In this document: positions 1 to 64,000 of the stretch, one piece after another
How the letters are laid out: each line of letters starts with the position of its first letter
Numbering within the stretch: position 1 is the first letter of the stretch
Source: Branchiostoma floridae
Taxonomy: Eukaryota; Chordata; Leptocardii; Amphioxiformes; Branchiostomatidae
Direction of reading: 5' to 3'
Assembly (NCBI RefSeq): GCF_000003815.2
Contig: NC_049979.1
Coordinates: 26,331,213 to 26,395,212 of the forward strand
Length of the DNA: 64,000 nt
Notes under the pieces: model-generated
Databases searched by the model: none
What the model was told of the DNA's origin: nothing
The model's input: only the letters and a program-made list of their open reading frames with translations
Translations under genes and position numbers: made by a program

Positions 1-100
1 GAAGGCTAATTAGAGGTACAGTTTCAAAGTAAGAATAAAGTAATGGAGCACATGACTTCAATGTCTAATATTATGATGCTACATTTGCACAGACACAGAC
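1..100. repeat. dispersed repeat, copy 1
   Basis: The stretch containing GTACAGTTTCAAAGTAAGA and ending near ATGATGCTACATTTGC recurs at about 6116-6210 with a few substitutions and a small indel. It is AT-rich and noncoding. I do not recognise the family; the two copies bracket the gene-free left end of the window. Confidence 0.7.
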
Positions 101-1240
101 AATGAATGAAGACCTTTTTTGCACATTTTTGCCATATCGGGCTAAGTCTATAACAAACAACAAGTCCACACAATAACGCAAAAGTCTGCGAAAGCTTTAA
201 GTTCCAACAAGTTTTATCTGATGATGCTCAGAGAAATGTATACGATAGACAAGGAAACGATGTACACAAAATATCGATCTGTTCTTAATTAGCTGCTTCT
301 TGACCTGCTAATACAGTATAGAGATAGGACAGAAATGTGCTCCTACGGTTTTTGCTTGGTGATAAGTCTAACAAGGGGAAGATGCTAATTATATTGTGGT
401 ATGTATAGAAGATAGCTGGAAAGAAAAGGTGATTTTTTTTCAGTACGCACAATAACATACAAGTGCGCGAAACTTTATTTGTCAAAGAAATGTTAAGCAA
501 ACAACCTACAGAATAACAGCATTTCTGCTCTAAATGATAACAATACATTGATAAAATTGTGAACGTCATTGGTTTTATAACAGGTTATTTTTTTTAATCG
601 ATTGAGTTGAAATTTGGCACAAAGGTAAAATATATCCTCTTGTGCAGATTCATAAAAGAAAAATCCAAATGTCTTAATTTGTTACTTAGATTTCTATGAC
701 TGACCGAGATAATTTCAAGATAACCACACCCTTGTCAGATGTTCACTTTCTCTACATATCTGACCCACTACAATTACTGCAGGAAACTAAAATTACATGT
801 ACGTCTGCAGAATGCTTACATAGGTTACGTGCCTGTTCTCATTTTCGAACTTCCGATAGTTCATCTTTTACAGCTGCTAGGTGGATTGCATAGAATATGA
901 CAGCGGATCCCGTTGAATTTAGAGCCGGACACGTGATTTGTTAATTGAGTATTTTAATTTTAGGCTAAATTTCCGTTAGCCGAAAGAAACAAACCTTGGC
1001 ATAGTAATTAGGTGTGTTAAAGCCAAGAGGAGTACAAAATGGGATTCGTCTTAGTTTATTGGAAAGTATACAACAGAATCTTTTAATCGACACGTCGCAT
1101 ATCCTGTACCCTGAATATTGATCTAACTTAAACTTAAACCGCCGACTTCAAAGCGTGTGGCCCTTCTGAAATCAACTCAGTCGCTCATAAAAACCTGATC
1201 GACAAGTTGAGATATTTTAATCTCAAGTTAACAAACCTTT
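101..1240. other. gene-free AT-rich stretch
   Basis: I see no exon with a supported reading frame, no RNA gene and no clear repeat structure here. The short open frames are in AT-rich, low-information sequence. Confidence 0.5.
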
Positions 1241-1330
1241 CTCTTACTACATATAGAAGAAGATGAACTTTATTGCACGACAACTGTAAAGGATACAATG
1301 TGTGGCAACATGTACATACAATACATATAG
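1241..1330 (-). repeat. probable LINE 3' tail
   Basis: The plus strand reads AAGATGAACTTTATTGCAC followed by short ACAT/CAATA-rich repeats. This resembles the 3' ends of CR1/L2-like non-LTR elements, where AATAAA-type sequence sits just before a simple repeat, so the element would lie on the minus strand. No coding part is attached. Similar tails occur near 19500 (attached to an RT fragment) and near 43190. Family assignment is inference. Confidence 0.4.
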
Positions 1331-1690
1331 AACAGTTTAACTACATGAGTTGCTATTATCTAAAAATCTAAGAAACTAAGCTATTTTACAAGTGGTAATA
1401 GCAGTGGTATATTAAACAATCAGTCTGGCGTTGTGTGCTGCTTCAGGACAGTATGATATTTTCTCGTTTTTAAAGAAGTTGTACATGAATTGACCCCGAC
1501 ATAAAATCGCTCTAAAATCGCTCTAAAACGCAGACCCCGACATAAAATCGCTCTAAAACGCAGCCATATCCGTATTTGCTGATGCAGATACTAATCTTTA
1601 GTTCTTTATTTCTGTGATTCTTATCGATAACAGTTTTCTTCCAAATACATATTAGTCGTATCTAACTTATTAAATTTGTTTCTTTTTCAG

Positions 1691-1860
1691 CGCACGTATA
1701 AGCGGCAGGCCTGTTTCCCGCCACCACCGTTCATCGGTTCTGTGCCATCCGCTGTACATCTACAACTGGGCAGCTGCAGTACCATCACCGGACTCTAGGA
1801 GGCAGTCCTCTTCATGTTATTCCGCTCTTGCTGGTCAGACAGAGAACAATATTGCTTTTT
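1691..1860 (+). other. possible isolated exon (plus strand), unidentified
   Basis: A long pyrimidine tract ending in TTTCTTTTTCAG precedes a GC-rich 170 bp island in AT-rich DNA, as expected at a 3' splice site. One frame stays open for 57 codons after that acceptor and then stops at TAA. The translation (containing LCHPLYIYNWAAAV) matches no family I know. AATAAATGA-like polyadenylation sequence lies near 2300. It could be the terminal exon of a gene starting left of the window, an untranslated exon, or a chance open frame. Confidence 0.25.
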
Positions 1861-2399
1861 AATAAGGGGCATTGTGCCACCTTGCTGAATCAATATTCGT
1901 AACAGTAGAACCGTTGCATCACTCCAGTAAACCCTTAGTGACTCCGTAGAAGTGTGTTTCAGTTTAAGGAACGCTTAGTGACCGATGAAGAGCTGTCTTG
2001 TTAACGTTGTTGTTTATTTTTGAGTGAGCTCGAGAAAAGTTTATTTTGTCAAAACCGTCTGGTTGCCTGGTGAATATTGGTTGAATATTGACCATGGAAC
2101 ATGTAACGTAGATGTACTTTATGCAGTTTTTTTTCGAAAAGTTTTAGATTTATTGATCCAATCTACACATATGGTCAGATCATATTTGATTCACACTAAT
2201 GATCTCGAATGATAAGCATGTTTTAGCTCAAAACCAACATGGTATTTAGCACTAACGTGTGCAGAGAAACAACGTTGTATTATTAAGCAAGATTAAATCT
2301 AAATGAATAAATGAAAAATTCTATAGCGTTAACTTTTATTTTCCTTATGGACACATAACATTTGTAGGGACATTACCTGCATGTATGCAGGTATGGTTT

Positions 2400-3040
2400 T
2401 CACGGGCGTGGGAAAATTTGGAAGCTGGGGATTTAGGGCGCTGTATCTCGAGAACGGATGGTGCGAGCACGACGATTTTTGGTACGCGGGTTGGGGGTGG
2501 TGACCTGACACTAAGGTTTGATTTTGGGCCTCCCGGCGCTTGAACTTGACATTGCAGGTGGCATTTTTTTTGTGTTTTTTGGGCACTTTTGGCGCTGTGT
2601 GTCCGGAACGATACGCGCCATTGCGACGATTTTTGGCGCATGGGTGGGAAGTTGTTGCCTGTTGCCTAGGATTGACTTTGGGCCTTGTCGCGTTTGAACT
2701 TGACGCGGCAGGTCGAATTTTGTGTCCGGGAGGGGTATTTCCGGAGTTATATCTTCTGAACGGTTGGTGCGGGCGCGATGATATTTGGCACATGTGTTGG
2801 CGGTGGCTGAATAATTCTCAATTTTGATTTTGGCGCCCTTGGTGCTTGAACTTGACATTCCAGGTTACCTTTTGTGCGGGCACGGCGCGTGCGCTGTATC
2901 TCCGGAACGCAAGGTGCCATTGTGTTGCTATTTGTAACGTGGGCTGTTGCTGGTGTCCTGGTGGTCAGGTTTGATTTTGGGTCTCCTAGTGCTTGAACTT
3001 GATACTGTAGGTTGACCCTGTTTTCGCGTGGTTGGGGCAT
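2400..3040. repeat. ~150 bp tandem repeat, four degenerate units
   Basis: A unit of about 150 bp recurs four times. Each carries GATTTTGGG..., then GCTTGAACTTGACA and a CAGGT or TAGGT box (near 2520, 2680, 2825 and 2970), and most also carry a CTGTATCTC(C/G)(G/A)GAACG box. The array is unusually GC- and G-rich for this region and leaves long open frames on both strands because few stops arise in the unit. I consider those frames by-products, since no start context, splice sites or recognisable domain accompany them. Confidence 0.7.
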
Positions 3041-4549
3041 CCCCCCAATATCTGCTTGGTTGCTGACGGTTGGTTGGGTAGAACCATCATCTGTTTTGCT
3101 GATTGAGAGGTCTTTAAGTTACACCTAAACCATCATCTGGCCTGGCCACCTTCAATGTATCAGTTACTTTTATCAACAGTGTCTGACCTGCCAGATGATA
3201 TACTTAGTCTAGTATCTGTTGCTGTATTTGTTAGGTACAGTTTGAGTTTGCTTCTTAGTCCGAGTTTGTGGTATTTTGAGAGCTGTGTAGTACTGGTTTA
3301 ATGTTCTGGTACAAGTTCCTTTACCCTGTTGGCAATCAGCAGAAGATACACTTTTCTAAAGTGGAGGAGAAATGTATAGAGCTTGAGTGTAAGACAGAGG
3401 TATGTGTATGATTTTTCCTGTTTCTTGTTGTTTCTTTGGGGATGCCATTTCCGTATTGTATGCAGGTAATTTGTAGTTTGGGGCTAGTCATATTCGCTTG
3501 ATTTTTGGGCCTGCTTAAACTATAGTACGGCCAAGGTTAAGTGGTAGAGGCTTTGTTTTGTTTTAAATTTGGTATCGTTTGTTGCATTTTGTCACTGCAA
3601 AAATATGATGAAATTGTTTCCTCCTCTAAGCAGCTGCTAATTGATTTGGGGGGATGTTTGCTGGGTGTTCACTCTGACTACAACAGCTTTCTGAAATTTT
3701 TATAGTTGCCAGCAGCTTGCCATTTATGAATGGGATTGACAAGGACATTTTGAGTAGTAAATTCTGCTGTAAAATTTGGCTTAGGAACTTCAGGAGATTT
3801 AGGTTTTAGTTGGACGGATTGAACAAAATATCATACCACCCTAATGCTGCTGGATGGGGCCTACCACTATTCATATTGTCTATGGAACTACTGTAAAAAT
3901 ATAATTTTTTCAAATTATGCAAATAACCTTCCAGTGTCAAGTGTTATAGCACTCCAGAAATAAATCTTCAATTAATATCATTGGTACAATAAGCAATAAG
4001 AAGATTTAGCAGCTGCATTAGGTCAGTACATTGAAATAGGAAGATATCAGTACTGAATATATCATATGTGACAGAATAACTACAAGGGCCATCTGACTCT
4101 GAGACCAAAAAAGGTAGGAAAAGTCGTCTCAATAACTTTAAGGTACTGTGGTTGGTTACATGCTTAAGAAATCCAAAATAATCAATGTTCATCCATGCCC
4201 AAACTTACACATTCTGAAAATGGAATTTCAGACTTTTGCATGGTGCACAACCAACACGGTAAAAATATCACTTTTCCAACCACGCAACCACGGACAAAAA
4301 GGAAAAAAATACACAATAGGCCTACAGACACCTAATACATTTCATGCAGGCCTGAGGTCTACGAACTCTTGTTGAGTATGTTTTTTACAATGGGCACAAT
4401 AAATCTCTCCATGGTTTTTGACGTATGTACGAGGCTCAGAAGCCGCACGTAGAAGGAAAAATCTTATAATAAAAAGCAAGTGACTAATTTGCTGTTTGTA
4501 CATGTACTAGTGGATTTCTATCATGCAGAAACTCAGTATATATCCTGTA
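3041..4549. other. gene-free stretch
   Basis: No supported exon, RNA gene or clear repeat seen. The open frames near 3968-4375 are short and AT-rich and show no splice or domain support. Confidence 0.45.
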
Positions 4550-5262
4550 GAGACTTAGAAGTGCTTTTAAGGCTGATCTGGTGTTGAGAAGCTGCATAAA
4601 GAAGACAAGATCTTGATAAGAGGTATTGTAACTATTGTATCTATAACTTCAATCAAATAGAAAGATGTGTTTGAGTCCGATCTGTTGTTGGGAAACTACA
4701 AGAAGAAGATTTAGCATGAAATCTCTGTCGCACTTCCGTCGACCTTCTTCAGGAGTGATAATTCAGTTACTCTGATCACGATGGGGGGGGGGGGGGGGGG
4801 GTTAAAGGAGGCCATCTACATAACAGCACACCAGCCGACACTCAACAGAGACGGGGGCCGATATCGCCTGCCAGGCATTTATGATTCGTTACTCGAGTCA
4901 CGTGTCGCTAAGTCACGTGATCAGAGTAACTGAATCATCACTCCTTAAGAAGGTGGACGGAAGCGGGACTGAAAATTCGAAGTAAGCAAATTTTGGTGTT
5001 GTATGACAGTGGAAAATATTCAATAAAGAAGAAGGTTTGGCCAAGAAGTATTGTAATAATGTATAGCTTTAACTATATAGAAACTTATGATTATATGTGC
5101 TTCTAAGGCCTATCTGGTGTTGAGAAGTGGCATAAAGAAGAGAAGATCTTCGTAAGAGGTATCGTAACCATCTATAACAGAATGTTAGATGGGTTTGAGT
5201 CTGATTTGATGTTGAGAAGCTTCAAGAGAAAGAGAAGAAGATCTGGATAAGAAGCACGTAAC
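4550..5262 (+). repeat. duplicated ~170 bp segment flanking a MITE
   Basis: The segment at about 4556-4715 (TCTGGTGTTGAGAAGCTGCA, then CATAAAGAAGA...) recurs at about 5090-5260 in the same orientation. Each segment also contains an internal ~90 bp degenerate duplication of the GTTGAGAAGCT..AAGAAGA motif. The MITE at 4731-4965 and a G19 run lie between the copies. Noncoding. Confidence 0.6.
4731..4965. mobile_element. short inverted-repeat element (MITE)
   Basis: The left end CACTTCCGTCGACCTTCTTC.. (4731-4780) is repeated in reverse complement at 4916-4965, giving imperfect 50 bp terminal inverted repeats around about 135 bp. A run of 19 G sits just inside the left arm. The core (CAACAGAGACGGGGGCCGAT..) resembles the core of the inverted-repeat element at 18606-18765, so the two probably belong to one family. 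No coding capacity. Confidence 0.7.
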
Positions 5263-5739
5263 TGATCTAAATGTTCAACAGATACAAACTAAGGTTAATA
5301 GAAGGTCTGTGTACAAGTCCGTAGACGCTAATAAAAAATGCGTGTTCTTGATGAAAATTTGTTGTGTCTTTTGTATTCTTATTGTGCTAGCCTATACACA
5401 TTGTACTCATTCGAAAATAAACAAGTGACCGTAGATAACATACTCTGTGACGTAATTATGGTTTATGTCTGTTGTGTTGTTTTTGTTGTGTGTGAAATTG
5501 TGTTTATATCACATACAGAACACATTACATCGATTTAAACCAAATACTTACTTAAAAGATGACCTACCTATTACTGCCAAATGTAAAACTCAATCCTGTA
5601 CGCCTCAACAGCAAAATCAGCGTCTCAAAAGAACGAAACCAAGTGAGAACAAGTGACCGTGAGTACATGTACGTATACTCTGATCTGTGACCGTAGGTAC
5701 TCAGTAACGTTTTTATGGTTTCCGCCGCGTCAGTTGGAA

Positions 5740-6033
5740 CAATATGATATATATTCTGCCGATGATATGGACAGTCACAGACAGTTTAATAATCATATGT
5801 CATAGCCAGCGTAGTCTGAGGAGGGTGAACATGGTTGGGAGGCCAGTACCAGACAGCACTTCGGCATTGGTGACTTTGTCCTTCCATGATATGATCAGGA
5901 CGCGACGAATACACCTCATGTGGAGGGCATTTAACCTGCTTTCCTGCTTGGCATGTACATTTAGGCGCTCATGCGCATGCACCGAAATTCTAAAAAAAAT
6001 ACTTAAGACCAAATACCTAATTTTTAGGACCAT
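5740..6033 (-). mobile_element. RTE-like non-LTR retrotransposon, C-terminal fragment
   Basis: On the minus strand 5800-6033 encodes KQESRLNALHMRCIRRVLI then SWKDKVTNAEVLSGTGLP and LLRLRWL. This is the conserved tail after the reverse transcriptase in RTE-type LINEs (usual form RLNxFHLRCLRRILxIxWxDxVTNxEVL...RLRWLGHV). The frame breaks right after RLRWL, where an expected GHV..RM block follows in other members, so this is a truncated, dead copy. No RT or endonuclease domain is left. Confidence 0.75.
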
Positions 6034-6627
6034 CCTTGACTCTTAAAAAGCCAGCCATCTATTCATGCCTTTCGTGGACGATGATAAAAGAATCTTTTAT
6101 TTGAAAAATCACACCCGAGGGCTAATTGTAGGTACAGTTTCAAAGTAAGAGTAAAGTAATGAAGTACATGAATCTCATGAATGTCTAATCAACTATGATG
6201 CTACATTTGCTGTTATTAGGTTCAACTTCTTCTTTAAAAACAATTGTTTATAAACTGTCCAACGTTCTACATACTGAGTAAGTTTTGCGATTTTTGTAAA
6301 AATGAAATTTTTTGGCGATCTCTTAAGTTGTAAAAGCTGAAATTGTGGCAACAATTCTGAAATTACCTCGTAGAAGGGACCTGAAAAGTGTATTTAAACA
6401 GCATCATACAGTTTTAAGTAAACTACTAGTCATTACAAACTTGTTTCCCAATTCCGGGAAAAAACTACGTATTAGAGCAGCCCGGCTAAGCATTACGTAA
6501 AATCAGAAAGGCTGATGCTCTATGGCAAATGACATACACTCTCTATGGAGAAGTCAGACTATTATACTTCAACTTGTTGCGCTTTTTTCTGAATATTTCT
6601 ACAGCTTTATACCTATGCATATCTATC

Positions 6628-6633
6628 TTTATT
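6628..6633 (-). terminator. candidate polyadenylation signal of the SDR gene
   Basis: AATAAA on the minus strand (TTTATT on plus), about 100 bases past the SDR stop codon at 6731-6733. Spacing is suitable for the 3' UTR end; assignment is by position only. Confidence 0.5.
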
Positions 6634-6730
6634 TCTCATTATTCTTTGGTTTCTTGTACATATTTCGTACTCTTGTATATACCATTGTACGAAATTCAAT
6701 GTTCACTGATCATCTAATTGTAAGAGTAGG

Positions 6731-9700
6731 TTAGCCGGTCAGTCCGACCATTTCTTCGCTGACATGCCAGAGTTTCCTGGCTGTGACGTCATCCTTGCCA
6801 ACCGGAGCTAATTCATGTGGCTTGCAGTCACTAAGGAGGAAGAGAAATGAAGAAAATATCATTAATTAAACGGTCGGCAATTTTCTCAGTTTTCAGCCAT
6901 GCAAAGGCTTCTCTATTTTTCGTTACAGTTACAGTATCAGTATCAGATAATTTGACCTAGGCTTTATTCAGATTGTAAACAATACAATACAATACATGTA
7001 TTATAGATACAACTAAAACGAACGCGGATTTTCTTTTGTTCAAGTAATATCCATGAAAGGGCGGACGACAATATTGAGATGAAAACGTAATTAACAAAGA
7101 ACAATGCCATGATTTTCAGGTCGTTCAAACCCCCAAGCACGCATGCGCGGCGACAGGAATTGTGGGGAACATGTCAAAGGTAAGGGCGCCTGAGACATTT
7201 AAAAAACACGTCAGGACAATGTTGTGCAAATCACCACAATGGTCGAGACGTTCAAGAACTGTTTACAAGGCGGGGGCCTTGACCTTTGACACATGACCCA
7301 CAATTCCTGTCGAGTGGACACTGAGAATGATGAACGAGAATTTTAACGAAGCGCACAGTATCACAAACTACAAGTGGCGTTATCGTAAAACTAACTATAG
7401 TAAAATAACGGTAATGTCGTAAAACAGCCTCACCTGAAGTAAGCACCGGACGTCGTCTCTAGTTCCTTGTCCACGGCGAGTCTTACAGTGGTTTGTGCTC
7501 CTTGTTTGGCGGTCTTGGCGAACAGGTAGACCCAGGCCGTGAAGAAGGGACCAAGTAGCAGCATTATCCAGCCCAGAGTTGTGGAGAAGTTACGGGACAG
7601 CTCGGTACTGACGACTCCCGGATGGAGGGCGTTAGCCGTGACACCAGTACCTAACGGTTGTCAAATTCAAAACAGAGTCTAATTTGCATAATCATCATAC
7701 CATTACGTTTGTCTTTATCAACGTTACCCAGAGTTCAACAGTCATGACAATCCGTTCATCTCTTCTTGACTTCCTCTTTCGAAGGCTGCAACTGAAAGGC
7801 AGTTAAAAACTGAGAGCCCATACATTTTCCGCCAACCACAAGAGCTGTATACCAACCAAAGATCTTGCCCAGATCACGAATTCGCGAAATATCAAAACCA
7901 AATCTCGAGATCTTATCAATATCATGCATTCAATAGTTATCGCATTGACAGACAGACAGACGAACAGACACACACACACACACACACAGACACAAGTTTG
8001 AAATGATGCAAATTGGGTCTTTTGGGTCCCAGTTGTGATCAATTCATGCTCTTTGCATAAGATACATAAAGGGTAATGGTACCGTCGTCTGACTATGGTT
8101 AACTGTATACACAGCCCAATTTAGATGTCATTAAAAGAAAACAATAAAATTGAATGCGTCAAAAAGCCGTTCCTCAAGCAACTGGATATAATTTCGGAAA
8201 CAGACGTTTCAGATAGTACTAGTATCCAGGATCCGCCGTCAGTATCACTGACGACAGATAGTGGATACCTGGATGTCTATTATAACCTTCATCGACGTAA
8301 TGAAATTGGACGTTTTCCGCGTACCTTCTAGCCTCCTGGCCAACTCTCTCATGAACAGAACGCTTGCTAACATGGACTGACAGTACGCCCCGTGCGGACT
8401 GTACGACTTCTCGCCGTTGATGTCGTCAAAGTTGATCTTTCCTCTCTTGTACAAGACGGCAGAGACGATGATGACCCTGCTGGGAGCAGACGTCTTCAGT
8501 AGGTCCAGTAGTAAGTTGGTCAGTAGGAAGTGACCCAGGTGATTCGTGGCAAACTGTCTGTCAAATCCGTCTTCGGTAACCCATTTTGAACAAGCACTTA
8601 CGGCTGGAACGAGGTTTGGAAATTCACAAAAATGTAATTATTAACACGAAATGCGTATATGCTGTTAATATTTTAGGATGGCGAATTACTATGCCTCGAG
8701 TTCGCGCGCATTGAAAATATGCAGTGTTAGGATTTTTTATTATCATTGGCGCAATAATACCTTTAAGCCCTTAAATCTAGAGGGATATCCTTTATTCCTA
8801 TACACGGCCCGGCTTTTCTGCTTCAGAAGTATTTCCTGTGAGAGACGGTCGCTAGATCTGAGACTCCTTTCGGGGATTTGAAAACATCTAAGGTCTATTT
8901 TATATCTACACATACAAAGGCCAACAAATGCAATAAAAACACGTAGCGATATTTTACGAAGTGACAGATAAAGGGCCCTAAACAGAAGTGAGTGTTATTT
9001 AAAGGACGTAAAAATGTACCCTACGTCACTGTGTATGATAAAGTAATCACAAGTCCTGTGCGCATAAAAAAAGCATTCAGGATTCTACTTAACCCCCCTG
9101 GTACCTATGAAAATTTACAAAACTTATTCCAGGGGTGGTAGGAAAGACAGTTTTGCCTTATATGAACCAGTTGGCCTTCTTGGTGTGCTAATCGCCTGTG
9201 CTGTGTTACTTTGATTGTAAAAAAAAAATATCTACAGTTTCAAACCTGCATTGTTTATCAGAATGTCCAGGCTCGTTTCTCTCTTCTTGATTTTTGCGGC
9301 GAACTTGCGAATGGAGGCGAGAGATGCCAAGTTTAACTCCTCCACGACGACATTTCCGTTTCCGGTGGTTTGCCGGATGTCGCTGGCAGCTGCATCCGCT
9401 TTCGTGATGTCCCTGCAAGCCAGGATGACTCGGGCCCCTGGACGGTGCGTGGAAAAAGCGATTGTTTTGTTTGACCGTATGAAATTAAAGTACAATATTT
9501 TCCTTTAATATTCCACTATTATGATAGTTGTTTCCATTCTGTCGGGAGTTGGTAATTCACTACAAATCACCCGGATGGAAGCCTGGTGAACCTCCGTCTC
9601 GCATCAGCCATACGGTGATTTACATAATTCACCATGCCCGGGAGAGGAGATAGGCGCCGCCAGGGGAATAACTGCCTGTCGAGCCAGTATCGGTATGCAA

Positions 9701-12700
9701 ATGTTGTGCTGCCCCTACGACTGATTAAAAAGCTATGGGACTGATTATGATAGTATTATTTAAGTAACATACACGTAAGCATTTAGCCAAATATACACCC
9801 TTCTCCTGTTATTGAACATTCCGCCATCAAAAAATCATTCTTCAGACTCACTTTTGTTGCAAGTTGATTCAATTATGACTGTAAGTGGCGTCATATCAAA
9901 CATTTCGGAGCACAGCACAGTGGGTCAATTACTGAAAATCACCATGATTAAGACCCGATTGCTTCTTTGCGAACCGCTGTGCTAGTTTCCGTTGTCATGT
10001 TAAATGTAACAGGAGAAGGGTATATAATTTGCTGCAAATGCTTGCGTGTATGTTAGCTTAATGATGACTATTATGGACGTGGAATTAAAAGGAAAAAATG
10101 TTTACTTTGGTTTCACACGGTCTCCATCATACAAAGGAGGATATAACCTCCTTGATCATACATCTATATTGCAATATGTCAATATGTTGAAGACGTAGCT
10201 AATAGTCAACTATGATTCGATATTTTTGTAATGCCGGTCGTTACAATATCAGAATTGCGGATATGTGAAAATGCGAATAATTTTACTTTTATTTGAGGAA
10301 CTTTCATGAACGTTATGTACGTCGTACGATACGACAATACAACTGGTAGGAAACAAGCGAAATACTTTTTTTTTTCAAAACGCCGATGGAATGGACACGA
10401 TATGATAGGATGAATATAGGATTCAAGTGGCCTTGAAAAACGCTTATGAATACATATAAGTACTAACTCTAGGTCACTTTTATCCACTGGGTAGCCTACA
10501 TCCTTTGAAAAAAAGGGGTATGTAGGGATGTCAAGTCGACGGACGGACGGCGGGTTCAACTTGCCGTAGTTTCAAAACATTGCAGTTTGAAACCACCGTC
10601 CGTCGACCTGATATCCCTAAGCACTCTGTTTTTAAATGCCACGGATATAAGCTACCCCACGGGTAAAGGTGAACTAACGTTACTTGAGTCTGTTTTTCGA
10701 GGGGTCCCATTTCAGTTCCGCAAATATTTCATAAAACGCTGAGACTGAAAATTAGGTACTAGAATGTTAAACAAAAGTCAAACGGTATGTAGGCAAATAT
10801 ATGCATACCGTAAATTGTGGACAGAAACAGAAGTCATACAAAGGGCGGTCGCCAAACACTGTTACTACTACATAAAAGAACACCTGTTCTATCCACCCCC
10901 TCCCTATACAAACAAAAACCGACCTGGCCTTGAATTTAAAAATCTCACATGAACAAGAGTTAAACGCTAGTTCACGTACCGTTATCCTTGGGGTAAACTA
11001 TATCCGCTGTTTTTAAAAACAGTGTATTTAGAGATGTGAAGTCAGTATCTGTATCTATATAGCCGGTATAACCACCGTTCGGCGTAACACACCAGCTTAG
11101 TCGACGGACGGTACGTGGTTTCAAATAATATTTTCAAAATACAAATTACAGATTGACACCATATAATGCTCCGTCCGTCGAATTGATATCCCTAAATATC
11201 TCTTTTTTTGAAACATCGGATATAGGTAACCTCGCGGATAAAGGTGACTAGCAAAACTGGATTAGTCAACGTTCTGCACCAAATTCAGAAAGGCAGCATT
11301 TCGTTAGATTCAAACAGCCTGGCTAGCTTCGCTTTCCGCTAAATTTAGGCCCCCGAACCAGGCTTTACGTAGGACTTAACCGGTAGTCCGATACACTATA
11401 TATCTGCCCTTTTCGCGTTATCAGCTGTTTTGATTTGGCAAGTTTGGCCATGTTGATTTGATTATTTGGATGACGTCCCAAGGGAACCCAAAAACTGATG
11501 CGAGCGTGCGAATAAAAAAAGTTTGACAAAGAAAGTTGTACTCATTATGAAATTAGAGTGGTCTGGAAGGTTGAACATATGACTGAAAACACAGAATATG
11601 GTATACCAAACGATAGATTCTTCATTTTCGTTCTTTCACATCTTTGACCTTGGAATATTCTCTGACATTAGTATACGTTTTCCGATAGATATTTGTTTTT
11701 GCAATCCACGCCATATATTTGCATATTTTGAAGCTGCTTTGCACGACTCACAGTATGGTTGAAGACTTTTTATTCTATTTTTTGGAAACGGTAAAAAAAA
11801 GTATGCGCGTGTGTATGTTATCCATATAATTAAATGAACATGGCCTTATGATTCCACTGAGAGACGAACGATACCTTTGGCTGCCAAAGCACGTGCTGTC
11901 TCTTTTCCAGTGCCTTTGTTCGCTCCTGTGATGATGACCGTTTTCCCATCGAGACGTTCTCCGCTCTTATACCCACCGTCACCGTTATCACTGTACCGCT
12001 TCCAGAAGAAGTAACCAACGCCTAGTAGGAATTTTGAAAGAAAACAGACGTTGTACATTCTTAGGGACGAGTCAGAAATCATCATTGAGGGTTGGGGAAG
12101 AGGTGCTCATTTTTGACTAGGATAGACATAATACAAAATTTCTCTTTTGCGTATGATCGAAGTAAAATAAAATGAAAATATAAAAAGGTATACATTGTTG
12201 TTGGGTCGAAACGGTATGTGGGCGTTTTCGCCCCATATACTATTCAATGCTTTGTCCCGTTTCCGTTGTTCTTTTTCACGTTACAACTTTTCCATTGTCA
12301 GTATTGTAGTGTGCAACTTACCATCTCGTCTGTACCTCTACGGTCACGGTGTGAGTGTTGACCGCCCACCCGCTCACTTCATTAGCGCAAGAATTTTACG
12401 GGGTCGGTTTCAATTTACTTGACTCACGTATTTGACAGTAATGAGAAAATATGCAGCTAGAAAATTCTAGTAGGCATTTGATTTAGTAGACTAGGTGGTT
12501 TTAAAATACCGTTGACGTTGGTTACCGGTCGCTACTGTACCAGTGTAAGTCACCCAAACGTCTACAAACATCTAAGTCTTAGATTGCTGTCATTCAGAAG
12601 CCATGCACACGGCATGTTCAGGGTATAAACAAACTAGTTCGGGCGTGACACCCCAGGCGAAAAACCGAGTCAGGCACAAAATTACGAGATTACGAGGGCA

Positions 12701-13492
12701 GAAGCGAAGAGAACTAGAACGCAGACTACCTGTTAGGAACTAAAACCTCTTACACTATGTTAGAACTCACCTACGAATACTGCAAACACTACGATAGGAA
12801 AGTTGTTGAGTACAAATTGGACGAAAACACCAGCGGAAGCATTGTCAGACGCCATCTTTGTGTGCGTCATTTACATGCATTCTTTTGTAAGTGGTATGCA
12901 CGGTCGACCTCTAGCGATCTGAATAATCATGACTCAGGCGGCTCGACACACCCCCTTTCCTGTTTCGTGTGGTCTCAGTTTGAGCCGATTAAGTTTAACC
13001 GGCTCTGTGTTGTGAATTGAAAATTTCGGTGTATGTTGTGGAAAGTCGAGTGAGTCAGGTTTTAAAAATCAACAAAGACACCGATCCGAATATTGTCTAT
13101 CGTTTCTATCTGGGTCTATACAAAACTTGGTCTAAACAAGGAGCTTTTCTCCTCGGTCTAAATCAGGGGGCCTGTTGTTGAATTTCTTCGGGGGCATGTT
13201 GGCCCTTCAGCCGAAGAGTTGGCCTGTATTGGCCCTTGAAACAGTCTACGTTAACGTTATCCTATCCAGGTCACCCGGTTACGAAATAGTCGTTTGATAA
13301 AACTGTTGTATTTCAAATGCATATAATTCATCACCCTAGAATCCCACTTTAATTCAAATTAGTAACTTGGCAGTAACACATATAAATGTTATAACTGGTA
13401 GGTGATAGGGTTATAAACATACCGGCTACCATGCCCGCCCATAGAGTTAGAACACGGTATTGAGTCTTTTCCGCCAGGTCAGCTATCGCCAT
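6731..13492 (-). CDS. retinol dehydrogenase-like SDR with degenerate catalytic site
   Basis: Six exons on the minus strand: 13423-13492 (start ATG at 13490-13492), 11875-12021, 9246-9437, 8325-8603, 7434-7650 and 6731-6830 (stop TAA). All junctions are GT..AG with matching phases, and the exons sum to 1005 nt, 334 aa. An N-terminal hydrophobic stretch ([16 protein letters not shown]) suggests an ER or mitochondrial membrane anchor as in RDH11-14. The NADP(H) glycine motif is TGANKGTG, followed by ARVILACRD, which is typical of NADP-preferring members. [20 protein letters not shown] and [11 protein letters not shown] are conserved, and the C-terminal SDCK block is present. However, the catalytic Ser position reads VSA instead of VSS, YxxxK reads YCQSM instead of YCHSK, and NNAG reads NNAA across the exon 3/4 junction. 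The family reduces retinal or lipid aldehydes; this protein may not. The intact frame argues against a plain pseudogene. Several MITEs sit in its introns. Confidence 0.88.
7147..7316. mobile_element. inverted-repeat element in SDR terminal intron
   Basis: GCGACAGGAATTGTGGGGAA followed by CATGTCAAAGGT.. (7150-7195) is mirrored by reverse-complementary sequence at about 7262-7316 (..GACCTTTGACACATGACCCA and CAATTCCTGTCG). The arms are about 45 bp and imperfect. A related element is at 23545-23700. It lies in the intron between SDR exons 5 and 6. No coding capacity. Confidence 0.6.
8150..8290 (-). repeat. dispersed repeat tail with CTGAAACGTCTG motif
   Basis: On the minus strand the segment contains GTCAGTGATACTGACG, a partly palindromic stretch, then CTATCTGAAACGTCTG and an AT-rich trailer. 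It lies in the SDR intron between exons 4 and 5, next to the exon 4 donor. The small hairpin plus GAAACGTC arrangement also appears near 62040 and 63350 and is typical of dispersed retroelement 3' regions. Family assignment is inference. An overlapping plus-strand open frame (8125-8331) is antisense to exon 4 and not supported as a gene. Confidence 0.4.
10463..10683. mobile_element. MITE, TAACGCTAGTTCACC family, copy 1
   Basis: About 220 bp, nearly palindromic. Ends read (C)TAACTCTAGGTCAC.. and ..GGTGAACTAACGTTA. Inside are mirrored blocks TAGGGATGTCAAGTCGACGG and CCGTCCGTCGACCTGATATC. No coding capacity. It lies in the SDR intron between exons 2 and 3. Other copies: 10959-11251, 24586-25112 (interrupted), 26778-26985, 27518-27612 (half), 34462-34682, 56711-56933 and 61153-61270 (half). 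Confidence 0.8.
10959..11251. mobile_element. MITE, TAACGCTAGTTCACC family, copy 2 (expanded)
   Basis: Starts TAAACGCTAGTTCAC and ends ..GGATAAAGGTGACTAGC. It has the family blocks TATATCCGCTGTTTTTAAAA, GTCGACGGACGG and CTCCGTCCGTCGAATTGATA. About 70 bp longer than other copies because of extra sequence near 11045-11095 (GTATCTATATAGCCGGTAT..). It sits 275 bp from copy 1 in the same SDR intron. Confidence 0.75.
11444..11853. mobile_element. ~400 bp inverted-repeat element, ATGTTGATTTGATTATATGG family
   Basis: The left end TTGGCCATGTTGATTTGATT.. and the right end ..TTATCCATATAATTAAATGA plus ACATGGCC are reverse complements (about 30 bp). The interior is AT-rich and noncoding (GATTCTTCATTTTCGTTCTT, AAGCTGCTTTGCACGA). 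Related full or partial copies: 13645-14255, 25228-25612, 27055-27345, 32755-33060, 41973-42315 and 44133-44540. The right end lies 22 bp from the SDR exon 2 donor. Confidence 0.7.
12022..13422. other. SDR intron 1, nothing further recognised
   Basis: Intron between SDR exons 1 and 2. The plus-strand open frame at 12757-13020 (87 codons) has no splice, promoter or domain support, and its product resembles nothing I know. No transposon structure was recognised. Confidence 0.45.
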
Positions 13493-13644
13493 GTCGTCCA
13501 AAAGATTAGAAGGGGACGATTTTGCCCCAGGCGCCCTCTGTGACCAACCATTGCCCTCGGCGTTAACTCAAGCATGAGTAAATGATCAGAAAGGTCGGCG
13601 AATCTGTGGAGTATCAATTGTTTTTATCTAGCCTGCTGATAAGG

Positions 13645-14255
13645 TAATGTTAATTCGATTATTTTGATGACATCAGTGCACGCATCAATTTTCGACCGTT
13701 TCCCAAAAAGGTTTTCAATTATGATACATCGTAAAATTCAGCTGCAAAATGAGCAAATATAAACTGTAGATTCCAAAAAAGAATATGGAACGACCGATAC
13801 TAAATGTCGTAGAATGACACAGTGAATTCCACGGTTAAAGAGGAATATATGAAAGAACACAACAATTGAGAATTTATTGTTCAGTATACTATACTGTGTG
13901 TGCGTGTTTAGAAGTTTATACCACCGTACCATACTATATGTTAAACCTCAAAGATTTTATACTGAAGGCAACTTTAGACAGACTATTTTTATTCGCGGGG
14001 TCGCATCATTTTCGGTCTCCATAGCAGGCTGTCTTTTTTCGTCGTTTTCAGGACTCAAAATACACGTTTGCTGGCCATTTCTTTTTGGCAGTTCAAGTAA
14101 CCCAGTACAGAATGAAATTCAAATGGCCACCAGACGTGTATTATGAGCAAAAAAAAGACGGAAAAGGCCCAGAGATTCTGCTAAGGAGGCTAGTCATTTT
14201 GGGGTTTCCAGCGCATAGTCGAAGATGTCCATGCAATCAAATCAACATGGATTAA
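13645..14255. mobile_element. ~400 bp inverted-repeat family copy, enlarged by about 200 bp
   Basis: Begins TTAATTCGATTATTTTGATG then ACATCAG and ends GATGTCCATGCAATCAAATC followed by AACATGG, the two ends of the family also seen at 11444-11853 and 25228-25612. Compared with the latter it carries additional sequence around 13970-14200. It lies 150 bp upstream of the SDR start codon and so may overlap that gene's promoter region. Confidence 0.6.
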
Positions 14256-14452
14256 TTTGTGCGTGGGCTACGGTCTTATCTATGCCGCAATAGATTAAGG
14301 TTAAAACGACGAGAAATTTTGCAGCAAGGGAGGCTGACGTCTCTCAGTCCATGAATTTCATATGTCTTGAGATACCACCGAGAGACTGAACTTTTACACC
14401 CTCTGGCGGTGTTCATTGGAACTTCAGCTTCATGTATCACACGACGCTATAA

Positions 14453-16016
14453 GGGACTGTACGATATTTATCAGGGGGGGAGGGCTGGTGCGTTAGGGGG
14501 GGAGGGCCATGTTAATTTTTTTTGAGGTGGGGGGAGGGCCATGTTAATTTTTTTTTAGATAGGGGGGAGGGCCATGTAATTTTTTTTTAAAGAATTGTTT
14601 ATACTCTTTTTGTTTTGATATCTTCACATGGCCCTAAAACTGATAAAATAAGCCTTCTGAATGCAAGAGCTTCCGGAGGGCTTTGCCCCCCTAGGCCCCC
14701 CAAAGTGGCGCTGCCCTGGACCAGTGTTCCCGCCAGGCATACGTCATTCCGTCTACGGACTTATTTTTTTCTGGAAAGACGCACTCGGCTCGGCTGAGTT
14801 TCCCAAAATATTTAAGTTAAAAAAAGCGGTGCACGGTAAATATGTGAAGAATCCAAAACTATACACTTTATTTTTTATTTAAAACATTTCTTTTTTTTTC
14901 AAAAAGACAAAATTTGCGGCAGAAAAAGGGGCCGCAATATTGTTGTCAAGTGTCGATCGAGTCGGCTGTGCACTGGCATTGGCGTCCGTAGCACATGGTG
15001 CGGCACGCCCCCCTCCCCAGACGGACTGTCGATCGCAGCGCCCAGCACGTCTTTTCTGGCTACTCCTTCAAGACTACGCCGGCACTGATCACTGCCAAAG
15101 ATGCGGCAGATCGCCCTCCTTCGTATAATGTATAACGTTCTTGGTCTACTCTACTCTATGTAAAAAGAAATCCAGCGGTGAGCCAAAGATTTCACGCCGA
15201 AAACGGGGTTACCTGAGGTCGCACGAAACAAACGCACGCTCGTGGAAAATGACGGCGCGGCCTTGTAAAGCCCGACCGATTCGATAATTGATAAATTTGA
15301 GTAAAATCCTCAGGCAAAATAAAAAAAAAAACACAAGGTGTGATGGCGCCGTTTATTCTATCCTCTGGAAAAACTACTAGCATTTGATGCGGGAGGGCGC
15401 AACATCGATCGCACGAGGTAGGCATTCAATGCCGGAAAAAATTGGCAGGATTTTTCCATGGGCTGACGAACTTACTGGCTAGAGCCCTGTTTGGAAGCAT
15501 CAAAACCCCAAAATTTTCATATAGAAATGACTGGACAAATAATACCCGGGCCAGATCACGGACTGCTGATTCCCCGAGCTTATAGTTATAACGTATTTTT
15601 GGGGAGAGGGCGGACGTCGATTACTGAAAAACGGGAGTAAAAAAGGCAACCGGCATCCAATCTTAAGGGCATAATTTTCCGCTCAAATTGCAGGAAATTC
15701 TGTTTTAGAGGGTTTGAAAATCCAAATTTTCCCAGGGGAGCATGCCCCCAGACCCCTGCCCGACGCTGTGAAAAGATCCTGGCGAGAACACTGGGCCCTT
15801 GTGTCCTGACGTCTATATTAAGATCATTTTATCGGTTGTTTTTCTACCTGTTTAATTATGCCTGTCGGGGGGGAGGGTCATGTTGATTTTTTTTAGGTGG
15901 AGGGGGAGGGTCACGTTAAATTTTTTTGAGATGGGGGGAGGGCCATCAAAATTTTTTTTGATCCGACTTCCAATGCACCAGCCCTCCCCCCCCCCCGATA
16001 AATATCGTACGGTCCC
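14453..16016. mobile_element. 1.56 kb non-autonomous DNA transposon with TAA target duplication
   Basis: The left end GGGACTGTACGATATTTATC is mirrored by GATAAATATCGTACGGTCCC at the right end, and both ends are flanked by TAA (14450-14452 and 16017-16019). A 3 bp TAA/TTA duplication with GG-starting ends is the hallmark of PIF/Harbinger-type elements. Inside each end, G-rich boxes (GGGGGGAGGGCCATGTTAAT) recur three to four times in mirrored orientation, spaced by T8-T9 runs. No transposase frame was found; the open frames inside are short. A close structural relative is at 57264-58785. Confidence 0.75.
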
Positions 16017-16586
16017 TAAGAGAGTCTGCATCCTCTTTTCCGTAAGGCGTAGGCAGCCAATTTTTATTTCCCGTAACTCTTAGAAAAAAAACATCCACGT
16101 AATTTGTAGCGAGGCGACCACATTTAGCGTAATCGCCTTCCTTGATTTAGCGTAATACTTCTGAATTCAGATCGTTGTCGGGACCCTCCATGCAGACCCT
16201 CTTATAAGAATACAAGATATATAGATTTTCAAGATGGACACCATAAAAGTTGTAACAAGAATTGATGCGACAAAAATGACATCACAGCCAAAAAGTCATT
16301 CATTTCTCTATTCAAGAGGTGCACAAAGTGACACTAGTGTGGTAGGCTGGTAGAGTTAGCCAGAATTTAGTCATACAATAAATTTCTATATTTCTAATCA
16401 TCACATTAAACCTTCGTAACATTGACTACGCCCTAAAGTACACTCACATTTGGACTTACACAAAAATAGAAACCAAATCAGTAATCAGTATCAGTATATC
16501 AGTAATAAAAGCTAATCATAAGCCTCAAACATTGGGGGTATCTGTATACATGACTGTAAGATATTACAGGTAGTGGAAGATGATAT

Positions 16587-17366
16587 TCAAAGGTTCATCA
16601 TCTAGCTATCTGGATTTGTTAGTTTAGAAACATCAAATCATTTTTAGGTTGTAACTGATCACTGAATACAAAGTTTACAGAATACGCAGACTGCCCGTTG
16701 AAAAATTTCCTTGAAATGCATTTGTTGGTAGTTGACAAAACAGAATAGTATTTGAGGCTTTTTATTCTTTTCGGTTTTTCATCTTGAGATAATAGCACCT
16801 ATTTTCCTACACCTTCCTATAGGATTATATGCATTACTGGTTAAAAAACTAGAACAATGCAGTCCCACCCGCGAAATAAACAATATCCTTGGGGAGTCAA
16901 CTAAATCTAGTATATGCTAAAACCTGGCTGACGCGTCCACTTTGGTGGGCGTGGCCTTTAACCAACTGTAAGCCAATCAAAGGTTCATCATCTAGCTATC
17001 TGGATTTGTTAGTTTAGAAACATCAAATCATTTTTAGGTTGTAACTGATCACTGAATACAAAGTTTACAGAATACGCAGACTGCCCGTTGAAAAATTTCC
17101 TTGAAATGCATTTGTTGGTAGTTGACAAAACAGAATAGTATTTGAGGCTTTTTATTCTTTTCGGTTTTTCATCTTGAGATAATAGCACCTATTTTCCTAC
17201 ACCTTCCTATAGGATTATATGCATTACTGGTTAAAAAACTAGAACAATGCAGTCCCACCCGCGAAATAAACAATATCCTTGGGGAGTCAACTAAATCTAG
17301 TATATGCTAAAACCTGGCTGACGCGTCCACTTTGGTGTGCGTCGCCTTTAACCAACTGTAAGCCAA
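16587..17366. repeat. 390 bp tandem duplication, two near-identical copies
   Basis: 16587-16976 is repeated directly at 16977-17366. I found two base differences near the distal end (GGTGGGCGTGG versus GGTGTGCGTCG). Each copy contains a TTTATTC box, AATAAA on the minus strand, about 260 and 650 bases past the thioesterase stop, so the gene may have two equivalent polyadenylation regions. Either a very young duplication or an assembly artefact. Confidence 0.9.
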
Positions 17367-17414
17367 CATTTAGGCGATTCTCTGATTGGATGTTACAAGA
17401 GTGTGCCAATCTCT

Positions 17415-19214
17415 TTACATCTTGCTAGTTGCATTAAAAAACTGCAGCAAACACTGCGTTATGTTGTCTACTCCTCTTTTTATTTGGAATCTGATGACCT
17501 CAGGGTGTTCTGGGTCTTCCCAAGACTGCACAGTCAGCACATCTCCTGCTTTAGCCTGTCCTTGGTGGAGTGTCTCCACACGTTTGACCCGGTAGCGAGC
17601 GGCGTCTCCTGTGATGATCGAATACGCACCCTGCTCCGCTCCATGGAAGGCACAATCGCAGCAGTAGCGCACGTACTGATAGAAAGGGGCGTGTCGGTAC
17701 AAATCCATGTCGCTCGGAGCGACTTTCACGCTGTACGTAAACGTTGGCTCTGCCGTGATGTGTCCGTACGGTTCCACAATGGGTACCGGAGGAGCTGCAC
17801 ACAAGTCGGGATATCGCTGAGACACCCAAGCTGCCCATGGCTGGGAGCGGTGCGTCTTGGACGATACACTTTGACAGTGCCTATAATCTTCCGCTATGAC
17901 GTCTTTACCGTTGGCGTCAAGAATCTTCAGCTTGAAGACCATGGACGTCTTCCCTATCTTACTGATACTCAAGGTGTAAGGTATGGAACAACCGGGGACA
18001 ATTTCGTTGTGGAATGAGGGAGTAAACTCAATAGAGAGGCTTCGTCCAAAGAACAGGTCTACAAACGGCGGTTCGTCTTGTGGAGGCGTAAACCAGTGAC
18101 GATGCATATCCGCCCATTGCATATTGGTGTAGCACACAACTCTCCAGATTGGGACGGCACCTGCGATGTATGATGAACAGGAAATACTTTAAAGACATAT
18201 ATAAACATTTCAGTAACTACGAAGTTCATCTGTGTTGGTAGATAGCCGTTCTGAATCGAACCTGTTCTGTAATTTGCAATAATAAAACTAGACTTGCCCA
18301 AATTTTCCACCGTCCAACTCCAATATCTGTGAAGGAATGTTTGCCTAAAATTCGTCTTTTATTCCTTGGGTAGGGGGTAGAAGTTCCTCCACTGAATGAC
18401 TTTTTGTCACGTATTGCCTTATCTATGCGCATCATTTCATTTCATTCTGTTACATGTAGAGTCTATATTCCGTTACAATATTGCATTTTACCTATGTTAC
18501 GTTATGTCTTTTGTACGTATAGTGGTGGAGATGATATAACTTTGCACACTTGAGGGCGCCATCACTAAGTCACGCCTTTCAACTTGAAGAAAAGAAGGGA
18601 ATGCGCAATCGACTGCTTCTGTGACGCCATGTCGTACAAGACTTTACAACCATCCCTCGACAGAGACGGAGGGCGACATAGGCTTTCTGCAACTGATGAT
18701 CCACTGCTGACCGAGTCACATATACTATCTGCATAACGTGACGTCACAGAAGCAGTGGGTTGCTCGATTATTGGACAAAGACTGGATTTGGACATTCATA
18801 ACTTTGGGGTAGCCTAATATTCATTTTTTAGATTACAGATCAACTTTGATCTAGATTGTGTAAGCATTCAGAATGTATAAAACATTTGTTTTCTATATGT
18901 ATACATACATACAAACCCCATATGAACATCGAATGCTTAAACTAATGAAGCTACATGCAGCTAAATAAGCTACAATCAAAATCTAACCAATCAACCAAAC
19001 AATATTTTAGACAAGAAGAAAATATATTTGTGCTTTTATATATTTGATGTCCGTCACTCGCAAGGTATTACATCAAAGGTATTTTGTTACCTGTGTGGTC
19101 GAAGTCCCATGGTTGTGGACTGAACGTTGCGGAGATGGTTCGGTATTTCTCATCGAAAGATGTCTTCACTGATGGTTGGGGCGGAAATGACGTTGTTTGA
19201 ACCGGAAATGACAT
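17415..19214 (-). CDS. double-hotdog acyl-thioesterase-like protein
   Basis: Two exons on minus: 19091-19214 (ATG at 19212-19214, donor GTAACA) and 17415-18160 (acceptor CATCGCAG, stop TAA). 870 nt, 289 aa. The upstream ATG at 19220 opens a frame that stops after 16 codons; the chosen ATG joins in frame. First hotdog half, about residues 45-140: PIWRVVCYTNMQWAD, LSIEFTPSFHN, SKIGKTSMVFKLKILDANGK. Second half, about 175-285: YSVKVAPSDMDLYRHAPFYQ with YVRYCCDCAF, then VKRVETLHQG and AGDVLTVQSW. That is the 4HBT pattern DxDxxxH..Y...Y. The family hydrolyses acyl-ACP or acyl-CoA thioesters. In plant acyl-ACP thioesterases the motif is DxNxH; here it is DLYRH, with Tyr at the Asn position, so activity is uncertain. 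No signal peptide or membrane segment. Neighbours suggest no pathway. Confidence 0.82.
18606..18765. mobile_element. short inverted-repeat element in thioesterase intron
   Basis: GCAATCGACTGCTTCTGTGA and its reverse complement (TCACAGAAGCAGTGGGTTGC) bracket about 110 bp whose core (CGACAGAGACGGAGGGCGAC) resembles that of the MITE at 4731-4965. It lies in the single intron of the thioesterase-like gene. No coding capacity. Confidence 0.55.
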
Positions 19215-19493
19215 GTTGACATCCCTTGATTCTGAAGAACGACCTAAGTAGTATCAGCGGAGAAAAGAGTCTAGATAAGCGATCTTAGGTACTTGCCGTC
19301 TTGGCCTTTTCAGGGGAAAAAATTGATAATTTTTTTGGATTGTCTAGTCAAAGTGGCGGATGGGAGAAATTCATTTAGGCTCATTATGATACGTTTTATT
19401 TGCATTTTCTCAATTGCTAAATCAGTGTCTTTGCCGCCTTGTGAGCAGATATATATAGTCAGGAAAACAATGTCACTTTGCTACCAACTGAAA

Positions 19494-20841
19494 TAATGAC
19501 AATGACAATGAAGTTTATTGCATATTCATGCCCTCCTAGGGCTAAATGCAGTAAGTCGCATACAAAGAGTCTGATAAGTAAGCTATTCTATGTTCTACTT
19601 ACGACTATATTTCTACATGCTTCTTCCCTCAACATGTGAAGACGAACGACACAAAACATACATAATCTATCATTTGGAGGAGTTCGGGTGTATCTACCAG
19701 CTTCAATTTGTACAGGATGATCACTGATCCTTAGTTTAGTCATGGCTCGGCGATAGCTAAAATTTGTTATATCAAGGTATTTTTCTCTTTCATATGTATA
19801 CTTGAATTTTCTGTAGGTTCTTAATTTATTCCCTTGGTTTTCTTTAATACCAGGGGAGTTAATTTCTGAGTAAAAGTTTTGAAGACAGGTGTCTTCCAGT
19901 CTTTGTTTTATTTCAGCCTGAGCCAACGATGTGTTGTGATCACTGTTAATTAAGCAATAGGTACGCAAACCCTGACTCCTCCAGGATTTTACTAACATTG
20001 GATAGCCAGCATGGTAGCTTACGTCTGTGCAAGTCCTGTTGTACAAGGAAGGCTTCAAATTGTAGGCTATTTGTTGGAACTTCTTTAACTAATCTTTTGT
20101 AATATATGAATATAATCTAGTATATACTTCAATCCACAGGGGATACCTGCCCAATTCTGCTCTTGTTGCTAGATTACTCGAGTTTTTTCTTACACCTAAC
20201 ATCCATTTACAAAACTTAAGATGAAGTTGTTCAATTGGTGACTTGTCGTTCAATCCACTCTTGCCCCATACTTCTGCACCATAAGTCAATATTGGGACAA
20301 CGCAGGCATCAAATAGTTTACAATATACTGAAATGAGAGGGTTGGTATCTCCTAGGGTTGTTTTAATGCTGAACAGAGCTCTTAGAGCTTTCTTTTGTAA
20401 AGTTTTTTTAATCGCTGTTGTGAAATTGCACCCGGCTGTAAACACCACTCCTAAATAGCAGTGTGAGGAAACTATCTCTATGCTTTTGTTTAGTAAATGG
20501 AATTTGAAATTTGAGAACATATGACCCTTTTTGTTAAATACAATTACTTTTGTCTTATTTAGGTTCACTGATAGTTTCCATTTGTTGCAGTAACGACCTA
20601 GTGCGTTAATTGCATTTTGGAGGCCATTTTGGCTCGTTGATAGTAGGACAAGGTCATCGGCATAAAATAGACTTGATACTTTTGATGTATTTAACAGGGG
20701 CGCATCAAAATAATAATGATTTCCCCACGTTTTCCCTTGTCTACATTCGATTTCTGCTGAACACTCTCTTGAAATATAAGTAGTTACTCCATTGGAATAT
20801 GCTAATACTGTAACTATACCAACATCATCATCATATATCAA
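19494..20841 (-). mobile_element. non-LTR retrotransposon, 3' half (RT C-terminal part and tail)
   Basis: On minus, 20089-20841 encodes the end of a reverse transcriptase: SLFYADDLVLLSTSQNGLQN with the YADD catalytic box, then WKLSVNLNKTKVIVF, LGVVFTAGCNF and PILTYGAEVWGKSGL, closing with LGRYPLWIEVYTRLYSY. A frameshift or stop separates it from 19588-20058 in another frame, which carries the C-terminal region with RLCMFC. The tail contains AATAAACTTCATTG then ATTGTC repeats at about 19494-19530, the usual end of CR1/L2-like elements. The 5' part with endonuclease is missing, so the copy is inactive. A more decayed relative lies on plus at 47205-48255. Confidence 0.85.
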
Positions 20842-22005
20842 CTATACATACAGTAAAGGGAATTAGGCTCCACGTTGTACTCGTGGGCCTTTGTACATAC
20901 TATGCCGTACCGGTCATACCGCCTAGCCGTAATTGACAGGTTACGACTTAGCCGCAGGCATAAATCATAAACGTTGGCATGTAGTTGACAGGGGAGGTCA
21001 GCTATTCACTGTCACAGAGCGCACATATAACTTCAAATATCTTGACAAATCTTACCAGGAATATTCAGCGGATCTCCAGAAAAACACCAACAAATACATG
21101 TTCGCTCAAAACAACCCCGATAGCCAGTGAATTGCTTGGAGATAATGCCCCCAACCCCCACCACACACACCGTGACACGCGTACAACAACTCTCCACCCT
21201 CACGTCAATCGACCTTGAAGCAGAACTTGGACCGTTCATACAAGAATTCGTAGAAATGAATCAATGCCGTGCCTGAGTGGCTCCAGGTTCACGAAACCTG
21301 ATACCAACGGGGTCTTTGTTTGGATCGAAAACTGAGGAAGGTAAGGTTTACCTCTAACAGCCCCATCGAAGTTCACGCAGGTGACCCAAAATGGCGGTCG
21401 TGATTGTTGTCGTCTGTCAGTGCTGTAAACATTAACGTTGAAAATCCGGGACGAAAACCAGGATCTAAGCCGAAACATAGTCAATTCCTGCGCTCAGCTT
21501 CCTAGGGTTTACAAACACCTTATCAGATGATAAAAAAATGGGGATATGCTCCAACCACATAAGCTTACAGTGTTTGCCTTTCGCCTAGCGCAGACGCCAT
21601 GTGTTCTGATATTGATCAAACATTTTGTAACTTGGTCAGTCGGCAGGCTAGTAAGAGGGTAGCCTGTGTTTACACAATCTCTCGCTGGCTGGGGTTAATG
21701 ACCCCATCATAGGGCTGCGGCATTTGGAGGACCGACCGCTAGGGGCGCAATTTTAGTTAGGCTGGGAAGAGGGCAATTCACGTATCACCGCAAGCTTCGG
21801 TGAAATAGAAAAAATATAAGAAAAGACAATAGAGCACCGATTTTTATAGGGCAATAACCCTAAAGCTATCATGGACAATCAGATTTGAAGACTCCTGTAC
21901 AACTGTTAGGAGTATATGTTAAATGTTGATCATGATAATCAATAAGTTTAACATTTATCTTGCATTTGAATGAATAAGGAATATTTTATATATTATGGTT
22001 CAGTT
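20842..22005. other. gene-free stretch
   Basis: No exon could be tied into a gene model. A minus-strand frame at 21236-21484 (with RPPFWVTCVNFDGAV) is followed by a donor-like G|GTAAAC, but no partner exon was found, so it is not called. Nothing else recognised. Confidence 0.4.
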
Positions 22006-22009
22006 CATT

Positions 22010-22190
22010 TCAGTTCATCCTCATATGAGGTGCCATTAACAATGTCTGCCCATGCGTTTCTATCAAGCATGGCGGCTAGCAAGTTGTAGTCCTTTAAACC
22101 AACCTCCTCCCCCAAAACTTTCTTAAGTGTTAGGTTCGGTCGTTCCCTTTTTCTCTTTCTCTTATGGTAACGGAGTGTTTTTAAGTGTCA
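22010..22190 (-). mobile_element. LINE C-terminal fragment
   Basis: Reading minus, the frame gives YHKRKRKRERPNLTLKKVLG, EEVGLKDYNLLAAMLDRNAW, then ADIVNGTSYEDELK and a stop. The K/R-rich GRP-x-LT-like box followed by a DRxAWxxIV block near the C terminus is the pattern at the end of many RTE/CR1-like polyproteins (..RDRxAWRxxI..). About 55 residues remain. A (CATT)n tract at 22270 belongs to a separate plus-oriented tail. Confidence 0.55.
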
Positions 22191-22269
22191 TGTGAAATTT
22201 GAATATGTTTATATATATAACCTTAAACGCATTTCAGTTGTTAGACTGCACGGTTTTACAGGAAATAAA

Positions 22270-22371
22270 CCATTCATTCATTCATTCATTCATTCATTCA
22301 TTCATTCATTCATTCATTCATTCATTCATTCATTCATTCATTCATTCATTCATTCATTCATTCATTCATTC
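22270..22371. repeat. (CATT)n microsatellite
   Basis: About 25 uninterrupted CATT units follow GGAAATAAACC. The preceding AATAAA-like sequence suggests that the tract grew from the simple-repeat tail of a plus-strand LINE. The Ser/Phe/Ile/His-repeat open frames through it are by-products. Confidence 0.95.
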
Positions 22372-23540
22372 AGTACGTCTTTAGATGTAACTGTTAACTA
22401 GAGTTAAACGAGGTAGCCAAATGATGTTCATCTTTACGAATGTCGTATCAAAACGGTTATCAAAAATCTCAAAAAGGCTTCCAAATTCACTCACTAGTAG
22501 TTTGATATCCCAAAGTTCCTTTCCTCTGGATTGCTAAACATGTCTGGCTACCGTTTCGGTGGTACAGACAGATGTTCTACTTTGGCAGTTTGTACCGACA
22601 CATTATATATTAACCAAATTGATTTTCAAACTGCCAACTGGGAAAGAGCTCGCCTACATGTAGCTGTCCCGAGCACGGCCGCAAATGATGTAACATTTCA
22701 TTAATAATGTCTGACACGACCAAGATTCCAACAGCTGCCTAGGTCGAATCGTACAGTACAGCACAAGGGAATCAAAATCTTATGATACAAATCAGGACTT
22801 GATTTCAACCATACTAAGTTGCAAAATGAGAAAATATATCTCGTACTGTGTGGATTACAAAAGAATATAAAAAGAGACAGATACTAATTCGTTGAATGCT
22901 AATGCCAATGCCAATGCCAAAGTCAATTAAGAAGCTGTGGAATAGCACAAATGAAAAATATATTGTTCAGAATACCATGCTATCTGTATTTAGTTATTTG
23001 GTCAACCTTCCTAATAAAGATTTCAAAGATGCCATCAAAATAGCCGAAAGAACATGGCTTTCAAAGGCACCTATTGTCGACATGTCATTAACCGACTGAA
23101 CGAATGCGTGATTGTTAACTAACGTTTTATGATTTACTTAGATATAGAATAATACATCAGATGCATAATGAAAGAAATCTTCAGCTTGAGAAACATTTTA
23201 TTACGACAGAAAAGAACATCTGCTGCAAGTATTCTTTAAGTCACACGTAGATGGCAAAAAAAACTACCTCCTGCCATGTAAGATAAGAAATTGTCTAAAT
23301 GAATTTCATAACACAAGGAAAGTTAGATGACAAATCAAATCAACATATATTAACCTTGATAACTTTCCAAGATTTCCAGGGGCGTTTTTCTTCTAAACTA
23401 TATTACATGCATTACATTCCTCTGTGTAAAAAGCTGTATACTGTGTCTTTATGGTTGTATACTATGGCTTGAGGTTATTACGTTCTGCTTGATATGAAAC
23501 CAATAGGTACATATATAAGCTTGTTATGACCATTCTTAGT
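22372..23540. other. gene-free stretch
   Basis: No supported exon, RNA gene or clear repeat. The plus frame at 22896-23099 begins in an ATGCCA simple repeat and has no splice or domain support; it and the following AT-rich DNA resemble worn retroelement sequence, but I cannot assign them. Confidence 0.4.
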
Positions 23541-23544
23541 ACGT

Positions 23545-23700
23545 ATGGCATGCCTCAGGTCAAAGTTGAAAGCCCCTGGCTTGTAAACAGTTCTCGACTC
23601 GACCGTTCTCTCATTTGCATAACAATGGCCAAACGTATTTTGTTTATGTCTCAGGGGCCTTCAACTTTGACTTACCCACAATTCATGCCGCCGCACATGC
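23545..23700. mobile_element. inverted-repeat element related to 7147-7316
   Basis: GGCATGCCTCAGGTCAAAGT then TGAAAGCCCC is mirrored by GGGGCCTTCAACTTTGACTT then ACCCACAATTCATGCC. The arms are about 40 bp, imperfect, and share the ACCCACAATTC / GTCAAAG blocks with the element in the SDR terminal intron. No coding capacity. Confidence 0.6.
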
Positions 23701-24349
23701 GTACTCGGAATAGAAACCAAGCATATTGTCTATATAGCTATAAGTTGTTATTAGTTGCCATACATTGTACCTTGTACGATTGTTGAGCAATAAAGTTCAT
23801 TCACTACTGAAGGTACATTTTGTACAGAGCCGTCAGAATTTTCATATATATCAATATCACAGCACTCGTATATAAAAATCATTCTCTGCAATTTACAATA
23901 ATATAAGCTTATAAAGAATACCACCAAACAACTCCATATAAGCAAAATAGCTATTCATCCATGGATCCATGTTTTCACACGTATGTCAATAATCATGTCT
24001 AAACCTGTATGTTGGCAACGTTGTTGGTTTGTTGGTACAAAATGTATTTGAATTCCCTTATAATCTTGTCCAGAAATGTTGGACTTTTGTTGATAATTTC
24101 GAATCGAATTCACAGTTTTGGAATCACGCAAATCTAAGGAAGAACTTTTTGTTAATGCTATTAAGAACTTGATAGTTTTCCAAAGTTGTGTTCTGCCAAG
24201 TAATGACCTGTTTTCTGTTTGCGATTTTTCAGGTAACCTCCTCCTTTGTTGCATTATAATCATCCTGTACAGAGAGCTTTTGATGTTGAATTCTCGTTTT
24301 AATGTTACCAACATGTTCGGGCCACCCTACCAGTAAAAAAGGGATCGAG

Positions 24350-27300
24350 TTAGCCAATAGCGTTGATAACTTGGGCCGGGAGGATGACTAAGAAGTACAC
24401 GGGGACGATGATGACGACGATGATGATCGCTGCTAAGCCGAGACCCAGGGCGATCTTCCAGAGAGTGGAGGCGGTCCTGGAGGCAGATTTCGCGCCCTCT
24501 CTGTCACCTGACTCCCATCGGGAATCCACCTGACGACAGGAAGAGAACAACATGTCGGTCCAGCTTACCTTCCTGTCCATTCACTATAACGCTAGTTCCC
24601 CTTTAACCGCAGGGTAAAGCAAAGAGCATAACCCGCCGTACGTGCAATTTGTTCGTAATTTTTTGGGGGAGGACATGTCCGCCACCTATTTCTGAAAACG
24701 TGGGGAACGACTGGCAGAGCAGGGAGGGAGTACGTCAACACGGCAACACAAAGATTTGCCTGCACGTTCTACGTATACGGCGTGTCTGCGTGCTCCAAAA
24801 TCCGTACGAGTTGGTACGGAGGCGGTACTTACCACTTACGGATACCAAAAGTTTGCCGACGTTTTGGCACGTAGACAGCACGTATATACACGTACGGTGG
24901 GTTGTACCTTAGCTATATCCCTTGTTTTTCACAACACACGATGTTTAGGAATATGAAGTCGACGGACAATGGCTTTAAACGAAAATATTTTTATGATTTT
25001 TATATCCTGAAACTATTGCAATTTGAAACCACCGTCCGTCAACTTGATATCCCACTGTTGTTAGAAACAATGGATATAGTCTACGGATAAAGGCGACTTA
25101 TAGCTAGTGTTAGTAGTTGAAGTTAAAGGTAAGATATGCACGGATCTACCTGAAATATAGGTCTCAATTGTGTTTTTGTCTAAAAGGTCCCTTCGTTGAA
25201 GCATCTATTATAGTATATCAAGTAGATCATTTTGAATTGATTATATGGATGACATCCGCGCACGCGTCAATTTTCGTCCATTTCCCCAAATAAAAAAAGT
25301 CTGCAACCATGCTTTGAATCGTATAAAGCAGGTGTAAATACATGTCGTAGATTAGAAGAAAGAATATATCAGAAAAATCAGTACTCATGTCAACATCAAT
25401 TCCAATGTCAAAGAAGAAGACTGTGAAAACAAAAATGAAGAGTCTACTTTTCGGTATTTAATACTGTGTTTGTGATTTGTTCAACCGTCCAGACCACTTG
25501 GATTTCATAATGAAGGCAGCTTTTTTTTTTACCAAACTAGTTCTTTATTCGCAGGCTGAATTTTGGAATTCCTGGAGGATGTCATCCATATAATCAAATC
25601 AACATGGCCTTATAGAGAAATCCTCTATAGATACAGTTTACAGCTTGTTGCGCAGAGATGGCATTCTCCAAGCAGATGTTGGGTTGCAATTGGGGGATAG
25701 TAGTGGCCGGGACCGGTAAGAAATCCCGGCCAATACATGTACCCTGACCCTGACCCAACCCGATCTACTATGAGAATACAAAGATTGGGTGTGATAGGTC
25801 CTTTACTTTAGTGTAATCAGTCTGTGTTACTTAATTTTCCTGTTGCTACAATTAAAAAAAACATAAAGCTTGAAGCTTCCATTGGGGCTATCCAAGTTTT
25901 TGAAAATACAATATAAATGAATAAAAATGAGTTCCACGACCCCATACCTTCGCCAATTGATTCAACCCGTCATTTACTTACAATGACATTATGGCATTTT
26001 CTCATTAATTATGCAAATTAGGTCTTTATTTTTCATAATATATATCTATCAATATTCTTCTCTTTCTCATGTACTAATGTCACATGTTGCAATGGTCCTA
26101 TAATGGAACAGAGCGTGTTTAGACGATCTTCTCATTAATAATGCAAATTAGATTCCAATTAGCATAATTAATATGTTGTTATATGAAGCATCACGTAAGC
26201 TATCTATATACCAATAGTCATGCCAATCCGTCAAACCCTTCTTGAGTTATTCCCTTTCAAAGTCTGACTCTAAACCAGCCCCTGTCTATCCAAAACAAGC
26301 CGCTAGGGGGCCCAAACCTATACCACTTACTCTCGGCATCAAGACCTGTCTACCACTCAAAAAGCATAGCCGCAGCATGTCCAGAACTCTAGATATCGAA
26401 CCCGGAAGTTCCCTGCAGTACCGTAACAGGTCGCTGGGGGTCCAAAAATCTAATCGTTTCTAGATTTCGTCAAGACTTACCCACTTATCGAATATAAATA
26501 CAACCCATTCAGGCCTTCGAGTTATGCTGGTCTTCTACATACATACAAACATACATACAAACGCTACCCAAAACATAGCGAAGGTAATGAATAGATACTG
26601 ACCATGCAAGCAAAGATCAAAGATGCCAGTCCGATTGGCCAGAAGCAGCAGAGGCACGTGAAAACGGCCATGCACACGTGGTTGTCCGGCTTGGACTCCT
26701 GCATAATGACCATTGTCTGCGGAGCGCCGCCGACCTGGATGGGAAAGAAAAACAATACATTTTCACTGACTGAGTCGTAAGTTCACCTCTGTCCGCGGTG
26801 TGACCTATATCCACTGTATAGCAGGGTATTTATCAATTTCCATGGATGGTTCAATATATTCTGAAAATAACTGCAATATTTTGAAAACATTGCTATTTGA
26901 AACTATCACCTGTTAACTTCATATCCTTAAAGACCCTGTTTGTACAAAAACGGGAATAGGTTGTGGATAAAGGTAAACTAGTATTATACAGGAAATTTCA
27001 CCTTATTAATACTAGCTGAGGTGAGGTGAATACTAGCTATGGCCATGATGACTCTATTATATGGATGCTATCCATATAATCGAATCAACATGGCCTTGCT
27101 TGAAAAAAGCTTCCTATGGAAGGAGGGTATCCTCTTGTATTTTTCTATGTCTGTTGCTTACAGTGTATATATAATGTATTATTGCACCAATACCAAAGTA
27201 AGTCCATGTTGATTTGATTGTATGCATAACATCTTCTGGGAACCCAAAAACTGATGCGAGTATGTGATTTAATAAGATTTGACCGATATCATTCGAAATA

Positions 27301-27431
27301 CTTGAAATAAGAACGTAGTCAGGAAAGTTGAACAATAGAGTATACCTGTCTTTCTTTCCTTTTTTTCTCTTTCTGTTTTCTTTCTTTTTTCTTTTTCTTT
27401 TTTCTTTCTTTCTTTCTTTTTTTCTTTTTTT

Positions 27432-27508
<77 letters not shown>

Positions 27509-30380
27509 TGTTTTAATCTGCAACATTGTGAAATATAGATTACAAGAACCTCCGTCCGTCGTCTTGACATCCCTAAAACCCCGTTTTTTAAAACAACCGA
27601 TATAGATTGCTGTCCTCTCGCTTGAATAAAATAAAAATGTTTTTTTTATTGTTTATCAATGATTGTTGTTGTAGATGTGTTGTATTTATGTTCTATCCTT
27701 TCGCCTGGCTGTATGGGAATTTCGGGAATTTTTGCTCATCGAATATATCCTTAACAGTAAGCCTAATATTTCTCTCTTTTTGACTTACATATGGCATATT
27801 TTTCTAGCATTCTAACATGAAATGCAGTGTATTTATTATAACGGGCTTACCACTACAGTCGACTGCTGTTGCATCCCGGGCTGCCCGTATCCTGGCTGTG
27901 CGTATCCTGAAACAAAATAGGTTCATACATTACCATATAATATACGCTACCTCACTACAACTACACTCAAGGCTACCTCACTAATGTCACTTCTACAACT
28001 ACACTCATGGCTACCTCACTAATGTCACTTCTACAACTACACTCAAGGCTACCTCACTAATGTCACTTCTACAACTACACTCATGGCTACTTCACTAGTG
28101 TTATTTCTACAACTACACTCATGGCTACCTCACTAGTGTCACTTCTACAACTACACCCATGGCTACTTCACTAGTGTTATTTCTACAACTACACTCATGG
28201 CTACCTCACTAGTGTCACTTCTACAACTACACCCATGGCTACTTCACTAGTGTTATTTCTACAACTACACTCATGGCTACCTCACTAGTGTCACTTCTAC
28301 AACTACACCCATGGCTACTTCACTAGTGTTATTTCTACAACTACACTCATGGCTACTTCACTAGTGTTATTTCTCCAACTACACTCATGGCTACCTCACT
28401 AGTGTCACGTCTACAAATACACTATAAAGGCTACCGCGCCGTATAACTAATTATTTTGGTACTTCCTCGTCATGTCCGGAGTGTAAAAATCCGGCGAAAA
28501 CAAATGAGCGCTCTAATGTCATCCACAAGATTTACTTGCTGTGGCCTAATACACGACAAACGCTCCTTTTGTATTCTAGTCTATAACTTCGTGCACAATT
28601 ACACGTGTTCACTTCCTCATGTGTGCCCACACCTACACATATTGTCATTTCCCTTGTCACGGAAAATCCCAGCTATCAAGTGAGGTGCGCCGGTCGCCAG
28701 GTGACCGATACACAACATTGACACGCTAGACTTGCGGCATTTCTGTCACAACAAAGTCGAACCATCAAAGAAGGGGACCAAGCAAATATTTGAAAAGGAG
28801 ATCTGTCGCAGGACAAATTTGCGAGACAAACAGTCAATGTGGAGAATGTTCTTCCTCAAACTGACAGAAAAAACAAGAACTTTTCTTTCATATAAGACGG
28901 ACATGAAGACTTACCATGCTTCGTGTGAAACTATATGAAAGAAAACGACCCCATATACTTCTATTCAGGAACTTCATAGCTAAGACTCATGTTACACCAT
29001 CAACATTTGTTAACACCCCACCCTTCATTGTATTGTCTTTACAAGCCTTATTAAATTTCATGGTAAACAATCCCACCCACCCCCCTCCCCCCTCCCTACC
29101 CCACACAGAAAAAAAGTCTTTCATTTTCAAATGGGCGTAGGTTATAAGCGCTCAAATTAGATATGTCAGACATTATTACATTTCTTTTAAGTCTAAGATA
29201 AAATCTTTATCATCTTCAGTACTCTCAAATAGCCCCGCAAGGGGTAACGTAGGGGGGCTACGTTTTTTGGTGAGGTCCCGGGTTAGGCTTAGGTCACATT
29301 TCCAAACCGGGGCCCGGCCGGGCAGCTTTCGGGAGCGAAAAGAATGATATCAAAGACATAAAGATATACAAAATGTCAAGATAAATGCATGGGCATGATA
29401 TGTGTGTATTTCTTGGAATACATTTTGAGTTTTCGCTTCTTAAAACATCCCGGCCGGGCCCCGGTTTGGAAATGTGACCTAAGCCTTAGGGCGGGCCACC
29501 CTCCTGCCCGGCACGGAAGGATTCAACGGTGGGAGCACTTACCACCGTGCCAGGCAGGGCATTCCACTCTCGAATGGTTCCTTTCAGTCTAAAATAACAT
29601 ATTTATCAAACCACTGATGTACAAAAAACGAAGAACTCCTACCGTGCGTTTGTGTTCGGTGTGATGATACAAAAGTCTTGTTGGTGACGCTTCATTTACT
29701 AGTGCCAACGAACCGACATATACTAAAACATAATCCCACAATCGTATTATCTGATTCGTTGAGATAGCTAAGGATATCGATCCCAATAGATGACAGGTGT
29801 TTTAATTGTGATATTTGCTTCATTTTGGGTATAAAATTGGCTAAGCTGAGCAAGATCTATGTCCTTCCAACTAGTGGCATGATACAAATGTCTTGGTGGT
29901 GACATGTTAGACGCTTCAATTACTAGTGCCAACGAACCGACATATACTTAAACATAAACCCACAATTGTACTATCTAATTTGTCGAGATAGCAAAGGATA
30001 TCGCTCCCAATAGATGACAGGTGTTTTAATAATTCTGGTGTTTGTTTCATTTTAGGTACAAATGGCTAAGCTGAGCCAGATCTATGTCCTTGCAACTTGT
30101 GGTGAAAGCTAAGAAAACACAGAACGCCAGTTCGTCGCCGTTAAAAAAACAGACGCCGTGTACATACTAGGTATCTTACCTAGAATACGAAGTTTCTTCC
30201 TATCCACAACCACAACCTGTTAGACCGTAACGTAGATATATGTTATATGCTATCGGTATGATTAAGGTACATGTCACATGTACAGACTTCCTCGTAGTGG
30301 TAGCACACTGAAGTGGTCACACTGGATGCGCTAATACGTTAGGCAAAAGAGACAACAAACATACCTGGTGCGACAGACAT
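24350..30380 (-). CDS. CD225/dispanin (IFITM-related) membrane protein, copy A
   Basis: Four exons on minus: 30365-30380 (MSVAP), 27851-27906, 26603-26734, 24350-24529 (stop TAA). All borders are GT..AG, phases match, 127 aa. The N terminus is proline/glycine-rich (GYAQPGYGQPGMQQQ), as in dispanins. The CD225 domain spans about residues 38-120: PDNHVCMAVFTCLCC, FWPIGLASLIFACMVDSRWE, SGDREGAKSASRTASTLWKI. It has a hydrophobic re-entrant segment (45-65), juxtamembrane cysteines C45, C51, C53, C54 and C67 that could be palmitoylated, the GD..GA..AS loop and a C-terminal transmembrane helix (about 97-118). Dispanins act in membrane fusion control or vesicle trafficking; IFITMs restrict virus entry. 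Which role applies here cannot be told. Copy B (33180-36403) is its tandem paralogue. Introns carry a 38 bp minisatellite, a (CTTT)n tract and MITEs. Confidence 0.93.
24586..25112. mobile_element. MITE, TAACGCTAGTTCACC family, copy split by another element
   Basis: The left end TAACGCTAGTTCCCCTTTAA then CCGCAGGGTAA lies at 24586-24618. The sequence expected next (CTATATCC..) appears only at about 24910, after a ~290 bp insert. The right half (ACCACCGTCCGTCAACTTGA to TAAAGGCGACTTATAGCTAG) ends at about 25112. It lies in the intron between CD225 copy A exons 3 and 4, just upstream of exon 4. Confidence 0.7.
24619..24909. mobile_element. ~290 bp MITE (GGGTTGTAC family) nested in another MITE
   Basis: The ends ..ATAACCCGCCGTACGTGCAA and CACGTACGGTGGGTTGTACC are inverted repeats of about 22 bp. 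Internally AACGTGGGGAACGACTGGCA and CAAAAGTTTGCCGACGTTTT are shared with the second copy at 50015-50330 at clearly high similarity. It interrupts the host MITE between GGGTAA and CTATATCC. No coding capacity. Confidence 0.8.
25228..25612. mobile_element. ~400 bp inverted-repeat family copy
   Basis: Left end TGAATTGATTATATGGATGA followed by CATCCG; right end GGATGTCATCCATATAATCA followed by AATCAACATGGCC. Interior AT-rich, noncoding. Same family as 11444-11853. It lies in CD225 copy A intron 3. Confidence 0.7.
26778..26985. mobile_element. MITE, TAACGCTAGTTCACC family, worn copy
   Basis: Begins TAAGTTCACCTCTGTCCGCG, contains TGACCTATATCCACTG and the mirrored CTGCAATATTTTGAAAACAT, and ends GGATAAAGGTAAACTAGTAT. 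More diverged than other copies. It lies 45 bp from the acceptor side of CD225 copy A exon 3. Confidence 0.65.
27055..27345. mobile_element. rearranged pieces of the ~400 bp inverted-repeat family
   Basis: The right-end sequence GGATGCTATCCATATAATCG then AATCAACATGGCC (27063-27096) comes before a left-end sequence CCATGTTGATTTGATTGTAT then GCATAACATCTTCTGGGAAC (27206-27245). This order is opposite to that of an intact element, so two truncated copies or an inversion are present. Confidence 0.5.
27355..27505. repeat. (CTTT)n microsatellite
   Basis: Long pyrimidine tract of CTTT and related units on plus, best preserved at 27430-27505. It lies in intron 2 of CD225 copy A. The Lys/Glu/Arg- and Phe/Leu-repeat open frames through it are by-products. 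Confidence 0.95.
27518..27612. mobile_element. MITE, TAACGCTAGTTCACC family, right half only
   Basis: Only the right half remains: ACCTCCGTCCGTCGTCTTGA, CATCCCTAAAACCCCGTTTT and ACAACCGATATAGATTG. It starts just after the (CTTT)n tract, which may have replaced the left half. Confidence 0.6.
27945..28436. repeat. 38 bp minisatellite, about 12 units
   Basis: The unit TCACTAGTGTCACTTCTACA + ACTACACTCATGGCTACC (38 bp) repeats about 12 times. The central units alternate between two variants (TCACTTCTACAACTACACCC versus TTATTTCTACAACTACACTC), so a 76 bp higher-order repeat exists. It is in intron 1 of CD225 copy A. Degenerate copies lie about 2.5 kb away near 30865-30960 (ACAACTACAGTCATGGCTAG). 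Confidence 0.9.
28440..29280. other. CD225 copy A intron 1 sequence, nothing recognised
   Basis: No exon or complete repeat seen. A TTTACTTGCTGTGGCCTAAT end at 28530-28550 also appears near 30983, 34141 and 44890 and marks a further short repeat that I could not delimit. Confidence 0.4.
29281..29490. mobile_element. MITE with long GC-rich inverted repeats, copy 1
   Basis: GGCTTAGGTCACATTTCCAA followed by ACCGGGGCCCGGCCGGGCA is mirrored by CCCGGCCGGGCCCCGGTTTG then GAAATGTGACCTAAGCC; the 40 bp arms are almost perfect. About 205 bp in all. A second, more diverged copy is at 39958-40168. It lies in CD225 copy A intron 1. Confidence 0.85.
29665..30105. repeat. ~215 bp tandem duplication in CD225 copy A intron 1
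   Basis: 29665-29873 and about 29880-30105 share ACTAGTGCCAACGAACCGAC, CCCAATAGATGACAGGTGTT and GGCTAAGCTGAGC.. with moderate divergence. A single weaker counterpart occurs near 35960-36125 in the same intron position of CD225 copy B, so this duplication probably arose in copy A after the genes separated. Confidence 0.75.
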
Positions 30381-31009
30381 CTTGTTTCTCTCAGACGAAG
30401 ATCCGCTTTTTCAAGACAACGTTCGGAAGAAAGCTTGAGTTTTAGACCAACAGCCGCTGTATCGAAGCGGGTAGATTTGGTGACCAGTGTCTGTACGAGT
30501 ACCTGGCGGTTCTGAGTAAGGGGAGGGTGTAGATTTCAGCAGGTCTTTTGTGAACGGTAAAAAAGGTAAACCTAGAATGGCACACAGCACCTAGGCAACA
30601 GGTAAACAATGTCATGGCTGACAGCTAGCTAGTTACCTGGGGGCATGCATGCAAAGATATCGCGTGTCGGTTTCACAGCCTTTATGTTTTGTGTTACCTG
30701 GTGTAACTAAGGACGTTAGAGAACCATTTTGATTTCGAAGCAGGTGTATGTTGCTCATTTAGGCTACAGCATATAAAATGTTATAGGATGATATTCTATG
30801 TAGACTCAAAATCTAATGACTGCTGGCTGTGACACTACTGTGGTAGACTGGTACAATTGACAAAGTTGACAACTACAGTCATGGCTAGCACGTTGGTGCC
30901 ACCTTTACTATCGAACTAGTTTCACTTCTACAACTAAAGTCATGGCTACATGTTTCTCACTAGACCGCGATAATGTCACCCATGAAATTTACTTGCTGTG
31001 GCCTTTGTG

Positions 31010-31290
31010 CATCTTTTTGTAGTATTTCACTTCGCAAGGAGTGAATCTTTACGTCTTGTCGTTAACTGTAGGGTGTTTTGTACACAGAACTCAGAGGTTT
31101 GGGGTTCGAAACCTTTCATGTTAAATGTATTTTGCCTTAAGGAAAGGCACTTAACACGAGTCTCCACACTCCATCCGGGTGTAAAAATGGGTACCTAACT
31201 TCGGTGCGGGAGGTAAAAAGGGGTGGCTTTCCAATACCTTAGCCTAGACACGGTATACTATGACCTTGCCCCTTCAAGGCCTTAAAGGGG
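31010..31290 (+). mobile_element. tRNA-derived SINE
   Basis: A B-box-like GGGGTTCGAAACC (31101-31113) is followed by the SINE body GTGTAAAAATGGGTACCTAA then CTTCGGTGCGGGAGGTAAAA, a body I know from SINEs in aquatic chordates and invertebrates. The A-box side is poor. Lies between the two CD225 genes. Family name not assigned. Confidence 0.6.
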
Positions 31291-31299
31291 TCAACGTAC

Positions 31300-32750
31300 T
31301 ACAGTACTGTACCTTGATCCCTTTATCCTATCACGCTTATTGTTCTGTGTGTGTGTGCAAGGAGGTGGTGTGTGGCACTGTTGGAGTACGTTTCAGTACA
31401 GTGTCAACTTGCCTTTTTTGCCTGTTTAAAAGTAAATATGAAAAAGGGCGGAGCTCTCAAGAAGTGCCGATTTGTTGCGAACACTGGCGTAAAACATCTG
31501 CTTGGAGATGAACCCTCTTAAGCATTCTTAGTTCAAGTGTAATATCTCTTAGAAATACTTCAGGTTCTACGCACTTCCCTAAGACAAAAAGCTTAATACA
31601 GCAGAACCAAAGAACTGATCATTTTTTGGTTGTTTGACTGAAGAACATGGACCTAATGACCCGAATGACAAGTGACCAGCGGGCCAATTTGAGCCCATTG
31701 TGGCCGCATTGAGGGCACTCACTTAACCAATCATCTAATAAAAGAGGATCTAGCTGGCTTCTCTATCGTGGACACGTGAATAAAACGACCATTTGTTCTT
31801 CTTTTCTTTGTAATCTCGGAGGGCACGTAGACGAGAATTGCGTGACAAAGCCGCAATGTCACAATTGTTTGATGAAGCGACATCTAGCGGATCGTAGCGG
31901 TTATACAGTACCTGGCTGACGTGACCTACTTGTTGGGACACCTCACCGTTGAAAAGACCTTGAACTTTTTTCATTCATACAGTAAAACTATTCGATGTTT
32001 AGACCTGTACCAAATTTTAGTCCAGACATCCACAAATGCTTGCTGAGATATCGCCAACTTTGCACTTCGGCACCTAACGTTACTCGTAGGCCTATCTGAG
32101 GGGCCGCTAACTGGTCTCATTATCTGCGACGGTACAATCTTATATGATATTTGCTATTCTATTTTTCTTATTGTTCTATACGGAAGTTACCAGCCCATAT
32201 TCTAACGTTCTGGATGATTTTGGTTCAGATAAGTGTCAGTTAGGCCATGTAGATTTTGGTTTATCTGATCAGTGAGAACGTGTGAACAAGGTCTCATGCT
32301 CATACCACAATAAGAACGTACCATTGGAAGCAACGTTAAAACACACAACTTCTATGCCCCCAAATCCAACAAAAAACAGTATACCTGGAGATATTTTGCT
32401 TTCTATTGTAAGCACACTCGTTTAATAGGCAATAAAAATTGTCATTCAAATCTAACCAACCGGAACAATTTTATCGCATTTCAAAATGCAACTAGCCACA
32501 ATCCGCTAGAGGTCCTCTTGGGCGCGGCCAGCGTCTGACCGCAGCACTCAGGACAAAAATCCGTAAACGTCCGACAATCGCTCGGGTCAAGAAACTGAAA
32601 GAACACTTCATGCCAGTAATGCACAAGCTTTCAATTCAAATCCTTTTCATTTCGGTTCGGATCGATTAAAGGGAATTTATGATCCACCTAAAAACGCGCT
32701 TTCGCAAATGATACCCAATCATTTTTGGGTTAGGACTCTATACACTCGGA
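31300..32750. other. intergenic between CD225 copies; one dispersed repeat
   Basis: No exon found. The minus-strand segment 31750-31975 (open frame with SQQVGHVSQVLY and PLDVASSNN) resembles 38773-39060 (SQQEGHVSQALF, SLDGASLWR) at DNA level around CCTGGCTGACGTGACC; they are copies of one dispersed repeat rather than genes. The rest shows nothing I can name. Confidence 0.45.
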
Positions 32751-32754
32751 GTAA

Positions 32755-33060
32755 TACAAGAATGAGACTTAAAAGAGTTTGGACAGAAAAACTGCCTTCA
32801 GTATGACGTCTAAGTGATTAGTTAACACACATATGCATGTATACCGAACAATGGATTCTTCATTTTTGTTCTTAAACACGTGAATCGTCTTCTCTGGAGT
32901 TGGAATATACTCTGGCATTCTAGGACATTATTATCCGTTTACGATTTTGTATATATACAAATCATAACGACATATATGTGATTATTTACAGCTGCTTTGC
33001 ATGATTTAGAGTATCGTCGAAAACGTTCCTTTTTGGAAACGTACAAAACATGATTATATC
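32755..33060. mobile_element. ~400 bp inverted-repeat family, internal part
   Basis: TATACCGAACAATGGATTCT then TCATTTTTGTTCTT and CAGCTGCTTTGCATGATTTA match the interior of 11444-11853 and 41973-42315. The ends are not recognisable. It lies just 3' of CD225 copy B. Confidence 0.5.
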
Positions 33061-33179
33061 AAAATATGATCAAATTAAAATGCCCTTTAATAGGGATATC
33101 ACTGTTTTTGATGTAGAATTTTCGTTTTAATGTTACCAACATGTTCGGGTCACCCTTCCGGAAGAAAAGAGGGATCAAG

Positions 33180-35646
33180 TTAGCCAATAGCGTTGATAAC
33201 CGTGGCCGGGAGGATGACAAAGAAGTACACGGGGATGATGATGACGACGATGATGATCGCTGCTAAGCCGAGACCCAGGGCGACTTTCCAGAGAGTGGAG
33301 GCGGTCCTGGAGGCAGATTTGGCGCCCTCTTTATCACCTGACTCCCATCGCGAATCCACCTACCGGCGGCAAGAGAACAAAACTATATATAGAAATGTAA
33401 CATTTGCCAGCAAACAAATGATGTTTACCATCAAATGTTTGCTCTGTTTATTCCTACTCGAAGTCAAAACATTCATTGTGTATGGCGACACCGCCCCCCC
33501 CCCCCCTCAACCAAGCTTTCTGCTAGGTGCTTTCACAAACATAAACTATCTACGGCACAAAATTGTTACTGTATCAGATCCAAGCCTCAGACAGAGAAAA
33601 AACGTTATCCTGTTGCACAAAGAAAAGCTTCGAGGGGAACCCAAAATTTAACCATTTCTTTGATATAAACAAAACGCTACCAAAAACACGTTGACCTTCA
33701 TGGCGAAGGTCAAAACCGTCAAATACTGACCATGCAAGCAAAGATCAGGGAAGCCAGTCCGATTGGCCAGAAGCAGCAGAGGCATGTGAAAATGGCCATC
33801 CCCACGTGGTTGTCCGGCTTGGACTCCTGCATAATGACCATTGTTTGCGGAGCGCCGGCAACCTAGTGGAATGAAAAAAAACAACACATTTTTCAACACA
33901 TGGTCAACATGAAGTGTAACTAGTACGATAGTAAAAGTGACACCAATGTGGTAGCCATGCCTTTAGTTGTTGTCCCCAAAAAATGTTGTCTCTGATACTA
34001 TGTGTTGTAGCTTCAGTTCTTGTTACAAAGTTATTCATAAGACGTCTATTTGGAAAAGCTAGCTATCTTGTTTTGTTTTACCCATTCTCTTTTTTTCACT
34101 TTCTCGCATTAAATTTGGAATTATAAAATTTATCAAATTTACTTCCTGTGGCCAAATATTGTGAGATCGATTTGAAATGTAAATTCTTAAATCCTGCCTC
34201 TTACCCAACATCATAACACCGCTTCAAAATGATTCAATTCATAATTTTTCGTTAAGTTTACGTTTAATGTGTGGTATTGCATTGAATATTCCGGGACTTG
34301 CTCTTACAAAATCATGTTGTTATTTTGTATCATTTTGCACCTTTATTATGTTTACAATATTTTGATATGTTCATACACATGTTCTTGTGCAACATATGTA
34401 TAAATATTTAGTAGTGGCGGTAAAATCAGCTAGCTAAATTGAGCGCATTACCAGTATGTCTGTAACGGTAGTTCATCTTGATCTGCGGGGTAACCTATAT
34501 CCGTTGTTTTTAAAAACATATTGAATTTAGGGATATCAACTCGACGGACGGTGCTTTTAAACTGCAATACTTTGAAAATATTGAAATTTCGAAACACGAT
34601 TTGTCGACTCGACATCCCCCAAACCCTGTTTTTAAAAACAACGGATATAGGTTTCCCCGCAGAAAAAACGTGAACTAGCGCTGATTGTCTTCTAACATAA
34701 AAAAGGGAAGAAAAAAATTAACTGACCACCACAGTAGACTGTTGCCCATATCCTGGTTGTCCGTATACTGGCTGCCCGTATCCTGGCTGCCCGGCGTATC
34801 CTAAAAAGAATTGGTTCAACGTTACAACTATCATTCATAATGAAGTTTATGTCATACCTGGGCCGCGAAAACGTTCGACACAGGTGCTCCGGACTGTGTG
34901 ATAACTTTCTGTATCACACGGGTTCTAAGTTGTATCACACGGACTTCCTTCGAGTAAATCGAACTAAAATTATTTCGAGCGGGCCGACTGCGCCGCGGTC
35001 GAAAATTTGAATACCAGATTCGGACGTTGGAACATTGCTGTTGAGACAATTTTTGTTCGAGGGCATCAAATGTTCTTAACTTGGTGCATTTCGCATCGAA
35101 ACATGTGTTTTTTCAGGTAGGTATGACATAAATAAAATACAACACGGTGTATTCCGCATCACTCTCGGTCCCAGCCGTCCCGCGGGTAGGATCGCCCGAC
35201 CGGCCGAAGATACGGAATACATCGTGTTGTATTCTATATGTATAACCCATGTTGCTGTATCATATAGTGATGGCAATAATAATGATAATAATAATCTGAC
35301 ACAGTAATCAGCACTGTTCAATTATTGGGAAGTATCTATAGGATGGCATTTTGGTTGGAGAAACCAAGCCCGTGTTCAACCTCCTTGGAGAAACGAATGC
35401 CACATACACGTACAGAGGATGCGAATGATGATTGAAATCAGAGAGTCCGATCTTATGTAATTTCCGACCACAAGAGTTATTTGATACCCAAACTCCTGAC
35501 GGGAGCTATAAAAAAACTGAAATTCTGCTGCAGTACCACGGAAAGCTATTAGGAGGCCAAAAATCTTACAATTTTGAGGTCTCACACACACATACACACA
35601 CAACGTACACACATACACACACATACATACATACACACACACACAC

Positions 35647-35684
<38 letters not shown>

Positions 35685-36403
35685 TAAACACACACACAAC
35701 ACACACACACACACACACACGCACACACACACACACACACGCACACATACACGCATATTATACACACACCCCGTCCCCATAAAGTATCATACTTGAACAT
35801 CCTTTTATCTTTGCAAATATCTTTTTTGATGTAACGTTACTTTTGACTAAATATCCAAAGGTGTCTATACCCTACACACAACAAACATTTGCTAATTGGG
35901 GAGATTTCGATAATCTGCTCATAGCAATGCTATCTGTCATTACCTCTGCATGTAGACTTTTGGATACACTTACACACGGACCCACAGTCGTATTGTCTAA
36001 CATTCGTCGAAACTATATGATGCTACCAGTCGGTGTCAGGTGTAGGTTGTAATCTTGCTGTCTATGTGTTTCACTTTCGGTAAAGATGGCGGAGTTGAGT
36101 AAGGCCAGGCTTTGTCCTTGAAGGACCGACAACAGCATTGAAAACAAAATGGCAGTTCGGCGTTAAAAAAAAACAGACGCCGTGTACTTAGATATCTTAC
36201 CTAGAATACGAGGTATCTACGTCAATAAAGGTTAGACATGCTACCAACTATATTCGACCACAACTTATTAGATCGTAGATATATGTTATCGTTCAATGTT
36301 CACGTCACTTGTACAGACTCCCTTGTATAGTGCAAGCACACTGAAGTACGACTTACGAGCGTATGTTTAAAGAGATAACAAACATACCTGGTGCGACAGA
36401 CAT
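33180..36403 (-). CDS. CD225/dispanin (IFITM-related) membrane protein, copy B
   Basis: Four exons on minus: 36388-36403 (MSVAP), 34727-34800, 33731-33862, 33180-33359 (stop TAA). GT..AG borders and phases are identical to copy A; 133 aa. The N-terminal repeat is longer than in copy A (GYAGQPGYGQPVYGQPGYGQ, four GYxQP-like units instead of two). Exon 3 differs from copy A at three of 44 residues (Gly26-equivalent to Ala, Cys45-equivalent to Gly, Val to Ile), so one juxtamembrane cysteine is lost. Exon 4 differs at five of 59, all but Gln/Thr conservative. The CD225 core FWPIGLASLIFACM and VDSRWESGD are retained. Homology continues into the 3' UTR (33110-33179 versus 24275-24349) and more than 300 bp upstream of the start. 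Role as for copy A: membrane trafficking or fusion control by family, not established here. Confidence 0.93.
33486..33500. repeat. poly-C run
   Basis: A run of about 14 C in CD225 copy B intron 3. Length may be unreliable in sequencing. Confidence 0.8.
34462..34682. mobile_element. MITE, TAACGCTAGTTCACC family copy
   Basis: TAACGGTAGTTCATCTTGAT to AAAAACGTGAACTAGCG, about 221 bp. It keeps all family blocks: GGGTAACCTATATCCGTTGT, TCGACGGACGG, GTCGACTCGACATCC and AACAACGGATATAGG. It ends 44 bp before CD225 copy B exon 2 and is absent from the matching position in copy A. Confidence 0.8.
35581..35766. repeat. (CA)n microsatellite
   Basis: About 185 bp of CA repeats with TA and other interruptions, in intron 1 of CD225 copy B. 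It explains the long Cys/Val and Thr/His open frames across it. Confidence 0.95.
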
Positions 36404-36808
36404 CTTGTTTCTCTCAGACGATGACACAATGTTCGGAAGAAAGCTTGAGTTTTAGACCAACGGCAACTGTAAGGAAGAGCGTAGGTTTTGCGACCACCGC
36501 AGTCACTTGTGGACGGGTCCCGGGCGGTTCTGCGTAACGGGAGGGTGTACCTTTCAGCAAGTCCTTTGTGACGATGCGTGCATCCAAAAACGTAAACTTG
36601 AGCAACACACAGCACCTAGGTAACAGGTACTGAACAACGTCATGGCTAGCAGCGAGCTAGCTACCTGGGGGCGTGTTTACTAAGGTATCCGGTGTCGGGT
36701 CCATAGACTTTACCTTATCGGGTTCTCTGTTACCTGGTGTAACTAAAAGAGAACCATTTTGATCTCCAAGCAGATGTATGTTTTTTTTTTAATCTAGGCC
36801 ACAGCATT

Positions 36809-37064
36809 TGAATTTTATAGATTATAGAACTATTGCTAAAATTTCCTTCCAACACTAAAATAACGTAGGAACTTACCCCTAAATTCCTGACGTCACTGCT
36901 GGAGATAGAAAGGGTCATTCTGTGAACAAGGTCGACGGAGATTGACCGAAAATTTTGGAGTAAGTCCCTACGTTATTTTAGTGTTGGAAGGAAAGTTTAG
37001 CAATTTTTCTATAATATGTATTCTACCAACACAGATGAACTTTCATGCTATGAATTTTATAGAT
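36809..37064. mobile_element. insertion with long inverted repeats upstream of CD225 copy B
   Basis: Direct repeats TGAATTTTATAGAT (36809-36822 and 37051-37064) bracket an element whose arms TTATAGAACTATTGCT.. (36822-36876) and ..AGCAATTTTTCTATAA (36959-37014) are reverse complements over about 50 bp. They include TTCCTTCCAACACTAAAATA. The matching upstream region of copy A (about 30770-30800) has uninterrupted sequence, which shows the empty site. The direct repeats are longer than typical target duplications, so the exact borders are uncertain. Confidence 0.75.
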
Positions 37065-37639
37065 GATATCCTAATGTAGACTCCAGATTTGTTAACTGTT
37101 GGCTGTGACACGGATGTGGTAGACTGATATCACATACGAATGCGACAACGGGAACATACAGATACAGATGCGAATGCGCGTTACATTGAAAAAACTAATA
37201 GTCTGTCGCTGGAGGTTACCGAAAGATGTACCAATTTGTCTCAAACACTGGCGTAAACATCTGCTTAAAGATAAAGCCTCGTTAGCATAATTCCTCGTTC
37301 AAGTGTAATACTAGTAACTCTTAGAAATACTTCAGCTTCTAAGGATTTCAGTGAGAAAACTTTTACAGCTGCTACGTATGATTTACAATATGGTCAGGTC
37401 GAAAAAGAAACGTACAGTTTCTGTTAACTATTTAGAGAAACTTCAGTTGCGGTTTGAAATTACCAGTGGGTCTTTGCAAGTCACGTAAACTTACGGTAAG
37501 GGCCCGGAGACTGAGCGCGGCCGTCAATTTCTCTCCATGAAACTGGTGGGCCGCTGTAAGCCAAAATCGGCGCTTAACTTAGATAAAGAAGGAGCGTGGA
37601 ATTTTTGTAAGATCTCCAGAAAATCAGCGGGAGTTTATT

Positions 37640-37990
37640 ATTTGTAATAAACTGATGATTTCTATCTTCCGCCATGCATCGGCAACAGAGACGCACCGCG
37701 TGGGAAAATCGGCGTCGTGCGCCGGCACGCCCCTCCCCACTACAGTTCTGGTCAGTCGCATCGTACTGACGTTTTTGTTGTCATTTTCCCCCGATTAACC
37801 ATCATCAATTGCCATAACGTTAACTGAAGCAAAAAGATTCCGAATATATATGAATACACAAATGCGTAAGATACTTTCAAAATAGTCTCCGGCAAGCCGC
37901 TCAGACCGCAAAAGCTTTCTATGCGTTTTAGATAGGGGCGGGGGGCGAGCCGCTTCGTGGAGCAAGTCACAGAATAATTTTGCGATATTG
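37640..37990. mobile_element. internal fragment related to the 57264-58785 element
   Basis: TGGGAAAATCGGCGTCGTGC, GGCACGCCCCTCCCCACTAC and GGGGCGGGGGGCGAGCCGCT match, in reverse orientation, blocks at about 57690-57950. Terminal repeats with GGGACCGTACG were not found nearby, so this is a truncated copy or a longer relative whose ends I did not locate. Confidence 0.55.
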
Positions 37991-37999
37991 TTTGTGTAA

Positions 38000-38770
38000 C
38001 GTGGCATCATTTATGAATATTAAAAGGATGAGCTAGCCTTTTTTAGGTTTGTCCTCAATGGTAGTTGCTAAAAAAATGTCCCTATTAATCAAACATAAAC
38101 TAGACAGCCACAGATTTGACGAAAAATCAGTATTGGTTCGTTTCTCATATTTGCTCAGATATGGATCCAAAATGCACCAGAGAGCCTCTAAATCTTAAAA
38201 ATTTTCTCCCCCCTCTCGTGCTCTCCCCCCGCGCAAGGCCGCGTCAAGGTGCGCGCACCCCCCTTGGCAAATTTCTGGATCCGCCAGTGCGCAGTGATTA
38301 CATCATTCACCCGGACTCCAGGAGTCACAGTTCAAGTGAGAAGACGTCAATTCCTGAAGTCGAATTCAACGTTGTTGCCCATCCCGCTGTGGTTGAAGGT
38401 AGTTTGGATTTACATGGTCAAGGGACCCAAAGTTGAGGAGATTTGACGCCTCATAATTTATAGCAGGGCACAAAAGGAATTTAAATATTTTGAAGTTATC
38501 GGTACTTTCTACAAAATATGTGAAAATGAGCTAAAGTTTGCCGGTTTGTTCTTCTTTTATTTGACCGCCAGCGGAGGTTATCATACTGCAGCCGACACTT
38601 GGAAGTTGCTGGGAACAGGAATATCATGCGCAATGTACGTTCAACCCAAGCGATCACTGTTGAACATCGTAACCAGTCTCAAAACAGACGTATTCCTTCA
38701 CCATTCACACAGTGTCCGAATCGCTGACGTGCACTGAAAAATCTCTATCGCTCTTTCAAGCGCTCTGACG
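38000..38770. other. gene-free stretch
   Basis: No exon or RNA gene supported. The C-rich part near 38205-38285 may be the worn end of the transposon fragment to its left. Confidence 0.35.
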
Positions 38771-38772
38771 AA

Positions 38773-39060
38773 CTACCGTTTTCTGCTATCTTGACCATGA
38801 CTTCTCCCACCATGACATTTTCTCTGCCCCAGTTTCACGAAGAGAGATCTTGCTAGTGAAAAGGTTGAGCAGTGAGTGGCTGACCATTTATGCACTGTTG
38901 ACATAAAAACGTAGACCGCAACCTCTCGCCACAGTGAAGCGCCGTCTAGCGATTTGAAGTGTCTAAACAGCGCCTGGCTTACGTGGCCCTCTTGTTGGGA
39001 CAACTGATACGGAAATGTAAACATTACCCTATGAGGTCGCACTTGGCTGTCATTCAACAT
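38773..39060 (-). repeat. dispersed repeat related to 31750-31975
   Basis: The minus strand carries GTCCCAACAAGAGGGCCACG then TAAGCCAGGCGCTG and GCTAGACGGCGCTTCA. The other copy near 31900 has GTCCCAACAAGTAGGTCACG then TCAGCCAGGTACTG. One frame is open by chance in both. No domain recognised. Confidence 0.5.
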
Positions 39061-39957
39061 CGGGTCACTTTTGAAACATCAACACCAGCACATCCTGTAG
39101 GTAAAAAAATACAAAAAAACAAGTGTATCAAGTTCAACATAAACGAACTATTTTTCCCTGGCATGTTCAAGTTTGATATTGCACCAAAATTATCTTTTCC
39201 TTCATTTTCTAAAAAAAGATCTTCACAAATATACAACGTTAGCAGCGGTATATATAGGTGAAAACGTATAAAACGTATGACGGTATACTCTACAGAAGAC
39301 ATTTGAACTTGTCTATCTGTATGTTGGTAGCATTTAAACGATTAACATTTGTATACCTGCATGGAAAATGGAGTTAATTTTCTGTGTGTCTGTGTGTCTC
39401 ACTGTTTGTACATGTGTTTTCGGACTTTTGTAGTCAGCATAATTTTAGAACATGTGGGTGGATTGTGATGATATCTTATGTTGTTTTAAGTTTAAGGATA
39501 TAAGTACTGTAATGGGTATGTGACAATAAATGATGATGAAATTCAACTTCTTTAATTTTTAGGGGAAATGTAGTTGAATTTATCTTCATTTCTAACAGTT
39601 CATGACAATTATGGCATATCATCTTTGTTTTGCAGGGTTAAAGCTTTGTAATAGCCGAGGCTAGTTGGGTAATGCATTGTGAATGAGATTTTTTTCAAAA
39701 CTTTTTCCCAAGCTATTTCACGGTAAAGTAGACTTGATTAAAGAAAAACTATTTATATTGGCTTTATTTGCATCCTAAACAGGCAAACCAATATACATTG
39801 ATAAACAGATTATGCCATAATCGACACGTCATGACACTAGTATATTTGTATCCTGCCGTACGAATGAAATACAATTACAAATGAATCCCAAAAGTATTTT
39901 ACTTATACAGTGGAAGCCGCTTATTAGGGAAGGCCATTTGCCAGCTGAATTTTCCCG
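39061..39957. other. gene-free AT-rich stretch
   Basis: No supported feature seen. Short open frames on both strands at 38959-39302 overlap each other and have no splice or domain support. Confidence 0.4.
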
Positions 39958-40168
39958 ACTTATGCCTACGTCACATTTCCTACCCGGGGCCCGACCGGGC
40001 TGTTGGCGGAAACGAAAAATTTAAGTTTATGCCACAAAACAAGCACAGTGCAGCGCAGTTGAATGATTTTCGGTCTGTTTTGTGTTGTTGTTGTCGTTTA
40101 TACCATACTTATCGTTCCCGAAAGCTGCCGGCCGGGCCCCTTTGTGGAAATGTGACCTTAGCATAACC
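39958..40168. mobile_element. MITE with long GC-rich inverted repeats, copy 2
   Basis: TATGCCTACGTCACATTTCC then TACCCGGGGCCCGACCGGGC on the left is mirrored by GCCGGCCGGGCCCCTTTGTG then GAAATGTGACCTTAGCATAA on the right. Same family as 29281-29490, more diverged. Confidence 0.75.
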
Positions 40169-40169
40169 G

Positions 40170-41185
40170 TTGCTCGAAATGACCCGAGTGGGGATGGGGG
40201 AGGGGGGCATCGGTGAACGCATCGCACGCATTGACACAAAAAATACAAACACAATCATTTCTACCATAAATAATCATGTCCATAATTTAATTGAACTCCA
40301 TGAATATACTTATTAGCCACTTTCGGTGGCAAATTTATCTTTTATCGGTAATTGTGATATTGTTATGACATTTTAGTGTCGAAGAACGAATCGCGATGCA
40401 TCATCCCCCGAAAAGATCTGTTACGTCTCGTCTATAGTATCGGCTTGAAGAAAACAAAGAAATTAACACTGCTAAAACAAGTTAAGCTACCGAAAAAAAC
40501 GAGGTACATATGCAAACGTATTCTAAATTTGCCAAATGAACAAGTGTTTTGATTAATAAAGAACTGATCAAAGGTAACGTTACAGTGCACGCGCTTACTA
40601 CGTAAGATTTGTCGACATTTGATACACAGACGAAAAACATCGCTACGTTGTAGGACGAAAACGCTCTTGGTTTTCAGACAAACTTTAGGTACTATGAGAA
40701 AGTACTCATGACTTCATGACTAACGCATAAATAAACTGTTAATCTTCATATCTACAAATTTTCCAGTTACGATGTTAGTATACATGTACTTGTGGTAAGT
40801 GCCACATATGGGTATTGTAGGAAGGTACATGTTGTTTACTTTAGTAGGGAAAAACAAAATTGATCTGTACGTATACATGCACATGTACCAAAGACTCTAT
40901 CAAAGCTAAATACGCGGTACCATTCTCCGTAGAACCCTCTAGCTCAATCTTTTCGCTTGCTAACCATGGATTATACTAAGCGGAAAGATTCGGCAAGCGG
41001 TTACAATGAAGGTACCCAGGCCAAAATCTGACCGAACCTTGGTAACCTTGGTTACATTGGGTGAAACTCGGGTGACAATATGTCCGCGAGTAACCTTTCT
41101 CGGATACAGATGGCCGTGAAATGACTTCCTATGACCGCGATAAACCTCCTGGTGACCTGTAGTAACCTCTTTTTGGAGGAAAGAC
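40170..41185. other. gene-free stretch
   Basis: Nothing with support. Around 41040-41170 there are many GGTAAC/GGTTAC words (GTAACCTTGGTTAC, GAGTAACC, TAGTAACC), which read as a degenerate short repeat. Confidence 0.4.
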
Positions 41186-41374
41186 GTGATCGCGGGCGCG
41201 CGGGAACTGTGGTATGACCTCATCCACACCTCATCGTGTCGTCTGCGCGAGGCCATTGACCCCAAACGTGAGGCACGCGCGGCCATGAGTGGCGTTTCCT
41301 GTGTGCGTGGTTGGAGAGCGACCTTCCTGTTTAAAAACAGAACCTTGGTAGATGCCAATCTCATTAAACTCTAG
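41186..41374 (+). other. possible coding exon in GC-rich island, unidentified
   Basis: An ATG-start frame of 62 codons lies in an island of clearly higher GC and CpG content than its surroundings. Its translation (REAIDPKREARAAMSG, VRGWRATFLFKNRTLVDANL) looks protein-like and uses G/C third positions, but I recognise no family. The opposite strand is also open (40960-41364). It could be a lone exon, an old retrocopy or a CpG-rich repeat. Confidence 0.25.
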
Positions 41375-41972
41375 TAAACCCTTCACCCGAGTCCTTCACA
41401 CCAAATCAACCTCGCTAGCTGACAGCTTTTTTCTTTGTCTGATACGTGTATTCTGTATTATATAGACTCCGCATATAAAGTTGTATAATGGTAACGTTAC
41501 CTTTAATCTTCACTATGATATCCGAGCGTAAAAATAGTTTCAAGCGTTTCTACAATTTGGTGAACTCCTTTACATTCTGTTAATTAAAAACAAATGATAT
41601 GCTGTGGCAAATCAATGAACAAACTGTATAAAGCAAACTGGGCAAGGATAACTACTGAAAAAACAACGAAACAAAAATAACATTTGCAAACTATAATTAA
41701 GATGTTTGCTAGGGACTTTATCTCAGAAATAGGGACAGTGGCTCATGTTGTATTAATGGTAGGAAAGGGGCATTCGCAAGGCCTGATGCGTGCGTTTGTA
41801 TAGCCTAGTTTTAAGGACAGCAGAGGCACACATGATATGATCTTCCTGTAACCTAATTCTGGGGACACAAGCACGCGCAGCGAATATTGAACAAAGGAAG
41901 TGATGCTTCGTGCACACAGCCATTACAGCTGTTTAGTCTAATTTCTGGACAACATCCCTTCTTATCTACATA

Positions 41973-42315
41973 AGGCCACACTGATTCGATTATATGGATT
42001 ACATCCTCTGGGAACCCCCAAACTGTTGCGAGCTTATGAATATAAACAATTGCCTTCAGTACGAAATCAAAATGGTCAGAAATGACTTATCATAGAAAAT
42101 AGGGTATACAGAACAATGGGTTCTTCTTTTTTGTTCTGTCACATTATTCTCCTTTGACTTTGGAATTGTCTTTGTTGACATTCTATGACACTATCGTCCG
42201 TTTTTTTTGATAATCTTTTTGTTACAATTTTTACAACTTTTGCTCATTCTGCAACTGATTTGTACGGTTTGCAGTATCGTCGAAAATGCTTCCTTTCGGA
42301 AACGCACGAAAATTA
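41973..42315. mobile_element. ~400 bp inverted-repeat family, left part
   Basis: GATTCGATTATATGGATTAC followed by ATCCTCTGGGAACCCCCAAA, then interior AACAATGGGTTCTTCTTTTT and CAGTATCGTCGAAAATGCTT. The right terminal repeat is missing. Same family as 11444-11853. Confidence 0.65.
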
Positions 42316-42379
42316 ATTGTTAATGAACGAAAGCGACAAAGTAGTCGTCGACAGCCCGGAATGGTATACAAAACAAACA

Positions 42380-42560
42380 AAATAAATAGAGAACAATTTT
42401 TGGGAGACGCAGTCTATCGCTATGGACGCTGGGTAACGGTTGAAACATGAGGAGGAATTGTGGGTAATTCGTACTTGACGATCTTGGCCCAAAGAAATGT
42501 ATCATGGTCCAACTACTTTTAGGGACAACATTTAGTCCATTTGATGTTGCCTTGAAAGTA
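42380..42560 (-). repeat. unnamed dispersed repeat, copy 1 of 3 within 3.6 kb
   Basis: The minus-strand core GTTGGACCATGATACATTTC then TTTGGGCCAAGA and TACCCACAATTCC recurs at 43480-43625 and 45735-45955. Translated, the core reads GWTMxHFxGP in the best copy (45735), but the frames differ among copies and each is interrupted differently. I therefore treat them as a repeat rather than a gene family. Confidence 0.6.
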
Positions 42561-43479
42561 TATGATGTGGAAACGGATGAAGGAGAACATGTCCTAGAGT
42601 GTCAGAACATGTGTACACAAAAACACGTCGGCGTTTGCGCTAAGTAAACATTCATTAGCTCTGAATCAGAAATGTATATTTACAGTGCAATATTCAGATA
42701 ATCGACATTTTGTTTACCGTACGCTTAGCCAACCAGTGTTCTATTCAATGCATAGAGGGTAATATGTTATAGAATGCTTAGCTACCAGAAGCAGTGGCCC
42801 ATCCCATACATTTTGTATATTGTGATATACCTGTATACCTTGTAATTACTAATAAGTATGTTAAAATCATTGTACATTTTGTATTTACTTTTATGAATGC
42901 TTTTGAGAAGACTTACGATAAAAAAACTGTGCTTTTGCTGTGTCAATAAGTATGTTCTTATAAGTTTTATATCTCGTTGATACTATAATCATACAATAAG
43001 GTATAACGCACATTTGCACAAAGGAAACGTAAAACTTCGAACACCTGTCGGCCTTTGTGCACTATGGTTTTTGTTTGCGTTCACTTGCGGTGTTCTGCAT
43101 CCGGGGACATATTAGTTCCAGACTCTAGATCGGTGCCCTTCAGTAGTGATAGTGATGCTCGACACGGTGGGACTGTGGTTGATTCATTCGTTTGTTTGTT
43201 TGAACTTTGTTTATTCATGAAAGCGCAAATCGGCCTGGAGGCCGCTTTTCAGCAAAGTCAGGAGGGAAGACGCAAGGGTAAAACAACGTATATAACAGAG
43301 ATACAGTTATTAAAATCCTATAGCTAATGAGTCTCATAAATGGAATATTTCGCTAAAACTGCATTTCATTTTAACAATGTTTTCTTGCACATTGTAGCAA
43401 TGAAAAATGTCTCAATAGAATCTCTAGATAAAGTGGCCCTCGACTACGTTTTGGACACCATCCTGGTGCATTCTGGGTA

Positions 43480-43625
43480 AACTTATTTTTCGCCGCAAGG
43501 AATTGTGGGGAGTTGTGCACTTGGCCTAAAGAAATGCATCATGGTCCAACCTGATTTCAGGACGATGTCATTTGTAAGTGACGCTGTCCTGTAACTGGAG
43601 CCGTGACCTAAGCAAGGCCAGTCCT
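43480..43625 (-). repeat. unnamed dispersed repeat, copy 2 of 3
   Basis: Minus strand: GGTTGGACCATGATGCATTT then CTTTAGGCCAAGTGCACAAC and CCCACAATTCC. Extends upstream with TTAGGTCACGGCTCCAGTTA, matching copy 3. See 42380-42560. Confidence 0.6.
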
Positions 43626-44132
43626 TTCTGCAATTTGAATTTAGGTCAATATCAGGGGATACAAGTTGCTTTTAGCTGTCTTTTACACGTTACAAAAATT
43701 ATCATAAGAAAAAAGATCTGGTGCTTTTCATGCAAGGTTAAACAATCGATGGAGTCCCTACATGTAAAATAGACAACAGAAAAATGTATTGCCAACATTC
43801 ATTCTAAACAATGACAATTTGAAAACAGTCGATACAAAAATACGTTTAATCATCCTAACGTACCAGTACCCATCTCTGTCATCAAATTGTTAGTACATGT
43901 GTCTACCATGTTTTTTGTCATAAGTCATTCATATATACATATATGCAACAAGACACTTAATTTGCAAGATTGCATTTCAGATTCATAATATCTACTCGTA
44001 ATATTCACGCTTGTTTAAATGCAGGATTGTATTGTAAAATTGTAGCTTGTAAATAGCCAGCAAAAGGATATGGGACCTTCCAATGCTTCAGTCAATGGTA
44101 CGCATTTTTATTACAATAAGGCTATGACATAT

Positions 44133-44540
44133 ATTAGATTGTAGGGATGACATCCGCATGCGCATCAATTCTCGTCCTTTTTCCAAAAACGTTTCGACTA
44201 TACATTGTAAAGTGTACAAAGCAGTTGCAAAATGAGTAAATATATGCTGTAAACTGCAAAAAATGAAAACATATACTAACGCCTTACAATGTTGAAGGCA
44301 GTTACAAAGTCAAAGAAGAAGATGTGAATAAAAATAAGGAATCTATTGTTCATATTGTTCGTATATATACCAGACTCTGTGTTTTGAGACATTTGTTAAA
44401 ACTTGCTGACCAACTAGATTGGGCCAATTTTTTTTCGCACGCTCGCATAAGTTTTAGGATTATCAGCGGATGTCATCCTTAGGCCACAGCAAGTAAATTT
44501 TATTGATGACATCAAGGCGCGCATTAATTTTTGCCAGATT
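44133..44540. mobile_element. ~400 bp inverted-repeat family and abutting repeat end
   Basis: ATTAGATTGTAGGGATGACA then TCCGCATGCGCATCAATTCT begins a copy closest to 13645 and 25228. It runs into AGGCCACAGCAAGTAAATTT at about 44484, which belongs to the other short repeat seen at 28530 and 44890. Confidence 0.55.
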
Positions 44541-45267
44541 TTAGAATAACATCCTCCTACGCCCGGTCCCCAACGGCTAGCTAACTGCCTATTGGAGCCA
44601 ATGAGTTTCGACACGACTGTGGTCCCTCTGCGTAGGAGAAGCTTTCTACAATAGTTCTAGACTTCTAGGTATTTGAGATGGATACACAACTACAAGGACA
44701 GGCAACGATATGGAATAAAATATCTGTTTCCTGTGATATCATGTTTTGTCGCATCGATTATTGGTTTGTAAGGTTCATGATCTCAAATTTTGAAAATGTA
44801 GGAATCTTGTTTTTTTTTCTGCCCGCCTTGTTTTTTTGCGCTATCTCACTAATGTTGGAGTCTCTGGAGGATGTCATCCATAAAACTTACTTGCTGTGGC
44901 CTTGCATTAAAATCAGCATGGCCTAAATGAAGTCATGCCTGTGAGTTTGAACACACGCAGCTGTATGCATATGTTTGGTATCGCCCAATGCTCATCATGA
45001 TCCACATGCTGGGACATGCCTGGCTGCACCAAGGTCAGAGATACATGGGCGCGAAGCAGCGTTGTCTAGACTAACAAAGGCTTCACGGTAAAGATAAACT
45101 TCTCAGTGGCTACACACAAACATTTACAGAAATTCTTTGAATATGAGGATCATTTTGTCTCCCCACATTACTGAAAATGTACTACGTTATGTACTACAAG
45201 AAGAGTTCAAAACGCGAGTCACAGTTACAATATTGAGCCAGCTTACTAGCACACACGATTCATTGTA

Positions 45268-45457
45268 CTCTCCAAGCAGAGGTTAGGCTCCGGCTGTTTT
45301 TTTATTTTATAGGGCTTTCTATTTTGTCATTTTTCTTGAAGTACGCCAGCCAAAGGTTTTGACACAGCAAGATAGAATGCAAAATAGAAAGCCCGATAAA
45401 AACGACTAAAAAAACGTCATAAAAACAGCCGGAGCCTAACCTCTGCTTGAGAGTAGA
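45268..45457. mobile_element. 190 bp MITE
   Basis: CTCTCCAAGCAGAGGTTAGG then CTCCGGCTGTTTTT is mirrored by AAAAACAGCCGGAGCCTAAC then CTCTGCTTGAGAG, with perfect or near-perfect 32 bp arms. Internally AGGGCTTTCTATTTTG / CAAAATAGAAAGCCC also pair, so nearly the whole element can fold. No coding capacity. Confidence 0.85.
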
Positions 45458-45734
45458 TTCATTGTACTTTGTGGTTGTTGCTTTAGTAAAATCGGCAAAT
45501 TTCAGCAGGAAGAGTGACACTTATTACAGGTAAGGCAAAGTATAATTTAACGATAATTTCATAAAACACTATTCTTCTATTTTCTTCCTCACATATGCAG
45601 TATGACGAAAATGATCTGACGAAAAGAAAGATGGTTCCGTCCGTTAGTCAACGATCGATATTAAACCATCAGCCGAGTCAACCTTGTCCTGGGACACTCA
45701 CCCTTTCGCAAAGGATGCCGGGCAACGGTCTATA

Positions 45735-45955
45735 CTCACAGTGAGGGATTGTGGGTAATCTGTACTTGAAAGAACTTGGCCCACAGAAATGCACCATGGT
45801 CCAACCTAGTTTGAGGACGACTTCAACCAGTCTGACACTGTCCCAGAGAGCTGCGACGTGACCCGCGGAGGTCATTCTTGTCTGACATTCAAGTAGGTCA
45901 ATGTTGAAGGGTATCATGGGAAGAATTTTCCTTCCCATAATTCCTCTCAACAAAA
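45735..45955 (-). repeat. unnamed dispersed repeat, copy 3 of 3 (longest open frame)
   Basis: The minus frame is open over 91 codons (TSAGHVAALWDSVRLVEVVL, LGWTMVHFCGPSS, LPTIPH) and is followed by a good donor, AAAG|GTGAGT, at about 45704. It is tempting as an exon, but the related copies at 42380 and 43480 share DNA similarity outside any common frame, so a repeat is more likely. Confidence 0.45.
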
Positions 45956-45959
45956 GTTA

Positions 45960-47200
45960 CGTCATCTGTTTTTAGAACGATATGTACAAGATTAAACAAA
46001 GCATACGCAGGCGCGGATAGGACTGTCTATACGGGCGATAAACTCGCATGTGTTTATGGCGCAAAGGTATACCAATCATCTTGTTTATGTACACCAGGTC
46101 AATTGTAAAGTTTGAATCACTGAGTGCTATATATTTTGCAGTTTTGTGTATAACATATTTCTACATTATTTCATATAGTAATTAGTAATAGTAAGCTTCT
46201 GAAATTTAGCTACTCCTTTGTATGTGTACAACACTATCGTTTCGCGAACGAATTGTCAAAGACGGTAGACAAAAAGGTAATTTAAGACAGTAGTCTAATA
46301 CTGTTCTTGATTGTTATTTTCTCCATGTCTAAACCTCATCTCAGCTCCATTTGTAACGTCTTTTGTCTTTGTTAGCCGGGCTAGTTCGTAGTAGTCACTA
46401 TAGCTAATCAGGCAGTCCTGGCTGTGCATGATGAACAGCAAACTAATGAATAAATGAAATGTAGCTTAATAACATTTTGTGGCTTCTCGTTTTGTTCTTG
46501 TTTCTGACCGACAGCCAGAAACGTTTAGATTTGTTTCTTATTCTTAGAAAATCTCGCAGCCATTTTGTCCTTCCATGCAACACACGTACGTACGTGTACG
46601 CGCGCTCCGCTTTCAGGGACGCAGTCATTTAAATCAAGGTCGCCAAATAACAAGCAGCTGGTGATGTGGCCTTCACTACCCAATTGAATAAAGGATAGAA
46701 AGAATGGAAGTATACAAAAGGCGGTATAGCCGATTTTGGAAGCAATTGCAAACGAATGGTTTAAATTTCATGATAAGTTTCAGATCAGGCTATACTACAT
46801 TTGATAAAATGGATAACATCCTCTGATCACCCATATGATCCTGTCAATAGTACAAATTTGTCGACTATTGATGGGGTTGTTTTGTCAATAGTACACACAT
46901 TTCTGTTGTTGGGAGGATTAGGGTTACGAGTACGGTTAGAGAAATTTGGCCCCTGATATGATCTTAATAAAAATGCAACGGGTCTAGATCTGTTACCACC
47001 ACTAACTCAAGGTCGTTTTATGAAAAAAACGTAAGGGCAAAAGTACATGTACCGTACATTGTATCTCCTCTATTCAATTTATCATTGTGTGAGCTACATA
47101 AGTAGATAGGTATGCCGTCAAGAATTCTTTCATTTCTTTGGGTGGTATTTTGACGTTGTTATGCGTTTTTATCGGGCTTGCTATTTTTTACCGTTTTCTT
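45960..47200. other. gene-free stretch
   Basis: No supported exon. A CACGTACGTACGTGTACGCG alternating purine-pyrimidine stretch lies near 46582. A short end of the ~400 bp family may lie near 46800 (AAAATGGATAACATCCTCTG). Confidence 0.4.
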
Positions 47201-47204
47201 TATG

Positions 47205-48255
47205 TTTACATGTGTATATCCTGCAAAAAGCGATTAACACCATTTGCCTTTACTGCGAAAAATTGAAATCATCAATAAACCTAAATAAAACAAAAATGAT
47301 CTTTTTGATAAAAAAGGACACGTCTTCTTACTTCAAATTTTGCAACCAAAACATATAGTATCGTCTTACTTTTACCTAGGAGTACTGTTTACAACAGGTG
47401 GTAATTTCATCACAGCAATGAAAACTCTGAAAAAGAACGCTTTAGTATAAAATCAAGTCTAGGAGATAGTAATCCGTCAATTTCAGTGCATACTAAATTA
47501 TTTGATACATGTGTAGTTCCCATATTATCATATGGTGCAGTGACATTATCTGCTCAATCTGAACTTAAGGAAAGACTAAAATACAGCTTTCTTCAACATT
47601 TCTCAGAATTGAAATCTTGTGGTAAAAATGAGAATAGGAAACAAATTAGGAACTTTCAGAAAAATTCAAGAAAAATTTATCGATGTACAAAATTTCAATC
47701 ACCGCCAAGCCATGACTAGACCATAAATATAGATGTTCGAACATGTTCACCTACATTATGTCGGGAGGAGGATTTGCGCACTTAAAAATGTGACCTTTAA
47801 TTTACGTTACAATTGCATATATTTATCTGTCTGCTCGATATGAATTTAGATAACTTCGAAATTCGTGAAGCCGTACAAAGTTGAGAATCAGTAGTCACAA
47901 ATTGAATATAGAAACCACAATATAGCCCCTGACCATTTTGTCCAAGGCAAATTGAAAATAAAATTCATTTCGTCATGGAGTGTCTTAAGTTTGAAATGTT
48001 ACGCAATACGTTTTTCACACTCCTATGTCTAAACACTACAGATTTTACTATACTCGATACCAGAAGTAGATTTAACTATATCTTTAGATCCGACAATGCT
48101 AAGATAGGTATATACATAAAAGATTGTTTTTGTTTCTTATTATCCTATATTATTTAGTTAGTAAAGATCTATTCTGTACCCACGTTTTTTGTAATTTAAA
48201 TTTCATCATACAAAAGTCACTGTACTTTCTGCCGTGTTAATAAAGCTTGTTGTTG
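47205..48255 (+). mobile_element. decayed LINE copy, same family as 19494-20841
   Basis: Frames on plus give LQKAINTICLYCEKLKSSIN then LNKTKMIFLIKKD, which aligns with LQNAINALGRYCNKWKLSVN / LNKTKVIVFNKKG of the minus copy. The next frame gives TKLFDTCVVPILSYGA against CKLFDACVVPILTYGA. Several frameshifts and deletions separate the parts, and a last frame near 47975 covers the C-terminal region. The end near 48240 (AATAAAGCTTGTTGTTG) fits a LINE tail. Dead copy. Confidence 0.8.
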
Positions 48256-48259
48256 TGTC

Positions 48260-48600
48260 GATATACATTTGTTAGTTCAATTCTGTTTTTGTTCGGTGCC
48301 GACGTTAACACAAGTTTTCATACTCCGTTGCGCCGCTTATCTCCCTTCGTCTTGTAAATAGTTGCCTTACAAAATGATCGTAGCCTTTTAGTATACGTAT
48401 ATAGTACGTATCATCTACAATGTGCCCGCACAGTCATGTCTATTGCCGTGATATGGGGTCATGGTGCAGACGTTTCGACTCGGGTCCGAACCCGGGTCCA
48501 TACACTTTCAAATTGTCAAAAATTGATATAAAGTAATGGAATTAAAGGTGGGGTCACACATGCGTATATATTGAAGTCCGTTTGAGGTGCGTATGACGCT
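48260..48600. other. gene-free stretch
   Basis: Nothing recognised. Confidence 0.4.
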
Positions 48601-48605
48601 CTTAG

Positions 48606-48796
48606 TCTCTACCAGGGTCCACAGGTCGCGGGAAAAATAGTACGAATTGGACAAATATAGATACATAACATGCCAGATGAGTTAGCTGACCGAGAAGTAT
48701 GGTTAGCGGCCCAGCTAATTCGTCTGACGTGTTACCTGTTTATGTTTATCCAATTTCTATCATTTTTCCAACGACCCGTGGGGCCTGGTGTAGGCA
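48606..48796. mobile_element. MITE with CTACCAGG ends; partial copy at 49500-49620
   Basis: CTCTACCAGGGTCCACAGGT then CGCGGGAAAAATAGTACGAA is mirrored at 48750-48796 (ATTTTTCCAACGACCCGTGG then GGCCTGGTGTAGGC). The left arm recurs at 49504-49570 (CTCTACCAGGCTCCACGGGG then CGCTGGAAAAATAGTAC). Confidence 0.65.
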
Positions 48797-49027
48797 AATA
48801 CATGCGCGCCTCATGCGGACTTAAATATATACGCAGGTGTGATTCCACCTTAACCTCAAGGGAGACCACAACTGGACTGACGTCACAGCCAACTGCGATT
48901 TCTGGGTAAGCAGCAAGAGGGCGCTTTTGTGTGTTGTGTGTGTAAATTGATTGAGATGCAAAAGCAAATTCAGAAATCAAATATCTTCCACCTTTTAATA
49001 TGTACTTAACTTTCAGTGCATTATTCT

Positions 49028-49060
<33 letters not shown>
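49028..49060. repeat. (AATC)n microsatellite
   Basis: Eight uninterrupted AATC units. Confidence 0.95.
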
Positions 49061-49062
<2 letters not shown>

Positions 49063-50014
49063 TGGCCATTTTCAGTACTTCAAATCATGTCAGCTATCTA
49101 AACTGAGATTTGAAACAACCACTTGTTTTTATGTCTTTGAATGCCACGGCACCCCAACAAAATAGGTTTACTTAAGGTCAAACTAAACAGCCAAAGTTAC
49201 ATGATGTCACACGTGTTTGAAAGACTGTAAGGATCCTGTAAGCCCTTACGCAATGCGCCAAGGACACCACGCGACATCCTTGAATTGTTTTTTGGTGTGT
49301 CATACTTAAAGAATGTGAGGTCCTCAGTGTCTTCTTTAAATGGATAGGGTGTCTTAAACGTATAATTAAGGGGTCAGGGGGTCATGCCTCGAAGAAAATT
49401 CCGGTCTTGGGAAACCACGTAGGTAGGGAGTTGGGTGCTTGAGAAAACCACTTGCAGACAGTACACATAAAACTTGCAATAGAGGAGACTCGGGTGCTGG
49501 ATGGTCCATGGTAGCCTCTACCAGGCTCCACGGGGCGCTGGAAAAATAGTACAAATTGGCTAGATATACGTATGCAGCTAGCACGCCATATGTGTTAACT
49601 ATAGCCGAGGAGTAGTTTCTCCGAGAGAGAAAGATTTAACATGTGATTTAACATACAACGTTATGAATTGATAACTTTAAAGAAATAGTAAATTGCTAAG
49701 TACAACTGTACATTCTCTCCAACTTGATATTACCATTGTCTTCACATTTGCGCTTTTATTGCATTTCAAATGAAATAAATAACACACGGAAACAGAAATG
49801 ATTAATGAAAATACAGATGCAAACACAAACCAGGGATACGAAGATTAGGTTTGTGTTAACGTTATATTATGGCAAACGTAATCACAGTTTGTATTTATGA
49901 TACGATGTGACATGTACTTTTGTCTGCTTATATTTAGAGTCGATATGTACAGAAAGGTAGTAAGATTGGGCAGTTCGATTCGGCTTCAAACACCGATCCA
50001 GTATTGTCCTAAAT

Positions 50015-50330
50015 CTAAGGGCACAACCCACCGTACGTGCAATTTCTCCGCACGTTTTTTGGGGGAAGCCACGTCCGCCAGGTATTTCTGAATACGTGGG
50101 GAACGACTGGCATGAGCAGGGAGGGAGTACGTCGACACGACAACACAAAGTTTTGCCTGCACGTAAGGTTCTACGGCATGTCTGCGTGCTCCAAAATTTG
50201 TCGGATTCCCTACGAGTTCGTACGGAGGTGGTACTTTAATACCACTTACGGATCCCAAAAGATTGCCCACGTTTTGGTACGTAGACAGCACGTATTTTCA
50301 CGTATGGCGGGTTGTACCCTTAGCTTTAGC
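50015..50330. mobile_element. ~315 bp MITE (GGGTTGTAC family), second copy
   Basis: CTAAGGGCACAACCCACCGT then ACGTG.. at the left is mirrored by CACGTATGGCGGGTTGTACC then CTTAG at the right, arms about 25 bp. The interior matches 24619-24909 along its length (GTGGGGAACGACTGGCATGA, CCCACGTTTTGGTACGTAGA). No coding capacity. Confidence 0.85.
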
Positions 50331-50380
50331 GGCGTCAAAAATGACCAAGATGTTGCTTTAAAAAATAAAACCTTTATCTC

Positions 50381-50453
50381 CGAGTCTGCCAGGATTCGAG
50401 CCTGCAATCTTCTGATCCGAAGTCAGACGCGTTATCCATTACGCTACTGGCCC
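50381..50453 (-). tRNA. tRNA-Arg(UCG)-like sequence, possibly a pseudogene
   Basis: Minus strand, 73 nt: acceptor GGGCCAG, A box TAGCGTAATGG, four-pair D stem, anticodon arm TCTGA-CTTCGGA-TCAGA with anticodon TCG, T loop CTCGAAT (B box GGCTCGAATCC), 3' end CAGACTC then G. It is close to the usual metazoan tRNA-Arg layout. Two acceptor pairs (4:69 and 6:67) and the outer T-stem pair are mismatched. A TTTT/TTTTTT pol III stop follows within about 15 nt, as at genuine tRNA genes. The mismatches make a pseudogene or a recently decayed gene about as likely as a working one. Confidence 0.55.
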
Positions 50454-50773
50454 TGTTGTTAATTGATCTTTTGTAAGACCATATAATCAACACATCAATA
50501 TGTATGTTTTTAGCTTTCTCTTAAGCTTGTATGTTTCTCCATTCTGGTGTTCATAACTATACACACGTGGCATGGTTGTTTTATAGATACATATTATTAC
50601 GATTATTATGGGAATTTCAAACGATTTGAATATTGGACAGGCGGCATTGAGTAATATTTGAATTTCGACTACATTTCGAAATACATACTGTAACTGACTT
50701 GGTTTCATATATAGGTAACATCCGCGTGCTCATGCTGTATCAAAATGAACAAAATAAACAAAAACATGCCGTA

Positions 50774-51240
50774 CATTGCAAAAAAAAAGATACCGTAAAT
50801 GAAGAAACTTTCGCGGTGGTTAAATGTTCGCGATTTTCGCGGTGGCCGCTTCACCGCGAACTTAAAACCACCGCGAACGGTGTTTCCGTGGCAGTAAAGG
50901 CCCCCTCTCACTTGACGTGCGGCACGCTTGCGGCGTTGCTGCGTTCGTTCACTGCGGTACTGTTTTGTTATTTTCTCCGATTTGTTATAATTCAGATATT
51001 GCGCAATACGTAAAAGTGTGACATAGAAGACCACAAAATACACAACAAGTAAGAAAATTCGTTCTTTATCTCTGAAATTCGTTGAGCCTCTTCCGAACGC
51101 AGCAATGCCGCAAGCGTGCCGCACGTCAAGTGAGAGGGGGCCTTAAGACACCACAGTGCATGGTGCTACCGCGAACTTAAAACCACCGCGAAAAGTCCTT
51201 TTTCACGCTACCGCAAAATCAAATCCCCGCGAAATTAGTT
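50774..51240. mobile_element. TTCGCGGT-repeat element interrupted by a MITE
   Basis: 50774-50894 (CTTTCGCGGTGGTTAAATGT, CACCGCGAACTTAAAACCAC) continues at 51147-51240 (CGCGAACTTAAAACCACCGC, CCCCGCGAAATTAG). Both are built from CGCGGT/ACCGCG words in both orientations. The intervening 50898-51143 is a separate element. Confidence 0.65.
50898..51143. mobile_element. 246 bp MITE with 50 bp arms and TAA target duplication
   Basis: AGGCCCCCTCTCACTTGACG then TGCGGCACGCTTGCGGCGTT is mirrored by CGCAGCAATGCCGCAAGCGT then GCCGCACGTCAAGTGAGAGG. Flanked by TAA on both sides (50895-50897 and 51144-51146), as in PIF/Harbinger-type insertions. No coding capacity; the open frames on both strands (50699-51124) run through it by chance. 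Confidence 0.85.
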
Positions 51241-51796
51241 TGCGATCATGTTGTAAATTGCACAAAGTAGCTGCAAGTTGAACACCTTATAACTTTACGT
51301 GCCATAAATGGGAAGAAGTATCAAAAAACAGATCTAATGTCGTAGAATGTCTATTATTTAGGCGTGCAGTTACTATTATATATACCATCTCCCGACCAGT
51401 AAATGACTTACTCCCGACTGTGTCCCGAATGCTAACTAACCTATTACCAACCATCCCGACCTCTAGCCGCAGACTGCCGAATCACTCCAGACTGATTCCC
51501 AACCAGTCCATTGCTAACCCTCTTACGACTTGAAATGGACATAATCAGCGATTTTTAAAAAAGTAGCCATTTTTATCTAAAGTTAGGTCTGTGTTGTGTA
51601 TAAACATGTTTTGTGCAAGTCAATTTGTGCGGCAGCCACTTGTGATAGTACAATTGGCTGAAAAAGTATTTTGAGTCGCAAATGAAGCCTTCGAAATGAC
51701 GTCCATAAAGTCAATAGGGAATTTTCGTTCACTAGTATACCATGTTCAATCATATACTTCACCTTCCTGACCACTTTCATAATCAACATCGACTAT

Positions 51797-52196
51797 CATA
51801 ATTCCACCAAGTGTCATTATACCGCCACCTCAAAAAACTTTAGTATAGAGGTCTTCCCAAGATTGTCTTGAACACCGAATGTCAAATATGTTAAATGTAA
51901 TACAATTCAGATATTTAGGTGTTGAAGGCAATCCTGAGAAGGCCTCTATAATACCCCCCTCGCATTAGGCGCGATTCGATCGGACGACGAGTCTGCGAGC
52001 TCTAATTTACGAGGAGGCATGACCCTGATGCCGACGAAGAAATGGCAGAGTTTCCCCCTTCCCGTCAGGGTCATGCCTCCTCGTAATTTAGAGCTCGCAG
52101 ACTCGTCGTCCGACCGAATCGCGCCTAATGTGAGGGGGGTATAACAACGTTTTTTTTTTTATGTGGCGGTATAATGACACCTGGTGGAATTATGCG
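51797..52196. mobile_element. outer inverted-repeat element containing two further palindromes
   Basis: The outer arms CATAATTCCACCAAGTGTCA then TTATACCGCCAC (51797-51829) and GTGGCGGTATAATGACACCT then GGTGGAATTATG (52164-52196) are reverse complements with one or two differences. Inside lie a second inverted pair (51844-51876 with 51918-51950, 33 bp arms) and then the 192 bp palindromic element at 51951-52142. This reads as insertions within insertions. Confidence 0.75.
51951..52142. mobile_element. 192 bp near-perfect palindromic element, copy 1
   Basis: 78 bp arms (51951-52028 and 52065-52142) with few mismatches around a 36 bp spacer, from ATACCCCCCTCGCATTAGGC to TAATGTGAGGGGGGTAT. The second copy is at 54103-54294 with arms of the same length. 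No coding capacity; as RNA it would form a long hairpin. Confidence 0.9.
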
Positions 52197-52345
52197 AATG
52201 TATGTTAAAGATTCTGGTAGTTTATAGTCGAAAAGCTGAGTTAATTGTTGTTACCAGGAGAGATGATCCTGGTTGCGCAAGGGCCCCTTCAGTTGGTGGT
52301 TATCTGTTACTTTTGAGGGGATGGGAGAGTTTTGGGGTATTTTTC

Positions 52346-52733
52346 TGGAAATTAGGCCACACCAATTTAATTTCTTGGTTCACGGATTTTTTCATAAAAA
52401 ATATGGAGCGAGAGGGCAAAATAAAAATAAAAATAAAGATTGTAAAATGGTTGGGGTAAAGGTAACAACTAATCCAAAACATAAAGAAAAAAAGTTTTCA
52501 GCTTGAAAAAAGTACAAAAACACTATTATTGTACAGTAACAGCACCCGTATCCACACTTTAAGGAGCTTATAATATAAAGGCCAATTTGCTACACCAGAA
52601 AGTTGGTGAATGGTTTCATTAATGGTGAAAATTTGCCAAGTGGTAATTTTTATTTTTATTTTTATTTTTTTCCAAAAAATAGGAGCGAGCGAATCCGTGA
52701 ACCAAGAAATTAAATTGGTATGGCCTAAGATGT
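52346..52733. mobile_element. ~390 bp inverted-repeat element
   Basis: TTAGGCCACACCAATTTAAT then TTCTTGGTTCACGGATT at the left is mirrored by AATCCGTGAACCAAGAAATT then AAATTGGTATGGCCTAA at the right; (AAAAAT)n tracts flank the inner side of each arm. No coding capacity. Confidence 0.8.
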
Positions 52734-52739
52734 GCTTCC

Positions 52740-53560
52740 ATATAAGGGTAAGTTTGTATGCCAGTAACGTCAGAAAGGTGAGTTATCGGCACTGTCTTTC
52801 TGTGATTTGTTTTGTGCACATTTCAATGGACCAGGGATTGCCCGGCGGCTTTCCTTTCCCACGATCACAGTGTCCTTCGAATCGTGACCTCTCGACCTCA
52901 TAATTATACGGTTACCCTACCTATACCAAGAATACCCTGAAGTACAATGGGCCTCCCATCCCCCCATTCATGAAAGTATGACACATCGAAGATAATTGGT
53001 AAATTACGCAATAACTCACATTCTTTCAGTATGACTTGCAGTAAACATCTACTTGTCCTTGAATGAACCTATTTTTGGGGAGGGGTGTATTCCATAGAAC
53101 AAATCTAAAACTCCCTATGTTTGTCCGATTTCTTCTATGTCTGATCAAAACATCAAACAAAACAAAACAAACAGTGATTGTTTCAAATCTCAATTCAAAA
53201 AGCTGTTAACTTTGAATTCTAGATACAACTCTTCTGTTGTAGAAACATTCTTATGATAAAACAGGTACATGTAGTTAATAGTATAACTTCAACCGGTTTG
53301 TCCCTGAATAAAATTATTGTTCTTTTTTTGGGGGGGGGGGATAAACATATTACCCTATAAAAGAACTCAAATTCGCGAGACTTCAAATACATGAAATAGC
53401 GTCTGCAAATTATGACACTATTTTGGTGGCAGAATCCCCTTGATTGTGACCTTGTATTGGACTCTTCCACTCGTGTGACGTAACCCGTTCTGCAACTTTG
53501 AATTCTTACGGCCGACCTCATACGTCATAGCCCCGCGCACCCCAAAATATGCAAATGTGT
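52740..53560. other. gene-free stretch left of the cysteine-rich peptide gene
   Basis: No supported exon seen. Contains a T7G11 homopolymer pair near 53322-53340. Confidence 0.4.
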
Positions 53561-53658
53561 GGCATTGTCACTTGCAATCACTCTCTCATTGGTCGAACAA
53601 CTAATTGATGTGCCATCAACTGCTAATTGTAATGACCAGTTTGAGTCGGTCTCGGTCG

Positions 53659-53667
53659 GTCTATAAC
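53659..53667 (+). promoter_or_regulatory. candidate TATA box of the cysteine-rich peptide gene
   Basis: TCTATAACT lies about 70 bases before the ATG at 53731, leaving room for a start site near 53690 and a short leader. An inverted CCAAT box (ATTGG, in CTCATTGGTCG) sits about 70 bases further upstream. Position-based inference. Confidence 0.4.
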
Positions 53668-53730
53668 TGCGTGACTGTGACAGCATTAGCCATTTACGCT
53701 CTGGTATCCCAGCCTGTCTGCCCTGCAAAG

Positions 53731-56607
53731 ATGAAGACTCTCCTGCTCACATTTGTTATCGTGCTCCTGGTCGGGGAGGCTCTCAGCTGTCCCCCACAAC
53801 CAACAGAAGCTCCAGGTAAGCTCAACAACGTGATGTTACCGTTACACTTCGGTGGAGTTTGCGGTGAAGAAGTTTCTTTTTACTTTGACCCACCAAGGAG
53901 GTTAAAGAATCAACCTCTTTAACCTCCTTGGACCCACCATTATGAAGGTTGGTTGTCTGGGCGAAAAATGTACTTCTTCGGGCTCAATCTTTACCAAGTA
54001 AGCCCAAATTGTGTGAAAACGCAACTCATACGGACTTGATAATTATACGCACAAGTGTGAAGGTCTAAGAGAGGCCACACTAGTGCGTAAATTAAAGTCC
54101 TTATACCCCCCTCACATTAGGCGCGATTCCATCGGACGACGAGTCTGCGAGCTGTAATTTACAAGGAGGTATGACCCTGATGCCGACGAAGAAATGACAG
54201 AGTTCCCCCCTTCCCGTCAGGGTCATGCCTCCTCGTAATTTAGAGCTCGCAGACTCGTCGTCCGATGGAATCGCGCCTAATGTGAGGGGGGTATAACGAG
54301 TTCCGTATTTAGTTGTTTTTTTTTTGTTTAAAGTAAGCTTGCGGGAACAAATCGTGTTCTTTACTGTTGAATTTTACTGTGCCGTCGGACACTTAACCCA
54401 ATGTAAAATAGTGTACGAACAAGAATATGCGCACACGTGTGAACGAATCTTTTAAAAGTTCCTCAAATCCGTATGAGTTCAACATTTACATATTTGATTC
54501 GTTAACTTTAAAGTTTGCGACCGAAAAAGATTCGATAACTAGACTGCACAGTCGAAGTGAAAAACATATATTCATTCCTCACAAACACCATTGAAATGTA
54601 CTCACATGGACTTCTATATGCGCAAACGTTTTAACAGACCTTTGCATCATTCTGTTCTGGGTGGTCGGTTTTATCAGATACTTACAAGTAACACTATGAC
54701 CCCGTTCACACTCAAAAAAATGAAGCGGCTTCAACGTCGAAGCCGCTTGATCCGGATCGTTTTCTTGAGTGTGAACGCTCCAAGCGGCTTGGATTTTCAC
54801 CGATCCGGCTCGTTTGCAATCCATCCCTGGAAGATAGTTTGAGACACTTGTGAACAAGCCGCTTGGCTGAAATCGCGACTGTGAACGCAACGCGGGATAG
54901 ATTCTATGCAAATTTCCGATTTGCCCCCTGTTGGAGGTTATATATCCAGGTATCGGGAGCAGGAACACACGCCACACTGACAGGTTTGCTCACCTTACAG
55001 ATTTTTGTGCCCAATGATAATGTCTGGAAAGAAAAAAAATCGCTGTAGGGTCAAGGCAAGTGGAATGGGAACCAAACAAAGCTTTTTTTATCACGCGAAG
55101 AGAGAGGAAACACAGCATGCTAAAAAAAATCACAAAAAAGCATATCTTTGAACAGCTTTCTCTCTGGATCATGATATAAGACTACTAAGAGTGGGTTTGA
55201 GAAAACCTACAAACAATGTTGTAAAAAAGTACCTGAAGTCCAGGTACGGAATTGTGTGCGATTAATCGGATTGTCTGAAATGAGTGTGAACGTAATTTTT
55301 TTGAAGCGGCTTGCACGTTCAAGCGGCTTCCACGTTGAAGCCGCTTCATTTTTTTGAGTGTGAACGGGGTCTAAGCCGACCGTGGCTTCCAGAACTCCGC
55401 CAACCTCTACCAGACCATAGTTGGGAGTCGTCTGTGGTCGGTTGTTGGTCGTGCGATGTTGGTTAGAGGTCGGTTGTGTCAGCCGAATTTTTCAAAATGT
55501 TCTTGAAATTCCTTGAGTGGTCGGGAGATTGTATAAATGTCTGGGCGGCCTTGTATTAAATGTAGTGACAGATACTAGTGCCGTGGCTAAAACTGGTCCG
55601 ACTGCCCTCGTTGTAACGTTACCATGATCTACCATCGAATTTTGTTTGTTTTCATTTTCTTATTATTTTTTAATTACTTTTCTTTATCCAAACTTGATAT
55701 TAAAGATATTTCCATTGAAGGTTGATGTGATTTGGGTCCTCTTTATAGTCCAGACTTCCTGTGTCCTACCCTTTGAGTCAATGAGCGAGTCTTTGTTGTA
55801 GGTCGTTAACCTCGTACTAATTATGACACACCAAGGCCTAACTCACCTGCAGGCTATCTGTTACGTGCGAAAACATCTGTGTATGAGTCATCTTCTCATG
55901 ATCCTGGCTGTCAATCACAATTAGCAGTTCAACCAATGGCAGCATGGTAATTAGCTGTTCGACCGATGAGAGAATGACTGCAATGACGTGCGATATCTTG
56001 CATTTATATTTGTTTAGTATTGCTACGTTTAGTCAGAGCTGGGTGGGGCATTGCAATTGTAATAATTGGTTTGCTACTAAACTTTCAAAGAAGTTTATGC
56101 TTAGGCATCCTTGGTGTGTCTGTCTGTCCGCCTATGACCACGATAACTCAAGAGTGCTTGGATGGATTGTAATTTGTTACGTGGGTAACGTTACGCTTTG
56201 ATGAAACCTCAAAATGATAAGATTGTAAGTCCCCTTGCGGCTTGTTATAATGCTACAGCAGAACTTTCTGTTTCTACATCTCGTATTCTGGACATGCTAT
56301 GGTCATGATCTTTGAGTGGTCGAAAGTCGTGTAGACTGGGCCCCCTAGCTGCCTTTTTGCAACTGCAGGAGGTGATGTTGCTTAAAACTTTGAAAGAAAA
56401 ATGCTTAGTGTATATGATAAGCCATTGCGATTGAGCACAATTCTTTTTTGCCCTGTTTTTTTCCATGCAGACACCCAGTGTTGTGACCCAGACCCGTGTG
56501 ATTCTGCCACTTGTGCCGCGAACCCCGGCGCTACCTGCAAGGCTGACGACTGTGACAGCTGTACTGCAGTCTTCTACGACAGCGATGACAACGTGGTTAC
56601 TTGCTAA
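53731..56607 (+). CDS. small secreted cysteine-rich peptide
   Basis: Two exons on plus: 53731-53815 (donor CCAG|GTAAGC) and 56471-56607 (acceptor after a long pyrimidine tract, TTTTTTTCCATGCAG; stop TAA). 222 nt, 73 aa. Residues 1-19 (MKTLLLTFVIVLLVGEALS) are a clear signal peptide with cleavage before Cys20. The mature chain of 54 residues holds nine cysteines: CPPQPTEAPDTQCCDPDPC, DSATCAANPGATC, KADDCDSC, TAVFYDSDDNVVTC. The DPCxxxxC..PxAxC....C..CxAxFYD....C layout resembles a short cysteine-rich module I associate with secreted invertebrate and lancelet proteins, usually repeated in longer chains; I cannot name its function. An extra exon inside the 2.65 kb intron cannot be excluded. The stop is followed directly by a donor-like AAG|GTACGA, so a 3' UTR intron is possible. 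Its intron holds two transposons. Confidence 0.8.
54103..54294. mobile_element. 192 bp near-perfect palindromic element, copy 2
   Basis: 78 bp arms (54103-54180 and 54217-54294), same ends as 51951-52142 (ATACCCCCCTCACATTAGGC .. TAATGTGAGGGGGGTAT). It lies in the intron of the cysteine-rich peptide gene. Confidence 0.9.
54698..55371. mobile_element. 674 bp inverted-repeat DNA element
   Basis: GACCCCGTTCACACTCAAAA then AAATGAAGCGGCTTCAACGT at the left is mirrored by ACGTTGAAGCCGCTTCATTT then TTTTGAGTGTGAACGGGGTC at the right. Inside each end the words AAGCCGCTT/AAGCGGCTT recur several times in both orientations (54720-54870 and 55303-55347), like subterminal protein-binding repeats. No transposase frame. 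It lies in the intron of the cysteine-rich peptide gene. Confidence 0.85.
55912..56000 (-). repeat. inverted copy of the cysteine-rich peptide promoter region
   Basis: ACAATTAGCAGTTCAACCAA.. to TGTTCGACCGATGAGAGAAT then GACTGCAATGAC matches the reverse complement of 53567-53640, which lies just upstream of the gene (..GTTCGACCAATGAGAGAGTG, ATTGCAAGTGAC), with a few substitutions and a short indel. No second gene copy was found beside it. Confidence 0.7.
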
Positions 56608-56710
56608 GGTACGATTTTTTTCTCCATGATACTCCATCTGCAAAACTTTGAGCAAGCCTCAGTTAAATTGTTTTCACTTCGTCAAATCCTCTTACAACCT
56701 CGAGTAAATT

Positions 56711-56933
56711 TAACGCTAGTTCACCTTTATTTGTGGGGTGACCTATATCCGTTGTTTGTTTTTAAATCGTGGTATTTAACGTTAGGGATACCAAGTCGAC
56801 AAACTGTGGTTTGAAATTGTATTTGTCGAATCATGCAGTTTGAAACTGTCGACCTGATATTCCTAAATATCCTGTCTTTTAAAACAACGGATATAGGTCA
56901 CCCTGGCCTGCGCATAAAGGTGAACTAGCGTTA
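56711..56933. mobile_element. MITE, TAACGCTAGTTCACC family, best-preserved copy
   Basis: 223 bp from TAACGCTAGTTCACCTTTAT to AAAGGTGAACTAGCGTTA; the ends are perfect inverted repeats for 15 bases and more. It keeps GACCTATATCCGTTGTTTG and ACAACGGATATAGGTC. It begins about 100 bp past the stop of the cysteine-rich peptide, so it may lie in its 3' UTR or just downstream. Confidence 0.9.
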
Positions 56934-57263
56934 CAGTACAGAGTAAAATTTGGCTACGTGAAGTATTACCATTTAACGTTATAACGTTATGATAAATTAT
57001 CTGAATACAACGACTCATTCAATACATTCCACAATCAAAAAATAAATCTTCATTTTGATTGGTGCTTTTTAATCAAGCTAACTGAATATAACGTTACACA
57101 TGGTAAAACTTGCGTTTGCGTTAGCTTGTTGAAAATCTGTAGGAGCGAAGGTTATATCTTTACAATATACAAACAACAAACATACTCTCTACTTGTATTC
57201 GTAACCATGATAGTCAGTACCTCTACGATAGATTGGCTTTCGGTGTCTATCTATTATACCTAA

Positions 57264-58785
57264 GGGACCGTACGGCGTTTAGTGAGGGGGGAGGGCCGGT
57301 CGCCAGAGGGTCGGGTCAAAAATTTTTTGATAGGCCCTCCCCCCAAGTAAAAATTTTTTTGCTAGGCCCTCCCCCCAAGTAAAAATATTTTTGCTTGGCC
57401 CTCCCCCCTCCTATCAACTTTGAAAAAATATTCAAGACGCCAATAAAACACTGCGCTCCCATTTGGAAATGTGCTTTGCGTCATACTTGATTTTCATCGC
57501 GAAGCAGATCTCTCACCCCTAGTAAAAAAAGGAAAACAGAATGGCTCAAAATATCTGCTTAATAGAGGGATAAATATCTGCTTCATAGAGGCATAAATAT
57601 TTGCTTTATAGAAGCCATTTCATTATTTTGATATTAAAACAACACCTAAAAAGCATTTGTATCTGGATTTCTAGTAGATTTGCGCCACGAAGCGGCGCGC
57701 GCCCCTCCCCCTAAATTTACGTATTGCAAGCTCGCGGGCCTGAGCGGCTTGACGGAAACTATTTTCAATTTACATATATTTTGGACTTTTTCTTGGTTCT
57801 GTGGTGGTAATAACTTACGGTAAATCGGGGGAAAAATGAAAACCAAAACGACAGCACGATTCGACTAACCAAAACTGTAGTGGAGAGGGGGGCGCCGACG
57901 CGTGGCGCTGATTTTCCCACGGCGGAGTAGACCGGTCGCCTCTCTCTAGCCGCCGGCGGGCGTGAGAACGCAGACTTGCAGGAGATCTTTTAGAAATGCC
58001 ACGCTTTTTTGCCACGATTTCCTGCATTGCTTTTTTTATGGGAAAATTTGCTGGTTGAATGACATTTCTATGAAAAAAAATACGAGGGTTTCAAGTTTTT
58101 GAGAACGACGTTCCGAACACCATGTCTGGCGCCAAAGGCACGAAGAATCGCAAGGTAGGTCCGGGGAAATTTTGAAATCTTGACCCTCTTAAAAGCTATT
58201 TCCTTCAGTTTGAGGAGATATTTTGCTGACAAACAAAGCTAACTTTAATAGCATTTCAATTTAGAAATACAAAATTAAATCCCCCCCAAACACATTATCA
58301 CGATGTCGGTCATCAAAGGCGCGAGGCCGGTCACGTCAAAAGGGATCCAGGGAAATTTGCAAATATTTACCCTCGAGCTCTGAAACGCCATTTCTTACAT
58401 TTTGAGGGCAATAAGACAGGGGTAAATTTTGCTGGCAGACTAATCTAGAGTTAAATAACATTTCTGTGCGTGAAGAAGGTTTTCGAGGGCGTCATGCATA
58501 AGCCCCGCCCCCTCCCTTTCGCATTTTCACTGTATCCCGAGCGCCAACCTCGGGCGATCCCTTGCAGAGGTCCAGAAAAATTTTGAAATCTTGATCCTCT
58601 GAAACGCCGTTTGTTGAATTTTAAGGGAAATATTTTGCTGGCAGACCAAGCTATTTTTTTTGCTTGGCCCTCCCCCCAAGTAAAAAAAAAATTGCTAGGC
58701 CCTCCCCCCGGCAAAATATTTTTTTGCTTGGCCCTCCCCCCCCTGGCGACCGGCCCTCCCCCCTCGCTAAATGCCGTACGGTCCC
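57264..58785. mobile_element. 1.52 kb non-autonomous DNA transposon with TAA target duplication
   Basis: GGGACCGTACGGCGTTTAG at the left is mirrored by CTAAATGCCGTACGGTCCC at the right, flanked by TAA on both sides (57261-57263 and 58786-58788). Each end carries three to four subterminal GGCCCTCCCCCC / A8 or T7 repeats in mirrored orientation, as in 14453-16016, whose terminal GGGACYGTACG is the same. The centre is GC-rich (57690-57960, 58480-58570). No transposase frame. Related internal sequence is at 37640-37990. Confidence 0.8.
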
Positions 58786-58789
58786 TAAA

Positions 58790-59980
58790 CGTTTGTGTTT
58801 TTGATAGAGGCTTATCATTGTTTTATCACAGAGGTGCGGGGCGCTGGTTTTGCAGGAGGAAAGATCTGAATGCTCTTCCGGATGAGGCCATACCAGTATA
58901 GATGCTACCTGCGGCCAAACCACAACATACGTTCCAGTATCCAAGTCTTTGTAAAATGTTAGAATCACCAGACAGTGTAATCGCGATAGAAGCTTTCCTA
59001 ATGTTTAAAGTGCTTATGTCCCCAAAATACAACATTTTTTAGTCAGCTGTTAGCTATATCAAGGAGGCTAAAACCTCCTTGGTTATTCACAATACTGCCA
59101 TAGGCTAACTGGCCACACAAGGCAGTAACGGTAGTATTCGATGAACATAGACGTTTTTATGAAGTATAGACCTAAATAATTGAACATCGAATCTGACGTC
59201 ATAGTGAACACAACAGCCGGTTCGGAACCTGTCATGCAAGGCGACCCGCAAAAACGTTCTCTTGAGAATATGACGTCATCGACAGAAATCAGCTTTAGAA
59301 TAACTACTTGGATGAAGGAATCAACAACTAGAAATATGTTTGTAAAATCCTATGTTAACAAACATCTGACTGGTGTAGATTTTGTGCAAACGTCTAGGTC
59401 TATTGAATAATACTTATGATGATTACTTGTAATAGGGAATTGTTGTAATTTCATGTCACTGGTAAGGTGAGGTGAGGTGACATAAGCGACCAGGAAGACA
59501 ACTGTATGCGCAAAGCAAAAATATGGATATCATAGCTACATGTTAGTATAACCCAAAGTGGTCACATGTAATAGTACTCAATTAGTCAGGAAACAGAACG
59601 ATTTGCCAGTTAAGAGTTTTTATTGCACGCTCTCTATCACTCTTGACGTTGATACTTAAAATAATGCAACTGTTTTCAATCAATATACAATAGGGGTAAA
59701 CATAGCGAACAAATACGTGATTGTCATGGAAACATATCCTTAAAGCTTACAAACTTTTCCACTGTTAATGCTGTATTGCAATGTATGGTCAGGCACGCCT
59801 TTTTTTTCATATCGATAGTGATTTATATAAAATATAGTGCTTATGTCATCATGGAAACTCTGTGCGGTGTATTAAAAACTGAACGTTACATTTTCGGATT
59901 GTGACCTTGTTCTGGAAGCTAATAAGTTGCTTAATGAGCAGCCTCAGTGTGCTTTATGTTTGTTTTAATCTATACAAGGT
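58790..59980. other. gene-free stretch
   Basis: No exon could be supported. A plus frame at 59180-59410 (76 codons) contains two TGACGTCAT/TGACGTCATCG words but no splice or domain evidence. CAAGGAGGCTAAAACCTCCTTGG near 59060 is a small hairpin. Confidence 0.4.
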
Positions 59981-59984
59981 TTGT

Positions 59985-60280
59985 ATTGAGGAGTACAGGC
60001 TGCAGATTTCATTGATCCAACCACACCGGAAAGAATCCAAACTCTTTTTGATAAGTGTGGTGGGTTCTTTAATGCTCTAGGTGTAGCTTTCCTCGAACAC
60101 AGGACCTCTATTTATCGGGGGATGTCCCTAACCGAAGCTAGGTACTAATTTTCACCTGAGCAAAGTGAGGAAATTAGCTAACATGCCTTTCTCTTGGGCA
60201 AAGCGGCAGAGCATATCTGGGGACTAGAACCCAGGACCTCTGGGCTTTGAGCCCAAAACACCATATCATTGATGCTAAGT
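59985..60280 (-). mobile_element. tRNA-derived SINE, minus strand
   Basis: On minus the tRNA-like head ends with GGTCCTGGGTTCTAGTCCCC (B box GGTTCTAGTCC) after TTGGGCTCAAAGCCCAGAG. The body GCTAATTTCCTCACTTTGCT, CAGGTGAAAATTAGTACCTA and ATAAATAGAGGTCCTGTGTT follows, then AGAACCCACCACACTTATC. This body is familiar from SINEs of marine deuterostomes. No gene. Confidence 0.65.
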
Positions 60281-60515
60281 GACATCACTTGCATAATAAG
60301 TTCACAATTCAGACAAAACAGGTCGGGATGACATGTATATTGCACTTCTACACGTTATTGCACATCATTTTCTACAAAAGGATACATAATTCTATAAACC
60401 TACGTGTGCCCTTCTATGTATGGAAGACGTTAATGCCAAGACTCATGATATTACACTTTTTATGAAATAGGAAACTGTCCTTTAGGATCTGTCTAAACTA
60501 TGGGTACGCTTACTT

Positions 60516-60788
60516 TTGATTGGTGGTATGGACACATCGAATGGGCCAGTGGCTTCATCAACACCATCTCTAAAGTACAGTTACCAGGCAACAGGGCCTG
60601 GGGTCATAGTAGACCAAGAACATCACGGAAGGATGTACATCAATATGTGCGGCCTCGTCAGTGTGAAACCACTGAGCAGAGCCACTCGAGGAAGACTAGC
60701 TGACTGCTGCCCACCCGTGTTTTGGGGACCCCCACAGCGGTACAAACATTGGATACTAGTACTACTAATAATAACTACCATTCTTTGA
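60516..60788 (+). CDS. possible small open reading frame, unidentified
   Basis: A 90-codon frame (an in-frame ATG at 60528 gives 86). The translation includes SLKYSYQATGPGVIVDQEHH, RMYINMCGLVSVKPLSR and ends with a hydrophobic tail HWILVLLIITTIL that could act as a C-terminal membrane anchor. It is less AT-rich than its surroundings. I recognise no family, and no splice partners or promoter are evident; the reverse strand is also open. Could be a remnant of a retrocopy or chance. Confidence 0.22.
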   Translation: MIGGMDTSNGPVASSTPSLKYSYQATGPGVIVDQEHHGRMYINMCGLVSVKPLSRATRGRLADCCPPVFWGPPQRYKHWILVLLIITTIL

Positions 60789-61152
60789 GATGTAATGTTG
60801 AAAGCCCTGTGTGACCCTTCACAGTGCCATGGAGTAACTCCAAAGTCCCCATGTACTCCCTTTTCAACTGTTAGGCTTCTAATGTACTTTGATCCTTCAC
60901 TAGCATTATTTTGAGCTGTTGGCTCTACAACCAACCATAAAAAATATGAAAGAAATTTTAGGAATAGAAAAATTGCACTCATGCAACTAACCTAGATATT
61001 CAGATACACAAAAGATTGGGTACAGAATATGAAATAATTTAAAATCAGAGTGTCAGCCACAGTAACAACACTGTTTCAGGGTTTGAAAAATTTTGACATA
61101 CCCAAATTCTATACCTGAATTCAAAATTCAAACAAGCAACACACATAGGTTT

Positions 61153-61270
61153 TAACACTAGTTCACCTTTACTTGCAGGGTAACCTACATGTTCTTAAAA
61201 ATGGGATATATTATGTTGACGTCCGACCATGGTTTCAAGTTTGGATATTTTGAAAATATTACACCTATAT
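61153..61270. mobile_element. MITE, TAACGCTAGTTCACC family, left half only
   Basis: TAACACTAGTTCACCTTTAC, CAGGGTAACCTACATG, GACGTCCGACCATGGTTTCA and GATATTTTGAAAATATT. The right half is missing; the sequence instead runs into a (TA)n tract at 61350-61375. Confidence 0.65.
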
Positions 61271-61349
61271 TTAGAACACCTACATTCAAACACATTTGTA
61301 AATGTCAAGAACAGCTGCATATATATATACTAGTGTATATACTATATAA

Positions 61350-61375
61350 TATTATATATATATATATATATATAA
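61350..61375. repeat. (TA)n microsatellite
   Basis: About 12 TA units. Confidence 0.9.
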
Positions 61376-61932
61376 GAGTAAATCATGGTAAAAACTCTAC
61401 ACAGATATCTACACTGGTGCACCCACTGTCAAACATTCGGCACAAATCACCTGAGTTTTGGGTTCTATGCATCCAGTATTTTGAACCCTGATAATACAAA
61501 ATGTACCAGATTGCATATATAGAATTCCGTTGTTTGTAGGTTTTTGTTACATATTGGTTGGCCCGTCAGCTAGCATGGTCGCCGCGTGGCCAGCTGCTTG
61601 TCTTCTGAGGTCCGACTTGATCAACACTGTTGGAAAAACAGTAAGGATTGACTTCTAGAGCTTATAGAAATTTCTATAGTCAACTTAGCATTGTTTACAT
61701 GAATATAGGGTTTAAAACAGGCAGTGGGAGTTGGATACTACACCAAACAGATTCCTTTTTCAATTGGCAAAATGGAACATTGTTTTGACAAATTTTTAAT
61801 GCCTATTTACAAGATTTCATGGGCAATAAGGTCCAGGTTCACGTCTGGACTTAGACCTGATCCTCTGGACCTGAATCGGTCCTGGACTGGAATTGTTTTT
61901 ACCGGTACCCACCCCTAATACACACACAAATG

Positions 61933-63960
<2,028 letters not shown>

Positions 63961-64000
63961 ACCCTTGTTTGGCAGAGTATAAGACGGTGATGCGCTAGGT

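Follow-up and report, generated by a model that had tools for sequence, protein, structure and literature searches.

Does an SDR gene with an intact gene structure and two of its four catalytic residues replaced still serve the animal, and if so in what manner? The question is raised by an RDH11/12-like gene on the minus strand of the window, i.e., the whole 64,000-nucleotide stretch of Branchiostoma floridae DNA analysed here (C1:26331213-26395212 of a 513.4-Mb assembly of 431 contigs, which was also the genome searched). The gene is called W below and its residues are numbered from the ATG at 12082. The reading preferred here, with a probability of about 0.7, is that W belongs by descent to the RDH11/12-like SDR expansion of this genome, is deficient in catalysis and has been kept by selection, likely with a binding role.

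W runs from 12082 to 6731 of the window in five coding exons, with a frame of 996 nt and a protein of 331 aa (332 aa if the in-frame ATG one codon upstream, at 12085, serves as start). Its features are the following (window positions):

11875..12082, minus strand: coding exon 1, aa 1-69 plus 1 nt, with an N-terminal stretch that includes hydrophobic residues, and TGANKGTG; GT donor
11906..11929, minus strand: cofactor motif TGANKGTG, aa 52-59, TGxxxGxG pattern retained; coordinates derived from exon 1
9246..9437, minus strand: coding exon 2, aa 70-133, terminating in LINNA + G; counterpart matched in paralogues
8325..8603, minus strand: coding exon 3, the active-site exon, aa 134-226
8542..8544, minus strand: codon of Asn154, the retained catalytic Asn, within NHLGHF
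8458..8460, minus strand: codon GCC of Ala182, at the catalytic Ser position, within VIIVSAVLY
8383..8385, minus strand: codon of Tyr207, the retained catalytic Tyr
8371..8373, minus strand: codon ATG of Met211, at the catalytic Lys position, in YCQSM
8362..8364, minus strand: codon of Ser214, a position with Asn in 78/80 bacterial relatives (best 80 of at least 584)
7434..7650, minus strand: coding exon 4, aa 227-298, with LHPG inside
6731..6830, minus strand: coding exon 5 and stop, aa 299-331; the tail beginning SDC resembles the tails of many paralogues

The four introns are all GT-AG, with phases 1,1,1,2, and the 996 nt contain no internal stop; the splice sites and phases are as intact as a previous sequence-only reading had claimed. 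The same reading counted six exons; five coding exons were found, and what it numbered exon 4 is the third of these. A six-exon model was rejected, since a tblastn search with the W protein over the 64 kb gave the five coding exons plus two matches at E 4.6 and 9.4. As nothing else was matched by this search, the window showed no second version of exon 3 that has an intact active site. The residues that had been named from the letters alone are all in place: (i) Ala for the catalytic Ser in VIIVSAVLY (Ala182, codon 8460-8458); (ii) Met for the catalytic Lys (Met211, codon 8373-8371); (iii) NNAA, with Ala134 at the exon 2/3 join; (iv) Tyr207, Asn154 of NHLGHF and TGANKGTG (aa 52-59), all retained. 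With reference to the tetrad of a competent SDR, W has the Asn and the Tyr and lacks the Ser and the Lys.

The W protein carries a classical SDR domain (PF00106, 109.4 bits for a curated cut-off of 26.6), although the NNAG motif of classical SDRs reads NNAA. Among NCBIfam models the protein comes closest to PRK06197 (252.6 bits for a curated cut-off of 268) and PRK06196 (231.2 bits for 414), in both cases below the cut-off, and its best solved structure by sequence is PDB 3rd5 (molecule MYPAA.01249.C); bacterial oxidoreductases of the PRK06197/PRK06196 type and 3rd5 are, by sequence, the family models and structure closest to W. The PF00106 domain and TGxxxGxG are common to W, to human RDH11, RDH12, RDH13 and RDH14 (SDR7C) and to the amphioxus Rdh11/12 expansion. 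The kinship of W to RDH11/12 specifically is presumed from the sequence-only reading, from the family treated in the amphioxus paper and from background on the human proteins. A lancelet source fits the large family in this genome: PMC8387019 reports 22 Rdh11/12 genes in amphioxus, a lineage-specific expansion. W differs from the human proteins in two respects given in the available part of PMC9859523: the human catalytic consensus is YCHSK or YSRSK where W reads YCQSM, and the human RDH11 gene is split into 7 exons (phases 122221), W into five coding exons (phases 1112).

How unusual are the replaced residues? At least 584 relatives were confirmed and the best 80, all bacterial, were kept for residue counts. 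The search patterns contained TNHLGHF and TVxITGAN-like stretches, with the Ser, Tyr and Lys positions outside them; that Asn154 and the cofactor motif are so conserved here is thus partly due to the choice of the sample. These PRK06197/PRK06196-type relatives have Ser, Tyr and Lys in 80/80 cases each (best 80 of at least 584), including the Ser and Lys that W lacks; the catalytic Asn is likewise present in 80/80 of the same best 80, a sample partly selected by TNHLGHF. Position 134, Ala in W, is Gly in 78/80 and Ala in 2/80 (best 80 of at least 584), and the paralogue P118 also reads Ala at the Gly of NNAG (unspliced translation). NNAA is therefore less special in W than the losses of Ser and Lys.

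At the columns that are at least 90% conserved among the bacterial relatives (best 80 of at least 584), W departs at 11/67, nine of them in exon 3 (9/32 vs. 2/35 elsewhere, Fisher p 0.02). Bacterial sequences left out in turn from the same best 80 depart at 2.5 columns on average and at 12 at most, and 2/80 reach 11. At the columns conserved to at least 95%, W departs at 8/44, a number that 0/80 bacterial sequences reach (best 80 of at least 584). Mean identity to the bacteria (again best 80 of at least 584) is 0.47 in exon 3, vs. 0.59 among bacteria, and 0.30 in exon 5, vs. 0.44.

The genome's own copies give a closer comparison. Searched with the exon 3 protein, the genome yielded 27 matches out of 35 scored candidates, which were taken to represent 25 genes (W among them); this count merges the match pairs L120/L125 and L123/L124, each taken as one gene, and assumes that the most distant matches (P121-P123) belong to the subfamily. 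The catalytic Lys is missing in W only (1/25, present in 24/25), the catalytic Ser in W, P100, P110 and P119 (4/25, present in 21/25) and the catalytic Tyr in P110 (Asn) and P119 (Phe), i.e., 2/25. The catalytic Asn is present in 24/24 genes whose match covers that position. A comparison of 19 sequences (W and 18 paralogues) leaves out P103, P121, P118, P120, P122 and P123, which were incomplete or not built. There W departs at 6/69 columns invariant among the 18 paralogues, Lys211 and Gly134 included, which is the highest value (0-5 for left-out paralogues); at columns conserved to at least 90% it departs at 8/94, inside the range of the others (0-11). With reference to the paralogues no significant excess of its departures falls in exon 3 (p 0.14, 0.57 and 0.18 at the 90%, 85% and 100% thresholds, respectively). 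A decay focused on exon 3 was rejected on these grounds: p is 0.02 against the bacteria but 0.14-0.57 against the paralogues, and identity falls in exon 5 too.

It may be asked whether the reference sequence can be trusted. W is known from one assembled copy only, and an assembly error or a rare allele would mean that the changes are not the normal sequence of the species. Against this, a DNA search of the 513-Mb assembly with exon 3 gave 17 matches, W itself being the only one at 100% and the next standing at 82%, so that no second haplotype copy contradicts W; moreover Ala182 and Met211 are accompanied by many other in-frame changes, and Ala182 is also found in P100. An artefact of this kind is highly improbable.

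P100 (aligned part C1:21398780-21401163) is the sister of W: the two are grouped with a support of 100 in DNA trees and 99 in the protein tree, the exon 3 proteins are 78% identical and the exon boundaries match. It sits about 5 Mb from W on the same contig, among clustered related copies. The flanking sequence places the internal junctions of P100, P104 and P108 where those of W are, which indicates shared exon boundaries. P100 reads VSARLY...YCQSKLANVLF, with Ala at the catalytic Ser as in W, but it differs from W in retaining Lys211, Gly134, Pro139 and Asn214. Because P100 shares Ala182 and yet keeps the Lys, whose loss is found in W only, the loss of Ser182 probably dates from before the split of W and P100, in their common ancestor, and that of Lys211 from afterwards, on the lineage of W alone, where the nearby conserved positions 134, 139, 178 and 214 would have changed as well. 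This order is the simplest reading from a comparison of existing sequences.

What would these two losses mean for catalysis? The roles of the tetrad residues in SDR enzymes are described in PMC12538056. In the available part of PMC9859523, SDR7C is absent from the human families listed with the full N-S-Y-K tetrad; the need for Ser in SDR7C thus rests on the conservation reported here and on other SDRs. In SDR5C1/HSD17B10, a protein of human mitochondrial RNase P, the K172A change abolished dehydrogenase activity and left the part that the protein plays in two complexes, the tRNA methyltransferase and RNase P, unimpaired (PMC3526285, available part). By analogy, ordinary turnover by W with both Ser and Lys gone is very unlikely, and classical SDR catalysis has, to judge by the residues, very probably been lost. 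The former proposal of a pseudoenzyme stands as far as two of the four tetrad residues are missing; the inactivity itself we infer.

Catalysis might also have been altered instead of lost. W would then work through Tyr207, with the part of Ser182 taken by Ser181 or some other side chain, and with a relocated positive charge or in a non-redox reaction. Tyr207, Asn154 and the cofactor motif are retained and Ser181 adjoins the lost Ser, all of which would suit such an enzyme; catalytic residues have migrated in other families of pseudoenzymes (PMC10211241, available part). On the other side, the Lys is present in 80/80 bacterial relatives (best 80 of at least 584) and in 24 of the 25 genes of this genome, SDR5C1 lost its activity when the Lys was changed to Ala (PMC3526285, available part), and the sequence of W offers no obvious substitute Lys beside position 211. 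We regard an altered mechanism as quite unlikely.

Whether a gene disarmed in this manner has been kept was addressed by branch dN/dS, with a custom GY94-type codon likelihood applied to sets of 12 genes (P103 included, with exons missing), 14 genes and 5 genes. W and P100 compared pairwise have dN 0.207 and dS 1.31 (NG86). The dN/dS of the W branch, which averages over a long branch with near-saturated synonymous sites (dS >1), is 0.108 (12 genes), 0.103 (14 genes) and 0.103 (5 genes), and a value of 1 is rejected in each set (p 5.6e-16, 6.5e-11 and 1.4e-13, respectively). Exon 3 alone has a dN/dS of 0.111 (1 rejected, p 6e-9, 12-gene set). In the 5-gene set the value 1 is rejected for W in every part of the gene: exon 1 (p 0.027), exon 2 (p 2e-4, with branch lengths at the optimiser's bound), exon 3 (p 3e-11) and exons 4+5 (p 2e-4). 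In all three sets the W branch (0.10-0.11) lies below the background (0.18-0.19), with p 0.04 for the difference in the 12-gene fit. The branch of P100 has a dN/dS of 0.17-0.19 and rejects 1 (p 0.016 with 14 genes, p 0.003 with 5 genes), so that this Ser-less relative appears retained too; most of this signal comes from exon 2 (p 2e-4), with p 0.39, 0.71 and 0.12 for exons 1, 3 and 4+5 alone, respectively.

Other values in the 14-gene fit show what the test can tell. The branch of P110 has a dN/dS of 0.18 (1 rejected, p 1.6e-9) and that of P119 a dN/dS of 0.57, indistinguishable from 1 (p 0.29); P115, with a stop codon, has 0.48 and rejects 1 weakly (p 0.019). The tetrad-intact sister of P119, P114, is also raised (0.33). 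With intact P114 at 0.33 and a weak rejection of 1 for P115, the separation of intact and broken copies by this test is not clean. The codon fit is able to show raised values, W shows none, and such values are found outside the broken copies too.

The sequence-only reading had argued for a retained rather than a dead gene, and had taken a dN/dS near 1 together with no expression as one thing that would speak against it. Its argument is strengthened: the branch of W is at about 0.10 with 1 rejected in the 12-, 14- and 5-gene fits, and P119 (0.57) and P115 (0.48) are higher within the same fit. The remaining competitor is a recently dying gene, i.e., one that worked until lately, lost its Lys on the way out and is too young to have gathered stops. 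Several observations agree with it: the Lys loss is private to W and of no datable age; other conserved positions (134, 139, 178 and 214) are altered as well; the family includes P115, which bears a stop, and P119, whose dN/dS is indistinguishable from 1. A neutral simulation kept the frame open in 4/1000 copies at 0.2 substitutions per site and in 512/1000 at 0.02, so that about half of the copies that young would still be stop-free. Since the dN/dS of W averages over a long branch, relaxation after a late loss of Lys is compatible with the low value. Several others count against a dying gene: (i) the dN/dS of 0.10-0.11 is lower than the background of 0.18-0.19 (p 0.04, 12 genes), and that of exon 3 alone is 0.11; (ii) the loss of Ser probably predates the split from P100, and the branches of W and P100 both reject 1 for the whole gene; (iii) splice sites, phases and frame are all intact. 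Recent death is on balance unlikely, and selective retention of W for most of its history is held with high confidence.

A selectively retained, catalysis-deficient W leaves the manner of its action to be proposed. According to the available part of PMC10211241, a pseudoenzyme is defined by the lack of conserved catalytic motifs in its sequence, and such proteins are known in many families; in W, residues of the catalytic motif are missing and retention by selection is seen as a branch average. What is kept comprises the glycine-rich cofactor motif, NHLGHF, the Tyr, most of the surroundings of NHLGHF and of the YxxxK segment, and the C-terminal tail. In SDRs the corresponding helices form the usual dimer interface. 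A binding role is favoured because catalytic turnover is very unlikely and because the features that a folded, cofactor-shaped, dimer-forming SDR would need are kept; W would be a folded SDR protein that acts by binding. The most plausible mode would be pairing with active RDH11/12-like paralogues, with a change in their level or activity; this heteromer version is put forward tentatively. W might otherwise hold a retinaldehyde-like ligand or NADP(H). It should be added that the changes from Lys to Met and from NNAG to NNAA could weaken cofactor binding and sheet packing in W.

SDR5C1/HSD17B10 offers a precedent, in that its non-catalytic, partner-binding role outlives the loss of Lys; the natural protein differs from W in being an active moonlighting enzyme with the full Asn-Ser-Tyr-Lys tetrad. 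Among the literature titles examined, none was recognised that treats W or disarmed lancelet RDH11/12 copies. Drosophila Fbp2 is a further precedent. Pseudoenzymes in many families (PMC10211241) and a non-catalytic SDR role (PMC3526285) are already known. To these W would add a predicted pseudoenzyme derived from RDH11/12 with a readable two-step history.

Does the case of W extend to its family? W and P100 are a constrained pair without Ser, and P110, although it lacks Ser and Tyr, is constrained as well; these observations suggest that the RDH11/12-like expansion may repeatedly yield catalytically disarmed SDRs that are then kept, a possibility for which we claim limited confidence. If it held, the retinoid metabolism of this chordate would be adjusted through a set of dead paralogues binding to active ones, and one genome would offer the loss of Ser and then of Lys as successive steps. 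Papers on how chordate retinoic acid signalling evolved make use of the amphioxus lineage (e.g., PMC8387019, available part). Natural SDRs without Ser and Lys that are nevertheless under selection would be good material for the study of how enzymes become binders or regulators. A stepwise test is possible from one genome, which contains tetrad-intact copies, P100, W, P110 (apparently constrained), P119 (apparently relaxed) and P115 (stop).

Several paralogues have features of their own. P110 (L110 / C12:732914-733189), with Ala for the catalytic Ser, Asn for Tyr and the branch dN/dS of 0.18, is a second candidate pseudoenzyme. P119 (L119 / C1:9681942-9682214), with Ser to Ala, Tyr to Phe and a dN/dS of 0.57, is possibly decaying. 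P115 (L115 / C1:6863599-6863877) has an in-frame TGA in exon 3 and may be a pseudogene within a cluster of related copies. In P113 (L113 / C1:3893609-3893866) the matches to exons 1 to 5 are contiguous without introns, which suggests a retrocopy; Ser, Tyr and Lys are retained. Tandem exon-4-like matches occur in P110 (L129, C12:727001-737000; three, at genome positions 734166, 734458 and 734764) and in P107 (L107; four, at 2109, 2298, 2488 and 2679), and these could be alternatively used exons.

The rest of the window contains a few further features. A reverse transcriptase fragment (PF00078, 35.3 bits) lies at 20092-20841 on the minus strand, and the neighbouring open frame (19591-20088, minus strand) has no Pfam match. 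Another open frame, of 257 codons, at 17418-18188 on the minus strand, has no Pfam match at E 0.001. At 16587-17366 a 390-bp unit is present in two tandem copies that are 99% alike, which points to a recent duplication or an assembly effect. A 38-bp unit is repeated at 27955-28423 in about 12 copies with 91% matches, and a tRNA-Arg (tcg) is located at 50381-50453 on the minus strand.
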